Shown: positions 1-59,234 of the stretch, piece by piece
How the letters are laid out: each line of letters opens with the position of its first letter
How positions within the stretch are numbered: the stretch's first letter is position 1
DNA from: Acidobacteriota bacterium
GTDB taxonomy: Bacteria > Acidobacteriota > Blastocatellia > RBC074
Assembly (NCBI GenBank): GCA_016196035.1
Contig: JACPYM010000076.1
Coordinates: forward strand, 1-59,234
Length of the DNA stretch: 59,234 bases
Direction: 5' to 3'
Program-made: the position numbers and the translations under genes
Notes under the pieces: model-generated
Told to the model about the DNA's origin: nothing
What the model saw: only the letters and a program-made list of their open reading frames with translations
The model's database searches: none

Positions 1-638
1 GGCGCGGGGGGTTGCGGATTGGAAGTCGGTTTCGCTTCCGCTACTGCTGTGGCTGTGGGGTTGATTTCAGCGGGCGTTGAGTTGGACTGCCGCGCCATGT
101 CTGTTTCAGTCAGACGTCGCTGCCACCACCAGCCACCCAGGCCGCCCAGCAACAGTAACATGCCGAAAGCGAAGGCTGGCGCTCCCAGGCGCTCAAACAC
201 CAGCTTCGGCCAAAGCATGCGAAAATGTTTCCACCAGGCGACGGGCCTAGCCGGGCGGCTGGCTGGCAATTCGTTGGCCAACGCGTGTTGAAGCGCGGTC
301 AGTTCCTGCATTTCCTGCGCACAAAACTCACAGACGGCCAAGTGATTGTCGGCGATTTCGCGCTCAACGCTTTCCAGGTTGTTCGCCACATATCCGGCCA
401 GCCGCTCGTAATCCAAGTGCGCGGGCTGCCATTCATGCGTGTCTGGCGCATTCGTGTTTAACTCATTCGTGCCCGGCAATGACAGTGCTTGGTTATGCAA
501 CTTGGTCACCGCTTCCTGGCAGGCCGCGCACTCCGCCAAATGTGCAAACAACTGCGCTAGCGGGCGAGGCGCGTTGCCTAGCGCCAGCTTGCGCGAAATT
601 AGATAGACTTGCTCTTGTGGTGATAAATGCGCGGACAT
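1..638 (-). CDS. Zinc-finger anti-sigma factor, C-terminus cut by window edge
   Basis: This protein probably binds and inhibits the sigma-like factor encoded immediately upstream (746-1861). Reading leftwards from the ATG at 638, 212 codons are open to the window edge. Two H-x3-C-x2-C zinc-finger (ZAS-type) motifs are visible: H33/C37/C40 (AHLAECAAC) and H99/C103/C106 (NHLAVCEFC). A hydrophobic segment at about residues 153-172 (AFAFGMLLLLGGLGGWWW) should anchor it in the inner membrane, leaving a Pro/Thr/Ala-rich extracytoplasmic tail that continues outside the window. Having two consecutive ZAS motifs is less common than one. The gene follows the sigma gene by 107 bp on the same strand, the usual sigma/anti-sigma order. 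The family call is strong; the partner is inferred from position. Confidence 0.8.
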   Translation of the reverse strand, partial: MSAHLSPQEQVYLISRKLALGNAPRPLAQLFAHLAECAACQEAVTKLHNQALSLPGTNELNTNAPDTHEWQPAHLDYERLAGYVANNLESVEREIADNHLAVCEFCAQEMQELTALQHALANELPASRPARPVAWWKHFRMLWPKLVFERLGAPAFAFGMLLLLGGLGGWWWQRRLTETDMARQSNSTPAEINPTATAVAEAKPTSNPQPPA

Positions 639-745
639 CTAATTTTGTTGGCGACCGTTACTGTCCTGTTTACTGTGCGTCTTTTGGCAACGAATGAAGA
701 TGGGCAGGACGGCACGATATTGTGCGCCCGCGTTTTTACTCGGTT

Positions 746-1861
746 TCAGAACTTCAAATCGTTGAACTTGCGCCACAAGCGTTCGCGCGCGGAACGCCGC
801 AAATTAATCACTTGCTGCCGCGTCAGCCCCAGCCGTGTGGCAATCGTCAAATCATCCAGCGGCAGGTGCGGCCACAAGGCCGCCAATTCCGCTTCCTCCA
901 AGGCCAACGCGGCGGCCAGTTCCGCGAAGGTGGCCACCCCGGTGAACACCAGCAGGTCAGTCGCACTGCCGCCGCCCTCGTCACGCAGGTTGAGTAACAG
1001 CGCGGCACAATGACGCGGCGACATCTGGCGAATTTCCGCCCACAGCCGCTGCAAATAATGGCGCTGGGTCAGCGTCTCGGCCAGCGTCACAGCCAGGTCG
1101 GGGCTGGCCTCGGCCAACTCTTGCATCCAAGCCGCAGAGTCGCGCTCGGCCTCTCTGTTTGGCAGACCATTGAGCGGCGTTTGGTCTTTAACGCCGCAAA
1201 GAATCGCCATCACGCTGACCAATTCATCCAATTCAATTGGCTGACCAATGTGCGAGAGGACGGTTTGCGTAATGTTGCTCAGACCGGCGGCATCGCGCGT
1301 TAAGGTCAATTGCTGAGTTGCCGCAAACGCCTGTGGATCATCCAGGAGCGCGGCCAATTTGGATTGACTGCGGGTAGCCGCAGGCACTTTTTGGGCTTGC
1401 CAGGGAGCCAAACCAGCCAGCCACTGCCCGCGCGCACTTTGCCAAAGGGCAAATTCGGGCTTTTGGCTGAGCAAAAACCGCAGTTTGTTTTTCAGGCTAT
1501 AGCGTTTGGGGTACTTGCGCCGCAGGTATTCATAACAAGCGCGGTAGGCCGTGACCGCGACATAACTGCGTAAATTCCGAATCCCCTTTTTGGCTGGAGC
1601 AGCGCGCATTTCGCCCAGCCGCGTCAAGAGATGGACACGTATTTCGCTGCAAACATCTTCGCTCTCATTCGCCTGTGTGGAAGACGAAACCCGCCCCAAC
1701 GCGTCGAAAAAAACGCGGAACTGATAGCCGACAATCTCGCGAATCAGCGGCTCTACCTGTTCGTGCAACAGCCGCTCAAGAATGGCCGTTGCTTGTGGTT
1801 CGCTCGCGGCCTCGAGCCACTGCCGAAGTTCACTGTCAATGACCTGCGCATTCTCCGTCAT
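746..1861 (-). CDS. Sigma-70-like RNA polymerase sigma factor
   Basis: A probable alternative sigma factor of 371 residues. The N-terminal half carries a region-2-like helical segment (EQVEPLIREIVGYQFRVFF, then LRSYVAVTAYRACYEYLRRK). The extreme C-terminus is a region-4-like helix-turn-helix (LTIATRLGLTRQQVINLRRS). The ~150-residue middle is poorly recognisable, so it is much longer than a standard ECF factor (~190 aa). The ATG at 1861 was chosen because GGAG lies 9 nt upstream. The frame stays open to 2098, and an ATG at 1900 is an alternative start, but the sequence upstream of that looks non-coding. The double zinc-finger anti-sigma gene follows directly. The sigma-family call is fairly secure; the regulon is unknown. 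Confidence 0.7.
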   Translation of the reverse strand: MTENAQVIDSELRQWLEAASEPQATAILERLLHEQVEPLIREIVGYQFRVFFDALGRVSSSTQANESEDVCSEIRVHLLTRLGEMRAAPAKKGIRNLRSYVAVTAYRACYEYLRRKYPKRYSLKNKLRFLLSQKPEFALWQSARGQWLAGLAPWQAQKVPAATRSQSKLAALLDDPQAFAATQQLTLTRDAAGLSNITQTVLSHIGQPIELDELVSVMAILCGVKDQTPLNGLPNREAERDSAAWMQELAEASPDLAVTLAETLTQRHYLQRLWAEIRQMSPRHCAALLLNLRDEGGGSATDLLVFTGVATFAELAAALALEEAELAALWPHLPLDDLTIATRLGLTRQQVINLRRSARERLWRKFNDLKF

Positions 1862-2591
1862 CTGCGCATGCTCCAAACTCGCGCCTGTTTTTCCTCCCAT
1901 CAAACTCTTCGCCTTATCACGCCTCTCTACTGCTGTTGCCTCCCGCCGTTGGAAAGCGCCGTATGCTCGCCTCACGCTTGCGAAACACCTCCAAGATAAT
2001 CCAAGTGTGTGGATTGCGGGGGAAGAATATTTTTTCAGGTCGCGCCAATATCCGCGGCCGTTGCGCTCATCCTGCTGCCAGTCACGTATTTTTTCCAAGC
2101 AGCAATATCAAGCAACTCCACGCATCTTTATAGCTCGGATTACGCGCTCCCCACCAGCGCTCGCGGCTGAGTGTAGCCCCCATCACCACCACAACCATGC
2201 CGCCAGACCCAGTTTGCGGCGCACCCGCGCGAACGTGAGGATGCTTATCCGCATTCCCCACCTTGCGCCTGCGCGCTGCGCCGCAATAGAACGCTGTCGC
2301 GCAACCAGCCGGAGGATCACTCCTGTCAGGGACAGCGCATCCGCAGCAGGGCACCGTTCCCCGCGCCCGCTGCCGGTTTAGTTCAATGGCTCTTGCTGGC
2401 CAGCGATTAGCCAATCTGGAACAGCCAACCTGGAACAGCCAACCCATTTTTGCCCCCTGCAAACAAAACGGACAGGAGTGGAACGAATGCCGGGCCTGGG
2501 CAAGCGAAGCGGCCCCACACATTCGTCCAATCCTGTCCGTGATTTGTTCTGCGCAATAGGTTGGCTTTGGCGCGCCGGAGCTACAGCTTGG
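1862..2591. other. Intergenic region with one large hairpin
   Basis: This 730-bp stretch separates the sigma-factor gene from the DUF4097 gene. Open frames here (for example minus 2082-2522) have no recognisable motif, biased composition and no ribosome-binding site, so they are not called. The one clear structure is the inverted repeat at 2464-2546, annotated separately. The sigma-factor promoter should lie in the left part. Confidence 0.5.
2464..2546. repeat. Imperfect inverted repeat (83-nt hairpin)
   Basis: The left arm (about 2464-2489) contains ACGGACAGGA then TGGA and CGAATG. The right arm (about 2520-2546) contains the reverse complement with one substitution, one single-base gap and a small offset at the base. 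About 22 positions pair around a 30-nt GC-rich loop. It lies downstream of the DUF4097 gene stop (2592, minus), so it may terminate that transcript, but its size suggests a REP or MITE-like repeat. No U-tract is evident. Confidence 0.6.
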
Positions 2592-3389
2592 TTACATCTT
2601 CAACAAGCTGAGATTGCCGGAAATCGAAGACATCTTGACGTGCCGTGAACCGTTGCCAAGGCGTCCCCGCGCGCTGCGGCCCGGGCCATATTCTTTCTTT
2701 TCGATCTGAATCGGGAAGTCGCTACGCAAATCGCCGCTCAGGGCCGACATCTCGACATCCGCATCCAGATTACCCGGCACGCGCACGGTCACATTGCCAC
2801 TGACCGAACCGAAATCCATATTGCCCGCGCTTTCCAGCCGCACAATTTCGACCTGCACGTTGCCGCTGGTAGATTTGGCGTTGACCGTGCCGGCGACTTC
2901 GCCGACTTCGACATTGCCGCTGACTGAATTGGCGGTGACATTGCCCACCGCGCCTTTGATGACGACGCTGCCGCTGACTGATTTGGCGCGCAGTTCGCCC
3001 GTGACATTCGAGACTTCGACATCGCCGCTGACGCTGCTGAAACTGTCGAACCGATAGTTGATGCGGCGCGGCACCTTCACTTCAAAGTTCACGCTGACGT
3101 GGCAATTGCAACGTTCGGGATAACGGTCACGCACTTCGACGCGGTTGCTGGTGCTGTTGTCCTCGATGGTGACGAGGTCACGGTCGCGGCCTTTTTTGGT
3201 GGCGGTGACGACGATCACTTCACCGTCATAGCCCAGCACCGTGACGTTGCCGGAAACCGCGCGGATATTGACCACGCCTTCCGGCCCGAGTTGATAGGTC
3301 TGTTGAAAGTCCTGCGCGCTGGCGGCCAGTGTGAGTGCGGCGAGCCAGAAGGCGGCGAGCGCAACGAAACGCAAAGGGGTAAATTTCAT
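2592..3389 (-). CDS. DUF4097-type secreted repeat protein
   Basis: A secreted or surface beta-repeat protein of 265 residues with a signal peptide ([20 protein letters not shown], cut near AASAQ). The rest is a run of ~17-residue repeats built on V-S-G-x-V-x-V ([50 protein letters not shown]). This is the hallmark of the DUF4097 putative adhesin family, a right-handed beta-helix-like fold of unclear role. A small Cys pair (CNCHVSV) may form a disulfide. The ATG at 3389 was chosen over longer options because AAAGGAA lies upstream and the signal peptide begins there. It stands alone. Family assignment is confident; the function is not known. Confidence 0.8.
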
Positions 3390-3861
3390 AAACAAATTCC
3401 TTTCCATCCTGGTTAAAGCCAGGGTCAAAGTCTTGGTCAAAGTTGATCGTGTTTGCTGCTTGCGTCGGGTAAGTGTGTGACGGGCAGGAAAGGTTTCAAG
3501 GGCAGGCTGAAAATTACTGACGCGGCTAGAAAGCACTCAACGTGTGCGGGTAAGGTCACAGCAGCGGTGACGGGCGTTGCAGGGCGTTGGGTTTCAACTC
3601 AGGCGCAAGAGGCATCCCTTATCCAGCCCAGCATAACTGTCCTCCAAGCGTAGCCACGCGTGACAGCTACACCGGGCCAGAAAGGGCACGGCTTAAGTAG
3701 GCAGGGCGAACCCGCGAAGCTCGCAACGACCACAGCCAAGATGCATTGCCACGCGGTTTCCCCAATGCACTGACTGTTATTCCCAAAGCCGCACCCACCC
3801 AAAAAATTTGCCAGGATTTTTAACGTTGCATGAAGTGGAACCGGTTGCGGCAAAAAAATGT

Positions 3862-3891
3862 GGTGGGGCTCACCCCACATTGAGCCCCACC
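3862..3891. terminator. Perfect 11-bp stem-loop
   Basis: GGTGGGGCTCA at 3862-3872 pairs perfectly with TGAGCCCCACC at 3881-3891 around an 8-nt loop. It lies 470 bp upstream of the DUF4097 start and far from any stop codon. It could be an orphan terminator, the end of an unrecognised small RNA, or a mobile repeat. No poly-U tract follows on either strand. Confidence 0.45.
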
Positions 3892-4394
3892 CTCTGCCGA
3901 AGCGGGCCAAATCCCCAGTGAACCCGCTCCAGTGCAGAGACAATTAAAACTATTGCCACCGCAGGTTAAACGCCAGCGTCAACGCTGTTCCCATCCATCA
4001 CCCTGGCCTTCTTCCCACAGTGAAACAATCGTGTTGACAGGTATAAGGTACGGGCTGATGCGTTCAGCGTCTATACGTAGACTTACCTGATTTCAACCCG
4101 TTTACGCCCGTTCAAAGAACGGCGGCTGACTGTGAATGAAATCTTGTTGTAAATATTTCGGTGCTGGTAAAAGGAGGCTGCGCGGCGTCTTTTCAGCAGG
4201 CAAGGATGCCTGCGCTCCCAGGGGGCAGCCCCGAATTTTTTACAGGGAGAATAAAATTGACGGCCAGGCAGACTGGCCCGCCGGTTTCGCAGCCAAACAA
4301 GGCTGACGAACAGCGCTGTCCGGCGTAACAACGAGCGGAAACCGAGGGGCCAGTCAAGGAGCCTGAACCGTCTGGGGGAGTAAGCCAAAAATGC

Positions 4395-4495
4395 GGCCTT
4401 AAAACAGGGCGCGTTTCTCTTTCCGCGCCTCGGCAGGCAACAGGCTGGTTAAACGCTCCCGCCTGCCAAAGAGAAACGCGCCCTGTTTTAAGGCC
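4395..4495. repeat. 101-nt composite palindrome downstream of the receiver gene
   Basis: Two perfect 28-nt arms (4395-4422 and 4468-4495, beginning GGCCTTAAAACAGGGCGCG) face each other. Inside the loop a second 7-bp stem (GGCAGGC at 4432-4438 with GCCTGCC at 4461-4467) pairs too, so nearly the whole segment can fold into one long hairpin. It ends 10 bp from the stop codon of the CheY-like gene. It may act as a strong bidirectional terminator, but perfect arms of this length are more typical of a recently moved MITE/REP-like element. Confidence 0.75.
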
Positions 4496-4505
4496 GGACA
4501 AAAGT

Positions 4506-4892
4506 TCAATGTCCACTGCGTTGGCGCACGCGTTCAATGGCTGGCCAAAGTTCGGCGAACATATTCGCCTTGTCCACAAACTCATCCGCGCCCGCCGCCA
4601 AGGTCACGCCGCGAAAAGCGCTGGCTTCGAGCAAGGTCAAGGCAATGATGTTGGTTTGGGGTAACAGGGCGCGCAATTGCGGAATCAACCGCAAGCCATC
4701 CAGGTCGCGCATATGCAAATCCACCAGGATCACATCCGGCTGCAAAGTTTCGGCTTGCGCCAAACCATCCAAACCGCCCACAGCCGTCCCCGCCACCACC
4801 AAGCCCGGCAATGTTCTTAAAAATTTGTCCGCCACGCGGCGAAAGGTTGGATTGTCGTCTACCAATAACACCGAGACGCTCGCTTTAGCCAT
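4506..4892 (-). CDS. Single-domain response regulator (CheY-like receiver)
   Basis: A stand-alone receiver domain of 128 residues that should accept a phosphoryl group from a histidine kinase and signal by protein contact, as it has no output domain. The acidic pair D12/D13 (LLVDDN), the phospho-acceptor D58 (VILVDLHM), T86 (IIALT) and K108 (FVDKAN) are all in place. The sequence resembles receivers of NarL-type regulators, so it could be a regulator that lost its HTH. The stop is followed within 10 bp by the palindrome at 4395-4495, which makes loss of a C-terminal domain conceivable. No kinase is adjacent. Start at the ATG 4892. Confidence 0.85.
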   Translation of the reverse strand: MAKASVSVLLVDDNPTFRRVADKFLRTLPGLVVAGTAVGGLDGLAQAETLQPDVILVDLHMRDLDGLRLIPQLRALLPQTNIIALTLLEASAFRGVTLAAGADEFVDKANMFAELWPAIERVRQRSGH

Positions 4893-5200
4893 AAACCACC
4901 GCCTGAATAGGTTGGCACAAATGCCAAGGGGAGTTCACCGTTTGGCGAACTCCCCTCAGACTTGGGTTACAAGAGCGCTCCCCAACGCTCTTCTCCCGTT
5001 GAACAGCAGTGCCGGTCGTCCCCTACCTGCACTCCTGCTGAAGCCGTTCAGCAAAGCAGTCGGCAAAGTCGGCTTCAACTCTGCGCGTCTGTTTGTTTGG
5101 TGTTCGCACTGCCAAACACGGCGCATCATAGGGATTCAGCACAAGCTTGCCTATACGTAGAAATACTGGTTTTCTTGCGAAAATGGCGTGGGCTGCGCGT
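4893..5200. other. Intergenic region upstream of the receiver gene
   Basis: 308 bp between the SGNH hydrolase stop (5201) and the receiver start (4892), both minus strand. It contains the hairpin at 4928-4955 close to the receiver start. No credible coding frame was seen. Confidence 0.5.
4928..4955. terminator. Hairpin upstream of the CheY-like gene
   Basis: GGGGAGTTC at 4928-4936 pairs with GAACTCCCC at 4947-4955. Inner CC/GG pairs extend the stem after one mismatch, leaving a GTTT loop. It lies 36 bp before the receiver start. It could terminate transcription from the hydrolase gene or form a leader structure in the receiver mRNA. Confidence 0.45.
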
Positions 5201-5851
5201 TTACTGTTTAACCGCCGCCCAGGCTGTTGCTTGCAGCAGTTCAATCTCGGCGGGCGTCAAGCCTTTCAATTCGCTGGCAATGCCCACGGGCGCTTGACTG
5301 AACAGTATGGCGAAGAAAACGCAGGCGGCGAGATATGAACCCGCCAGTGTGGGATGGCTTTGATCTTTGTCGTGCAAGACAGGTTGCGCCTGGTCGCGGA
5401 GGAAGCTTTGCCATGCCGTGCCAACCGGGATGATGGTGGCTCTCAGTTCCTCACCAATGGTTGTGTAAGCAGCAGTGATTGCCGCTTGCATCCCCGGCGC
5501 GTTCTGCCGCGCCCACGTTAAATACAGCGCGGTTTTAGCGCCGGAGTCTTTGATCACTTGATCAAAGAGCCGGATGTTCTCGTGCATACGGCTCGGATTT
5601 TTGACGGGCAAGGTGCTTTGCTCCTGCAAGACGACGTAATCGTAACGCGCTTGCTGAATTTCGTTTTGCGCCGCGCCCTTGTTCCAATGCATGCGCAACG
5701 AAGCGCCGCCTGCCTGAATCAACCGGTGTTCAAACTGCTGGCCGCGCGCGGCGGCCAACTGTGCAATCAACCCAGGCACATCATTGCGCCCCGTAAAGCT
5801 GTTGCCGATAAATAAAGCCTTGACCGGTTTCGTCTGTGAATGTTTCGCCAT
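5201..5851 (-). CDS. SGNH/GDSL-family hydrolase
   Basis: A predicted esterase- or lipase-like hydrolase of 216 residues in the SGNH fold. Block I is present as FIGNSFTGRNDVP (S as nucleophile). VVLQEQS marks the middle block. The C-terminal D-x-x-H catalytic pair appears as DQSHPTLAGSYLAA. No signal peptide is seen, so it is probably cytoplasmic. The ATG at 5851 was chosen because GGAAAAG lies upstream; an in-frame ATG at 5863 is possible. The much longer open frame to 6079 overlaps the upstream YciI gene and is rejected. It follows that gene by 73 bp on the same strand. Substrate unknown. Confidence 0.75.
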   Translation of the reverse strand: MAKHSQTKPVKALFIGNSFTGRNDVPGLIAQLAAARGQQFEHRLIQAGGASLRMHWNKGAAQNEIQQARYDYVVLQEQSTLPVKNPSRMHENIRLFDQVIKDSGAKTALYLTWARQNAPGMQAAITAAYTTIGEELRATIIPVGTAWQSFLRDQAQPVLHDKDQSHPTLAGSYLAACVFFAILFSQAPVGIASELKGLTPAEIELLQATAWAAVKQ

Positions 5852-5924
5852 CGTCTTTTCCATGCGCGGCGCGAACCAACGGCGGCGCGTATAAAAACCA
5901 CGCACCGCCGTGCGCTGTCGTTGA

Positions 5925-6350
5925 TTACTGCTTCGCTTCGAGCCGCGCGCGCAACTGCGCCTCTTGCTCACGAAGTTCGGGCGTGAATTCATCGCCAAAA
6001 TCCGCCGCATCAAAAATCTGGCGAATCTCGACTTCGCCATCTTCGTTGTCCGGGTTGGGAATGCGTTTGGCCCATTCAATCGCTTCGTCCAGCGACTTCG
6101 TCTGCCAAATCCAGAATCCGCAGATCAGCTCCCGCGTCTCGATGAAAGGGCCATCCGTCACGAGATATTTTCCGCTCGCGCATTTCACCCGCGCGCCTTT
6201 CGAGCTTGGATGCAAACCTTCGCCCGCCAGCATCACGCCCGCCTTCACCAACGCTTCGTTAAACTGGCCCATCTCGGTGAGCAGTTGCTGACTCGGCATC
6301 ACGCCCGCCTCGGTTTTTTCATTCGCTTTGATCAAAACTACAAATTTCAT
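5925..6350 (-). CDS. YciI-like (DGPF-domain) protein
   Basis: A 141-residue small alpha/beta-barrel protein of the YciI/YCII-related group, whose members are stand-alone or fused to ECF sigma factors. The diagnostic DGPF motif is present (LVTDGPFIETREL), and the N-terminus MKFVVLIKANEKTEAG is characteristic. Enzymatic role is uncertain; related proteins have been linked to ring-cleavage chemistry. A good ribosome-binding site (AAGGAG) precedes the ATG at 6350. No sigma factor lies beside it, unlike many relatives. Confidence 0.85.
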   Translation of the reverse strand: MKFVVLIKANEKTEAGVMPSQQLLTEMGQFNEALVKAGVMLAGEGLHPSSKGARVKCASGKYLVTDGPFIETRELICGFWIWQTKSLDEAIEWAKRIPNPDNEDGEVEIRQIFDAADFGDEFTPELREQEAQLRARLEAKQ

Positions 6351-6487
6351 CGTGTTCTCCTTCTGCTTTTTTTAGTTGGAACGAGACCGCCAAGCAAAAC
6401 GCCTTTGGCTTTCCCTCGTTCTGCCAGTGTGTCGAATGGCGTAGCGAGAATTCGACAGACCGGCTGATTATTTTTTTGGGAACGCAC

Positions 6488-8002
6488 TTATTTTGCAGCG
6501 CGCACATTCAAGATCACGCGCCGGTAAGAAGTCAGCGCAGGCGCGCCGTTATCTGTGACCGTTAGGATGATATGCGCGACGCCCGTCGGGCACGACCGGT
6601 TCATCGGCAACCACATTGGCCGGCACGTGGTGGTCGCCGTCACTGTGGCCTTGGCCGTATTACCTTGCGCAATGGTCACGCCCGCCAGAGCAGTCACACG
6701 TGACACAAAGCCTGCCTCTTCGTAATGGAACCATTGGTAGCCGAGTTTGTTGCCATCCGGGTCACGCGTGGCGCTGGCATCCAGCGTAATGGGCTGGCCG
6801 ACAGTCGCGTCAATCGTGAGGGGCGCAGTGCCATCATTGCCATTCACAACGACGGCCGGGTTATGGTTAGCTGCGGCAAACGGTTTGATCGTCCAATCCA
6901 TCCGCGCCGTAAAGTCGTGCTGAAACGCTTTGCGCCAACGCCAGATCGTCGCTTGATCTGAGATATAAGTCTTGCCGTCAATGCCCACGACGCTATCCGC
7001 CGAACTGACACGCCCGAACATGTCGCCGCCCTGTGTCCAGATCGGATGCGTCTCGCCGTAAGGTTGCCGCCAGACATAACGCCCGCCCCATCCGCCCCAA
7101 CTCGGATTGCGATAGCTGTTGAGGCCATTGTTCGTCAGGCCGAGAAACGCCGGTGTATCGCCTTCCATAATGAAAGCATATTTCGGATACCACTTGCCCA
7201 AAGGCCCCTTGCCGCGAATGTTGGCATCAAGCCATTCGTTGGTGACGACGTTAGTGTCCGCGCCCGCGCCGTTGCGGTAATACTCATCGCCGCTGATGCC
7301 CGTCCACGTCGCATAAAGATATTCGCCGCTATCGGGGCTGCTCGGTTTAACGATGTAATGCAGGCTGGGAAATTCACGTCGAATCCACGGCCCAGCGTCA
7401 TCTTGATCGGAGATCGAATAAACCCTGAGCTTGGCGACGAACTTGTCTACATCAGCCGCCGTTCGCGTCGCGCGCACGTGCTGCAACGCCTGCGCCAGCG
7501 TATTCGCCCCGCCCCACACCGTGACCCACAACGGGCGCGCATCAGCTTTGTCCGCCACGCGAATGATCGCCTCAGCGCCCGGCGTCATTTTGTCCGCGCC
7601 CGCTGCGGCCATGCCATACGCCGTTTGCCCGGCTGAAACCAACGCATCGAGTTGCGCCGCCTCCGGCCAGCCCGGCGCGTGTTTGAGCAGGTTGGCGCGC
7701 ACTTCGCCGTAGGCCACGATGATCTGGCGCATCGTCTCGGGCTGGACTTTGGTTTTCTGCCACGTCGAAGTCGTCGCGATCAACGCTTCCAAATCCATCT
7801 CGTTGGAATAAAGCAGCAAGCGCACGAACGACATTTGATCGTCCGGTTCGTTGCCCATATCGCTGAGCACGATGACGCGCGGTTTGCCGGTGAAATCGTC
7901 TACGTGATCGGGCGGCAATGCTTGCGCGGCAACGCGTTCGGCACTGATGAACCCAAAACCCAGGGTGAGCGCCAGGAGCAGTTGGCGCATCTTTCTGTTC
8001 AT
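6488..8002 (-). CDS. Secreted DUF1593 protein (nucleoside-hydrolase-like)
   Basis: A 504-residue exported protein. A signal peptide (MNRKMRQLLLALTLGFGFIS ending near VAAQA) is followed by a DUF1593 domain resembling nucleoside hydrolases. The acidic segment VIVLSDMGNEPDDQMSFVRL matches the metal-binding aspartate cluster of that fold, and YSISDQDDAGPWI is a second conserved block. The last ~110 residues form an Ig/PKD-like domain (ITLDASATRDPDGNKLGYQW). Homologues often sit in polysaccharide-use regions, so it may act on a glycoside, but the substrate is unknown. The ATG at 8002 was chosen with GGGAGA upstream; the frame is open to 8059 without a better start. Confidence 0.8.
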   Translation of the reverse strand: MNRKMRQLLLALTLGFGFISAERVAAQALPPDHVDDFTGKPRVIVLSDMGNEPDDQMSFVRLLLYSNEMDLEALIATTSTWQKTKVQPETMRQIIVAYGEVRANLLKHAPGWPEAAQLDALVSAGQTAYGMAAAGADKMTPGAEAIIRVADKADARPLWVTVWGGANTLAQALQHVRATRTAADVDKFVAKLRVYSISDQDDAGPWIRREFPSLHYIVKPSSPDSGEYLYATWTGISGDEYYRNGAGADTNVVTNEWLDANIRGKGPLGKWYPKYAFIMEGDTPAFLGLTNNGLNSYRNPSWGGWGGRYVWRQPYGETHPIWTQGGDMFGRVSSADSVVGIDGKTYISDQATIWRWRKAFQHDFTARMDWTIKPFAAANHNPAVVVNGNDGTAPLTIDATVGQPITLDASATRDPDGNKLGYQWFHYEEAGFVSRVTALAGVTIAQGNTAKATVTATTTCRPMWLPMNRSCPTGVAHIILTVTDNGAPALTSYRRVILNVRAAK

Positions 8003-8048
8003 AAAGTTTCTCCCGAAGTTGGTCACAATTGCTGATGGATTCCAACGC

Positions 8049-8318
8049 TCAGCCAGCAAAACGCTGGGCTGAGCGGGCGCGCGCTTTGGCCGCTTCCTCT
8101 GCGCGATTTCTGGGCGGCGTGTTCGTTTCCAGCGAATGTAAGAGCTTGCTCGCCACTACGGCAACTTCGTCAACCGCCGCGGCGAAGGCGGCTTCGTTGG
8201 CTTTCGAAGGTTTGGTAAAGCCGCTCAGTTTGCGCACAAATTGCAACGAAGCCGCGCGGATTTCCTCATCGGTAACTGGCGGCTCGAAATTAAAAAGCGT
8301 TTTGATGTTTCTACACAT
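8049..8318 (-). CDS. DUF2277 family protein
   Basis: A small cytoplasmic protein of 89 residues starting MCRNIKTLFNFEPP, the near-invariant opening of DUF2277. It then shows the conserved LQFVRKLSGFTKPSKANEAA stretch. The conserved Cys2 suggests a metal or thiol role, but no function is established. It lies 18 bp downstream of the MurI-like gene and 46 bp before the DUF1593 start, all minus strand, so a joint transcript is likely. Confidence 0.9.
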   Translation of the reverse strand: MCRNIKTLFNFEPPVTDEEIRAASLQFVRKLSGFTKPSKANEAAFAAAVDEVAVVASKLLHSLETNTPPRNRAEEAAKARARSAQRFAG

Positions 8319-8336
8319 AAGCGTTACTGCGGTTTG

Positions 8337-9107
8337 TTACTTCGACACGGTTTTGATTGTGATGCGGGCGACAGTCGCAATCTTATACCTAAAGGCGCGC
8401 CATGCCGCTTGTTTCATCTGCCCGGCGTCGCCCGTGGTAAGAAAAACATCCGCGCCACTCTTTGGCAATTGCCAGCCTTTAAGTTGATCCACCAACGCGC
8501 TGGCGGGATTGATAAAGACGGTCTTTGCCGACACGAATTCGCGCAACACCGGCGTGATCGCGGGGTAATGCGTGCAAGCCAGCAACAGGTGCGAGCAGTT
8601 TCTGATGGGAGCCAGGATACGGCGGCATTGCGCGCGCAATTCAGCCGAAGACACAGCGCCGCTTTCGATCAGCCCGGACAGTGGTTGTGCGATGCGTTGA
8701 GTCACTTCAATGCCCTGCGCTGCAAATGCTGTTCGATACACGCCGGACAACACCGTGCGCCTGCCACCGATCAACGCGAGCCGTGCGGGTTGCAGTCGCG
8801 CAGTCATTCGCACTGCGCTTTCGATCACGCCCTCTATCGGGAAATCGGTGACCTTCAGCAAAGGAAGCGCCGTGCTCGCCGCGTTGCAACCGATGACCAG
8901 ATGCGTCGCGCCTTGCGTTTGTAAAAACGCGCTGACGCTGTGCAACCGTTCGACTAATGCGCCGCGCGACATCTTGCCGTAAGGCGTGACGCCCGTGTCG
9001 GACAGGTACAGCACTGGGACGTCGCCGAGTCGCGCTTTGATCTGTTGCAGCACGCTAATGCCGCCGATGCCCCAATCCAGCATCGCCAAACGAGGTTTGT
9101 TCTGCAT
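8337..9107 (-). CDS. murI: Aspartate/glutamate racemase family protein (MurI-like)
   Basis: Glutamate racemase supplies D-glutamate for peptidoglycan. This 256-residue protein keeps both catalytic cysteines, C74 in IGCNAAST and C178 in ACTHYP, plus the PYG motif (SDTGVTPYGK). The N-terminal D-S-G-x-G-G block of MurI reads D11-W12-G-I-G-G: the acid is kept but the following Ser is Trp. That residue lines the active site in known enzymes, so substrate preference or activity may differ. The length is normal. It is transcribed with the methyltransferase gene upstream (7-bp gap). Family certain; the exact reaction is less so. Confidence 0.8.
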   Translation of the reverse strand: MQNKPRLAMLDWGIGGISVLQQIKARLGDVPVLYLSDTGVTPYGKMSRGALVERLHSVSAFLQTQGATHLVIGCNAASTALPLLKVTDFPIEGVIESAVRMTARLQPARLALIGGRRTVLSGVYRTAFAAQGIEVTQRIAQPLSGLIESGAVSSAELRAQCRRILAPIRNCSHLLLACTHYPAITPVLREFVSAKTVFINPASALVDQLKGWQLPKSGADVFLTTGDAGQMKQAAWRAFRYKIATVARITIKTVSK

Positions 9108-9114
9108 AGCGCTT

Positions 9115-10431
9115 TTACGGGTAAGTCAGTTTGACCTCGACGCCGCGTTCGACCGGGCCGGAGTCAAAGGCCACGATGCGCGCATTCCAACCGAGGTTGA
9201 GAATTTCCATGCGCTGCCCGGGAAAGCGGCTTTCGAGATACCATTTCATCTCGTGCTCGGAACGAATCGGGTTGTATTCCAGCATCTTCTTCCACGCCGG
9301 GTGCGTCACCAGTTTTTGCAGGTTCGCCTTGAAAGTCGCATTGCTTTGCTGCCTGAGCAGCGTGCGCAATTTGTCAGCCAGGAAGTGCGGATATTCCGAC
9401 AGCTTCACCGGCACCGTCACCATATCCACGATCAGCAATTTGCCGCCGGGTTTCACCACCCGTTTGATTTCACCCAGCAGCGGGTCCCAATCCAGATAAC
9501 GAAACGACATCAACGAAATCACCACATCGAAACTGTCGTCCGCAAACGGCAAGGCTGGCGTGTTGATCGTGGTAAAGCTGAGATTCTTGTGCGCTGCCGC
9601 TCTGGCCTGGGCGCGCTCGATCATCCCGGCGGATTCGTCTACGCCCACGCCCTGCTTGATCCTGCCGCTCAACGCCGACAATAGCGCGCCGTTACCGCAA
9701 CCGATGTCGAGCACTGTCAAATCATTCGCGGACAGCAAATGCCGATTCAGCCATTGCCATTCATCCTGCCGCACCTTGATGTCCGCAAACGCCGCGTCAT
9801 ACAACACCGCCACTTGGTTATAAGTCGGATCGCCCGCAGGCGCTTCAGGCGCAAAGCGCTTCAACTCTTCGGCGGGCATCAACCCGGCGAACTTCAGCAC
9901 CGAGGCGCCCAAGCCATGCGACTTGCGGCCCTTGCAGCCAATCGTATACAGCGTGTCTGTCGTCGTGTCCGCCCCGGCGTATTGATAGCGCGTCTTGCTG
10001 CGCGAAAAGGTTGTGTACCAAAAGAACCCGAACGCCTGCACCTTGAACGTGCGCGCAAAAAACGGCGCAAACCAACGCGCCGAACGGCAGCAATGAAAAT
10101 GCGCCGCAGCCCCATCGGCAAAGGGGAGTTCCAGCGTCTCCCATTCGTATGGGCTGAACTGTTCGGGAAACGCCACCGTCCCAAACATCGGCCCGTACAT
10201 CCCGGAATGCCCAACGAAATGAAACTCCCGGATGCACTGACCCGCCGCTTTGATTTCAGCAAACTGCCGCAACACGTCGCGCTTGCTTTCGACCGCACAA
10301 CAGCGGATTTCGCCCGCGAAGCCACTCATCCGTTTCTCGCGCGCCAGTGTCCTGGCGACGATAGGAAACTGCTGCCCGCCTTTGCGGTACAGCGTGGTGT
10401 AGATAATGAGGATGACTTGATTCGTTGACAT
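9115..10431 (-). CDS. Class I SAM methyltransferase with N-terminal H/C-dyad (caspase/CHAT-like?) domain
   Basis: A 438-residue two-domain protein. Residues ~205-400 form a class I methyltransferase: motif I VLDIGCGNGALL, the acidic end of strand 2 (GVGVDESAGM), motif IV DDSFDVVISL, and post-motif VVKPGGKLLIVD. The first ~200 residues are not part of the methyltransferase. They contain an isolated His in EFHFVGHSG (H75) and, about 40 residues later, Cys in HFHCCRSA (C114/C115) followed by a helix and a hydrophobic strand. This order and spacing match caspase/CHAT-type cysteine peptidases, though the usual H-G is H-S here. Start ATG 10431 has no strong ribosome-binding site. The methyltransferase call is firm; the N-terminal call is a hypothesis. 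Confidence 0.75.
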   Translation of the reverse strand: MSTNQVILIIYTTLYRKGGQQFPIVARTLAREKRMSGFAGEIRCCAVESKRDVLRQFAEIKAAGQCIREFHFVGHSGMYGPMFGTVAFPEQFSPYEWETLELPFADGAAAHFHCCRSARWFAPFFARTFKVQAFGFFWYTTFSRSKTRYQYAGADTTTDTLYTIGCKGRKSHGLGASVLKFAGLMPAEELKRFAPEAPAGDPTYNQVAVLYDAAFADIKVRQDEWQWLNRHLLSANDLTVLDIGCGNGALLSALSGRIKQGVGVDESAGMIERAQARAAAHKNLSFTTINTPALPFADDSFDVVISLMSFRYLDWDPLLGEIKRVVKPGGKLLIVDMVTVPVKLSEYPHFLADKLRTLLRQQSNATFKANLQKLVTHPAWKKMLEYNPIRSEHEMKWYLESRFPGQRMEILNLGWNARIVAFDSGPVERGVEVKLTYP

Positions 10432-10493
10432 GGCTGCGATTGTGTAGCCTAGAGCGGTTTGCAGTTACGTTTACGGGAGTCAGTTGACATATT

Positions 10494-10589
10494 GGGGCAG
10501 TACCGCGCGCGTGAACAAGCGGCGCGTCAAGCTTGCCCCCTTAGCTGAATTGCCAAAGCACCGCTTGCTCACGCGCGCGGTACTGCCCC
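10494..10589. repeat. Palindromic element, family A copy 1
   Basis: Two ~32-nt arms (10494-10525 and 10558-10589) are inverted copies with two mismatches. The arm begins GGGGCAGTACCGCGCGCGTG and ends AAGCGG. A second element with a closely similar arm occurs at 24268-24340. It occupies the gap between the methyltransferase start and the uvrA stop, so it may also act as a transcription barrier after uvrA. Confidence 0.8.
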
Positions 10590-10627
10590 GCTGCGCGGGT
10601 TTCCCGTACACCGTAGTGAAAACCGAT

Positions 10628-13546
10628 CTAAGCTCGCAAATGTCCTTTGAGAAAGCGCCCTGTGTGCGACCGCTTGCACGCCGCCACCTCTTCCGGCGTC
10701 CCCGTCACCACCACTGCGCCGCCCGCGTGTCCGCCTTCCGGCCCCAGATCAATTACGTGGTCAGCGGTCTTGATCACATCCAGGTGATGTTCAATCAACA
10801 GCACCGAATGCCCGGCGTTGACCAACCGATTCAACGATTCGAGCAGCTTTTCAATATCAGCCAAGTGCAAGCCCGTCGTCGGTTCATCCAGAATATACAG
10901 CGTATGTTTCGCGCGTTGCAGTTTGCTCAGTTCCGTCGCGATTTTGATGCGTTGGGCCTCGCCGCCTGAGAGCGTCGTCGCTGATTGCCCCAGCGTGAGA
11001 TAGCCCAAGCCTAAATCATTCAGCACTTCGACTTTTTTGCCGATGGTGGGTTCGCTGGCAAAGAAAGTCACGCCTTCTTCGACGGACATATTCAGCACGT
11101 CGTCAATCGTCTTGCCGCGCAGCGTGACTTCGAGCGTCTCGGCGTTGAAGCGCGCGCCTTTGCACGCGCCGCACGTGACTTCGACATCGGGCATGAAATA
11201 AAGCTGCGTGGTGATGGAGCCTTCGCCCTGGCACTCTTCGCAACGCCCGCCTTTGACGTTGAAGCTAAACCGCCCCGGCTTGTATTCACGTTCGACGGCG
11301 AGCGGCGCGCGCGTGAACAGGTCACGAATCGTGTCGTAAAAACCGATGTACGTCGCCGGGTTCGAGCGGCTGCTGCGGCCAATCGGCGATTGGTCAATGT
11401 TGACGACTTTGTGGACGTGTTCGAGGCCTTCTACGCCAGCGTGCGCGCCGGGCAACGTGCGCGTGTCTTCGAGGTTTTTCCAAAGGGCTTTGAACAGGAT
11501 TTCGTTGATGAGCGTGCTCTTGCCCGAACCCGACGCGCCCGTGACGGCGATGAGTTGGCCGAGCGGGATGGTTACGTCAATGCTTTTCAGATTGTTTTCG
11601 CGCGCGCCGCGAATCGTGAGCGTCTTACCGTTGCCTTTGCGCCGCTCGGTGGGTGTCTCAATGCTACGACGCCCCGAAAGAAATTGCCCTGTCGGCGAAG
11701 CCTTGCAGGCGAGCACATCTTTGAGCGTGCCTTGCGCGACGACTTCGCCGCCGTGAATGCCCGCGCCGATGCCCATCTCGATGACGTGATCGGCGGCGCG
11801 AATGGTGTCTTCGTCGTGTTCGACGACGATGACCGTGTTGCCGATGTCGCGCAGCCGTTCGAGCGTGGCGATCATCTTCACGTTGTCTTTCGGATGCAGC
11901 CCGATGCTCGGTTCATCCAGCACATAAAGCATCCCCATCAGCCCCGAACCGATTTGCGTAGACAAGCGAATGCGCTGCGATTCGCCACCCGACAGCGTGC
12001 CCGAACGCCGGTTGAAGTTCAGATAATCCAGCCCGATGCCCAGCAGCAATTCGACGCGCCCGCGAATTTCATTGAGCACTTGACGGCCGGCGTCCGCGCC
12101 GCGTCCGGCGGGTTTGAGCGTGCCGAGGAAGGCGTGCAATTCGTCGAAATTCATCTGGCCGAATTCGTACAGGCTCTTGTCCGCGATGGTGAACAGCAGC
12201 CGCGTGGCGCGAAGGCGCGCGCCGTTGCAGTCGGGGCAGGTGTGTTCGACCATCACTTTGTCGAGCCAGGCCTCCATGCCAGAACTCGCTTCGCCGCGCT
12301 GGCGGTAACGGCGGTAATGACGTTCGATGCGACGTGCGATGCCGTGAAAGCCTATCTCCCGGCCTTCCCAATCGGCGCGTTTGTCTTTCTCTTTCGCATC
12401 GGGCGGCGTCATTACTTTGAACTTCGTCTCGACGCCGTAAAGGATCGCGTTGTGCGCCTTGTCCGGCAACGCCGCCCACGGCGTATCAAGCGAAAACTTC
12501 AACGCCTGTGACAAGCTGTAGATCAATCGTCCGTCCCAGGTGTCCGGCTTGTAATTGAACGCTTCGCGCACAAAGCAGCCGCCGCGAATCGAACGGCGCG
12601 GATCAGGAATCAGCAATTCCGGGTGCGTCAGTTTGTAAACCCCCAGCCCGCCGCACGTCCGGCACGCGCTTTCGGGGTTATTGAACATGAAATAGTCCGG
12701 CTGGATGTCGCCGTAAACGAAATGATGTTTGGCGCTGGTCGTCGCGCGATAAAACTTTTCGGCTTCGGCCTTGCTTGCGCCTTTCAGGATATGAACCTGC
12801 ATCAGCCCATCGCCTACCAGCAACGTAGCCGCGATGCCCGCCTTGAGGGCTTTTTCGTGTTTGCGGTTGACGACGAAACGATCCACCACGGCCTCCATCT
12901 CTTTGACCGCCGCTTCGTCAAGTTCGATTTGTTCGGAGATATCGAGGGGCTGGCCATCCACGATCAACCGGCGGCAGCCTTTCTTGCGCAACTCAGTGAA
13001 GACGAAATCCAGTTCTTCGCCATAAACCTTAAACACCGGCGCGCGCAATTCGATCTCGGCGCCTGCGGGCAAGGAAAGAATGGCTTCGAGAATCTGGTTG
13101 GCCGAACGGCTCGGCGTCGGCTCGCCCGTGCGTGGGCAATGCGGTTCGGCAATCGTGGCAAAGAGCAAATTCAAATAGCTCGCAATATCGGTCATCGTAC
13201 CGACGGTTGAACGCGGATTGTTGGCGAGCGTTTTCTGTTCAATCGAAATGACGGGCGAGAGGCCGAAGATGAAATCTACGTCAGGCTTGGAAACTTGGGC
13301 GATGAACCGTTTGGCGAAGCTCGACAGCGATTCCATATAGCGCCGCTGCCCTTCGGCATAAATCGTATCGAAAGCCAACGAGGACTTACCAGAGCCGCTT
13401 AAGCCGGTCACGACGATCAACTGATCACGCGGGATTTCGAGCGTGATGTTCTTGAGGTTGTGGACGCGCGCGCCTTGTATAGCAATGGTGGTGCGGGCGG
13501 TGCCACGCGGGGTGCTGTTGCTTGAGTTGGTTTGTTGCTTTTTCAT
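10628..13546 (-). CDS. uvrA: UvrA-family excinuclease ATPase
   Basis: The DNA-damage-sensing ATPase of nucleotide excision repair, 972 residues (normal ~940-970). It has two ABC modules. The first has Walker [10 protein letters not shown] near residue 50 and signature [12 protein letters not shown]. The second has [12 protein letters not shown] and [12 protein letters not shown] with [13 protein letters not shown]. The zinc-finger cysteines are present ([24 protein letters not shown] with CGACKGARF). The segment around [19 protein letters not shown] departs from the common SAYARQFLGQM form, so this may be a paralogue rather than the housekeeping UvrA; no uvrB is nearby. Start ATG 13546 overlaps the ycaQ-like stop by four bases (ATGA), indicating translational coupling; ATG 13552 is an alternative. 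Confidence 0.92.
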
Positions 13547-14733
13547 TGCCATTCCACTTGTGACGCGCCGATCAGGTGCGCCAGTCGCGCCAATGCTGCG
13601 TCCAATTTCTTCCGGCGTGCTTTGGTTACTTTGAGCTGCGGTTCCCAAAACACCTGACGCACAGCCAGGGTGTCGTGTTCACGCTGAAATTTGGAATCAA
13701 TACGCCCAACCAATTGCGCGCCTTCGAGCAGCGGCAACACGTAATAACCATATTGACGTTTCGGTGCGGGCACAAAAGCTTCAAAGCGGTAATCAAAGCC
13801 GAACAACCTTGTCACACGGGCGCGATCACGCATGACAGGGTCAAACGGCGAGAGCAAGCGCATGCGGTCGGGGGCGTCGGGTAAGTTGCGCAACCGCGCC
13901 TGCCAGTCGTGCAGCGCAAAGGCGGCGCGCGGTGGTTCGCCATGGCCGGATTCGATCAGCACCGCCACGATCTCGCCAGATTTTGCCGCTTGGGTGCACC
14001 ATTGCCGTGCTTGGACAAGCGGGATGGCGTGCCAGAACTCGGCGATTTCTTTGGGTGTGGCGATTACCAATCGCTCGAACGACGTGCGGCAGGCCCATTC
14101 GAGATGCTCGGCTTCGGTTGGCGCGCCGAGCATGGTAACGGCGGGCAAGACGCGCTCGGTCAGGTCATAAACCTTCTGAAACTTGTCCCGCCGCGTCACC
14201 AGCAATTCGCCAGTAAACCAGAGATATTCGAGCGCCGTTTTTTGCGGTTTCCAGTCCCACCAGCCAGCGGCTTTTCCTTGGCGGTCATGCTCGAAATCCT
14301 GCGAACGCAACGGCCCTTCGCGCGCAATACGCTCGCGCACGTGCGCCAAGGTTCGTTCCGGTTGCTCACCCATGCGCGGCCCCCACCAGCGGTTTCGCAG
14401 CCGCGTTTCATAACGGGCAAAGCGCGGCTTCCAATGCACAAACCACGCCGTTGGAATCGCCGCTGCATCGTGCGTCCAATGCTCAAACAGATGCCGGTCT
14501 TGTTCGAGCAAGCGTGTGAAGTGTTCGTGCCGGTAGCCGTCCAACCGGCTGCCGAGCGTCAGATGATGCGCGCGCTCAATATAGTTAATCGAATCGAGTT
14601 GCACGAAGCCTATTTGCTCGATCAGTTTGGCGAGCGTCGTGTGCGTCGCTTTGCGTGCGGGATCGGCGAGCAAGCCCTGCGCGCCGAGAAACAAACGGCG
14701 CGCGGCTTCGGTGGAGATTAGTGGAGGCTTCAT
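13543..14733 (-). CDS. YcaQ/AlkZ-like winged-helix DNA glycosylase
   Basis: A 396-residue protein of the HTH_42 (YcaQ/AlkX, AlkZ) family. These enzymes remove bulky or crosslinked N7-alkylpurines and can unhook interstrand crosslinks. The catalytic Q-x-D motif is in [16 protein letters not shown]. The C-terminal part has the expected [20 protein letters not shown] and YYVLPLL...LVGRIDSK blocks. The ATG at 14733 begins 2 bp after the ankyrin stop, and the gene's own stop overlaps the uvrA start, so the pair is coupled. This couples base-excision unhooking with excision repair. It is the strongest functional hint in the operon. Confidence 0.88.
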
Positions 14734-14735
14734 CT

Positions 14736-15716
14736 TTAACTCGCTCCGTGTTGTTGCAGCAAAGCTGCAATCTCGGCGTGCCCCTTCTTCCGCGCCCAAG
14801 CCAGCGGCATCGCCCACGTCGCACCCGCTTTGTTCACATCCGCGCCACGTTCCAACAAAAGGGTGACCATCTCTTGCTGGCCCCAGTGTGCGGCATAGCC
14901 CAGTGGTGTGGATCGGTTCTCCTCATCAATCGGATTAATGTCCGCGCCGTAGTCGAGCAGTAAGCCGGCCTTGCGAACTTCTCCCTTAAACGCCAAATCG
15001 TGCAGCAACGTGACGTGCCGCCAGTTCATGTGATTAGGATTCATGCCGTGTTCCAGCAGAAAGACCGCACTCTCGTATTTCTTGAAATAGTACTCCTTCG
15101 CCCATTTGGAGATGTCGGGAACGCGCGCGCCGTAGCGCATCAACAATTCAAGCATTTCGAAGGCTTCAGCTTTTGCGGGCATTGCCAATATGCCTTCGCC
15201 CCAAAACGTATCTTCATCCAGCGCGAGTTCAGGGCGATCCTTCAATAGGGCTTCGACCTCGGTGAGCCGGTTATGATCCACCGCTGCTTGGAAGCGCCGC
15301 ACCGTTTCATCTTTGCCGCGCTCAATTTTCCCGATGTCTTCCCACGTGCGTAACAGTGTGGAGTCAGCGATACTCTGTTCCAGAAATGCCAAAATCTCGG
15401 CGTATTCTCGGTCAGCAGCAACTGTCACGAGCAGTTCCAGGAAAGGATGGGTTTTATAGTTCGGATCAATCCCGGCTTGCGCGATTAGGTAGCGGACAAG
15501 TTCAAGATGTCCTTCGCGTACCGCCAAGTGCAATGGTGAGGTGTAGTCATATTGGCAAGTGAGCAGCTCCGGGCAATGCTGCGCCAATTCTTTCACCCGC
15601 GCCAAATCGCCGTTCTGGCTGGCAACCAGCATATTCCAGACATCGGTGGTGGTCGAGACGATGCCGTTGTGAAGCTCCAGCGGGCGCGTTTTCTTCAGTT
15701 CATTGGGTTGAATCAT
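14736..15716 (-). CDS. Ankyrin-repeat protein
   Basis: A 326-residue protein-interaction scaffold with no signal peptide. Ankyrin repeats are clear near the N-terminus (SPLHLAVREGHLELVRYLIA) and at the C-terminus (STPLGYAAHWGQQEMVTLLL, then AMPLAWARKKGHAEIAALL). More degenerate repeats lie between (TLLHDLAFKGEVRKAGLLLD). A strong AAGGAGG lies upstream of the ATG at 15716. It sits 15 bp after the LRR gene and 2 bp before the glycosylase, so the four genes form one transcript. It might tether or regulate the repair enzymes, which is inference only. Confidence 0.85.
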   Translation of the reverse strand: MIQPNELKKTRPLELHNGIVSTTTDVWNMLVASQNGDLARVKELAQHCPELLTCQYDYTSPLHLAVREGHLELVRYLIAQAGIDPNYKTHPFLELLVTVAADREYAEILAFLEQSIADSTLLRTWEDIGKIERGKDETVRRFQAAVDHNRLTEVEALLKDRPELALDEDTFWGEGILAMPAKAEAFEMLELLMRYGARVPDISKWAKEYYFKKYESAVFLLEHGMNPNHMNWRHVTLLHDLAFKGEVRKAGLLLDYGADINPIDEENRSTPLGYAAHWGQQEMVTLLLERGADVNKAGATWAMPLAWARKKGHAEIAALLQQHGAS

Positions 15717-15731
15717 CGTTTCCTCCTTCCT

Positions 15732-17717
15732 TTACCAATAATTTGCGCGAACAGTGGTTGGGAATACCCCCATTCCTGCGCGTGTGACATTGGGCGAGCC
15801 GCCAACCGTGATTTCTCGCAAGTGTGGCATGCTTGCCAAATAGGCCAAGCCCGCATTGCTGATCCCTCCGCACTCCCAAAACTCCAAGGTTTCGAGCGAA
15901 TGCATTCGGCCCAACAATTCCAGACTGCGGTCGGTGATTTTGGTCTTGCCTGCGTAATACGTTTTAAGCTTGGACAAGCCCGTGAGGTGTTCGGTCGCCG
16001 CGTCGCCGGTGTCGTGGCAATACATGCACCAGAGGTTTTCCAGTTGTTCGCAACGGCCCACGTGGCGGAATCCAGCGTCAGTCACATCCATCGGCATCAG
16101 GCCACGCAACGCCGGAAAGCGCGGCAGCGTGGAGAGGGCTGCATCATCTACGTTCTTGCAACTCACCGCCAAGCCTTTGAGCGCGGGCATCTCTGCCAGC
16201 GCAGTGAAGCCACGTGAACCGAGGTTCGGGCATTCGCGTCCCCAGATGTATTCGATGGTTTGTGAACGGCTCAGTGCCGTAAAGCCGTCGTCGCTTGCCA
16301 CTGTTCCCTGCCCCATCAACATGCGTAACTGTGGAATGGCGGCAATGTGGCGCATCGCTTCGTCACTGCAAAGCGCATCCTGGCAACCCAGAAAACCTAA
16401 CTTGGGCAAATCCGCGAGCGGCTTGAGTCCGGCAGCAGTCAAAGCCGAGACATGCCAGAAAAAAGTCAGGCCGAATAAGCCATCAAGTCCGGCGATGCTG
16501 GCAAAACCTTTGTCGGTAAAAGGGCCGTCCAACAACAAATGATTCGGCTCGGCGTCGGGCGACATCAGTTCGTATTTCATCTGCCCGCCTTGCCAGGTTT
16601 TGAAGACGGGCAACTGATGAAGCAGCGGGATTCCGGCATCGGTGACCAAGCGTCCCGTCTTGAAACGGCGCAAATTACGCTTGCCCGTCAACACCCGGAT
16701 TGCGCCATCACCCGTGTGTGTGCCTAGCAAATCCACACTTTCCAACTGATCACAAAAGGCCAAGTTGGCGACGCCCGCGTCCGAAATGCCGCTTTGCCAA
16801 CACATCTGGAAGCGTCTGAGTTCAGGCAGATGACGCAAACATTCCAACCCACGATCCGTAATCTGCCCGCCGGGATATTCGCTCAAATCTATCTCTTGCA
16901 GTTGTGGCATGCGGGCCAAGTGACGCAACCCATCGTCGGTGATGCGTTTGGTGCCGCCAAAATTCAGGTTCGTCACAAAATCGAGTTGCGCCAACTGTGC
17001 CAGCGCGGCGTCCGTCAGCAATCCATTGGCGTTTAGACTGGTGAGCTGTTGCTCTTCCATCACGGCAAACAACGTGTCCCAATCCTGGCTGGACATTGTC
17101 GGCCCTGGCTCAATCGCGTGTCGCTCCCAGTCAATCTTATAAAACGGCGGCGTCGAACTTCGTCCGATGGGGGCAGCGCGTAAGTCGCTTGGCGGTTGGG
17201 CAAAGCTTTCCAAAAACCCAGCCCAATCTTCGAAGCCATGCTGTCGGGCCAGAATCAATTGCGCATCGGCCAAAGTAAATTCCCCATTCCATTCGGCCAC
17301 GCCCAGCAGGGCGCGCATGCGTTGCTGCACCATTCCCTGAAAGCGCTCTATCGTCGCCTTGCCGGGCAGTTGCTCATCCAGACGTTGCTGGGCGGCGGCA
17401 TCCCCGTGATAGGTCGCGACAATATCCTGTGCCAGCTTTTCATAGCGCGCCTGGTATTCGGTCGGATTGATGGTTTCAACGTGGCGTACCAACTTGGCCC
17501 AGCTCTCAAACCCATATTCACGCGCCAACACGAATTGCGCGTAAGCCAACGTCAGCAGGTTTGCGGTTGGGGTCGAAGCAGCCAAACGCGGGTTGCTGGC
17601 GCAAATGCGTTCCGTGGCGAGGGCATCAGCGCGGTAATCTTTTAGCAATTCTTTGGCTTGTTTGCGGAGTTGTTCGAGCGAAGGGTGCGCGGGCAGGCGC
17701 AAAGTGGAATCAGACAT
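15732..17717 (-). CDS. Leucine-rich-repeat protein with duplicated N-terminal helical motif
   Basis: A 661-residue cytoplasmic protein. The N-terminal ~190 residues contain two copies of a helical motif ending in (L/F)T-L-A-x-A-Q-x-x-L-A-R-x-x-G-F-x-x-W (LAYAQFVLAREYGFESW; LADAQLILARQHGFEDW). The first copy is preceded by PSLEQLRKQAKELLKDYRA. This motif precedes ankyrin repeats in many acidobacterial proteins. The remainder consists of ~25-residue LRRs of the Cys-containing/AMN1 type (ITDDGLRHLARMPQLQEIDL; ITDRGLECLRHLPELRRF; ITDRSLELLGRMHSLETLEF). AAGGAG precedes the ATG at 17717. It is the first gene of the LRR-Ank-YcaQ-UvrA operon and may recognise a partner or ligand. Confidence 0.8.
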   Translation of the reverse strand: MSDSTLRLPAHPSLEQLRKQAKELLKDYRADALATERICASNPRLAASTPTANLLTLAYAQFVLAREYGFESWAKLVRHVETINPTEYQARYEKLAQDIVATYHGDAAAQQRLDEQLPGKATIERFQGMVQQRMRALLGVAEWNGEFTLADAQLILARQHGFEDWAGFLESFAQPPSDLRAAPIGRSSTPPFYKIDWERHAIEPGPTMSSQDWDTLFAVMEEQQLTSLNANGLLTDAALAQLAQLDFVTNLNFGGTKRITDDGLRHLARMPQLQEIDLSEYPGGQITDRGLECLRHLPELRRFQMCWQSGISDAGVANLAFCDQLESVDLLGTHTGDGAIRVLTGKRNLRRFKTGRLVTDAGIPLLHQLPVFKTWQGGQMKYELMSPDAEPNHLLLDGPFTDKGFASIAGLDGLFGLTFFWHVSALTAAGLKPLADLPKLGFLGCQDALCSDEAMRHIAAIPQLRMLMGQGTVASDDGFTALSRSQTIEYIWGRECPNLGSRGFTALAEMPALKGLAVSCKNVDDAALSTLPRFPALRGLMPMDVTDAGFRHVGRCEQLENLWCMYCHDTGDAATEHLTGLSKLKTYYAGKTKITDRSLELLGRMHSLETLEFWECGGISNAGLAYLASMPHLREITVGGSPNVTRAGMGVFPTTVRANYW

Positions 17718-17881
17718 ACGAATCTCCTTTCAGATGTGCCCGTGTCCGCACGCCGGGCTGAAAGAAGATCGAAGTTGTTTCGGTCAGATGTTTCAGGTGG
17801 GCTCGGCCCTCTCCGCGGACTAGAGGCGTCCTGCACGCGCGGCGCACCATAGCACCTCGACTCTTGTTGGGCAATACGTGG

Positions 17882-18817
17882 CTAAACAGAATCGTGATAA
17901 AAAAAAGCGAGTTCCTGTACCTCAACGTTGCTCTTTTTCGTCAGCTTGACGGGCAAGCCGGCCTTGCCGATTAGCCCTTGGTCGGCCAGATATTCGCAGG
18001 CCGTCGTGACGTGTTCGATGTTGTAGTTACGTTTGAAATGGTTTTCGATCTCAGTGCACGAACGCGCTTCGCCGACTTCGCGCAGGTGTTCGAGCACGAG
18101 CGCAAATAACGAGTCGGCGCGGGCGGCGACATAGGCGTCAATCACCGCGAGCGCAGCCTGCACATTCTTTTTGGTCTTCCTGGTGTTGAGCAAGTCGCCA
18201 TAAATCGTTTTGAAAAAGGCCGGGTTCAATTTCAGCGCTTGCGGGATCACTTCGCGGTCGGCGAGCAGGCGCGCGCTGATGACCTCGATCTGGGCGAGCG
18301 GCGTGGCGGCGGCCAGAATCCACAGCGCGGTGTAATCCAAGTCGCCGCGCGTGATAAAGAATTTGTGCGCCTTGTAAAGGCACGCCAACACATGCGTCGC
18401 GGCCCGCAGCAATTGCACTTCGGCATCGCGCGCGCCGATTTCGCGCAGGCGTTCAAACAGCGTGGCAATCGTCGGGTCGTGCGTATACAACAAGCGCCCC
18501 TTCGCCAGGAACGAATGCATGAACGAATGCCCCAACGCGCCTTCGACCGTCTGGCGAAACTCGGTGCGCGAGATGAGCAAAGCGTGCACATTCACGCCGT
18601 CAGCATAGAGCGGCAAGCCGCCGCCTTCCGCCTTCTTATCGTCGAGCGTGATGAACACGAGGTCTACGTCCGATTTGGCCCAAACCGCGTCGTGCGACAG
18701 GCTGCCGCACAGGATCGCGGCGAGAATGGAACGGTCGGCTTTCACCTGCTCGACCAGGGGGGCGAGCGCGGCGTTGAATTGTTGCTGTATGGATAGGTCT
18801 TTCATGGGAATTGGCAT
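17882..18817 (-). CDS. Nucleotidyltransferase-domain protein
   Basis: A 311-residue protein with a polymerase-beta-type nucleotidyltransferase core at its N-terminus. GS is followed ~9 residues later by D-x-D ([20 protein letters not shown]), the metal-binding signature. The C-terminal ~200 residues are helical ([20 protein letters not shown]) and end in a winged-helix-like stretch. It resembles aminoglycoside/antitoxin-type transferases in general layout but cannot be assigned to one. Two in-frame ATGs (18817, 18805) both fall within a 13-bp tandem repeat, and neither has a clear ribosome-binding site, so the start is uncertain. Monocistronic. Confidence 0.75.
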
Positions 18818-18844
18818 GGGAAATTGGCATGGAAATTTGGCATG
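18803..18844. repeat. 13-bp tandem repeat over the start codon
   Basis: Three consecutive copies of about CATGGGAAATTGG (18803-18814, 18815-18827, 18828-18840), plus the CATG of a fourth at 18841-18844. They lie across the translation start of the nucleotidyltransferase gene. Each copy provides an ATG on the minus strand (18805, 18817, 18830, 18843). Because the unit is 12-13 bp, ATGs in the outer copies are out of frame. Confidence 0.85.
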
Positions 18845-18889
18845 ACGATGGCGGCGTTTATACCTGATCGTCAGCAGTAATCGCGCGCG

Positions 18890-19468
18890 TCACCTGACCA
18901 GCCCGTGATATTCCCGGTTCGGAATCATCCCCGTCGCCGCCGCCATGCGGTTCGTGAAGTTATACATCGCCGCGATCTCAACCACATCCCAAACCTCTGC
19001 CTGCGTCAGGCCAACGCTTTTCAAATGCTCAAGGTCGTCCTGCAAACAGTCGAGCGGCGACAGCGTCAGCTTGGTCGCATAATCGAGCACGGCTTCCATT
19101 TTGGGGCCGACACCGGCGCGTTTGTAATCCAGCGTGATGCGGTCAGCCTGAATCGGATCGCCGAGCGTCTGACGCAAGGCCGCGCCGTGGGCGACGAGGC
19201 AATAGAGGCAACCATTCGCCATCGAAACCGCCACCGCGATCATTTCGCGCTCAGCGGCGTTGAGGTTCGCGGACGGCACATGCAATTGCTTGTAATGTCC
19301 GAACCAGCCAATCAGCCGTTCGGGCCGATAGCTGTATACGCGAAAGACGTTGGGCACGAAGCCGAGCGTCTCTTTGGCCTTGCGGAACAGACCGCGCAAA
19401 CTCTCGTGCACTTCATCTTCGGCAGGCACGGGGAACCAACTGATTTGCTCTGGATTCTCGATTGCCAT
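18890..19468 (-). CDS. AhpD-like peroxidase-related protein
   Basis: A 192-residue protein of the carboxymuconolactone decarboxylase/AhpD superfamily, peroxidase-related subgroup. The redox motif C-x-x-C-x-x-x-H is present in [12 protein letters not shown]. The preceding [15 protein letters not shown] and the C-terminal [14 protein letters not shown] are characteristic. It likely reduces peroxides with a thiol partner. The ATG at 19468 lies one base after the GNAT stop (TGAGATG), with GAGG upstream, so it is coupled as the third gene of the PIG-L/GNAT/AhpD operon. Confidence 0.85.
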
Positions 19469-19469
19469 C

Positions 19470-19976
19470 TCACACCTCGTTGAATTCGGGTTGATATTTG
19501 GCCAGGCCGCAACAGCCTGCCAAAGCGCCCGTCCGCAGTTCCATTGCCATGAACACTTCGTCGCGCACGTCGTATTCGCTGCGAAGTCCGAAGCGGCTGG
19601 CGGGTACGAATCCAAAACGCGGATAGTAGGCGGGATGCCCCAGCACAATCGCCGCGTCGTAGCCCGCAGCGCGACAGGCCGTCAGACCGGTTTCAGTCAG
19701 TTGTGAACCAATGCCACGTTTTTGCCAGGCCGGAGCCACCGCCAGCGGAGCCAAGCCGATGATGCGGATGGCTGGCGGATTGGTCTCAAGCGTCACCTCG
19801 CTGAACAGAATGTACCCGACGATTTGCCCATCGGATTCGGCCACTAGCGCAACGACGGCTTTGTCATTGGCGCGCAGGCTGTCCACCAAATCGGCTTCAG
19901 CAGCGCGGCCAAACGCAGCCTCTATGACCTGGCGAATGGCCGCGACATCTTCAGGTTGTTCGGGGCGAATGGTCAT
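19470..19976 (-). CDS. GNAT-family N-acetyltransferase
   Basis: A 168-residue acetyl-CoA-dependent acyltransferase. The GNAT core shows [20 protein letters not shown] (acetyl-CoA-binding R/Q-x-x-G-x-G/A loop) and [19 protein letters not shown]. The latter block is typical of the YhbS-like subgroup. The start ATG at 19976 overlaps the PIG-L stop by one base (TGATG), indicating coupling. The acceptor is unknown. A link to the deacetylase next door (deacetylate, then re-acetylate) is possible but speculative. Confidence 0.88.
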
Positions 19977-20881
19977 CAGTCGTAAAACGGAAAGAGTCTT
20001 TTGAGTTCCGCCTTGTCGGGCCGCCGCCCGTATTCGCAAATCTCGAACGCCTCGGCGTGTTGCACCTTGCCGCCGCGCGCCGCGCCGTACCATTCGTTAA
20101 GTTGCGCGCGGTATCTGTTGGCGATGCCCTTTTGACGATTGACCCAACCATCGCGCACGGTTTGCCAGCGTTGTTTAACGAATTGCGGGTCTTTGTTCAG
20201 CAGCGATTCATCGCCATTCGCGCCGCCCTCGTAAAACTGCGAAACCATGCCGAGCAGGCCGTCGAGTTTCTTTTCCATCACGCTGTCTATGTCAACCACT
20301 ACGTCAGCCGTAAAGGGATTGGGTTTGTCGAAACGATCCCACGAATACAGAAAGACCGGATTTTTTGTCAGGTGCGGCGTGTCGGGGCAGAAATTCGGCA
20401 CCGTGACCATATAAGCCGCGTCCTGCACCAAAACGCCAGTGTAGCGATGATCAGGGTGATAATCGTTGGGCCGATGGCTGATCACAATGTCGGCGTTCCA
20501 ACCGCGAATGAGGCGCGTGATCTTCTTGCGATTTTCGAGCGTGACTTCGAGTTCGCCATCGTGGTTGTCGAGCAATTCGACGGTGTAACCCAGCAGCTTA
20601 GCGGCGCGTTCAACTTCGGCTTTGCGGCGGCGATACAGTTCGCCACCGCCTTCTTTGAAATGGCCGATGTCGCCGTTGGTGACGGCGACGAGTTTGACCG
20701 CGTGGCCTTTGGCCGCCCACAACGCCGCCGTGCCCGACGAACCAATCTCGGCGTCATCGGGATGCGCGCCAAAACTGATGATGCGCAACTTGCGCTCTTG
20801 CGCCGCCGTCGAGTGAGGCGGCGGCCAATTCAAACTGCCCAACACACACAGCAACAACGTAGCAATGATCGTGCGTTTCAT
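19976..20881 (-). CDS. Secreted PIG-L family deacetylase
   Basis: A 301-residue zinc-dependent N-acetylglucosamine deacetylase-like protein (LmbE/PIG-L). Zinc-site motifs AHPDDAEIG and HPDH (NDYHPDHRYTG) are intact, with NGDIGHF after them. An N-terminal signal peptide (MKRTIIATLLLCVLGSLNWP, cut near AAQE) suggests periplasmic or extracellular action on a GlcNAc-type substrate rather than bacillithiol synthesis. GGAGG lies upstream of the ATG at 20881. It is the first gene of a three-gene coupled operon. Confidence 0.88.
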   Translation of the reverse strand: MKRTIIATLLLCVLGSLNWPPPHSTAAQERKLRIISFGAHPDDAEIGSSGTAALWAAKGHAVKLVAVTNGDIGHFKEGGGELYRRRKAEVERAAKLLGYTVELLDNHDGELEVTLENRKKITRLIRGWNADIVISHRPNDYHPDHRYTGVLVQDAAYMVTVPNFCPDTPHLTKNPVFLYSWDRFDKPNPFTADVVVDIDSVMEKKLDGLLGMVSQFYEGGANGDESLLNKDPQFVKQRWQTVRDGWVNRQKGIANRYRAQLNEWYGAARGGKVQHAEAFEICEYGRRPDKAELKRLFPFYD

Positions 20882-20908
20882 CTTGCCTCCGAAGAAGTCG
20901 CCCACAAA

Positions 20909-20962
20909 GCCACACGAAAAACCACGAAAAGCAAAACCGTTCTCTGTGATCTTTCGTGTGGC
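20909..20962. repeat. Small inverted repeat, possible family C relative
   Basis: GCCACACGAAA at 20909-20919 pairs perfectly with TTTCGTGTGGC at 20952-20962. The arm sequence (CACGAA, ACCACGAAAA inside) resembles the CACGAAG-rich arms of the two family C copies. It lies between the crotonase stop and the PIG-L start, upstream of the PIG-L ribosome-binding site. Confidence 0.55.
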
Positions 20963-20979
20963 TTGAGGGGGTAAAGTAT

Positions 20980-21744
20980 TCAATCGTGAAAACTGCCGTG
21001 CCGCCCTGCCCCAGTGGCAAAGCGCGCCGCGCCTGCCTGCGCGCCCGCTGCGAGCGAGTCCAGGCCATGTTGGAACTCATTTGTCATGGCCTCATCCAAA
21101 CGCAAATCGAACTGCTCATACGCCGACAGCCGGTCGTTGCGCAAACACGCCTGCGGCAAGCGCGCCAACTCTTGCGCTAAAGCAAGCGCCGCCACTCGTG
21201 CTTCACCCTTCGGCACAACGCGATTGACCAGGCCCATTTCCAAGGCTTCCTCCGCGCCCACCGGCCTGCCGGTCAAAATTAAATCGAGCGCGCGACTCAA
21301 GCCGATCAAGCGCGGCAGCCGCACCGTCCCACCATCAATCAGCGGCACACCCCAGCGGCGGCAAAACACGCCCAGCACGGCGTCCGCTTCGGCCACGCGC
21401 AAGTCGCACCAGAGTGCCAATTCCAAACCGCCCGCGACGGCATAACCGCTGATAGCCGCGATGACCGGTTTGCCGAGCAGCATGCGCGAAGGCCCCATCG
21501 GCCCGTCGCCTTCTGGTTCGACACGATTGCCCTGCCCGGCGGCGATAGCTTTCAAATCGGCACCGGCACAAAACGTGCCGTGGTCGCCATACAACACGCC
21601 GACGCTGGCGGTCTCGTCAGCGTCGAAAGCGCGAAACGCCTCGGCCAAAGCCTGCGCCGTCGCGCGGTCTACGGCATTGCGTGCCTGCGGGCGGCTCAGA
21701 CTGATGATCGTGACGCTACCTTGCTGTTCGATTTGGATGGACAT
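20980..21744 (-). CDS. Enoyl-CoA hydratase/isomerase (crotonase) family protein
   Basis: A 254-residue crotonase-fold enzyme acting on an acyl-CoA. The oxyanion-hole segments are present: FCAGADLKAIA and ISGYAVAGGLELALWCDLRV. The latter carries the glutamate of the family's GG-x-E-L motif. The C-terminal part (LTGRPVGAEEALEMGLVNRV) is standard. Which reaction (hydratase, isomerase or other) cannot be decided from sequence. GGGGGAG lies 7 nt before the ATG at 21744. It is divergent from the MBL gene. An acyl-CoA carboxylase is found 7 kb away but not in the same unit. Confidence 0.88.
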   Translation of the reverse strand: MSIQIEQQGSVTIISLSRPQARNAVDRATAQALAEAFRAFDADETASVGVLYGDHGTFCAGADLKAIAAGQGNRVEPEGDGPMGPSRMLLGKPVIAAISGYAVAGGLELALWCDLRVAEADAVLGVFCRRWGVPLIDGGTVRLPRLIGLSRALDLILTGRPVGAEEALEMGLVNRVVPKGEARVAALALAQELARLPQACLRNDRLSAYEQFDLRLDEAMTNEFQHGLDSLAAGAQAGAARFATGAGRHGSFHD

Positions 21745-21904
21745 TGGCATTCTCCCCCCTCTTGTTCCAATTGTTTTAACAGATGCTAGCAAAAGCAGCC
21801 AAGCCTCTGCGGTCATTGTCCGAGAAAAACGGCGGCGGCGCTTGTGCCACTTCGCAACCGCGTCTATGATGCCGCGCACATAACCCCAATCAAGGAGAAA
21901 TTAC

Positions 21905-22771
21905 ATGAAACGCATCGCGGTTTTGTTCGGCCTTTTGCTGACTGGTGCCATCTCGTTGCTGGCCACGCAACAACAACCTGCTCCGGCGGCGCTGGAGATA
22001 CAAAAGGTCAAAGAGAACCTTTATATGATCAGCGGCGGCGGCGGCAACACGGCGGCGTACCTGGCTGAAAAGGGCGTGGTCGTGATTGACACCAAGTTGC
22101 CCAACAACGGCCCAGGCATTCTGGAAAAGATCAAATCCGTCACCTCCAAACCAGTGATGATGGTGATCAATACGCACACGCACGGCGATCACGTCGGCAG
22201 CAACAGTGCTTTCACCGGCGCGGTCGAATTCGTCGCGCAGGAAAACACCAAGGCGAATATGGAGAGGATGTCCGCCTTTCAAAGTGAGGAAGGCAAAAAA
22301 TTCCTGCCCGGCAAGACCTTCAAAGACACGGTCAGCTTGTTGAGCGGGAAAGACCAGCTTGAGTTGCATTACTTCGGCCCCGGCCACACCAGCGGCGATG
22401 CGCTGGTCGTCTTTCCTTTGCTGAAAACAATGCACAGCGGCGACCTGTTTTCCGGCAAAGTCACACCGATTATGGACACCAGCAATGGCGGCAGTGGGCT
22501 GGAATATCCGAAGACGCTGGCGAAAGCCGCGGCGGGCATCAAAGGCGTTGAAACCGTCATCCCCGGCCATGCGCCGGTGATGACGTGGAATGATTTCAAA
22601 GAATACGGCGATTTCATGCGCGAACTGGTGGCCGCCATCAAGCAAGCCAATCAGGCCGGCAAAACCGTTGACCAGGCCGCCGCTGAAATCAAGCTGTCTG
22701 AGAAATACAAGGATTACGGCATGTCGCGGTTGAAGGCCAATGTGACTGCTGTTTACGGCGAACTGAAATAG
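21905..22771 (+). CDS. Secreted MBL-fold metallohydrolase
   Basis: A 288-residue exported hydrolase. A signal peptide (MKRIAVLFGLLLTGAISLLA) precedes a metallo-beta-lactamase fold with the T-H-x-H-x-D-H motif (VINTHTHGDHVGSNSAF). It continues with the metal ligands in HYFGPGHTSGDALVVF, then HSGDLFS and VIPGHAPV. Relatives include metallo-beta-lactamase-like periplasmic enzymes of unknown substrate. AAGGAG precedes the ATG. The HupE-like gene starts 4 bp after the stop, so they are co-transcribed. Confidence 0.9.
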   Translation: MKRIAVLFGLLLTGAISLLATQQQPAPAALEIQKVKENLYMISGGGGNTAAYLAEKGVVVIDTKLPNNGPGILEKIKSVTSKPVMMVINTHTHGDHVGSNSAFTGAVEFVAQENTKANMERMSAFQSEEGKKFLPGKTFKDTVSLLSGKDQLELHYFGPGHTSGDALVVFPLLKTMHSGDLFSGKVTPIMDTSNGGSGLEYPKTLAKAAAGIKGVETVIPGHAPVMTWNDFKEYGDFMRELVAAIKQANQAGKTVDQAAAEIKLSEKYKDYGMSRLKANVTAVYGELK

Positions 22772-22775
22772 CGCC

Positions 22776-23861
22776 GTGCGCAAAGCAAACAGATTCCAGA
22801 TGGCGTTGTTGATTGTGTTGCTCACACAATCAACAACGCCACTTTTCGCGCACCCCGCCCCATATAGCTACCTTGATTTGCGCGTCGGCCAATACGCCAT
22901 CGAGGCCACGCTGACCGCCCACACGCTTGACCTCGCGCATGAATTAAATGTCACGCCCGCCGAGGCTTTGCTCGATCCGGCGCTGGCCGCGTCGAAACAG
23001 GCAGACCTCTTGAACCTGTTGCGTGCCCGCTTGTCGCTGCTCGTGGATGGCCGCGCGCCCGCATTGGAAGTGTTGCGTGTGGAGCCAGCGCCGGAGCGGC
23101 AGGCGCTGACGTTGCAGTTACGCTGGGCGACTTCAGCTGCGCCAGGACTGCTTAGAGTTCACTGCGCGCTCTTTCCCTACGACCCGCAGCACCAAACGTT
23201 TTTGAATGTCTATGAAGCAGGCGCGCTGGTGCGCCAAGAAGTTTTTAGCCCCAACCGCGGGACGATTGAACATTTCACCGGCTCGCGGCAAGGCACGCTG
23301 GCCGCCATCAAACGCTTCATCAGCAACGGCGTCTATCACATCTTTGCTGGCCTCGATCACATTCTGTTTTTGGTGGGCTTGTTGTTATTAGGCGGTAGCC
23401 TGCGTCGCTTGCTGTTCATCGTGACGGCCTTCACCTTGGCCCACAGCGTGACGTTGACGCTGGCGATGTTGAATGTCGTCAATCCTCCGGCGCGCGTGAT
23501 CGAAGCAGCCATTGCACTGAGCATCGTTTACGTTGGCGTAGACAACTTGCTGGTCGGCGCAACGGGCCGCGATGTGCGCGCCTGGATCGCCTGCTTTTTC
23601 GGCTTGGTGCACGGCTTCGGCTTTGCCAATGTTTTGCGCGACTTCGGCTTGCCGCGCGGCGCCTTGGGCTGGTCGCTGTTTGCCTTCAACGTTGGCGTTG
23701 AGATTGGGCAAGTCTGCCTTGTCGTGATTGTGGCAGCGCTGCTGGCGTCCTTGCGCCAACGCTATCCGGCGCTGGCGAAGCGTGTGGTTGTATGCGGTTC
23801 AATTGGCGTGATTGCGGCAGGCAGTTACTGGTTTATTCGGCGCGTCTTTTTTGGCGGGTAA
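22776..23861 (+). CDS. HupE/UreJ-like membrane protein
   Basis: A 361-residue integral membrane protein. The N-terminal signal sequence leads into a ~150-residue periplasmic domain (YSYLDLRVGQYAIEATLTAH). Several membrane spans follow, with the HupE/UreJ_2 hallmarks GVYHIFAGLDHILFLVGLLL, FTLAHSVTLTLA and FFGLVHGFGFANVL. Histidines within the helices suggest metal (nickel/cobalt) permease-like function. GTG at 22776 was taken as start because it gives a charged N-region; ATG at 22800 is possible. The 3' end overlaps the convergent NTF2-like gene by 37 bp. Confidence 0.82.
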   Translation: MRKANRFQMALLIVLLTQSTTPLFAHPAPYSYLDLRVGQYAIEATLTAHTLDLAHELNVTPAEALLDPALAASKQADLLNLLRARLSLLVDGRAPALEVLRVEPAPERQALTLQLRWATSAAPGLLRVHCALFPYDPQHQTFLNVYEAGALVRQEVFSPNRGTIEHFTGSRQGTLAAIKRFISNGVYHIFAGLDHILFLVGLLLLGGSLRRLLFIVTAFTLAHSVTLTLAMLNVVNPPARVIEAAIALSIVYVGVDNLLVGATGRDVRAWIACFFGLVHGFGFANVLRDFGLPRGALGWSLFAFNVGVEIGQVCLVVIVAALLASLRQRYPALAKRVVVCGSIGVIAAGSYWFIRRVFFGG

Positions 23862-24253
23862 TCAGAAGGCGGTGCCACAAGCAAAGTCTTCCCATTCGCG
23901 CGGGTCGGTGTGCTGATACTCGCGCCAATGCGTAATCTTCGCCACCCATCAGGGCCGTCCTGCACGCGAATCCAAACCGTGCCGTGATAGCACCAAGCGC
24001 CGTCGTAGGTGTATTCGACCACGCCCACCTGCTGGGCTTCATCAAAGATCACGTTGTGCCAAACCGTGCTTTGCTCCAAGCCCTCGTCGTGCTCAAAGAA
24101 GGCTTGCAAGTCCTGACGATTCTCGAATGAATAACGCAACGGGTCGGCATAACGCACATCTTCGGCAAAGTAACTCACGACTGTGGCGTAATCGCGCTGC
24201 TGCCAACCAGCGGCTAAGGCTTGCAACATCGTTTTGAATTCTGAGCTGGTCAT
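23825..24253 (-). CDS. NTF2/SnoaL-like protein
   Basis: A 142-residue protein with the SnoaL/NTF2 alpha+beta barrel pattern: MLQALAAGWQQRDYATVVSY, FAEDVRYADPL, then strands GVVEYTYDGAWCYHGTVWIR. Members are small-molecule-binding or catalytic proteins; no substrate is evident. The ATG at 24253 has AGGAAA upstream. An in-frame extension to 24307 runs into the palindromic element at 24268-24340 and is rejected. Its tail overlaps the end of the HupE-like gene. Confidence 0.78.
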   Translation of the reverse strand: MTSSEFKTMLQALAAGWQQRDYATVVSYFAEDVRYADPLRYSFENRQDLQAFFEHDEGLEQSTVWHNVIFDEAQQVGVVEYTYDGAWCYHGTVWIRVQDGPDGWRRLRIGASISTPTRANGKTLLVAPPSDYPPKKTRRINQ

Positions 24254-24267
24254 CGGATTCAATTTCC

Positions 24268-24340
24268 TGGCAGTAGCCCGCGCGTGAGCAATGGCTTTAC
24301 TCGCCAATGCAAGCTCTTGCCCACGCGCGGGCTACTGCCA
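24268..24340. repeat. Palindromic element, family A copy 2
   Basis: Arms 24268-24291 and 24317-24340 are inverted copies with one mismatch (arm begins TGGCAGTAGCCCGCGCGTGA). The arm matches that of the element at 10494-10589 (GGCAGTA, CCGCGCG, GTGA-CAA in the same order). It lies between the oxidoreductase stop and the NTF2-like start, both minus strand. Confidence 0.82.
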
Positions 24341-24356
24341 CAAAAGCGGTTGCCCC

Positions 24357-25478
24357 CTACACTTTTTCCCAACTTCGTGATTTTGCCGAACGCTCGACGG
24401 CATCCAGCACCTTTTGATTACGCACACCGTCCTCAAAATTCGGCGTCGGCACTTTGTTACTCGCCACAGCTTGCAGCAAGTCATAGACCGTGTGCGTGAA
24501 GGTGTGCTCGTAGCCAATGATGTGCCCAGCGGGCCACCACGCTTTGAAATACGGATGCGCCGGATCAGTCGCGAGAATCGTTTTGAAGCCGCTGCTGACA
24601 CCTTTGTCGTCGTAGTGTTCGAGTTCGTTCATGCGTTCGAGATCGAAGACGAGCGAGCCTTTGCTGCCGTTGATTTCGAAGCGATTGTAATTCTTGCGCC
24701 CGAGCGCGAAGCGCGTGCCTTCAATCGAACCAATCGCGCCGTTCTTGAATTTGACGAGCGAGAGCGCGGCGTCGTCTACGGTAACTTTGCCTTTCTTGGC
24801 CGGGTCGTTGGGCAAAGGACGCTCTTTAATGAAGGTTTTGAGCAAGCCCGAAACCTCGGTGATTTCGCCGACGAGGTAATGCGCCAAATCAATCGAGTGC
24901 GAAGCGATGTCGCCGAGCGCGCCCGAACCGGCGATCTTTTTATCGAAGCGCCAATAGAGCGGCATCTCCGGGCTGACCGGCCAATCCTGCAAATATGTCC
25001 CGCGATAATGATAAATCTCGCCGAGTTCCCCGGCGGCGATCATCTGTTGCGCCAGCGTCACGGCGGGCGCGCGGCGATAGTTATGGCAAAGCATGTGAAT
25101 GACTTTGTTCTTTTTGGCGGCGTCCAGCACTGCTTCCGCTTCGACCAACGTATTCGCCAGCGGCTTTTCGCAAAAGACAATCTTCCTGGCGTTGGCCGCC
25201 GCAATGGCCTGCGGCCTGTGCGCTGCGCCGGGCGAGCAGATGTCAATCAAATCAATGTCGGGGCGATTGATGACCTCTTCCCACGAAGTCGCGGCTTCTT
25301 CCCAGCCCAGTTTGCCCGCCGCGTCTGTGACCGCCGCCGCGTTGCGCCCAACGACCACTTTCATCACGGGTTCGACGGGACAGTCAAAAAAGTGTGAGAC
25401 CTGCCGCCAGGCATTGCTGTGCGCGCGGCCCATAAATTGGTAGCCGATCATGGCTACGTTGATCTTTCGTTTTGCCAT
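24357..25478 (-). CDS. Gfo/Idh/MocA-family oxidoreductase
   Basis: A 373-residue NAD(P)-dependent dehydrogenase acting on sugars or cyclitols. The Rossmann start [19 protein letters not shown] carries a dinucleotide-binding loop. The catalytic E-K-P motif appears as [17 protein letters not shown], and the substrate lobe has the expected [19 protein letters not shown]. The ATG at 25478 was preferred over a longer frame to 25565, which runs into the inverted repeat at 25536-25620. Substrate unknown. Confidence 0.9.
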
Positions 25479-25535
25479 AGTTGTGCTGAAAGCCCTTTCG
25501 GATTTATTGGTGCTAGCAACTTCAAGAAAGTGAAA

Positions 25536-25620
25536 CCACGAAGCGACGAAGATGACGAAGAGCAAGCAAACTATCCGAGCGTTTCTTCCTGACTTCTTCG
25601 CGCTCTTCGTTGCTTCGTGG
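25536..25620. repeat. Palindromic element, family C copy 1
   Basis: The left arm (25536-25560, CCACGAAGCGACGAAGATGA...) and right arm (ending TGCTTCGTGG at 25620) pair over about 25 positions with a few mismatches. A second copy with the same CACGAAGCAACGAAGAG core lies at 31803-31869. It falls upstream of the oxidoreductase gene and downstream of the TonB receptor gene stop (25718), both minus strand. Confidence 0.75.
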
Positions 25621-25717
25621 TGAAAGTCTTATGCTTGAAATCTATAAAATGCAGAGAAATTTACCTGAATGCGGCGGGGATGGTCGTTGAATTTCGCAGC
25701 GCTGTCAATTGATTCGG

Positions 25718-28357
25718 CTACCATCCCAACTGCAAGCCAAAGCGAAACGTGCGCCCCTCATTCAACGTGTTCGTGATCGCGCCGAAATTGGCATTCGCCA
25801 GTTCAAAACCCGGCTCGGCGAATTGCGGCGTGTTGAACAGATTGATGGATTCGGCGCGCAGCGTCAGCCGCAAATCGTGTTTGAAACCCCAGGCTCGCGT
25901 CAGCGCGGCGTTGACATTGTGAATCGGCCCTTTGCGAAAGACGTTGCGCCCCAGATTGCCGCGCGCATCGGTCGGTTTGATGTAAGCGAACGCGGCGCGC
26001 GGCAGCAATTGCTTCGACGTATCGGGGTTTGAAATCGTCCGCCCCAGGATCGAAGTATCCAGCAGGTTCGGACGATCCGCGCCGTTGCCGTCTACGTTGC
26101 CGAAACCCGGCCCGTCGGAACCGCTGACCACGTTGAAGGGCAAGCCCGTCTTGACCAAGACCACGCTCGACAGATTCCAGCCGCCCGCCACCGCCGCCAG
26201 CGCCGCGCTAAATGGTTGCGCGGCTTTGAGCTTGGGCAGCGCGTAACTCACGCGCCACAGAAAGGAATGCGTTTGGTCAAAGACGCTCAACGCCTTCATA
26301 TCGCGGTGCACATCGGTGTCGCTCTGGCTGCGCCCCAAGCGCGAATCGTTTTCGTTAGCGGTGTTGGTGTAAGTGCTGCCCAAATCCAGCGCCTTACTGA
26401 ACCAGTACGACACATCCACCATCAGGCCGCGCCAATTCGGCAACACCAGCGAAACGCGCGCCGCATCGAAATACCCACGTGAGCCATTGATGACCAAGCG
26501 GTAATCGGTGATGGTTTGATCGGCCCGGCGCTGGTTGATGGTGGCCGTGATCTGTTCAACGCCCGGCACAGGTTTGGCGCGGTTGAGATACCACATGGAA
26601 AGCAGTTTGTGTGACCGGCTGCCGACGTAACCCAATTGCAAACGCCAGGTTTTGTTCCATTCAGGCTCCCAACTCAAGTTGTATTGATGTGAATAGGGCG
26701 TGGCCAGCGCGGGATCAAGCGTATAAATCACTGGTCGCACAGGCCCGCCTTGCCCCGCCGTACTTAGCGGATTGACCAGCGATGGTGCGACGATCACGAT
26801 TTTGTTATTGCCCGGCGGACTGAAGCGCAACTGCTGATAGGTCACAAAAAAGACTTCGCCGAAATGCGTGCCATAGGCGCCTCGCAATACGCCGTGCCGT
26901 TGTGGCAATCGGTAGGCAAAGCCCAGCGACGGCGCCAGATTGTTCCAATCGCTGTCATATGGAACCTGCGTGAGTTGGTGCACCTCGACGGGTTTGGTGA
27001 CGGGTTGCCAACGCAGCCCGGCTTGCAACGTCAGGCGCGCATTGAATTGCCATTTGTCGCCGCCATATAGCTGCGCTTCCCAATTGCGAAAGGCGCGATA
27101 GCTGTTGCCAATCGAAACGATGTGTTGGGAAGGCCGCCCCAAACGTAGATTGGTGATCGCGTCGTTGCCGAAATCATTGCTGAACGAAAAGTAGCCGCGA
27201 TGCACGTCCGTCTCGGTGCCGTTGACCTGCCGCCGCAACAACGTCGCGCCCAACAACCATTCGTGATGTCCAACGCTGTGGCGCAATTGCCCGGCGGCGC
27301 GCATTTGATTTTGTGCGCGATTCAGCGGGATCGTGCCGTCCGGCCCCAAACTGGTCAGCCCGGCGGGCGAAACGAAATTGCCCACCGCATTCGGCTCCGG
27401 CAACAACAACGAAGTCAATCGGTCATACGTGAACACCAGACTGCTGACCGTCCGCGCATTCCAACTGCGCGTCCAGGCCAGACGCGCCAGATGCGATTTG
27501 GTGGTGGTGTCGGGATTCTGCCCCGCGACCAATTGAAAAGCGTCTACGGTTTGCGCGGTGAACTGATATTGCAACGCCAGTTGATCCTGTTTGGTCAATT
27601 GCTGATCCAGCCGCAAATTCGCCTGATTGTTCTCAATCGCCTGTGGCGCATTTGTGTTCAGCGCCCGCGCATTGATGTCGGTGCGGTTCGGCAATTCCTT
27701 CGGGTAAGCAGCGAGAAACTTCGCGACAATAGCGCGCGTGGCTGCGTCGGTTGCCAGCGGCGTGCGTTCATCCGGTCGCGGCACCAGCACGTTGCCGTTG
27801 ACGACGCCGCGAATCTTTTGCTGGCTGGCATCAACAAACAACTTGGCGTTGCGCCAGGCATTCACGCCGAAGTTGAAACCGTACTCGTTCTCGCGCGCCG
27901 GTTTGACCGCGCCGACCTGAAAGAATGAACGCGCGCTGAACAAGCTGTTCAAATGATTCTCGAACAACCGCCCGTGAAAACCCGCTTTCAACGCGGCGGG
28001 CACCGTGAGCGCGGCACGCGGCGCATTGCCGAACTCCGCGCCAAAGTAGCCGCTGACGGGCGAAAACTCGCGCACGATGGTCGCGGTCGTACCCAGGCGG
28101 ATGTTCAGTTCTTTGAGGGCATTGTTGTCTACGAGATTGAACTGGATGTTTTCGTTGCGGCGGCTTTCGCCCGAACTCGCATCGGTCTTGCCGAGCATGT
28201 TCAGTTCGACGCGCTTGTTCGCGTCGGCAGGTTTGGCGTCAGCTTCTTCTTCTTTTTTCTGCGCGTTGCCAGTGGTCGGCGGCGGCGCTTGTGCCTGCGC
28301 TTGGTTGACCAAGGCAAGCAATACGGCGAGCAAACTGGCAGCAATATGTTGTTTCAT
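25718..28357 (-). CDS. TonB-dependent-receptor-like outer membrane protein (Oar-like)
   Basis: An 879-residue outer-membrane beta-barrel protein with a signal peptide ([20 protein letters not shown]). The N-terminus lacks the carboxypeptidase-regulatory-like domain usual in Oar-type acidobacterial receptors. It passes through a charged linker ([18 protein letters not shown]) into a shortened plug-like region ([20 protein letters not shown] typed). Many barrel strands follow and the protein ends with an aromatic residue (LQLGW), as needed for outer-membrane assembly. It likely imports or senses an unknown ligand. It is divergent from the carboxylase gene across the family B palindrome. Confidence 0.85.
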
Positions 28358-28491
28358 TTTTGCGGTGACGTTGTGCGTGAATGATTCGAGCGGAATGTTG
28401 GGCGGTGCGATCTTGCCTGCTCACCGACCCGCGTCCATACTGTCACCGAAAACCTAAAAAGCTGTCAACCAACGATGCGGCGCCAGCGGGA

Positions 28492-28583
28492 TTGTTCGAC
28501 AAGCTGCCAGCTTGTCGTGGCGTGGCCGTTAGCCCAATGGATAAGCCGCCGAGACTTCGACAAGCTGGCAGCTTGTCGAACAA
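28492..28583. repeat. Palindromic element, family B copy 1
   Basis: Perfect 26-bp inverted arms (28492-28517, 28558-28583) surround a 40-nt spacer. Each arm is itself a palindrome: CGACAAGCTG, one C, then its complement CAGCTTGTCG. The element can therefore fold either as one long hairpin or as two small ones. A second copy of exactly the same 92-bp length is at 50234-50325. It lies in the divergent promoter region of the receptor and carboxylase genes. Confidence 0.9.
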
Positions 28584-28611
28584 CCCGCGTGATCCTTTCA
28601 CTCGACAAACA

Positions 28612-30204
28612 ATGCGCCCAATCAAATCCCTCATTGACACCAACGACGAAAGCTACCGCGCCAATTACGCCGCCAACGCTGCCAGCGTCGAACGGCTCAA
28701 GCAGGAACTCGCCAAATCCACACGCGGCGGCGGCGACCAGTACAACCAGCGCCATCTCAAACGCGGCAAGTTGCTGCCCCGCGAACGCATCGAGATGCTG
28801 TTGGATGAAGGCTCTTACTTTCTCGAAATCGCGCCGCTGGCCGGGCACGGGATGGAAAACGAATTCGTTGGCGCGGGCGTCGTCGGCGGCGTGGGCCTCG
28901 TCGAAGGCCGCCAATGTTTCATCATCGCCAACGAAGCCACGGTCAAGGGCGGCGCGGTTAGCGAAATCGGCCAACGCAAAAACGCGCGGCTGGCCGAGAT
29001 CGTGGCGACCAATCATTTGCCTTCGATCACGCTGGTAGAATCGGCGGGCGCGGACTTGCCCGTGCAGCACAAAATCTTTGTGCCAGGCGGCGCGGGCTTC
29101 AAAGAAATCACGCGGCGCTCAAAGGCGCGCATCCCATCCATCTCAGTTGTCCTCGGCAATTCGACAGCGGGCGGCGCGTATCTGCCCGGCATGTCCGATT
29201 ACGTCGTGATGATCAAACACCAGGCCAAGGTCTTCTTGGGCGGCCCGCCGCTGGTCAAGATGGCGACCGGCGAGATTGTGGACGAAGAGACGCTGGGCGG
29301 GGCCGAGATGCACAGCAAGCTTTCCGGCCTCTCGGATTACCTCGCCGAAGACGAACTCGATGGGTTGCGCATTGCCCGCGAAATCGTCAGCCATTTGCAA
29401 CCGCGCCCGTTGCCGCAACGCCGCCCGGTCGAAGCCCCGCTGTATCCCGCCGATGAATTGCTCGGCATCGCTTCGGCGGACGTGCGCGTGCCCTTCGACG
29501 TGCGCGAAGTCATCGCGCGGCTGGTGGACGGTTCGCGCTTTGAGGAATTCAAAGCCAATTACGGTACGACGCTGGTGACTGGCTTTGCCTACCTGCACGG
29601 CTTCCCTATTGGCATCTTGGGTAATAACGGCGTACTGCTTTCCGAATCGGCCAACAAGGGCGCGCAGTTCATCCAACTCTGCAATCAACAAAACATCCCG
29701 CTGCTCTTCCTGCAAAACATCACCGGCTTTATGGTCGGGCGCAGCTACGAGGAACAAGGCATCATTCGCAACGGCGCGAAATTGATCAATGCGGTTTCCA
29801 ATTCGACCGTGCCTGCGTTGACGGTGATGATCGGCAGTTCGTATGGCGCTGGCAATTATGCGATGTGCGGGCGGGCCTATGATCCACGCTTTGTCTTTAC
29901 CTGGCCCAACCACCGCATCGCCGTGATGGGCGGCCAACAACTCGCGGGCGTGATGGACATCATCAAACGCGACGCGGCGGTACGTGCGGGACAAGCGATT
30001 GACGAAACCAAACAGGCCGTGATGAAAAAGCTGTTGGAAGAGCAGATTGAGAAAGAATCTGACCCGTATTTCGCCACGGCGCGGTTGTGGGATGACGGCA
30101 TCATTGATCCGCGCGAGACGCGCACAGTGTTGGCGATTGCGTTGTGGGCGGCGCATCAGAAGCCGTTTGAAGGGACGATGGAGTGGGGGGTGTTCCGGCA
30201 TTAA
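28612..30204 (+). CDS. Acyl-CoA carboxylase beta subunit (MccB/PccB-like carboxyltransferase)
   Basis: The carboxyltransferase subunit of a biotin-dependent acyl-CoA carboxylase, 530 residues. Both crotonase-like halves are visible: [18 protein letters not shown] and [20 protein letters not shown] in the N-half. In the C-half are [17 protein letters not shown] and [20 protein letters not shown]. The end ([10 protein letters not shown]) resembles methylcrotonyl-/geranyl-CoA carboxylase beta subunits. No biotin-carboxylase alpha subunit is adjacent. The ATG at 28612 was chosen; the longer frame reads through the family B repeat. Substrate acyl group is not certain. Confidence 0.9.
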
Positions 30205-30222
30205 GCGGAAGAGGGTTTGTTT

Positions 30223-30255
30223 GTCAGGAGTCAGGAATCGGGAATCAGGAGTCAG
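30223..30255. repeat. Left inverted repeat flanking the S23 gene
   Basis: A TCAGGAGTCAGG-rich 33-nt segment that is the inverted counterpart of 30638-30671, with only a few mismatches. Together they bracket the four-helix-bundle gene. It begins 19 bp after the carboxylase stop. Confidence 0.75.
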
Positions 30256-30273
30256 TTGAGGAAAGGAGTGCTG

Positions 30274-30648
30274 ATGGCAATTCAATCTTATCGGGATTTG
30301 AAAGTCTGGCAGAAGGGGATGGAATTGGTCGCCGCTTGTTATGCCTTTACGCAGCGTTTGCCAGAATCGGAAGCATTTGGGTTGACAGCGGATATTCGCC
30401 GCCGCGTGCGGCAGGTTCCCGCTTCGATTGCGGATGGGCACGGGCGCGGCAACTCAGGCGAGTATTTGTCCCGCTTGTCGTTTGCGCACGGCACACTGAT
30501 GGCGCTGGAAACCGATTTGCACACAGTCAATCAGCTTGGGCTGCTGCCACTGTCAGAAATCCAGCCGTTGCTGCAACAAAGCGCCGAACTCGGCAAGATG
30601 CTAAACGGCCTAATGAGAAGCCTGCGCGGCGGCAGACCTGATTCCTGA
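30274..30648 (+). CDS. Four-helix-bundle (S23/IVP) protein
   Basis: A 124-residue protein of the four-helix-bundle S23 family, first described from intervening sequences of bacterial 23S rRNA genes. It opens SYRDLKVWQKGMELVAACYA and has VRQVPASIADGHGRGNSGEY and LSFAHGTLMALETDLHTVNQ, all hallmarks. No rRNA gene is present here. AGGAG precedes the ATG at 30274. The gene is tightly bracketed by inverted repeats at 30223-30255 and 30638-30671, and the right repeat contains its stop codon. This suggests a small mobile cassette. Molecular role unknown. Confidence 0.88.
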   Translation: MAIQSYRDLKVWQKGMELVAACYAFTQRLPESEAFGLTADIRRRVRQVPASIADGHGRGNSGEYLSRLSFAHGTLMALETDLHTVNQLGLLPLSEIQPLLQQSAELGKMLNGLMRSLRGGRPDS

Positions 30649-30671
30649 TTCCCGGCTCCTGACTCCTGAAC
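30638..30671. repeat. Right inverted repeat flanking the S23 gene
   Basis: Reverse-complement partner of 30223-30255, overlapping the last codons and stop (30646-30648) of the four-helix-bundle gene. Confidence 0.75.
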
Positions 30672-30729
30672 AATGAAACTCGCGGATCAAAGAACCATGG
30701 AACCACCAAGATGATTGGGGAATCAACTT

Positions 30730-31794
30730 ATGAAACGACTGACGAATCTGCTGCTTTTTGCTGTCCTCACGCTCGGGTTCTATCTGCTGCTCTGGCCCGT
30801 GGCGATTGATCCCGTCGTCTGGACGCCCGCGCCCAATCCCGGCCTGACCGGGCCGTATGCGCAAAGCAGTGCGCTGCTTGGATTGACAACGTTGCTCACC
30901 AATGCCGGGCTGGGGCCAGAAGATGTCACGCGCGGGCCGGACGGGCGCTTTTACACTGGCTTGCAAGATGGTCGTATCTTACGTTTTCCCGTCGAAGGCA
31001 ACACGAGCGAAGAATTCGTCAATACGGGAGGGCGTCCGCTGGGCATACAATTCGACGCGCAAGGCAATTTGATCGTCGCCGATGCCTTCAAGGGACTGCT
31101 CGCCATCGCGCCGAATGCCAACATCACGGTATTGGCCGACAGCATCAATGGCCAGCGCATGGTCTTCCCCGATGATCTGGACATCGCGGCGGACGGGACA
31201 ATCTGGTTTACCGACGCCTCGCAACGCTTCGATCAGCATCACTGGATCAACGATTTCTGGGAAGCCCGACCTACGGGTCGCTTGCTGAGTTACGATCCGC
31301 AGACCAAACAAACGACCGTGCGGATGAGCGACCTGCGTTTTGCCAATGGCGTCGCCCTTGGTCCCGATGACGCCTTCGTGCTGGTCAATGAAACTATCGC
31401 CGCGCGCATCTGGCGGCTCTGGCTGAAAGGGCCTAAGGCCGGACAACGCGAAATCTTTTGCGACGGGCTGCCCGGATATCCTGACAATCTTTCCTTCAAC
31501 AAAAGCGGCACCTTTTGGGTCGCGCTGCCTGCGCCACGCAGCGCCCCGCTCGAAGCAATGGCGGGCCACCCCTTCCTGCGCAAGTTGCTGTTCCGGCTGC
31601 CCGAACGCTGGGTGCAAATTCAACCGCCGCCCGTTGCCTGGGTACTGGGCTTGGATGAACAAGGACAAGTGCGCCACAGTTTGCGTGACACCTCCGGCGC
31701 GTATGCCAGCGTGACCAGCGCCAACGAATTCGGTGGTCATTTGTACCTGGGCAGCATTTTGATGAAAGCGGTCGCGCGCGTGCCGACACCTTGA
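30730..31794 (+). CDS. SMP-30/strictosidine-synthase-like beta-propeller protein
   Basis: A 354-residue membrane-anchored or exported protein with an N-terminal hydrophobic segment ([20 protein letters not shown]). A six-bladed propeller of the SMP-30/gluconolactonase/strictosidine synthase superfamily follows. Characteristic strands include [40 protein letters not shown] and [20 protein letters not shown], as in APMAP-like proteins. The reaction may be a lactone/ester hydrolysis, but is unknown. Start ATG 30730. It follows the S23 cassette; a palindrome (31803-31869) forms its 3' boundary. Confidence 0.85.
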
Positions 31795-31802
31795 GCTGAA
31801 AT

Positions 31803-31869
31803 CACGAAGCAACGAAGAGTACGAAGAGGGCTTAGCCAAACTCCTCTTCGTGCGCTTCGTTGCTTCGTG
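31803..31869. repeat. Palindromic element, family C copy 2
   Basis: CACGAAGCAACGAAGAG (31803-31819) and the following bases pair with the arm at 31844-31869. The match covers 26 positions with about three mismatches. It lies between two convergent genes (stops at 31794 and 31892) and could serve as a bidirectional terminator. Confidence 0.8.
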
Positions 31870-31891
31870 GTGAACATTCATTGCTTGGCTA

Positions 31892-33088
31892 CTACAGCGG
31901 ACGGCCCAAGTCCGCTTGAATTTCCAGCGCGGGTGGATCAAGCGACAGGCTCAAGGCCATCACCGCCCAACTGGTAGCGGCAGCCGAAATCCACTGATCG
32001 CGTTCATACGGAAACCCACTGGCGAACTGTTTCTGAAACGGGAAAGAACGTGATCGCACCTGCCACGAACCATCTGGCCGCCAAGTCTTGCGCAGATATT
32101 CCACGCCGCGCTGATAAACCGGATCATTGACCGGCATCCCGCCCGCCCGCTGCAACGCTACCAACGCCTGCCCGGTTGCATAGGCATCGCTTTCCATCGT
32201 CGGCAACTGTGACCAACCGCCATCCGCGTGCTGTTCAGCGCGCAACTGCGCGGCGAATTTCTGTAACGCCGCAGGCTGCTCGCCGCTCCAATGCAAGCCT
32301 AGTAATTGGAAGACGCGATCCTCATTCGTGCGCGCTTCCTTTTTGAGCAACCACTTGCGGGCTTCGGCGACACGCTGTTTGACCTCGGCCTGACGGCCCT
32401 TGGGCGCGTAAAGCTGAATCGCCCGCAAGGCTTTGCACAAAAACCTCTAAAAATGACGGACTTTTTGTGCAGGTTGAAAAAAAGCGGCGATAAGTCATTT
32501 GGATTTGCGCGCGCTTCTACGCAATCACTCAACTTTTTGTGCAAACGGGACTTTTTGTGCAAAGCCCGCCCGCAAGCTGAATGCGGTCGCATTGAAATCG
32601 CTTGATTCAATGGGTGGGCGGCTCTTGATAAAAATGTTCCATTTGCCAGAGCGTTCTTGTTGGCTCAGCAAATAGTTGACCAACGCATCTGTCGTCGCAT
32701 TCGACGGCTGCCGCCCTGCCGCTAAACCGACCAAAATATAGCTGGCCGTATCAGTGGCCCCGGGGAACGAATCGCCCTGCAACACGCGGTCACGCCGCCC
32801 CTCCCACATTGCCAGCGCCTGGCGATTCTCTTCAGCAACGGCTTGTTGGTTGATTTTGATGCCTTTCGCCCGTGCAACCGCCGTAGCCATCGCGGGCAAG
32901 GAATTGTTGTGGCACGAGACACAGCCGGTTTGTTCGATGAAGGGGGTGCCCAACGTCTGTAACAACCCGACACTTTTCTCAACGACTTCTTTTGTAGAAG
33001 GCGGTTGCTGGGCGTGACTTGCCTGGTGATCCATCGTGTAAAGCGCCGCCGGGGCGCAGAGTGCGATCACAAAAACCATGCGTTTCAT
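31892..33088 (-). pseudogene. CxxCH/squalene-cyclase-like protein, interrupted by a MITE
   Basis: The secreted product once had a signal peptide (MKRMVFVIALCAPAALYTMD). Next comes a C-x-x-C-H motif (GCVSCHNNSLPAM) and alpha-alpha repeats of the prenyltransferase/squalene-cyclase type (DTASYILVGLAAGRQ; DGGWSQLPTMESDAYATGQA). The frame runs normally to FNATAFSLRA, hits stops inside a 138-bp insertion (32429-32566), and resumes with LRAIQLYAPKGR. Deleting the insertion and one 9-bp duplication restores AFSLRAIQLYAPKG. So the protein is broken at about its middle. It is downstream of the ankyrin gene (40-bp gap) in what was a two-gene operon. Confidence 0.85.
32420..32575. mobile_element. MITE-like insertion with 9-bp target duplication
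   Basis: The element proper is 32429-32566 (138 bp). Its ends are perfect 15-bp inverted repeats (GGCTTTGCACAAAAA at 32429-32443, complement at 32552-32566). Extra internal copies of the ACTTTTTGTGCA motif lie at ~32460 and ~32532. The 9-bp target duplication is CGCCCGCAA at 32420-32428 and 32567-32575. It has no coding capacity, so it must have been moved by a transposase encoded elsewhere. Element plus one duplication is 147 bp, a multiple of three. The interrupted gene keeps frame but meets three in-frame stops. Confidence 0.9.
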
Positions 33089-33127
33089 TTTCTTTCTCCT
33101 TGCTTGATTCCTGTTTTGCGGCGCTGC

Positions 33128-34096
33128 CTATTCGCTGGCGCCCGCTTGTTGCAACAGCGCAATCGCTTCCGTCCACCCTTTGCGCTTGGCAAAGCTGAGC
33201 GCCGTATTGCCATCCCGCGCTTTCGCCTGTGGATCAGCGCCTTTTGACAACAACAGCTTGAGCAATTCCAGATTGCCGTTTTCCGTCTGCGTCGCGTAAA
33301 TCAGCGGCGTATACACCAACGGGTCAGCCACATTGACCGGCATGCCCGCCGCCAGCAGCAATTGCGCAATGTCCAGCGAGCCATGCATCGTCGCAAAAAT
33401 CAGCGGACGCCCGCGCTTATCCATGTTCACCCCGCGTGCCAGTAACAATTTCACCGCCGCGGCGTTTTGGCTGTAACACGCCAGATCGAGCGCGTTCGTG
33501 CCGTTTTCAGGGGGAACCGAACCTTCTTTCCAGATGGCCTGCGTGTCAGCCCCGCGTTCGAGCAACAACTGCAAGGTTTCGACATCGCCATTGCGCGCAG
33601 CCATCAACAACGCCGTGCCACCACGCTTGTCTTGCTGATTCACCTGCGCGCCCTTGCGCAACAACAGCTTGACCGCCGGCAACGCCCGCTTTTGCGCGGC
33701 GGCCAACAACAACGCCGACTTCCCTTCCGCACTGACGGCGTTAACCTTCGCGCCACTTTCCAGCAACAGCGCCAACTTCTCCGGATCACCCACCGCCAGC
33801 ATCAACGGCGTCAGCCCCGCGCGATTGCTAACATTGGGGTCCGCGCCCTTTTTCAACAGATACCGGACGCTGGCGGCATCACCGTTCAACACAGCTTCGT
33901 GCAACGGGGCCCAGCCGTTTTCGTCTTTGGCGTTCAAGTTTTCGCCCTTGCGGGTCAGACTTTTGCTTTCGGTCAAATTGCCTGCGCGCAACGCCGTAGC
34001 CTCCGCTACGGGTTGGCTGGTTTGGCTCCAGGCCATTCCGCTCAGCCAAACCAGGCACACAGATGCTTTTGCAACACTTAACCAACGTATTTTCAT
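33128..34096 (-). CDS. Secreted ankyrin-repeat protein
   Basis: A 322-residue ankyrin protein with a signal peptide (MKIRWLSVAKASVCLVWLSG cut near AWSQ), hence likely periplasmic. About seven repeats are visible, such as GWAPLHEAVLNGDAASVRYL, GKSALLLAAAQKRALPAVKL, GTALLMAARNGDVETLQLLL and TPLIYATQTENGNLELLKLL. The ATG at 34096 was chosen with GAGG upstream and the signal peptide. It is paired with the broken CxxCH/cyclase-like gene downstream, an association known from other acidobacteria. Partner unknown. Confidence 0.85.
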   Translation of the reverse strand: MKIRWLSVAKASVCLVWLSGMAWSQTSQPVAEATALRAGNLTESKSLTRKGENLNAKDENGWAPLHEAVLNGDAASVRYLLKKGADPNVSNRAGLTPLMLAVGDPEKLALLLESGAKVNAVSAEGKSALLLAAAQKRALPAVKLLLRKGAQVNQQDKRGGTALLMAARNGDVETLQLLLERGADTQAIWKEGSVPPENGTNALDLACYSQNAAAVKLLLARGVNMDKRGRPLIFATMHGSLDIAQLLLAAGMPVNVADPLVYTPLIYATQTENGNLELLKLLLSKGADPQAKARDGNTALSFAKRKGWTEAIALLQQAGASE

Positions 34097-34508
34097 AAGC
34101 AATTCCTCTGAAAGACGTTTCTCACACAGCAATCTCTGCCGACACAGCCGCGCGCCAGGACCATCGCCAAGCGCAGGCGTCATTATTGCTGCCATCTCTT
34201 AACGCGAATTCTGTGGCGCGTTTGAATCAGCTCGCAAAAATAAAGTTCAGCCGTGTGGGTGTGACAAAGCAAAATGAAACAAGAAAGGCGGTAGAGGACG
34301 CTGACTTATAGCGGTTTGCGATGGCGTGCGACCTCAACGCCGGGGCAGACAAGGTGCAACGCATCCAATACGCCCAGGCCAATCTGATAAGCAATGGCAT
34401 ACACGCTCGTCAGCGGTAATGCCGGAGCGGCCCATTGCGTGACGCCGCTGAAAAACTTCTGGTAACTGATGTTACGCAGTAAGAAAGTTCGGCTCGGATT
34501 TGACAATT

Positions 34509-34793
34509 CTTTGCGCCGGAGGCGCGCGGGAGATTCGCCGGTGGTGGACAACCACCGGAACCCGGCACGCCAGCCACGCGCGCCCCGGATGGGGCGCAGG
34601 ACTGAGCTTGCCCGCTACGCTATCGCAACTTCCGCGCGGACACGGGAGCAAGGTTAGACACTGTTGTGTGGCTGTTGATTGGGGAGGCTTGTCCTGCGCC
34701 CCTCCCGGGGCGCGGGGCGTGTGCGCCTGCTTCCGGTGGTTGCGGCGAGGCCTCCACCACCGGCTAAAATCCGCTGTGCCTCCGGCACACAGA
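34509..34793. repeat. Large imperfect palindromic intergenic element
   Basis: In the 833-bp gap between the ankyrin start and the DUF6454 gene lies a ~285-bp nested inverted repeat. GCCGGTGGTGGA at 34537 mirrors TCCACCACCGGC at 34753-34764. CGCGCCCCGG...GGCGCAGGAC (34578-34602) mirrors GTCCTGCGCC...GGGGCGCG (34691-34713). The outer GCCGGAGGC blocks (34515 and ~34783) also correspond. No credible CDS, tRNA or known RNA was seen; a structured non-coding RNA or a degraded MITE pair are options. The rest of the gap (34097-34508) showed nothing recognisable. Confidence 0.65.
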
Positions 34794-34929
34794 GGGTGTC
34801 AACCTTTCTTGCAATTCTTCGCCTGCGTAACACTTGTCAAAAGGCAGCGGGTCTGTTTTGATCGCCGCGGCGCGAGTCAACTGTGCCGAACACTTCTGGT
34901 CTAGCCCCTTTATTTTTGCCGGTGAAATT

Positions 34930-35880
34930 ATGCATCAGATTTCGCCCCGCTGGCTTGGTTGCGTACTGCTGTCATGCTGTTCCCTCACCCTGTTTGCTAT
35001 CGCGCAAACAACTCTGCCGGGACGCTTGGTCAGCACGCATTTCAAGCAGTTGACGCGCGCCTCGCAATGGCAATTGACCGCTTCCCTGCCAATCAATTTC
35101 AACACCCATCACCCGCAAGGGCTGGTCAAAATTGGTGACGTCTTTTATGTCTCATCCGTCGAAGTCACCCAACCGACCAAGCGCTTCGCCCGTCCGCAAA
35201 ATGGCTTTGACCGCGACACGGGCGCAGGCGTCGGGCACCTCTTCAAATTCGACCGGCAAGGCGAGCTGCTCGCCGATCTGACCCTGGGCGAAGGCACGAT
35301 TTATCATCCCGGCGGCATTGATTACGACGGCAAATTCATTTGGGTGCCCGTCGCCGAATACCGGCCTAACAGCCGCGCCATCGTCTACCGCGTTGACCCC
35401 ACGACGCTGAAAGCGACCGAAGACTTGCGCTTCGCCGACCACCTGGGCGGCCTCGTACACAACACCGACACGCACAGCTTACACGCTGTCACTTGGGGTT
35501 CGCGGTTTTTCTATCGCTGGACGCTCGACGCCCAAAGCCGTGTCACCAACTCCGCCGCGCAGCGCCACTTGAATCCGTCGTTTTACATTGATTACCAGGA
35601 TTGCAAATACCTGGGGCGCAGTGAAATGCTGTGCGGCGGGCTGAGCAGTTACCAACGCAGCCCAGACGGCCTACGCTTCAGTCTGGGCGGCTTGGAGTTG
35701 ATTGACCTGACGACCCAGCGCGCCCTCCATCAATTGCCGCTTGAGTTGTGGACGGAAAGCGGTTTGCCGATGACGCAAAATCCATTTTGGCTGGAACCGG
35801 CGGCGCGCGGGCTGCGGGCCTACTTTCTCCCTGAAGATCAAAACTCGACGCTTTATGTTTTTGAGGTGAACGCGCCTTAG
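34930..35880 (+). CDS. DUF6454 family secreted beta-propeller protein
   Basis: A 316-residue exported protein with an N-terminal signal peptide (HQISPRWLGCVLLSCCSLTL cut near AIAQT). The remainder consists of propeller-like strands (GHLFKFDRQGELLADLTLGE; IYHPGGIDYDGKFIWVPVAE; RAIVYRVDPTTLKATEDLRF). These match proteins annotated as DUF6454. No catalytic motif was recognised. The ATG at 34930 was chosen over a longer upstream frame because it gives the signal peptide. Function unknown. Confidence 0.75.
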   Translation: MHQISPRWLGCVLLSCCSLTLFAIAQTTLPGRLVSTHFKQLTRASQWQLTASLPINFNTHHPQGLVKIGDVFYVSSVEVTQPTKRFARPQNGFDRDTGAGVGHLFKFDRQGELLADLTLGEGTIYHPGGIDYDGKFIWVPVAEYRPNSRAIVYRVDPTTLKATEDLRFADHLGGLVHNTDTHSLHAVTWGSRFFYRWTLDAQSRVTNSAAQRHLNPSFYIDYQDCKYLGRSEMLCGGLSSYQRSPDGLRFSLGGLELIDLTTQRALHQLPLELWTESGLPMTQNPFWLEPAARGLRAYFLPEDQNSTLYVFEVNAP

Positions 35881-36009
35881 CTCGGATTTCAATTCAGTTG
35901 CAAGTTGAGGGGCTTGCGCCGCAGCTATTCAAAGGTATCGGAGCCACCAATCTTTGCGGCGCTGTTTGACGCCTGCGAACCAATGGCACGTTGGTAAAAT
36001 ATGGGTACC

Positions 36010-36396
36010 GCACATGATCCAGCGTCATAAAAATCCGGCACGCAATGGCTGGGCTGGATTTCCACTACCCTGCCCTTCGGAGTGGCCGTTTATCACTATG
36101 TCGCCGGCATTGAGCACGCGCTTCGCTATTTCATCGAAGCGCGCGAACGCGTGGAGCGCATGCCAGAGGTTATTTTTCTCACCGCCTACGATCAATTCGC
36201 CCTCCGCTCCTTTGCAGCCGAAGCGCTCGACTATCTGGTCAAACCGGTCAGCAAGGCGCGCTTTGCCGCGGCGATAGAACGCCTGCCGAAACGCTTGCAA
36301 ACGACAATGCGGACAACCGCGCACGAACGCCTCGTCGTCAGCTCCGCCAGCGGCGCAGTAGCCAAGCTCACCTTCTCACTCTATGACTGGCACAGT
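36010..36396 (+). pseudogene. Scar of a LytS-type kinase fused to a LytTR-regulator fragment
   Basis: In the frame leading into the histidine-kinase gene, a short membrane-type segment (LPFGVAVYHYVAGIEHALRY, then FIEARERVE) resembles the last span and linker of LytS-family kinases. It passes directly into RMPEVIFLTAYDQFALRSF and ALDYLVKPVSKARFAAAIER. This is the C-terminal half of a LytTR-type receiver, including the conserved K but lacking the acidic pocket and phospho-acceptor. ERLVVSSASGAVAKLTF, the start of a LytTR DNA-binding domain, follows. All domains are truncated, suggesting two deletions that fused a former two-gene operon. Confidence 0.6.
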
Positions 36397-39300
36397 ATGA
36401 TGCCGTGCGTGGGAACAACCAACCAAAGTTGCTTGCGGCAATTCATCAATCACACCACTCTGACCGTTATACGGTGCGGAACGGCGCTGCTGCTTGCCCT
36501 CCTTCCAGCTTACGCCCAACAGCTTTCTGTGCGTCACTATGATGCCTCTGACGGACTGGCCAATAGCCACGTGAGCGCTATTCAGCAAGACGCGAAAGGC
36601 TATCTCTGGTTTGGCACGCGCGAAGGGTTGAGCCGGTTTGATGGCTATCGGTTCATCAATTACAGCACGCGCGAGGGCTTGGGAAATCCGGTGATTAATG
36701 CGCTGGCCGAGGATCGGCAAGGTCATCTCTGGATTGGCACCAATGGCGGCGGGGTGGCCCGCCTGCTTGACGAGCCGCAAGAAAGCTTCGGGCTGTCCCT
36801 AGCGCCGACGCCCTCAAAACGGAAATTTGTCAGCTATCAAGTTGGCGATTCGCCGGCGTCAAACCGTGTCAATGCGCTGGTCTTTGATGCCAGCAATAAT
36901 CTTTGGTGCGTCACTGATGGTGGGCTTTATCGCGGGATGCCGAGCAACTCCGGCGATCTCAAGTTCGAGATCGTCGTGCCTCACCGGACCGTCGCTACTG
37001 AGATGGCGGCTTACGCTGACAGTCACGGGCGGCTCTGGTTCGGGATCGAAACCGAGTTGATCGAGGTCGTCCAGAATCAGCTCATCAAATATGGCCCAGC
37101 CGATGAGGTCGGCCACTATCAGATTCAATGTGTCATTGAGGATCGCCAGGGACGTTTGCTGGTCGCCAATAAGAGCGCGGTGTTCGAATTCAGCGCGCCC
37201 ACAGATGGCCAGAGCCGTGGGCGTTGGCAGCGGCTGCCGCTAGCGTTCAAGCCTGAAGATGGAATTTTTGCGCTGCACATTGATTCCGCCGGGGCGCTCT
37301 GGATCGGCACCTTGAACGGGCTGGTCAAGTGCCAGGATGGCCGGCAAACGGTCTACACGACCGCACAGGGGCTGAGCGATAACTTCATCCGGGCTTTGGC
37401 TGAAGATCGTGACGGCAATCTATGGATTGGCTCGGAGGGGGGCGGGGTTTGCAAACTGGCAGGTGAACTAATCGTCAGCTACACCAAAACCGAAGGATTG
37501 CCTAATAACCGTGTCCTCCAGGTCGTCGAGGATCAGCAAGGACGCATCTATGCGAGCGTCTCGTATGGCGGTCTGGTGGAGATCAGGGCAGAGAAAGCGG
37601 TGCCGCTTGCCGGCTCGCAAGCCCCGCCATTCAAGAATAGCTTTTTGTTTCCGGAAAGCCCCGGCGACTGGTGGATCGCCACCACCGAGGGTTGGTTGTG
37701 CTTCCGGGGGGCCGATCTGCAACTGCGCCACGGCACCCCACTCGCTCCACCGGCTGGCGTCTCCGCCGCCAGTTTCAAGGCTTACGTTGTGCTTCATGAA
37801 GTTCAGGCCGGAAAGTTGTGGGCCTACACGACAGATGGCAATCTCTATCGGTTGGATTTAGCGCGGCAAGGGCGCGCCGTGTTTGAGCATCTGCCCGTGC
37901 GCCTTATTCCGCCCTTCAACGAAACATTGTTGTTGACGAGCGACCGGTCGCAAGCGCTCTGGCTGGGCGTGCATTACGGTGGAATCGGGAGAATTGTGAA
38001 AGGGCAAATCGAGGCCCTTCAGCCGACCGCCGGACTGCCTGAAACCGACCCGCGCGCCTTCTTCCTGGACAGCCGGGGCTGGCTTTGGATCGGGCTGCGG
38101 TACAAGGGCGTCTCAATGACCAAAGACCCGAGCGCCGAGACGCCGAAGTTTGTCAATTACTCAACCGCGAATGGGCTGGTCAGCGACACGGTCTGGTCAA
38201 TCGCCGAGGATGATTTTGGCCGCATCTACCTGGGAACCGGCAAGGGGCTCGATCAACTCGACCCGGTGACCGGGCGCATCCACCACTTCAACACCAAAGA
38301 CGGCTTGGCCAGCGATCTCATCAATCATTGCTTCAAAGATCACAAGGGGAATATCTGGGTGGCGAACTCGCTGGGGCTGTCGAAATTCGACCCGCGCGCC
38401 GAACGCCACCTAAATCTCCCGCCGCCCATTTATCTCAGCCGCGTGCAAGTCGCTGGCGAAGAGCAGCCGTTGTCAGAAACCGGAGCGTTGCGCGTGCCGG
38501 AGTTCACGTTGCCGGCGGCGCACAACAATCTGCTGATCGAGTATGTCGCCTTGAGTTTTCAAGGCGAGCAGAAGCTCCGTTACCAATACAAGCTGGAGGG
38601 TGTGGATACAGATTGGAGCGCCCCCAGTGAAGTGCGCTCAGTCAATTATGCGCGGCTGGCACCAGGCGCTTATCGCTTTCTAGCACGAGCGATCAATCAG
38701 GAAGGCGGGTTGAGTCCTGCGCCGGCCTCGCTGCAATTCCAGATTCTGCCACCGCTCTGGCAACGCTGGTGGTTTCTCACCTTGGCGGGGCTGCTGGGTG
38801 GACTGGCCGCTTATACGCTCTACCGTTATCGTGTCGCGCGGTTAATTGAACTCGAACGCGTGCGGACGCGCATTGCCACTGATCTGCACGATGACATCGG
38901 GTCGAGCCTCTCGCAAATTTCCGTGCTGAGCGAAGTAATCCACCAACGGCTCGGCCAGGACTTGCGTGTGACCGAGCCGCTCACGCTGATTGCCGAACTG
39001 GCGCGCGGCCTGGTGGATTCGCTGAACGACATCGTCTGGGCGATCAATCCCACCCGCGATCGTCTCAGCGATTTGACCTACCGTATGCGCCGTTTCGCCA
39101 GCGATGTCTTCACCGCGCGCGACATCGCCTTCGACTTTAGCGCTCCTGGCCCGCCAGCAGACATCAAGCTGGGAGCCGACACGCGCCGCGAAGTATTTCT
39201 GATCTTCAAAGAGAGCGTCAACAATCTGCTCCGCCATGCTGCCTGTACGAAAGTCGAAATCGAGTTCATAGTCGAAGCCCGCCAATTGATATTACGGGTG

Positions 39301-39462
39301 AGTGACAACGGGCAGGGGTTCGACCCTGAACAGGCGAGCGACGGCAATGGCTTGACGAACATGCGCCAGCGGGCGCTCAAGCTGGGCGGCAGATTGGAGA
39401 TAAGCTCGTCTCAGGGGGCGGGCGCCACAGTTAAGCTCAACGCGCCATTGGGCCGCCGCTGA
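36397..39462 (+). CDS. Two-component-regulator-propeller sensor histidine kinase
   Basis: A 1021-residue sensor kinase. A hydrophobic signal (VIRCGTALLLALLPAYAQQ) precedes a periplasmic Reg_prop double propeller with repeated G-x-L-W-x-G-T blocks (GYLWFGTREGLSRFDGYRF; GHLWIGTNGGGVARL; GNLWIGSEGGGVCKL). A Y_Y_Y domain follows (LLIEYVALSFQGEQKLRYQY) and then a membrane helix (FLTLAGLLGGLAAYTLYRYR). A HisKA_3 domain carries H (codon 38887-38889) in ATDLHDDIGSSLSQIS, and the ATPase has SVNNLLRHA and SDNGQGF. ATG 36397 lacks a ribosome-binding site, and the frame is open upstream into a pseudogene scar (36010-36396), so the true start is uncertain. It is paired with the LuxR-type regulator. Confidence 0.88.
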   Translation: MMPCVGTTNQSCLRQFINHTTLTVIRCGTALLLALLPAYAQQLSVRHYDASDGLANSHVSAIQQDAKGYLWFGTREGLSRFDGYRFINYSTREGLGNPVINALAEDRQGHLWIGTNGGGVARLLDEPQESFGLSLAPTPSKRKFVSYQVGDSPASNRVNALVFDASNNLWCVTDGGLYRGMPSNSGDLKFEIVVPHRTVATEMAAYADSHGRLWFGIETELIEVVQNQLIKYGPADEVGHYQIQCVIEDRQGRLLVANKSAVFEFSAPTDGQSRGRWQRLPLAFKPEDGIFALHIDSAGALWIGTLNGLVKCQDGRQTVYTTAQGLSDNFIRALAEDRDGNLWIGSEGGGVCKLAGELIVSYTKTEGLPNNRVLQVVEDQQGRIYASVSYGGLVEIRAEKAVPLAGSQAPPFKNSFLFPESPGDWWIATTEGWLCFRGADLQLRHGTPLAPPAGVSAASFKAYVVLHEVQAGKLWAYTTDGNLYRLDLARQGRAVFEHLPVRLIPPFNETLLLTSDRSQALWLGVHYGGIGRIVKGQIEALQPTAGLPETDPRAFFLDSRGWLWIGLRYKGVSMTKDPSAETPKFVNYSTANGLVSDTVWSIAEDDFGRIYLGTGKGLDQLDPVTGRIHHFNTKDGLASDLINHCFKDHKGNIWVANSLGLSKFDPRAERHLNLPPPIYLSRVQVAGEEQPLSETGALRVPEFTLPAAHNNLLIEYVALSFQGEQKLRYQYKLEGVDTDWSAPSEVRSVNYARLAPGAYRFLARAINQEGGLSPAPASLQFQILPPLWQRWWFLTLAGLLGGLAAYTLYRYRVARLIELERVRTRIATDLHDDIGSSLSQISVLSEVIHQRLGQDLRVTEPLTLIAELARGLVDSLNDIVWAINPTRDRLSDLTYRMRRFASDVFTARDIAFDFSAPGPPADIKLGADTRREVFLIFKESVNNLLRHAACTKVEIEFIVEARQLILRVSDNGQGFDPEQASDGNGLTNMRQRALKLGGRLEISSSQGAGATVKLNAPLGRR

Positions 39463-39588
39463 AAGGGTGACGCACACACTTGCTGTCCTTCGCTTTCTTT
39501 CCACCTCCCACATATTCATGCGGTGACGCACGCGCGTTGCTGGCGTAGGCTGGCGCGCGCGGAACGCCGTAAACAAGCAGTAACCAAT

Positions 39589-40284
39589 ATGGCCGAAGAA
39601 ACTCTGACCTTGAAGAATGACGGATCGCCATCGCCCGCGATCATCCCCACTGTCATTCGGGTGGCGATCATCGAAGACGTGCGCGCGTTGCGCGAAGGCT
39701 TCGCCAGCTTGATTGGCGGCACCGCCGGCTACCACTGCACAGGCAGCTTTCGGACAATGGAAGAGACGCTCGCCAAGATTGGCGCGGCGCTGCCGGATAT
39801 CGCGCTGGTAGACATCGGCCTGCCGGGCATGTCCGGCATCGAAGGCGTCCGTATTCTGAAAGAACGCTATCCCACGTTGCTGCTGTTGATGCTCACGGTC
39901 TACGACGATGACGACCGCATCTTCGAGGCGCTCTGCGCTGGGGCTTGCGGTTATTTATTGAAAAAGACGCCACCTACGCGTTTGCTGGAAAGTCTCACGG
40001 AAGCGACCGCAGGCGGCGCGCCCATGACGCCCGAAATCGCGCGCCGCGTCGTCACGTTGTTCCGCCAGGTTCACCCGCCCGCGCACGCCGATTATCACCT
40101 GACGCCGCACGAGACGCGGCTCTTGAAGTTGCTGGTCGAAGGCCACAACTACAAAACAGCCGCAATCCACCTGGGCGTCAGTTTCAACACCATCTGCTTT
40201 CACATCCGGCACATCTACGAGAAGCTGCAAGTCCACTCCAAATCTGAGGCGGTCGTCAAAGCCATACGTCAGCGACTGACTTAG
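39589..40284 (+). CDS. NarL/FixJ-type response regulator
   Basis: A 231-residue DNA-binding regulator. The receiver has the acidic pair in VAIIEDVRALREGF, phospho-acceptor D in IALVDIGLPGMSG, T in LLMLTVYDD and K in YLLKKTPP. The LuxR-type HTH follows (LTPHETRLLKLLVEGHNYKT, AIHLGVSFNTICFHIRHIYE). It lies 127 bp downstream of the propeller kinase, its evident partner. Target genes are unknown; the secreted-protein genes just downstream are reasonable candidates. Start ATG 39589; no strong ribosome-binding site. Confidence 0.88.
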   Translation: MAEETLTLKNDGSPSPAIIPTVIRVAIIEDVRALREGFASLIGGTAGYHCTGSFRTMEETLAKIGAALPDIALVDIGLPGMSGIEGVRILKERYPTLLLLMLTVYDDDDRIFEALCAGACGYLLKKTPPTRLLESLTEATAGGAPMTPEIARRVVTLFRQVHPPAHADYHLTPHETRLLKLLVEGHNYKTAAIHLGVSFNTICFHIRHIYEKLQVHSKSEAVVKAIRQRLT

Positions 40285-40462
40285 ACTGTCCTTCTCCTCC
40301 TGACTCACGCCTCCTGAAAAAAGATTACCACCAATTCATGTGGCGACCGCTGAGCGCTCTTTGGAGTATCTGTAGTGGCGTGACGAAGACGTGACGAAGA
40401 GCGGTTCGTTCTGTGTGAGAACTGAAAGCTAGTCGGAAGAATGAAATGACCTTACTTTTACA

Positions 40463-40477
40463 TCCGGCGCAGCCGGA
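40463..40477 (+). promoter_or_regulatory. Small hairpin abutting the ribosome-binding site
   Basis: TCCGGC (40463-40468) pairs with GCCGGA (40472-40477) across a 3-nt loop. The last bases of the stem run into the GGAGGAGG ribosome-binding site of the 40490 gene. It could modulate translation. Confidence 0.4.
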
Positions 40478-40489
40478 GGAGGAACAACA

Positions 40490-40921
40490 ATGAATGCAAA
40501 CATCAAGAACATCCGTCTGACACACGAGCGCGACGCGGCGTGGCTGATCGCCTTGTATCTGGCGATCCACGGCGGCGACCCCGCGCCCAAGGAAGGGTTG
40601 GTGGCGACTGAACTACAAGAAGGCGCCGCCTTGCACGCTATCGCCGTGCTCTCCGAAGCATTAAACGAAAAGGCGAAAGGCGCACTACATCAAATGCTCG
40701 CGCCGATGCAGAAACAGTTCCCGCTCAAGAGCGTGGATGCGCAGGTCGCGGGAGAGCGATTGGCAGCGCTGGGGATTCACGTCACGGAACACGCCGGAGA
40801 ACATGACCACGTCGCCAACGTGGCCGAGGCGATTCAGTCCGCTCGGCGCTACTGCATCCGCTTCCGCGGGCAGATCATTTGCGTCGAAATCCCTAGCCCC
40901 ATTCCTCACCCCATTGCCTAA
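40490..40921 (+). CDS. Hypothetical protein of unknown family
   Basis: A 143-residue cytoplasmic protein with no signal peptide, rich in Ala, His and Glu. It has an LTHERDAAWLIALYLAIHGG opening and a C-terminal AGEHDHVANVAEAIQSARRY segment containing clustered His and Asp. No known domain was recognised. A strong GGAGGAGG precedes the ATG. It lies between the two-component system and the secreted-protein cluster. A hairpin at 40957-40982 follows the stop. Confidence 0.7.
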   Translation: MNANIKNIRLTHERDAAWLIALYLAIHGGDPAPKEGLVATELQEGAALHAIAVLSEALNEKAKGALHQMLAPMQKQFPLKSVDAQVAGERLAALGIHVTEHAGEHDHVANVAEAIQSARRYCIRFRGQIICVEIPSPIPHPIA

Positions 40922-40956
40922 CCGGCATGGAGCAGGGGTATAACTCGCACCTAAGC

Positions 40957-40982
40957 GGGCGGTACGAACATTCGTGCCGCCC
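40957..40982. terminator. Hairpin after the 40490 gene
   Basis: GGGCGGTACGAA (40957-40968) pairs with TTCGTGCCGCCC (40971-40982) with one G-T wobble. It is 36 bp past the stop. No U-tract follows. Confidence 0.5.
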
Positions 40983-41194
40983 AGCGCCAGATCGTTGGTT
41001 GAAGAATCAAATCGCCGGGTTCAAAGCGACGCTCAACCAATGCACCGCCGCCAAAGGCGCTCAAGTCTGCGGCCATCCTCAGCTTGATCCTCTCCGCGCA
41101 CCAAAGGCTGAAAAGCACGCGCTGCGGAATATCGCCTAATTTCTCGCGTGCCCAGGACGCTTCGATTACTTGGCAACTCAAGGAGTCACGTTCA

Positions 41195-44170
41195 ATGAAC
41201 TTCATCGCTAATACTCGTTTTGCTCAATTCGTCATGCTGCCGCTGTTATTACTGCTTGGCAGTAGTGTGACGCTCGCGCAAACCACTTCGTTTACCTACC
41301 AGGGTCGCTTGATTGATGGCAGCGGCCCGGCTACGGGCGCGTATGACCTGCAATTCAAACTCTTCGATGCACTGAGCGGCGGCACGCAGGTCGGCACCTC
41401 GGCCACGCTCGAAGATGTCGCGGTGAGCACGGGCAGTTTCAACGTGACGCTCGACTTCGGCGCAGCAGCCTTCCCGGGCGCGAGCCGCTGGCTGGAAATC
41501 GCCGTGCGACCGGGCGTGAGCACCGGCGCCTTTACGTTACTCACGCCGCGCCAACCCATCACGTCAACACCGTACACCTTGCAGAGTCTGAACGCGGCAA
41601 CGGCGCTTAATGCGACGAATGCCGCCACCGCCGTTAATTTCAGCGGGACCTTGGCGGGCGCGGTGACCGGCACGCAAAACACTACAGCGCTGGCCAACAA
41701 TGCGGTGACAACGGCGAAGCTGGCCGATGGTAGTGTGATCAACACGAAGCTGGCGGATGGCAGCATCACCAATGTGAAGATTGCCGATGTCGCGGGCAGC
41801 AAGATCACCGGTTCGCTCACCACCGCCACCATTCCCGGAGCGAATGTCACGGGTGTGGTGGCCAATGCCACCACTGCCGCCGCTGCCGTCACTGCGACAA
41901 CTGCCACGAGCGCAACCAACGCGACCACTGCCGCCAGCGCCGATGCGTTGTCGGCGGCGTGTAACGGTTGTGTCACGGGTGTAAGGATCGCCGCCGGGCA
42001 AGTGGTCAAGAGCCTCAACGGCCTCTTTGACTCCGTCACACTGGCTGCCGGCTCAAACATCACCCTGACACCAGCGGGCAACACACTGACGATCAGCGCG
42101 GCCAGTGCTGCCAATAATTGGTCGCTGAGCGGCAACGCGGGTACAACGCCGGGCACCAACTTCCTTGGCACCACCGACAATCAGCCGCTGGTCTTCAAGG
42201 CCAATGCGGTGGAACTGATGCGGCTCAGCGCCAGTGGCAACCTGGGCCTCGGAACCATCACCCCAGGGTCGAAACTAACCGTCGCGGGTGTGATCGAGAC
42301 AACGACTGGCGGGTTGCGGTTTCCCGATGGTACGACGCAGATCACCGCCAGCAATAGTGCCTTATCCGCCGTCGCGCACGATGCCAGTTTGAGCGGCAAC
42401 GGCACCAGCGGCACCCCGCTGGTGATTGCCGCGAACGGCGTGGGCACAGCGCAGTTGGCCGACAACGCCGTGACAAGCACAAAGATTGTCGCCAGCGGCG
42501 TGGGCACAACGCAATTGGCCAACAACGCCGTGACCGGAGCGAAGATCGCCACCGGGCAAGTGGTCAAGAGTCTCAACGGACTCTTTGACGTGGTGACACT
42601 GGCGGCGGGGTCGAACATCACGCTTGCACCATCCGGCAATACGCTGACGATTGCCACGGGGGGCGCGGCCAACAACTGGTCGCTGACTGGTAACGCCGGC
42701 AGCACTCCGAGTCTCAACTTCCTCGGAACGACCGACAACCAACCGTTGGCTTTCAGGATCAATGGGGCGGAAGTGATGCGGCTGAATGCGGGCGGCGGTG
42801 TCGGCATCGGGACGGTGAGTCCACCTCTTGCGAGGCTTCATGTAGAAGGGACATCCAATGCCGCTGCACAAGTGCTGGTGCGCGGCACCGCTGGAGTAGA
42901 TCCGTCTATTGAACTGGGATCAACCGAAAGTGGATCAGCGGTATTGGAAGGGTTGGACATTAAATACATCAACAGTATCGGGGAGTCGGTATTTAATAAT
43001 ATCTACACACCATCCACCAATGCATTCCGCTTCCAATCCGGGGGGACTGACCGGGTGGTAATACAAAGTGCCGGCAACGTCGGCATCGGGACGCCGACGC
43101 CTGGATATAAACTTGACGTGGCTGACAGGATGAGGGTAAGGCAAGGCGGGAGCAACTCCGCCGGAATTTGGTTCTATCAGACGACCCCGGCCAATGACCG
43201 GGCTTTCGTGGGAATGGCAGATGACACGCACATAGGATTGTTTGGCAACACAGGGGCGGGCTTTGGACTAACAATGAATACGACCAACGGTGGGGTCGGC
43301 ATTGGGACCACCGACGTATCTCAATTTGTGAAGCTGGATGTCAATAGCGGCGTCTTCGTCCACGCCGTGCGTGGCACCGCCCTCAACGGCATCGGCGTCG
43401 GGGTGTGGGGCATCGGCGGTACCGGTGTGTATGGTGACGGCGGCACCAGTGGCTATGGTGTGAATGGTATCAGCAGCGGCAATATTGGTGTGCTAGGCGA
43501 GGGCGGCTCCATCGGTGTAAAGGGCAGCAGCACCGATGGCACAGGCGGATACTTCAATGTCACCGGCAATGCCGACTCAGTCGTCGGCGTGTATGGCAAT
43601 AGCAGCCAGAATGGCACCGGCGTGCTCGGCACAGGAAGGGTCGGTGTGTCCGGCTTTGGACATACCGGAGGCTGGGGCGGTTACTTCAAAAACGTAGCTC
43701 CGGGAGAAATCGCCCTCTTTGTCGAAGGAATTGGTCGGATGAATGTCCTCCAGGTCGCTGGCTCGGATGTGGCGGAGCGCTTCGATGCCGTTGCAGAGGC
43801 AAAGCCAGGCTTGGTGGTCACCATTGACCCCGACCGCCCCGGCCAACTCGCCATTGCCCGCCGCGCCTACAACCGCCGCGTGGCTGGCGTCATCAGTGGC
43901 GCAAACAAGCTTGAGGCGGGCATGGTGTTAGCTGATCTGTCGGGCTCGAAAAACTCCCTGCCCGTGGCGCTCAGTGGCCGCGTCTGGGTTTATTGCGATG
44001 CCACTCGAGCTGCCATTCAGCCCGGTGATTTACTGACCACCTCCAACATCCCCGGCCACGCGATGAAGGTCACCAATCACGCCAAAGCGCAAGGCGCGAT
44101 CATCGGCAAAGCAATGACTGGCCTGAAGGCTGGCCGCGGCTTAGTGCTCGTGCTTGTCACGCTGCAATAG
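41195..44170 (+). CDS. Secreted tail-fibre-like repeat protein (paralogue 1)
   Basis: A 991-residue extracellular protein with a signal peptide (FVMLPLLLLLGSSVTLAQTT). The N-terminal ~110-residue beta domain (TSFTYQGRLIDGSGPATGAY, SRWLEIAVRPG) is shared with the gene at 47060. Long low-complexity Asn/Ala/Thr repeats follow (ANNAVTTAKLADGS, NATTAAAA), plus fibre motifs (NLGLGTITPGSKLTVAG; GVGIGTVSPP) and Gly-rich G-V-x-G-x-G repeats. The C-terminal ~130 residues form a compact beta domain (AGSDVAERFDAV, PVALSGRVWVYCDAT, GHAMKVTNH). This is common in environmental fibre-like proteins, possibly an autoprocessing region. AAGGAG precedes the ATG. Likely a surface or matrix filament. Confidence 0.75.
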   Translation: MNFIANTRFAQFVMLPLLLLLGSSVTLAQTTSFTYQGRLIDGSGPATGAYDLQFKLFDALSGGTQVGTSATLEDVAVSTGSFNVTLDFGAAAFPGASRWLEIAVRPGVSTGAFTLLTPRQPITSTPYTLQSLNAATALNATNAATAVNFSGTLAGAVTGTQNTTALANNAVTTAKLADGSVINTKLADGSITNVKIADVAGSKITGSLTTATIPGANVTGVVANATTAAAAVTATTATSATNATTAASADALSAACNGCVTGVRIAAGQVVKSLNGLFDSVTLAAGSNITLTPAGNTLTISAASAANNWSLSGNAGTTPGTNFLGTTDNQPLVFKANAVELMRLSASGNLGLGTITPGSKLTVAGVIETTTGGLRFPDGTTQITASNSALSAVAHDASLSGNGTSGTPLVIAANGVGTAQLADNAVTSTKIVASGVGTTQLANNAVTGAKIATGQVVKSLNGLFDVVTLAAGSNITLAPSGNTLTIATGGAANNWSLTGNAGSTPSLNFLGTTDNQPLAFRINGAEVMRLNAGGGVGIGTVSPPLARLHVEGTSNAAAQVLVRGTAGVDPSIELGSTESGSAVLEGLDIKYINSIGESVFNNIYTPSTNAFRFQSGGTDRVVIQSAGNVGIGTPTPGYKLDVADRMRVRQGGSNSAGIWFYQTTPANDRAFVGMADDTHIGLFGNTGAGFGLTMNTTNGGVGIGTTDVSQFVKLDVNSGVFVHAVRGTALNGIGVGVWGIGGTGVYGDGGTSGYGVNGISSGNIGVLGEGGSIGVKGSSTDGTGGYFNVTGNADSVVGVYGNSSQNGTGVLGTGRVGVSGFGHTGGWGGYFKNVAPGEIALFVEGIGRMNVLQVAGSDVAERFDAVAEAKPGLVVTIDPDRPGQLAIARRAYNRRVAGVISGANKLEAGMVLADLSGSKNSLPVALSGRVWVYCDATRAAIQPGDLLTTSNIPGHAMKVTNHAKAQGAIIGKAMTGLKAGRGLVLVLVTLQ

Positions 44171-44252
44171 CTCAACGATGGCGTGCCGCTGGCGTCCGCT
44201 GACGAAGCGACACTATTGATAGCCGGGGTCACGATCAGAAAAGGGGAAGGCC

Positions 44253-46955
44253 ATGAATTCACGACGCAAATTTAAGCAGTTGCTCTTGGTGCTCGGCGTG
44301 CTGCTGTTGCCTGGTGTGAGTGCGCTTGTGCTTGTGGGGACTTCGACAGCCTCGGCTGTACTGCAGGCTATGCAAAAGCGCGAACAGTCACTCGATAATG
44401 ATCAAGAGGATCGGGAGAAGTACCAACAAGAATTCCAGCGCAAACACACTGATCCATCTGGTCGTGTACGACCGGATCTATGGCAGCAAGGCATCGAGCA
44501 CTTCAAGCGTATGAAGGCCGCTCCCCAAGCAGTACCTGGCGATGGTATTGGCACGCGCTGGACGCAGATTGGACCCGCCGGACTAAAGATCGACGCGGGC
44601 AATCAGAACGTGATGGGAAGTGGTCCCAACTCCGGCGAAGTGGTTGACATCGCGATTGACCCGCGCGGCTCGACCGACCAAGTAATCTATATTGCGACTA
44701 ATGATGGTGGTATCTGGAAGTCTACGAATGGCGGCGCGAGTTGGAACCCCAAAACGGACTTCCAGACCTCGCTTTCTATGGGTGCAGTAGCGCTTGACCC
44801 CAGCAACCCGTCCATTGTCTACGCGGGAACGGGAGACATCTTTGAAGGCTCCGGGCGATATGGAGCCTCCGTCAATATCAAGGCTGTCGGCCTCTACAAA
44901 TCGCTCGATGCGGGAGAGACGTGGTCGGCCCCCCTCAATCCCCTAATCAATCCCCCCAATCCCCGCGGTATATTCACAGGGGTGGGAATCAACCGCATCG
45001 TGGTGCCTGCTTCCAATGTGGTGCTGGTGGCGACGGGCAATGGGCTTTTTTGCTCCGTAGATGGTGGGCAAAACTTCGGCATTGCGCCATTCTTCAACAA
45101 CAATCAGCCTGTCCTTGGAGCAAACGGCGTGTTCATCTCAGACCTCAAGCTGGACACCGCCTCCGCCTCGACTGTTTATGCGGCGGTATCAGGTCAAGGG
45201 ATTTTCAAATCTACGGATGGCGGCAGGACGTTCCCAAGCATAAATAATCTATTTATGTCTGGGAACTCTCCCAAGCCTAACACGCCAACGAACTACCAGA
45301 GGATCGCTATCTCACAGTCCACTATGGTTGGCGGGGCAGTGAACAACCAAACGATCTACGCGAGCGTTGAGAACAATGATTCGAAGTTCAACGGTCTCTA
45401 TAAAACGACTGACCTAGGCGGAACTTGGTCGCAAATTCAGCCTTACAATGTGTTCAGTTGCGGCAGTAATAATTGTGCCTACGACTTGACGGTCGGTGTT
45501 GACCCCCAAGACGCGATGCGTGTCTATCTCGGGTTTGTGAACATGTCCCGCTCCACCGATGGAGGTGCCAACTTTACGCCGATCGGCGGCAACGATATAC
45601 ACGATGATCATCACGCGCTCGTGTTTAGCCCGAGTTCGCATTGGGCGGGCCCCGCGCCAACCATGCTGTACGTCGGGACGGACGGCGGCATTGCCAAAAG
45701 TCAAAATGGAAATGATGGGAACTGGATGAATATCAATGACGGAATCGCGACCATTCTTTTCCTCAACATGGATATTGGTCGCGGGAGTGCCGCCAATAAC
45801 GGATTCACCTACGGAGCAGCACAGGACATGGGAGTATCCGAGCACAACCCGTTGATACACACCGGCACCGAGTGGCACCTCAATACAGGTGGTGACGGTT
45901 TTGCTGTGGCGGTTGACCCTTTCGATGCGAAGAAGGCTTACGGTCGCTATAACAGCACAACCGTGATGACAACCAATGGGGGTACCAATTGGGCTCCTAT
46001 ACAAGCTTTAACTGGCCCGCCGAATGGGACATTCGAACTCATTGTGGATCCAAACAACGGCGCAACTCTATTAACAAGTGGCGGCACTCCAAGCAATCCA
46101 AACAACAACAATCAACTGTGGCGTAGCACGGACTCGGGCGCAAACTTCACCCGCATTCGCGCATTTCCAGCGAACGTCGTCCCATACGCTATCGCGACGG
46201 TGAAGAGCGACTCCAATACCCTGTGGGTGGGGCTGGCCGACGGTACAGTACAAAGCACATCCAATGCTCTAGCCCCGACCCCGACCTGGACAGCACATAC
46301 CGTGACCGGTGCGCCAATTACTAGTCTTGGCCCGGTTAGTGTCGGTGCGCTCACCATTGACCCCACCAATACTTCCCAAGTCGTCGTAGTCTATCCCGGC
46401 TTCAGTAATATCAACCCGACCAATCGCACCAAGCACGCCTTTATGACAACTAATGGCGGGAGCACGTGGAATGACATCAGCGGAACAGACGGCGGCAACC
46501 AATTAACTAATTTGCCTGACCTGCCGTTAAGTTCCGTGGTGATTTATCCCGGCACATCACCTCACACCATCATTGTGGCGAGTGATGCCGGGGTATTGCG
46601 CACGGCGGACCTTGGCGCAACATGGCAGGTCCTCGGCACGGGCCTTCCTATCGTGGTCTGTACCACGCTGGCACTTGACTCCACCGCTGGCTCAATGCTG
46701 CTACGCATTGGCACATACGGTCGCAGTGCCTTTGAGTTGACCATCAACGCGATCTATGTGGACTTGGCGAATACGACTGGAAATGAAGACGGCTCGCCTG
46801 CTCATCCTTATCGCACTGTTGCGGGGGGGTATGCGGCGGCCGTAGCGGGCGACACGATCATCATTCGCGCTGGCAATTATCCTGAGATTATTTCGTTTAA
46901 CAAAGCCGTCACTGTCAGGAGTGAAGGCGGCACAGTAAATATCGGCAAGCCTTAG
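44253..46955 (+). CDS. Secreted BNR/VPS10-like beta-propeller protein
   Basis: A 900-residue exported protein with a signal peptide (QLLLVLGVLLLPGVSALVLV). The main body is a sortilin/BNR propeller with Asp-box motifs (GGIWKSTNGGASWNPKTD; GLYKSLDAGETWSAP; GIFKSTDGGRTFPS; GLYKTTDLGGTWSQIQ; TTNGGSTWNDIS), as in sialidase-like or VPS10 proteins. The last ~60 residues (GSPAHPYRTVAGGYAAA, AGNYPEIISFNKAVTVRSEG) begin a DUF1565-type beta-helix that stops early. The catalytic residues of sialidases were not seen. AAGGGGAAGG precedes the ATG. It is sandwiched between the two fibre paralogues with short gaps. Confidence 0.78.
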   Translation: MNSRRKFKQLLLVLGVLLLPGVSALVLVGTSTASAVLQAMQKREQSLDNDQEDREKYQQEFQRKHTDPSGRVRPDLWQQGIEHFKRMKAAPQAVPGDGIGTRWTQIGPAGLKIDAGNQNVMGSGPNSGEVVDIAIDPRGSTDQVIYIATNDGGIWKSTNGGASWNPKTDFQTSLSMGAVALDPSNPSIVYAGTGDIFEGSGRYGASVNIKAVGLYKSLDAGETWSAPLNPLINPPNPRGIFTGVGINRIVVPASNVVLVATGNGLFCSVDGGQNFGIAPFFNNNQPVLGANGVFISDLKLDTASASTVYAAVSGQGIFKSTDGGRTFPSINNLFMSGNSPKPNTPTNYQRIAISQSTMVGGAVNNQTIYASVENNDSKFNGLYKTTDLGGTWSQIQPYNVFSCGSNNCAYDLTVGVDPQDAMRVYLGFVNMSRSTDGGANFTPIGGNDIHDDHHALVFSPSSHWAGPAPTMLYVGTDGGIAKSQNGNDGNWMNINDGIATILFLNMDIGRGSAANNGFTYGAAQDMGVSEHNPLIHTGTEWHLNTGGDGFAVAVDPFDAKKAYGRYNSTTVMTTNGGTNWAPIQALTGPPNGTFELIVDPNNGATLLTSGGTPSNPNNNNQLWRSTDSGANFTRIRAFPANVVPYAIATVKSDSNTLWVGLADGTVQSTSNALAPTPTWTAHTVTGAPITSLGPVSVGALTIDPTNTSQVVVVYPGFSNINPTNRTKHAFMTTNGGSTWNDISGTDGGNQLTNLPDLPLSSVVIYPGTSPHTIIVASDAGVLRTADLGATWQVLGTGLPIVVCTTLALDSTAGSMLLRIGTYGRSAFELTINAIYVDLANTTGNEDGSPAHPYRTVAGGYAAAVAGDTIIIRAGNYPEIISFNKAVTVRSEGGTVNIGKP

Positions 46956-47059
46956 CTCGGCTTTTCGCCTACGTGCGGCATTGGGCCACGGAAAGATGAT
47001 GACTCAGACCGCCGACTGAAGCGCCAAGCGCGGCAAGGTACTGAGTCAGGAGACTGATT

Positions 47060-50000
47060 ATGTTGAGAAGCGCATTACCCAAACACAGCCACACTAAACC
47101 CAGCTCACGCCTCTGGACGCTGCTGCTTACGCTCGCGCTGCTGGCTGCCTCTGCCTTGGCGCAAAGCACTGCCTTCACTTATCAAGGCCGGCTGACCGAT
47201 GGCGGCGGCCCGGCTACGGGCACGTATGACCTGCAATTCAAACTCTACAATGCGCTCTCCGGCGGCGCGCAAATCAACTCGACCGTCACACTCGAAGATG
47301 TCGCGGTGAGCACTGGCATCTTCAGCGTGACGCTCGATTTCGGCGCGGCGGCCTTTCCCGGCGCGAATCGCTGGCTGGAAATCGGTGTGCGTCCAGGGGT
47401 GAGCACTGGCGCATTCACGATACTCACACCATGCCAATCCATTACCTCGACACCCTATGCCATGCAGAGTTTGAATGCGGCGAGCGCGAGCAATGCGACC
47501 ACAGCCGTCAATTTCAGCGGGAGTTTGGCGGGCGAGGTGATGGGAACGCAAAGCGCGACGGTCATCGCCAACAACGCGGTGACAACGCCCAAGTTGGCTG
47601 ATGGCAGCGTGACCAACCCGAAGCTAGCCGATGGCAGCGTCAGTAACGCGAAGATTGTGGATGTTGCGGGAAGCAAAATCACTGGTGTGCTCACCACGGC
47701 CACGATGCCCGGTGCGAATGTCACGGGCGCAGTCGCCAATGCCACCAATGCCGTCAATGCGACGACCGCTACGACCGCTACGACCGCGATAAATGCCACC
47801 AACGCTACCAACGCTACGACCGCCGTCAACTTCAGCGGTGCGCTGGCCGGGGATGTGACGGGCACGCAGGGCGCAACGACTGTCGGCAAGCTGCGAGGGC
47901 AAACAGTGGCCAGCACGGCTCCGCTCGGCGGGCAGGTGCTCAAATTCAACAGCACGACCAACCAATGGGAGCCGGATACCGACAACGTTTCTGGCGGGGG
48001 CGGGGGCGGCACGATCACGGGGGTCACGCCGGGCACGGGCTTGAGCGGGGGCGGGGCGAGCGGCAACGTCACCCTGAACATTGCGAGCGGCGGCGTCGGT
48101 ACGGCGCAATTGGCTGACAATGGCATCACTGATGCGAAGATCGTTGCGGTGAGCGGTGGCAAGATCACCGGCGCGGTAGCCAATGCCACGAACGCCGTCA
48201 ATAGCGCGAATGCAACCAACGCCACGAATGCAACCAACGCGACGAACGCCACCACAGCCCAGAACTTCAGCGGCGCACTGGCTGGGGATGTGACCGGCAA
48301 TCAAGGCACGACCACGGTGGCGAAGCTGCGGAATCTGCCGTTGCCAACGCCGGTGCTGGCCGATAACGGCAAGGTCTTGCGCTACAAGAATGACGGCGTC
48401 AACCCAGCGAGTTTTGAATTGGTGGCGGATGCCAATTCTGGTGGCACGCTCACCGGCGTGACCGCTGGCACGGGCTTGAGCGGTGGCGGCACGAGCGGGA
48501 CCGTGACGGTCGGCCTCACACCCGGCGGCGTCAGCGTTACCGAGCTAGCCACAAATGCAGTGACGACCGCCAAACTGGCCGATGGCAGCGTGACCGATGC
48601 CAAGATTGCCACCGTCGCGGGCAGCAAAATTACCGGCACGATTCCGGTGGCGGCCGTGCCCGCGAGCAGTACGAATTACATTCAGAACACGACCACATCG
48701 CAGGCCCTTAGCGATTTCAACATCAGCGGCAATGGCACTGCAGGCGGGACGCTCTCGGCTACCAGTGTCATCGGCTCTAGCCCACTTGGCAAAGGAGTCT
48801 ATGGCAAGAGCGGCGGTGCGAGCCCGACGACCGCCGGGATCTTTGGTGAGAACACCGCCAGTGGCGGCACTGGCGTCGTGGGCAACGCGTTGAACACGAA
48901 CAGCGCGGGCGTGGCTGGAGTCGCCGACCCAAGTGGAGGCACGGGCGTGTACGGAAGAGGAGCGGTAAACGGCGTCTCCGGCAATAGCACCAGCGGGCGC
49001 GGCGTCTATGGTGGAACCTCATCGGGGTCTTCGACGCAAGCGGGAGTATGGGGAGAGAACAGTGCCAGTAACGGCACGGGAGTCGTGGGCAACGCGTTGA
49101 ATACGAACAGCGCGGGCGTGGCTGGAATCGCCGACCCAAGTGGGGGCACAGGCGTCTATGGGAGAGGGGCAGCAACGGGTGTCTCCGGCAACAGCACCAC
49201 CGGCCGCGGAGTTTATGGTGGGTCTGCAACCGGAAGCCCGACCATCGCCGGGGTCTGGGGAGAAAACTCAGCCTTTGCTGGTACGGGTGTCGTGGGAAAT
49301 GCTTCGAATACGAATGGTGCGGGCGTGGCTGGAATCGCTGACCCAAGTGGAGGCACGGGCGTGTATGGGAGAGGAGCGGCAACCGGTGTCTCCGGCAACA
49401 GCACGAACGGTAACGGCGTATACGGCGCCAGCAGCAGCGGCTACGGAGTTTTTGGGCAAAGCACCAACAATCATGGCATTTATGGCACTACAAACGCCGG
49501 TAACAGTTCTGGTGTGTATGGTCAAAATTATTCCGGCGGCGTTGCATACGGAGTAACTGGCGTTGGCGAAAGGGGCGTGCATGGCGTTGCAACGCTATAT
49601 TATGCCGGTTATTTCGACGGGACCGTAATTGTGACAACCGAGCTATATGTGTATGGCACAAAGAATTTCAAAATTGATCACCCGCTCGACCCGGCCAATA
49701 AATACCTGGTCCACGCGGCTATCGAGTCGTCGGATGTGAAGAACCTATACGACGGCACCATCACCACCGATTCCAACGGCACCGCGACTGTCACCTTGCC
49801 GAGCTACTTTGAAGCGCTGAATCGCGACTTCCGTTACCAGTTGACCGTACTCGGCCAGTTCGCGCAGGCCATCGTCGCCAGTGAGATTGCGCATAACCAA
49901 TTCACTATCAAGACAGACAAGCCGGGTGTGAAGGTTTCGTGGCAAGTCACCGGCATCCGGCAGGATGCGTATATGAAGGCCCACCCAATGGTCGTCGAGC

Positions 50001-50188
50001 AAGACAAGCCGGAGAAAGAGCGGGGCACCTATCAGCATCCCGAACTCTTTGGTCAGCCCGAAGAAAAAGGACTTTCATGGGCGGACGATCCCGTGCTGAT
50101 GAAGCGATTGAAGGAAGAGCGCGAAGGCCGACAGCGGGAACAAACCAACAAAGCCGCTGCGCCAGCCGCGCGGCCCAATAACCAGTAA
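47060..50188 (+). CDS. Secreted tail-fibre-like repeat protein (paralogue 2)
   Basis: A 1042-residue relative of the 41195 protein. It shares the signal peptide layout (LLLTLALLAASALAQS), the N-terminal beta domain (TAFTYQGRLTDGGGPATGTY) and the Asn/Ala/Thr repeats. It has a different C-terminus: a ~180-residue beta region (FKIDHPLDPANKYLVHAAIE, RDFRYQLTVLGQFAQAIVAS) ending in a charged, Pro/Ala-rich tail. Inside are three 207-bp near-identical units (from 48845). A purine-rich GTCAGGAG precedes the ATG at 47060. Surface-exposed filament or adhesin is inferred. Confidence 0.75.
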   Translation: MLRSALPKHSHTKPSSRLWTLLLTLALLAASALAQSTAFTYQGRLTDGGGPATGTYDLQFKLYNALSGGAQINSTVTLEDVAVSTGIFSVTLDFGAAAFPGANRWLEIGVRPGVSTGAFTILTPCQSITSTPYAMQSLNAASASNATTAVNFSGSLAGEVMGTQSATVIANNAVTTPKLADGSVTNPKLADGSVSNAKIVDVAGSKITGVLTTATMPGANVTGAVANATNAVNATTATTATTAINATNATNATTAVNFSGALAGDVTGTQGATTVGKLRGQTVASTAPLGGQVLKFNSTTNQWEPDTDNVSGGGGGGTITGVTPGTGLSGGGASGNVTLNIASGGVGTAQLADNGITDAKIVAVSGGKITGAVANATNAVNSANATNATNATNATNATTAQNFSGALAGDVTGNQGTTTVAKLRNLPLPTPVLADNGKVLRYKNDGVNPASFELVADANSGGTLTGVTAGTGLSGGGTSGTVTVGLTPGGVSVTELATNAVTTAKLADGSVTDAKIATVAGSKITGTIPVAAVPASSTNYIQNTTTSQALSDFNISGNGTAGGTLSATSVIGSSPLGKGVYGKSGGASPTTAGIFGENTASGGTGVVGNALNTNSAGVAGVADPSGGTGVYGRGAVNGVSGNSTSGRGVYGGTSSGSSTQAGVWGENSASNGTGVVGNALNTNSAGVAGIADPSGGTGVYGRGAATGVSGNSTTGRGVYGGSATGSPTIAGVWGENSAFAGTGVVGNASNTNGAGVAGIADPSGGTGVYGRGAATGVSGNSTNGNGVYGASSSGYGVFGQSTNNHGIYGTTNAGNSSGVYGQNYSGGVAYGVTGVGERGVHGVATLYYAGYFDGTVIVTTELYVYGTKNFKIDHPLDPANKYLVHAAIESSDVKNLYDGTITTDSNGTATVTLPSYFEALNRDFRYQLTVLGQFAQAIVASEIAHNQFTIKTDKPGVKVSWQVTGIRQDAYMKAHPMVVEQDKPEKERGTYQHPELFGQPEEKGLSWADDPVLMKRLKEEREGRQREQTNKAAAPAARPNNQ
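48845..49465 (+). repeat. Three 207-bp tandem repeats within the fibre gene
   Basis: Units begin at 48845, 49052 and 49259 and encode 69 residues each. Each opens G-E-N-(T/S)-A and has GTGVVGNALNTNSAGVAG (third: GTGVVGNASNTNGAGVAG), DPSGGTGVYGRGA and VSGNST. High DNA identity implies recent duplication or homogenisation. Confidence 0.9.
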
Positions 50189-50233
50189 GCTGCTGCGCAG
50201 GCGATCAAAAATCCTGCTGGCGAATTCGCCGAG

Positions 50234-50325
50234 TGTCCGACAAGCTGCCAGCTTGTCGTGGTCTCGACTACGGAATCAATGGGTTTGACGGCCAAACCTG
50301 CGACAAGCTGGCAGCTTGTCGGACA
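50234..50325. repeat. Palindromic element, family B copy 2
   Basis: Perfect 25-bp inverted arms (50234-50258, 50301-50325) each contain the CGACAAGCTG/CAGCTTGTCG palindrome seen in copy 1 at 28492-28583. The total length (92 bp) is identical, and only the spacer differs. It lies between the fibre gene stop and the membrane-protein gene. Confidence 0.92.
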
Positions 50326-50369
50326 GCTTCCGCCCAACCGACAAAGTTGGGCGGTGGAGGTAGCCTCGT

Positions 50370-50888
50370 ATGACAACGCAGCAGATTCTCTTAATGGATT
50401 GCCTGTATCTGGCCTTGCTAGGCGCAGTCATCTACTTCACGCGTGCGACGGCGTGGCGCATCGTGGGGGCACTGGCCGGCGGAGCGGCGGCGGGGTTGCT
50501 GGCGCTGGGTGCGATTGTGTTCGGCGAGGCGCAAGGTTGGTGGCGGGTGCCGTCCGGCTCGGTGCCGTACTTCCGGCTGCAGTTGTACCTTGGGCTTGCC
50601 ATCTCGATGACCCCAACCTACCTGATCATCTGGCGGGTGGTCCGACGGTTCGGGTGGCGCGGGCTGGCAGTGTTTCTGGGCGCGGTGGCAGTCATCGGCC
50701 CGCCGCGTGATTACCTGATCGTGGCGGCGTTCCCGGAGTGGATGGTCTTCGCACCGGGCGTCGCACCCGTACTGGCCGACGCCGCGACGTATGTCGGCAT
50801 AGTCGCCCTGGGGTACGCCGTGATGCGCCTGGTCGCAGGCCCCGCCCAGAGTGATCGGCTGGCGCGCCGGTCGCGGGACGCCGCCTGA
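50370..50888 (+). CDS. Hypothetical membrane protein
   Basis: A 172-residue integral membrane protein with about five hydrophobic segments (LYLALLGAVIYFTRATAWRI; IVGALAGGAAAGLLALGAI; LYLGLAISMTPTYLIIWRVV; GLAVFLGAVAVIG; ADAATYVGIVALGYAVM). It has a basic C-terminus. No family was recognised. GGAGG precedes the ATG. It sits between the fibre gene and the Ig/FG-GAP gene, which begins 44 bp later. Confidence 0.7.
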   Translation: MTTQQILLMDCLYLALLGAVIYFTRATAWRIVGALAGGAAAGLLALGAIVFGEAQGWWRVPSGSVPYFRLQLYLGLAISMTPTYLIIWRVVRRFGWRGLAVFLGAVAVIGPPRDYLIVAAFPEWMVFAPGVAPVLADAATYVGIVALGYAVMRLVAGPAQSDRLARRSRDAA

Positions 50889-50932
50889 TCCGCAGGCGAT
50901 CAATCATCGCACTTGATCCAAAGGACAAAGTT

Positions 50933-53347
50933 ATGAAGCTCCCAACCAGACGTTATCGAATCGCCCTGCTCTGCGCGCTGCTGGCGCTGTCCGGCTTGAC
51001 CATTTACGCGCACCGGATGCTGGAGAGCACGCGTCGTGCGGCCAGCCTGTCCGCAGCGCTCGGCCAGCACGTGGGCGTCAATACAGCCAGAAAACCAACT
51101 AAGGCTGCTGAACTGGCAGCCAGCCAGCCCATTGAAACGGCGTTTGAGCCGGTGCAATCCGGCGGCAGTTACAACCTGACGCAAGCCGTCCTGCCAGGCG
51201 GCGGCGGCACGAGCACGGGCGGCAGCAATGAATTAACCGGCACTGCCGGCCAGAGCACGTTGGGCGCGTCGAGCGCCGGCAGTTACTCAATCTCTGGCGG
51301 CTTCTGGGGCGGAACCGCGAGCGGCGGGTGCACGACCATCACCATCTCACCGGCGACATTGCCCGGCGGCACAGTTGGCACGAGCTACAACCAAACACTG
51401 CTGGCCAGCGGCGGTGGCGCGCCTTACACCTTCACGCTCACGGCGGGCGCGTTGCCCGGCGGTTTGAGTTTAAGCAGCGCTGGGGTCTTGAGCGGTTTGC
51501 CCAATGCAGGCGGCACCTTCAACTTCACAATCACGGCCACCGATGCCGGCAGTTGCACGGGCACGCAAGCCTACGCGCTCACGATCAACACGCTACCAAC
51601 CATCAGCACGGTTGCAACAACCCGGCAGCAAGGCAGCGCGCTTTCCAATTCCAGCATCGCCAATGTCAACGATGCCGATCAAACGGCCAGCACGCTCGCC
51701 GTCACGGTCAACGGCGGCACAACCGCGACCGTCAACGGCGTGGCGGTGTCGGGCCTCAGCATCAACGCGGCAGGTGTTGTCAGCGCCAACGTGAGCGCCG
51801 CTTGCACAGCGACCAACGCCAACTTCACGCTGACCGTCACCGACAATGCGGCAGCTTCGGTCAACGCAACTCTCAATATCACCGTCACGGCCAACAGCGC
51901 ACCGTCGCTGAGCTATGGCAATCAAGCAGTCAGTGCGGGCGGGGCGCTCAACGTTTCCCCTGCAAGCGCCATTGACAACGGCAGCATCACCGGCTTCGCG
52001 CTGGTCAGTGTGACGCCTGCGCTAATCACTGCGCCAACTGTGACCGGAGCGGGCGTCGTCGTTATCACCAACGCCGCGCCAGCGACCATTCACACGCTCA
52101 TCATTCGTGCGACGGACAATTGCGGCGCGACGACCGATGCTTCGTTTACGCTCAATGTGGGCTGTCCCACGATTACGGTCAATCCGGCCAGTTTGCCCGG
52201 CGGCACGACCGGCGCGGTTTATCCAAATCAGACGTTTATGGCCAGCGGCGGCGTGGCACCGTACAGTTTCAGCGTCAGTATGGGGGCCTTGCCGAACGGC
52301 TTGACGCTCTCTGGCGCAGGCGTCTTGGCAGGCACGCCGACCACAGCGGGCCTCTTCAACTTCACGATCACAGCCACTGATGCCAACATTTGCCTGAGCG
52401 CCCACACATATCCGCTGACGATCAATCAAGCGGTACTGGCTAAAGCCAAAAAAGCCGATTTCGACGGCGACGGTAAAACCGATCTGAGCATTTTCAGTCC
52501 CAGCGCCGCGCCGCCGCTGACGAATTGGAGCGTCATCAACAGCAGCAATGGCCTGACCGTCACGCAGCAATGGGGCGCGGGTTATGCGCCTTACTTCGAT
52601 GACATCGTGCCGGGCGATTACGATGGCGATGGCAAAGCCGATCACGCCATCTGGCGCGGCGCGGATTCGATCTGGTACATCCGCAAGAGCAGCGACGGCC
52701 AAGCCATCCTGCAATTCTGGGGCGCGAACTACGCGCCGTATTTCGACATCCCGACGCCCGGCGATTACGACGGCGACGGTAAGACCGACATCGCGGTCTT
52801 CCGGCGCAGTGGCACCTGGTTCGTGCGGCGCAGCAGCGATGGGCAGAACATGATCGTCACGCACGGGCAACAAGACGACATCCCGGTGCCCGCTGATTAC
52901 GATGGCGATGGCAAGACCGACCTGGCTGTTTTCCGACCTGGAGCGATTGCGCCTGCGCCCAATTGGATCATCCTGAACAGTTCGACCAACACCGTGACCA
53001 GCATTCAATGGGGCGCAGGCTATGCGCCGTATTTCGACACGCCGGTGCCGGCGGATTATGACGGCGACGGCAAAGCGGATTTGGCGATCTGGCGCGGGGC
53101 GGATTCGATCTGGTACATCCGCAAGTCCTCGGACGGGCTGCCTATCTTGGATTTGTGGGGGGCGAATTATGCGCCGTACTTTGATATTCCGACGCCGGGC
53201 GATTACGACGGAGACGGCAAGGCGGATATTGCAGTGTGGCGGCGCAGTGGCACGTGGTTCGTCAAACGCAGCAGCAATGGTTCATTTCTGATTCAAAACC
53301 AAGGGCAAAGCGGCGATGTACCTGTGCCCGCCTATGGGGTGAGATGA
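50933..53347 (+). CDS. Secreted Ig-like/FG-GAP repeat protein
   Basis: An 804-residue exported protein with an N-terminal hydrophobic segment (RIALLCALLALSGLTIYAH). The middle has putative-Ig (He_PIG) modules (TLPGGTVGTSYNQTLLASGG; SLPGGTTGAVYPNQTFMASG). The C-terminal ~300 residues are FG-GAP/VCBS calcium-binding propeller blades, each with a D-x-D-G-D-G-K motif (DFDGDGKTDLSIFSP; GDYDGDGKADHAIWRG). The propeller is a direct 438-bp duplication (units at 52475 and 52913, 146 residues each). Surface attachment or protein binding is inferred. The bidirectional terminator at 53389-53440 closes it. Confidence 0.82.
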   Translation: MKLPTRRYRIALLCALLALSGLTIYAHRMLESTRRAASLSAALGQHVGVNTARKPTKAAELAASQPIETAFEPVQSGGSYNLTQAVLPGGGGTSTGGSNELTGTAGQSTLGASSAGSYSISGGFWGGTASGGCTTITISPATLPGGTVGTSYNQTLLASGGGAPYTFTLTAGALPGGLSLSSAGVLSGLPNAGGTFNFTITATDAGSCTGTQAYALTINTLPTISTVATTRQQGSALSNSSIANVNDADQTASTLAVTVNGGTTATVNGVAVSGLSINAAGVVSANVSAACTATNANFTLTVTDNAAASVNATLNITVTANSAPSLSYGNQAVSAGGALNVSPASAIDNGSITGFALVSVTPALITAPTVTGAGVVVITNAAPATIHTLIIRATDNCGATTDASFTLNVGCPTITVNPASLPGGTTGAVYPNQTFMASGGVAPYSFSVSMGALPNGLTLSGAGVLAGTPTTAGLFNFTITATDANICLSAHTYPLTINQAVLAKAKKADFDGDGKTDLSIFSPSAAPPLTNWSVINSSNGLTVTQQWGAGYAPYFDDIVPGDYDGDGKADHAIWRGADSIWYIRKSSDGQAILQFWGANYAPYFDIPTPGDYDGDGKTDIAVFRRSGTWFVRRSSDGQNMIVTHGQQDDIPVPADYDGDGKTDLAVFRPGAIAPAPNWIILNSSTNTVTSIQWGAGYAPYFDTPVPADYDGDGKADLAIWRGADSIWYIRKSSDGLPILDLWGANYAPYFDIPTPGDYDGDGKADIAVWRRSGTWFVKRSSNGSFLIQNQGQSGDVPVPAYGVR
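52475..53347 (+). repeat. 438-bp direct duplication of propeller blades
   Basis: The segment starting at codon 52475 is repeated from 52913 with conserved order of blades (WSVINSS/WIILNSS; WGAGYAPYFD; RGADSIWYIRKSSDG; WGANYAPYFDIPTPGDYDGD; RRSGTWFV). Each unit is 146 codons. Confidence 0.88.
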
Positions 53348-53388
53348 TGTTTGTCTGGCACCATTGACTAAGACTTGGGCCATTCAAT

Positions 53389-53440
53389 CGAAAAGCTGCG
53401 GCCTCTCGCGCCATTGCTAAGTGAGAAGCCGCAGCTTTCG
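53389..53440. terminator. Bidirectional terminator hairpin
   Basis: CGAAAAGCTGCGGC (53389-53402) pairs with GCCGCAGCTTTCG (53428-53440), one bulged A apart, between the convergent stops at 53347 and 53479. The stem is flanked by A/T-rich ends on both sides. Confidence 0.8.
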
Positions 53441-53478
53441 TGCCGACCGACAGTTCTTTACTTTGGTTTGCCGCCACC

Positions 53479-56220
53479 TTATTGAAACCCCACTTGCTGC
53501 AAGAGGGCGGCGAAACGCGCGTCCGCACGCACCGGGTCGAACATCGGATCTGTTTTCAACCCGCCGAGCACCGGACTGCGTTCGGCCAGGCACTTGGCCA
53601 ACCAATCGAAGGTGGCATCCACATCGCCCAGCCCCACCGTCACGCCGGCTTGGGCAATTGGAGGCACGTAGGTGTGCTGAGCCATTTTATTCAATTGCGC
53701 CAGCGCTTGGAGCGCGTCGTCACGATGGCCCGCCAGCCCGCAGGCGCTGCCATACAGCCCGATCAGGCTCGCGCTCTGCGGCGCCAGCGCCAGGCCCTTT
53801 TGAAATTCGTTCCGCGAGGCTTCGTACTGACCGAGCAGACGATAACAAAAGCCCAGATAGATGCGGGCTGTCAGGTAATTCGGTTCGCGGCTGAGCGTCT
53901 GCTGCAACAGGGCTTGGGCTTCGCCGTAACGGCGCGCCCGATAAAGCGCCACGGCTGCTTCGGTGTTGGCCACGGGCGAGAGCGGGTCGAGTTGCAGCGC
54001 GAGTTGCGTTTCGTGCACTGCCTCGTTAAGGCGTCCCACATTTTCCAACCAGCTTGCATACCAGCCATGTGCCGTCGCTGAATTCGCATTCAAGCTGAGA
54101 GCGCGCTGAAATTCTTTTTCCGCCTGCGGCCAATCCCAGTAATAGTCGCTGATGATTTTGCCCAGCGCCGTATGCGCCCCAGCCAGCCCTTCGTCAATAC
54201 GCAGGGCCTGGGTCACGGCCTCGCGGGCCGCCGGGTAAACTTCGCCGGGCGGGCGCACGTGGTAGGTGCCGAGCGTGATGTAAGCGTCAGCCAAACCGAC
54301 ATACGCCAGCGCGTAAGCCGGGTCTTTTTCGACGGCTTGCTGAAAGAGCGCCAGCGCCTGGCGCAGGCCATCTGGCGTGCGTTTGTTCCACTGGTAACTG
54401 CCTTGCAGATAGAGCCGGTAAGCCGCCGGGTCGGTGGTGTAGCTCTTGGCGAACTCCGGGTGCGATGGATCATTGGGCCGCAAGGACAATTGCTGCGCGA
54501 CGTCGCGGGCGAGTGCAGTGGGCAACGTTTGCACTTCAGCCAAGGGGCGCTGGTATTGCTTGCCCCATAAGCGCGTGCCATCGCGCGTGTCGGTCAATTC
54601 GACATTGACGAGCAATTCGCCCGCCTGCGCCTGCACACGCCCGCTTACGACGGCGCGCACCTTGAGGTCTTGGCCCACTTGCATGGGCGCGGCGGCCCGG
54701 CCTTTGTAAGTGAAGACCGCCGCGCCGGACAGCACGCGCAGGTCTGGCAGCAGCGCCAGTTGATTGATCAAGCCATCGGTCAACCCGTCGGGCAGGTCTT
54801 GCAATTGCGCGTCGTGCGTCTGATCGGCGAAAGGCAGGACGGCAACCGAAGGCTGCTCGCTCTCCCAACGCAGTTGCGCAGCCTGTCCGCCGCCCCAGCG
54901 CAGTGCCGTTCCCCAGTTGCGCCAGCCGCCCGCGCGGTAAAACAACCAGCCGCTCAACGACAACAGCACCACCAGCGCCACCACCCAGACGCGGCGACGC
55001 GTGCCGCCGAATAGATGAATCAGACTTTGTTTCGTTGGGCGAATGGGCTGCGCAGTGGTTTGATAAGTCAGCCGCTCGTCCTGCGCTTGCGCTTGGCCCA
55101 CGAACATCTCCAAATACGCCGCTTGGCTGGGACGTTGAACTGGCGCAGCCAATTCCTGTTTGAGTGCAGCCAGGGCGGCGCCGAATTCGTCGGCGTCTCG
55201 ATAACGGTCGGCGCGGCGCTTTTGCAGGGCGCGTTGCACGATGGGTTGCAACCCGGCGGGCAAGCCGGGCAAATGCGCGGCCAGCGGCGCGGGTTCTTGG
55301 GTGAGCAGGGCGGCGAGGGCGTCACTGGGCGTCTCGCCCGCAAACGGCACGCGACCGGTCAGCAGTTCGTAAAGCACTACGCCAAGGCTGAACAAGTCCG
55401 CGCCACCATCTACTTCCAGCCCGCGCGCCTGTTCGGGCGACATGTATGTCAAGGTTCCCAGCACGGCACCGGGTTGCGTGCGCAGGGCCGAAGAAGTGGT
55501 CGTGTCATAGCTCGGGCCAGCGGCAGTCGTGTCGGTCAGTTTTGCCAGGCCGAAGTCGAGAACTTTGACGTAACCATCGGCGCGTTGCATGAGGTTTTCG
55601 GGTTTGATGTCGCGGTGCACGATGCCCGCGCGATGCGCGGCGGCGAGCGCCTGGGCGGTTTGCCGCACGATTTCGAGCGCCGCGCCCAGCGTCAGTTGAC
55701 CCGCTTTCAGCAAGGCGCGCAGCGTTTGGCCTGCGACAAATTCGGTGGCGATGAAATGGACGCCCGCCGCTGCGCCAATTTCGTAAATGGTCAGAATGTT
55801 CGGATGGTTGAGCGCCGAGGCGGCGCGCGCTTCCTGGCGAAAGCGGCTGAGCCGCGCGGCATCCTGCGTGTAACGCGCGGGCAATAGTTTGAGGGCGACT
55901 TGACGGCGCAAACGCCGGTCGTGCGCCAGATAAACCACGCCCATGCCGCCGCGCCCGAGTTGGCGAAGGAGTTGGTAATGGCCCAACGTCAAACCGGTAC
56001 GTGAGTCTTCGCCCGCCAGCCAATCGGCGGCCAATTCCCCCGGCGGCGCTTCAATGAAATTTTCAGCGCGTTGTTGGAAGCCGAGTAGCGATTCGAGTTC
56101 ATGCCGCAAATCGTCATCACCCGCGCACGCTGCGGCGAGAAAAGCCGCGCGCTCGGCAGGCGGGCGTTCCAGCGCTTCGGGCAGGATAGCGTCAATGCGT
56201 TGCCAGCGTTCAGGCGTCAT
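53479..56220 (-). CDS. Transmembrane Ser/Thr protein kinase with TolB-like and TPR domains
   Basis: A 913-residue membrane kinase. The N-terminal kinase domain has the Gly-rich loop LGRGGMGVVYLAHD, the ATP-lysine (VALKLLPA), HRDIKPENLM and DFGLAKL. A membrane segment (VWVVALVVLLSLSGWLFYRA) follows. A TolB-like/adenylate-cyclase-type domain comes next (SVAVLPFADQTHD, RVLSGAAVFTYKG), then TPRs (AYALAYVGLADAYITLGTYH; EKEFQRALSLNANSATAHGW). This architecture is typical of acidobacteria. ATG 56220 overlaps the ECF sigma stop by 11 bp, so the two are coupled. Earlier GTG at 56229 is possible. It may signal to the sigma factor or to the transcription apparatus. Confidence 0.92.
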   Translation of the reverse strand: MTPERWQRIDAILPEALERPPAERAAFLAAACAGDDDLRHELESLLGFQQRAENFIEAPPGELAADWLAGEDSRTGLTLGHYQLLRQLGRGGMGVVYLAHDRRLRRQVALKLLPARYTQDAARLSRFRQEARAASALNHPNILTIYEIGAAAGVHFIATEFVAGQTLRALLKAGQLTLGAALEIVRQTAQALAAAHRAGIVHRDIKPENLMQRADGYVKVLDFGLAKLTDTTAAGPSYDTTTSSALRTQPGAVLGTLTYMSPEQARGLEVDGGADLFSLGVVLYELLTGRVPFAGETPSDALAALLTQEPAPLAAHLPGLPAGLQPIVQRALQKRRADRYRDADEFGAALAALKQELAAPVQRPSQAAYLEMFVGQAQAQDERLTYQTTAQPIRPTKQSLIHLFGGTRRRVWVVALVVLLSLSGWLFYRAGGWRNWGTALRWGGGQAAQLRWESEQPSVAVLPFADQTHDAQLQDLPDGLTDGLINQLALLPDLRVLSGAAVFTYKGRAAAPMQVGQDLKVRAVVSGRVQAQAGELLVNVELTDTRDGTRLWGKQYQRPLAEVQTLPTALARDVAQQLSLRPNDPSHPEFAKSYTTDPAAYRLYLQGSYQWNKRTPDGLRQALALFQQAVEKDPAYALAYVGLADAYITLGTYHVRPPGEVYPAAREAVTQALRIDEGLAGAHTALGKIISDYYWDWPQAEKEFQRALSLNANSATAHGWYASWLENVGRLNEAVHETQLALQLDPLSPVANTEAAVALYRARRYGEAQALLQQTLSREPNYLTARIYLGFCYRLLGQYEASRNEFQKGLALAPQSASLIGLYGSACGLAGHRDDALQALAQLNKMAQHTYVPPIAQAGVTVGLGDVDATFDWLAKCLAERSPVLGGLKTDPMFDPVRADARFAALLQQVGFQ

Positions 56221-56791
56221 CGGCTGCACCTTTGCTCATTTCCCGCAACAGCCAGACTTTCGCTGTATTCCAATCGCGGATCACGGTGATGGCCGCGATG
56301 CCGAGCGCTTCGGCGGTTTCTTCGACGCTCAGGCCGCCGAAATAACGCAACTCGACCACGCGGCTTTTGCGCTCGTCGAATTTCGCCAAGTCCTGCAAGG
56401 CATCGTCGAGCGCAAGCAATTCGTCGGCGCGTTCAAGGGCGACGCCGGCGGCTTCGTCGAGCGAGACTTTGTGCGCCGCGCCGCCGCGCTTGGCAAAATT
56501 GCGCGAACGGGCGTGATCCACCAGGATGCGCCGCATTGCCTGCGCCGCAACGCAGAAAAAGTGCGCGCGGTTCTGCCACGAAATCTGCTCGTGATCCACC
56601 AGCCGCAGATACGCTTCGTTGACCAGCGCCGAAGTTTGCAAGGTGTGTTCCCGCCGTTCGTGGCGCAAATAGGCGCGCGCGATGCGCCGCAATTCGTCGT
56701 ACACCAATGGCATCAGGCGGTCGAGCGCCGCCCGGTCGCCAGCGCGCCAATCCAGCAGCAGTCGCGTCACATTGATTGCGGAAGAATCCAT
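56210..56791 (-). CDS. ECF sigma factor (acidobacterial type)
   Basis: A 193-residue extracytoplasmic-function sigma factor of the subgroup common in acidobacteria and planctomycetes. Region 2 has DRLMPLVYDELRRIARAYLR and EAYLRLVDHEQISWQNRAHF, and region 4 carries the HTH VELRYFGGLSVEETAEALGI. Start ATG 56791. No anti-sigma factor is adjacent. Instead its 3' end overlaps the Ser/Thr kinase gene, suggesting phospho-regulation. Targets unknown. Confidence 0.9.
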   Translation of the reverse strand: MDSSAINVTRLLLDWRAGDRAALDRLMPLVYDELRRIARAYLRHERREHTLQTSALVNEAYLRLVDHEQISWQNRAHFFCVAAQAMRRILVDHARSRNFAKRGGAAHKVSLDEAAGVALERADELLALDDALQDLAKFDERKSRVVELRYFGGLSVEETAEALGIAAITVIRDWNTAKVWLLREMSKGAADDA

Positions 56792-57052
56792 CGAGCGCTC
56801 TTTCGTTGTGTGTGCAAGCAGGTCTCTTGCAGGGAAACACATTCATTGGAAACGCGCGCAGTATAAAGGCAAACCCGTGCGGCGGCGAGGCAGCGGCAAT
56901 CCTCAAAAAATTATTTCAGCGTGATGATAGTTGGCGTGTCGTGTTCGCGCCTCTCTTAGTGAGCGGCAAAGAATGACCGGCCTCGATGCCGAGAGCACGG
57001 ACAAACAATCGCTCAGACGAATGAATTGAACACGCAACCAAGGAGACAAATC

Positions 57053-57394
57053 ATGACGAACAAAATTTTTACGGGCCTAACCACTTTGAGCCTGCTTATC
57101 GGGTTGTTATTCGTGGCCACCGGACACGCCCAGATTGATGTGCGCAAAGCGCCGCCCGTCAAGCAAAAGGTGCTGCTGCCTTGCGAAGCCATCACCAAGG
57201 ATGTGGCGACAACGCTGTTCGTGACCAACAGCACACAGCAAGCTTTGCCGGTCAATCAGGTGATCTATTACAGCACCAACAAGAACCAGAATGGCTACTT
57301 CAAATCCAGCAGCCAAGTCGCGGCGGGCCAACTGACCAGCTATCCGTTGACGGCGGGTTCCGGCTCGTCTTGCCAAGCCTGGATGTTGAAATAA
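57053..57394 (+). CDS. Small secreted protein of unknown family
   Basis: A 113-residue exported protein with a signal peptide (KIFTGLTTLSLLIGLLFVAT cut near GHAQ). The mature part is polar, Ser/Gln/Tyr-rich (VIYYSTNKNQNGYFKSSSQV), with two cysteines (LPCEAI; SSCQAW) that could form a disulfide. AAGGAG lies 8 nt before the ATG at 57053. It is divergent from the ECF sigma gene. The hairpin at 57426-57470 follows. No family recognised. Confidence 0.75.
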   Translation: MTNKIFTGLTTLSLLIGLLFVATGHAQIDVRKAPPVKQKVLLPCEAITKDVATTLFVTNSTQQALPVNQVIYYSTNKNQNGYFKSSSQVAAGQLTSYPLTAGSGSSCQAWMLK

Positions 57395-57425
57395 GCGTCA
57401 CTGTCCAGCCACTGAAACCGCACAA

Positions 57426-57470
57426 GCAAAAGAAAAGGGGGACGCCCAGGGCGCGCCCCTTTTCTTTTGC
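57426..57470. terminator. Perfect 15-bp hairpin
   Basis: GCAAAAGAAAAGGGG (57426-57440) pairs perfectly with CCCCTTTTCTTTTGC (57456-57470) around a GC-rich loop. It sits between the small secreted protein stop and the next start, suiting a bidirectional terminator. The A/T-rich stem makes it atypical. Confidence 0.7.
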
Positions 57471-57500
57471 CCAAAGAGAACCAACCAAGGAGAGCGAGAG

Positions 57501-59234
57501 ATGAAACCGAACGATGCAGGCAAAGCGATTCACCCAAACCACACGACGAGACGCTGGCGGCACGGGCTGGCCGCGAGCGCAATACTGTTCGCCGCGATCT
57601 TCAATCTAAGTCAAGCGCGTCACGTGACGGCCTCGTCCGCCACCCCGCAGATGAACAAAACAGCCGGTGCGACGATCACCGTCACCAGCACGAGCGACGC
57701 TTTCGCCCCCGACGGCGTTTGCACCTTGCGTGAAGCCATCACTGCCGCCAACTCCAACATACAGGTGGATGTTTGTGCCGCAGGCCAGCCGGGCTTGGAC
57801 ACTATCGTTTTCAACATCACGGGCACGGGTGTGCAGACGATTCACCCGACCAGTTCGTTGCCGTACATCACCGAGCCTGTGTTGCTGGATGGTTACTCGC
57901 AACCTGGCGCGAGCGTGAACACCCTGCCCGCAGGCGACAATGCGGTGTTGAAGATCGAAATCGAGGGGAGCAACGCGGGCGCTCAAGCCACCTGTATCGT
58001 TTTGCAGGACGGCTCTGACGGCAGCACGGTGCGCGGTCTGGCGCTCAACCGCTTTGGCAATGCCGCAGCCATCAATTTGCAAAACACCAGCAACAATCTG
58101 GTGGAGGGCAATTTCATTGGCCTCGACGCGAGCGGCACGGCGGCGCTGCCCAATCAATATGGCATTTTCATTGACGTCTTTAATGGCGTCACCGCCAACA
58201 ACCTCATCGGCGGCGCGGCGCCCGCGGCGCGTAATGTCATTGCCGGAAATTTCAATCGAGGCGTTTTTCTTGGGGCAGTCACGGCCACTACCATCGAAGG
58301 CAATTTCATCGGTACCAATGCCGCAGGTGTGCAGGCGCTGCCAAATTTTGCCGCCGGAGTCTCTGTTAGCAGCGGCAGCGGGAATATCATTCGCGGCAAC
58401 GTTATCGCCGGCAATAATGGCGCGGGTGTGGTGCTCGGCAATGGCAGCGGCGCGAACAACCAAGTCAGCGGCAATGCCATCGGCGTCAATGCCGCCGGCA
58501 ATCCGCTCGGCAACTCGGGACCGGGCGTCTGGATTTACGATGGCCTCTTTGCAGGCGATACGAACAACCTGATTGGCGGCACGGCGGCGGGCGCGGGCAA
58601 TCGCATCGCCAACAATGGCGGTGACGGCGTGCGCATTACCAACTCCCACGGCTTTGCCGAAACGGGTCACGCGATCCTCGGCAATGCCATCTACAACAAC
58701 GGCGGCCTCGGCATTGATTTGAAAGACGACGGCGTGACGGCCAACGATAACGGCGATGCCGATGCCGGCCCGAACAACCTGCAAAACTTCCCCGTACTCG
58801 CTTCTGTCAGCGCGACGGGCGACATTCAAGGTTCGCTCGACAGTTTGGCTGCCAACACGACCTACCCGGTGCGTATTGAGTTCTTCGCCAACACGACCTG
58901 CAACGCTTCCGGCAACGGCGAAGTCTATCTCGGTTTCATCAACGTCAACGCGCCGAGCAACTTCACCGCGTCCGTCACGCCGGTGATGGGCAAATCGTTC
59001 GTCGCCGCCACCGCCACCGATGCCAATGGCAACACGTCGGAATTCTCGGCCTGCCAGCAAATCGCCGGCAACTGCCCCGTGATTACGGTCGACCCGGCCA
59101 GCTTGCCCGTCGCCGTGGCGGGCGTGACGTTCAACCAAACGCTCACGCAAACGGGCGGCACGGGCGCGATTGCCTGGAGTGTGAGCGCAGGCGTATTACC
59201 CGCAGGTTGGACGCTCAATGCCGGCACGGGTCAA
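57501..59234 (+). CDS. CSLREA/right-handed beta-helix secreted protein, C-terminus beyond window
   Basis: An exported giant protein, 578 residues visible and continuing past the window edge. The N-terminal signal (HGLAASAILFAAIFNLSQAR) is followed by a CSLREA-type domain (DGVCTLREAITAANSN, residues ~71-86). A long right-handed parallel beta-helix (NNLVEGNFIGLDASGTAALP; NIIRGNVIAGNNGAGVVLGN) of the kind found in polysaccharide-associated or adhesin proteins comes next. A He_PIG-like module begins at the end (ITVDPASLPVAVAGVTFNQT). AAGGAG precedes the ATG at 57501. Its long antisense shadow (minus 57606-59150) is not a gene. Surface or matrix role is inferred. Confidence 0.82.
   Translation, partial: MKPNDAGKAIHPNHTTRRWRHGLAASAILFAAIFNLSQARHVTASSATPQMNKTAGATITVTSTSDAFAPDGVCTLREAITAANSNIQVDVCAAGQPGLDTIVFNITGTGVQTIHPTSSLPYITEPVLLDGYSQPGASVNTLPAGDNAVLKIEIEGSNAGAQATCIVLQDGSDGSTVRGLALNRFGNAAAINLQNTSNNLVEGNFIGLDASGTAALPNQYGIFIDVFNGVTANNLIGGAAPAARNVIAGNFNRGVFLGAVTATTIEGNFIGTNAAGVQALPNFAAGVSVSSGSGNIIRGNVIAGNNGAGVVLGNGSGANNQVSGNAIGVNAAGNPLGNSGPGVWIYDGLFAGDTNNLIGGTAAGAGNRIANNGGDGVRITNSHGFAETGHAILGNAIYNNGGLGIDLKDDGVTANDNGDADAGPNNLQNFPVLASVSATGDIQGSLDSLAANTTYPVRIEFFANTTCNASGNGEVYLGFINVNAPSNFTASVTPVMGKSFVAATATDANGNTSEFSACQQIAGNCPVITVDPASLPVAVAGVTFNQTLTQTGGTGAIAWSVSAGVLPAGWTLNAGTGQ

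Follow-up and report, generated by a model that had tools for sequence, protein, structure and literature searches.

The window analysed here is a stretch of 59,234 nucleotides from an Acidobacteriota bacterium (contig JACPYM010000076.1), and the genes of interest lie on its reverse strand. A gene at positions 9,115 to 10,431, with an ATG start, encodes a protein of 438 amino acids in which two parts are joined: (i) a caspase-fold (clan CD-like) domain, residues 1-200 (9,832 to 10,431), recognised by an AlphaFold2 model and its structural matches in the PDB; and (ii) a class I SAM methyltransferase that a conserved stretch extends at the C-terminus, residues 200-438 (9,118 to 9,834), recognised by Pfam, a structural match and the SAM motif. 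On the same strand, 7 nt downstream, a partner gene (8,337 to 9,107) encodes an Asp/Glu racemase of 256 amino acids, a paralogue of MurI. The fusion of a protease-like domain with a methyltransferase is real, and it forms one uninterrupted frame in 34 of 34 full-length sequences. The initial annotation had described a methyltransferase preceded by 200 unrelated residues that hold a VGHSG motif (H75) and a CCRS motif (C114/C115). This description was borne out: the Methyltransf_11 match is confined to residues 241-334, neither Pfam nor NCBIfam nor PADLOC has a match to residues 1-200 at E<=5, and both motifs are found at the positions claimed.

One scan of genome contigs yielded 32 loci. Among them, L033 encodes a methyltransferase only (31% over residues 240-343) and was excluded from all family counts, while L025 and L032 are partial copies at contig edges that were left out of the alignment counts and kept in the neighbour count. 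After adding loci from genome searches, 31 distinct full-length sequences were available, window included, and three copies added later (L142-L144) brought the total to 34. The Acidobacteriota homologues (Blastocatellia, Pyrinomonadaceae and others, one of them labelled only as 'bacterium') are 66-84% identical to the window protein. Locus L028, from a Chthoniobacteraceae genome, which we take to belong to Verrucomicrobiota, is 48% identical, and L142-L144, from the same order as L028, are 48-54% identical.

The distribution of the fusion gene is patchy, as it occurs in 22 of 98 genomes and in 14 of 396 genomes of the window's phylum (its own genome included in both cases), in 2 of 288 genomes of the phylum of L028, and in 5 of 213 genomes of the order of L028 (the last two counts include the genome of L028 and the truncated copy L066). 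The hosts are known here only as metagenome-assembled genomes (MAGs). The copy at L066 (1,447 to 1,953, reverse strand), also from the phylum of L028 and not counted as a family member, is an ORF of 168 amino acids that keeps the His motif, stops before the Cys and is without the methyltransferase.

Fold and conserved residues of the N-terminal domain

Residues 1-200 were modelled by AlphaFold2 from a 29-row alignment (mean pLDDT 89.5, pTM 0.89); the structure alignments (A1 and A2) contain the window sequence and 28 of the 30 other full-length sequences, with L023 and L041 omitted. The top Foldseek match in the PDB was SAVED-CHAT (E 9.2e-4), the sole match under E 0.001, followed by Tce1, CED-3, caspases and MALT1. 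Query TM-scores were modest (0.35-0.48 across ranks 1-11), and from rank 12 (E 0.11) the matches included unrelated folds such as lumazine synthase, PAICS and type II dehydroquinase. VIA-align 2, which is a rescoring of Foldseek's own match list, parts caspase-fold from unrelated structures better. Here, the highest Z corresponded to Tce1 (12.0; 149 residues, 3.2 A), together with SAVED-CHAT (11.9; 156 residues, 3.7 A), caspase-7 (7wzs_B, 10.8), a GPI transamidase chain (10.4) and legumain (10.3). The 50 matches listed, with Z of 9.6-12.0, include caspases, MALT1, legumain/AEP, GPI transamidase, SAVED-CHAT, Tce1 and one mTORC1 chain (6bcu_W), presumably Raptor, which bears a caspase-like domain; because rows within 1 Z are tied, the nearest caspase-fold subfamily is not nameable. 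In general terms, the predicted structure is the caspase-like alpha/beta fold of clan CD and not a non-peptidase fold, and this assignment is well supported. An alpha/beta-hydrolase identity, already disfavoured in the initial annotation, was rejected because the structural matches listed are caspase-fold.

At the sequence level, no match to Peptidase_C14 (PF00656) or CHAT (PF12770) was obtained for residues 1-200 at E<=5, and the hhalign comparisons with 26 C14 domains (probability 6.8%, with H75 offset by three residues from the histidine of C14) and with 28 CHAT domains (0.8%) were not significant. In the absence of a significant profile-profile link, homology therefore rests on structure and motif. 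Thus, the resemblance to caspase/CHAT peptidases proposed at the outset holds for the predicted fold and the motif, and does not extend to detectable C14 or CHAT sequence homology: the N-terminal domain is a case of structural resemblance plus motif, not of C14 or CHAT membership. A search of the N-terminal profile against the sequences of solved structures returned two matches (E 1.5 and 2.8), which were taken as chance. In a viral structure library there were no matches to the domain at E<=0.001; the best one was an uncharacterised Solivirus protein (3.6e-3), and named caspase-domain proteins appeared at E 0.03-0.35.

The domain shares with caspases, metacaspases and orthocaspases (C14, MEROPS clan CD) the order of the core strands, a His after the third strand and a Cys-Arg after the fourth, and its Z to animal caspases is 9.6-10.8. 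Some C14 domains of related genomes (e.g., L113) have FAGHG and DACR, compared with FVGHSG and CCR in the fusion, whereas others have different residues around the Cys. Unlike C14 proteins, the domain of the fusion is compact (200 amino acids), fused to a methyltransferase and without a C14 profile match. Similarly, CHAT and SAVED-CHAT proteins provide the best Foldseek E-value, but the fusion protein has no CHAT profile match, TPR or SAVED part. In the case of Tce1, a putative T6SS cysteine protease effector, a conserved His-Cys pair has been reported (PMC13323088); nevertheless, Tce1 is secreted, is only 11% identical to the domain, and has no methyltransferase reported in the parts of that source considered here.

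In the caspase layout, the catalytic His follows the third core strand and the catalytic Cys the fourth. In the model, the putative catalytic histidine H75 (codon at 10,207 to 10,209, reverse strand) comes immediately after core strand 66-73, the third one, and the putative catalytic cysteine C115 (codon at 10,087 to 10,089, reverse strand) immediately after core strand 104-113, the fourth one, with the invariant R116 next to it. The His-then-Cys order in strand context that had been read initially as caspase/CHAT-like thus agrees with the predicted structure, and both residues are invariant in 34 of 34 sequences. The conservation expected for C114 did not hold to the same extent, since it is kept in 30 of 34 and drifts to Ala or Ser across homologues; among the first 31 distinct full-length sequences (window included), H75, C115 and C114 were found in 31, 31 and 30, respectively. 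In L028, 85 of the 200 residues are identical to those of the window domain, and the dyad is kept while C114 is replaced by Ala. Also invariant in all 34 are R16, Y11-T12-T13, Y139-T140-T141 and H172.

Invariance alone is modest evidence, given that the first 31 sequences agree fully at 60 of the 200 N-terminal columns. Furthermore, the alignment is shallow (Neff 1.9) and, therefore, the invariance partly reflects recent ancestry. What would seem more telling is which residues vary: of the six cysteines in the N-terminal domain of the window, C115 alone is invariant, with variation at C44, C45, C66, C114 and C166, and of its five histidines just H75 and H172 are invariant. In any case, the fusion gene probably carries a working His-Cys dyad.

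The methyltransferase half and the racemase partner

According to Pfam and NCBIfam, a class I SAM methyltransferase spans approximately residues 235-345, with Methyltransf_11 (PF08241) at residues 241-334 (1.1e-21; 77.7 bits, cut-off 21.2). In the full-length model (pLDDT 84.0, pTM 0.82), residues ~200-430 match class I enzymes (the best one being 3dh0, Z 17.3 over 179 residues), and the SAM motif (D242, G244, G246, D265) is found in 34 of 34 sequences, so that both the Rossmann fold and the SAM motifs of this class are present. UbiE, BioC, ArsM and the other NCBIfam methyltransferase models all scored below their cut-offs among the 25 of 62 matches listed, where the best score was 70.6 bits versus a cut-off of 460. 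About 32 of the 50 structural matches listed are small-molecule enzymes, such as DhpI, phosphoethanolamine methyltransferases, CouO, NovO and CysG (our own tally, made largely from titles); the remaining ones are proteins of unknown function and tRNA or protein N-terminal methylases (CmoM, METTL6, NTMT1). The last 99 residues of the protein were found in exactly those 22 of 98 genomes that carry the N-terminal domain. Elsewhere in the genome of the window, the methyltransferase part finds distant relatives only (at most 63 bits).

The partner protein belongs to the Asp/Glu/hydantoin racemase superfamily, as indicated by its PF01177 match (53.6 bits, cut-off 31) and by the paired cysteines C74 and C178, present in 32 of 32 operon racemases. 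Together with D11, T179 and H180, equally invariant in the 32, these cysteines make up the two-cysteine, cofactor-free set of residues shared with MurI. Unlike MurI, the operon racemase scores under the TIGR00067 glutamate racemase cut-off (107.7 vs 146.65 bits) and, when the two racemases of the window's genome are compared, has DWG and CNAAS where MurI has DSG and CNTAS. Residues W12 and A76 are invariant in the 32 operon racemases, at positions where the glutamate racemase of the genome has Ser and Thr; in L143 and L144, position 76 was seen by eye to be Ser. In MurI, this Ser and this Thr contact the substrate. Since W12 and A76 replace them, the operon racemase, judged from these residues, is probably active but probably does not act on glutamate in the usual way. 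The consulted parts of one source (PMC8142540) give no MurI pocket residues. All 22 genomes have a second racemase match, one of them weak (G043, 38 bits). Because the second copy in the window's genome passes the TIGR00067 cut-off (237.4 bits), the operon racemase is neither the only nor a typical MurI. That second copy adjoins a gene that we read as RNase PH-like.

The linkage of the two genes is well supported. In all 31 loci from L002 to L032, a racemase gene comes after the fusion gene with the same orientation, and likewise in L142-L144, which complete the linkage set; L041 lies outside this set, but the 22 genomes include the one it comes from (G060). Examining gene neighbourhoods, as had been suggested, thus revealed a constant gene of which the initial annotation had made no mention. 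The gap between both genes is <=20 nt in 19 of the 31 loci, two of which overlap by 1 nt (start codons were chosen by script), and the widest gaps measure 704 and 721 nt. These two (L011, 7,315 to 8,018; L025, 1,155 to 1,875) have short ORFs inside. By ORF clustering (window and L002-L031), the racemase was recovered in 30 of 31 sources, and the missing one, L017, was recovered by tblastn. Moreover, strong racemase orthologues (49-100% identity, at least 241 bits; next match, 96 bits) occur in 22 of 98 genomes, which are exactly the 22 with the fusion gene, and none carries just one of the two. Pairwise distances of fusion and racemase correlate (r 0.85 over 30 gene pairs; 0.69 without L028), as expected for joint inheritance, although shared species history alone would also yield this correlation.

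Genomic context

No third constant gene was found: the next commonest neighbours reach at most 18 of 31 loci, some of which are short. A larger operon including DUF58-like, SpoIIM-like and other neighbours (identified from our reading of their sequences) was rejected on the same count, and neither a substrate nor a precursor peptide was found. In the window, a UvrA-like ATPase (1006 amino acids) lies beside an AlkZ-like DNA glycosylase at 10,628 to 14,817, upstream of the fusion gene and on the same strand; neither of them clusters with genes from other loci. The gap that separates the end of the UvrA-like gene from the fusion start contains an inverted repeat (10,494 to 10,589) with 32-nt arms, 94% complementary and 32 nt apart. 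The 21-nt core of its arm has no other match in the window with <=3 mismatches allowed, and an exact 18-nt part of it was found, among the collected loci, only in the four that cover the site.

Defence-related matches were sought with PADLOC in the ten neighbours of the window, and the neighbours at the other loci were compared by clustering. The fusion protein matches mad2 (1.4e-18) and RT_UG35, both through the methyltransferase part only; the UvrA-like protein matches mad3 (3.3e-88, 295 bits) and also mad8; an ankyrin protein matches PDC-M72A and Ankyrin; and a response regulator-like protein matches SduA. No match was obtained for the racemase. The mad3 score probably reflects general UvrA/ABC similarity, because the gene is not common to the other loci and has ordinary UvrA domains. 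Regarding mobile elements, tblastn gave no match at E<=0.01 in 72,556 plasmid records or in 50,697 phage records, and none of the 18 pattern stretches in viral contigs encodes a relative; in view of these absences, phage or plasmid cargo was rejected. The genome of the window (G000, 139 contigs) has 33 CHAT and 7 C14 matches at E<=1e-10, and its relatives G013 and G017 have 59 and 60 CHAT matches, respectively.

Proposed function and alternatives

Computation showed that the two domains are fused, that the N-terminal model matches the caspase fold, that the dyad is invariant, that the SAM motif is present, and that the racemase is linked to the fusion gene and co-occurs with it; from these observations we infer a pathway with its catalytic activities, location, shared substrate, order of steps and product. 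The best explanation, which we favour tentatively and with rather less than full conviction, is a two-gene pathway in which a bifunctional cleave-and-methylate enzyme and a racemase would yield a methylated, D-configured metabolite. The fusion protein would be a bifunctional enzyme, probably cytosolic, whose caspase-fold domain may cut or transfer a peptide or amide bond by means of the H75-C115 dyad; the class I methyltransferase would then methylate the same substrate or the released product; and the racemase, with its redesigned pocket, would invert the alpha-carbon of an amino acid or derivative. The end product would be a methylated, D-configured amino-acid or peptide metabolite. Seen as a module of two enzymes with three activities (cutting, methylation and racemisation) directed at an amino-acid or peptide substrate, the proposal is plausible to that same limited degree. 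Linkage does not prove a shared substrate, and the presence of tRNA and protein methylases among the methyltransferase matches was counted against this explanation.

Coupling of a protease to a methyltransferase had been regarded as new. There is, in fact, a precedent in PilD, a single polypeptide with protease and SAM-dependent methyltransferase activities that cuts and then methylates one substrate, according to the parts considered of PMC3584216; nevertheless, PilD is an integral-membrane aspartic protease of unrelated fold, so the parallel is an analogy only. As for the racemase, OpaE, as described in the consulted parts of PMC12661438, illustrates that enzymes of the Asp/Glu-racemase family can act on peptide derivatives, but it is fungal and belongs to the allantoin-hydantoin racemase subfamily. 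A protein-repair system (Asp-specific protease, isoaspartate methyltransferase and Asp racemase) was considered and rejected, as the PCMT profile reached only E 0.1.

Among the alternatives, it is unlikely, if the least so, that the dyad performs a non-hydrolytic reaction (transamidation, ligation or acyl transfer) that loads or cyclises a substrate which is then methylated. The structural matches do include one GPI transamidase chain (8imy_K, Z 10.4) and one asparaginyl endopeptidase converted into a ligase (6l4y_A, Z 9.6), but true peptidases match equally, given that rows within 1 Z are tied. Somewhat less probable still is that the caspase-like domain is regulatory, that is, that on sensing a signal it would cleave itself or a partner so as to release or switch the methyltransferase. 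Clan CD domains are often activation proteases and, judging from the confidence of the full-length model (pTM 0.82), the two domains may pack together. On the other hand, these two domains are predicted to take up the whole protein, so that a sensor domain would not fit; the short linker around residues 195-205 has the invariant P195 and Y204; and the C-terminus of the methyltransferase was not found outside the 22 genomes with the caspase-like domain. The idea of protease-like sensing put forward in the initial annotation found no support, the constant genetic partner being a racemase.

A degenerate caspase fold, acting without catalysis as a scaffold that binds the substrate for the methyltransferase, appears just as improbable as the regulatory domain. 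Pseudo-orthocaspases that lack the dyad are known, as stated in the consulted parts of PMC6426788, but such variants lose the dyad, whereas here it is kept in 34 of 34 sequences while the adjacent C114 drifts to Ala or Ser. Finally, it is very unlikely that the protein acts as an effector in immunity or cell death, in the manner of caspase/CHAT conflict systems, or as a component of methylation-associated defence. In its favour can be cited the abundance of CHAT and the C14 matches in the host genome, together with mad2 (in the methyltransferase part) and mad3 and mad8 (in the adjacent UvrA-like protein). However, the UvrA-like gene bears UvrA domains and clusters with none of the other loci, the gene that constantly accompanies the fusion encodes a racemase with no PADLOC match, and no relative appears in plasmid or phage records or in viral contigs; in consequence, a role in defence or cell death has little support.

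To return to the favoured cleave-methylate-racemise pathway, its fold and both of its enzyme classes are known, and it is their combination that was not found described in the open-licence literature. In the titles and abstract openings of that literature, no description of a caspase/CHAT-methyltransferase fusion, or of its pairing with a racemase, was recognised. Likewise, the word 'methyltransferase' does not appear in the consulted main text of a survey of 112 architectures of prokaryotic metacaspases (PMC3501461), and no caspase/CHAT-methyltransferase fusion was found in the consulted parts of PMC8195603. It is conceivable, though doubtful, that all of this amounts to an undescribed cut-methylate-racemise module, with a new clan-CD-like peptidase family in Acidobacteriota and Verrucomicrobiota, that makes a methylated D-amino-acid peptide or metabolite.

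Bacterial caspase-fold enzymes are usually discussed in relation to cell death, defence or toxin delivery. Here, the caspase fold appears as the constant half of an enzyme that looks metabolic and is linked to a racemase. Should both halves prove active, this fold would extend to a biosynthetic or processing role, and the pair of genes would point to an unknown D-amino-acid compound in bacteria known here only as MAGs.
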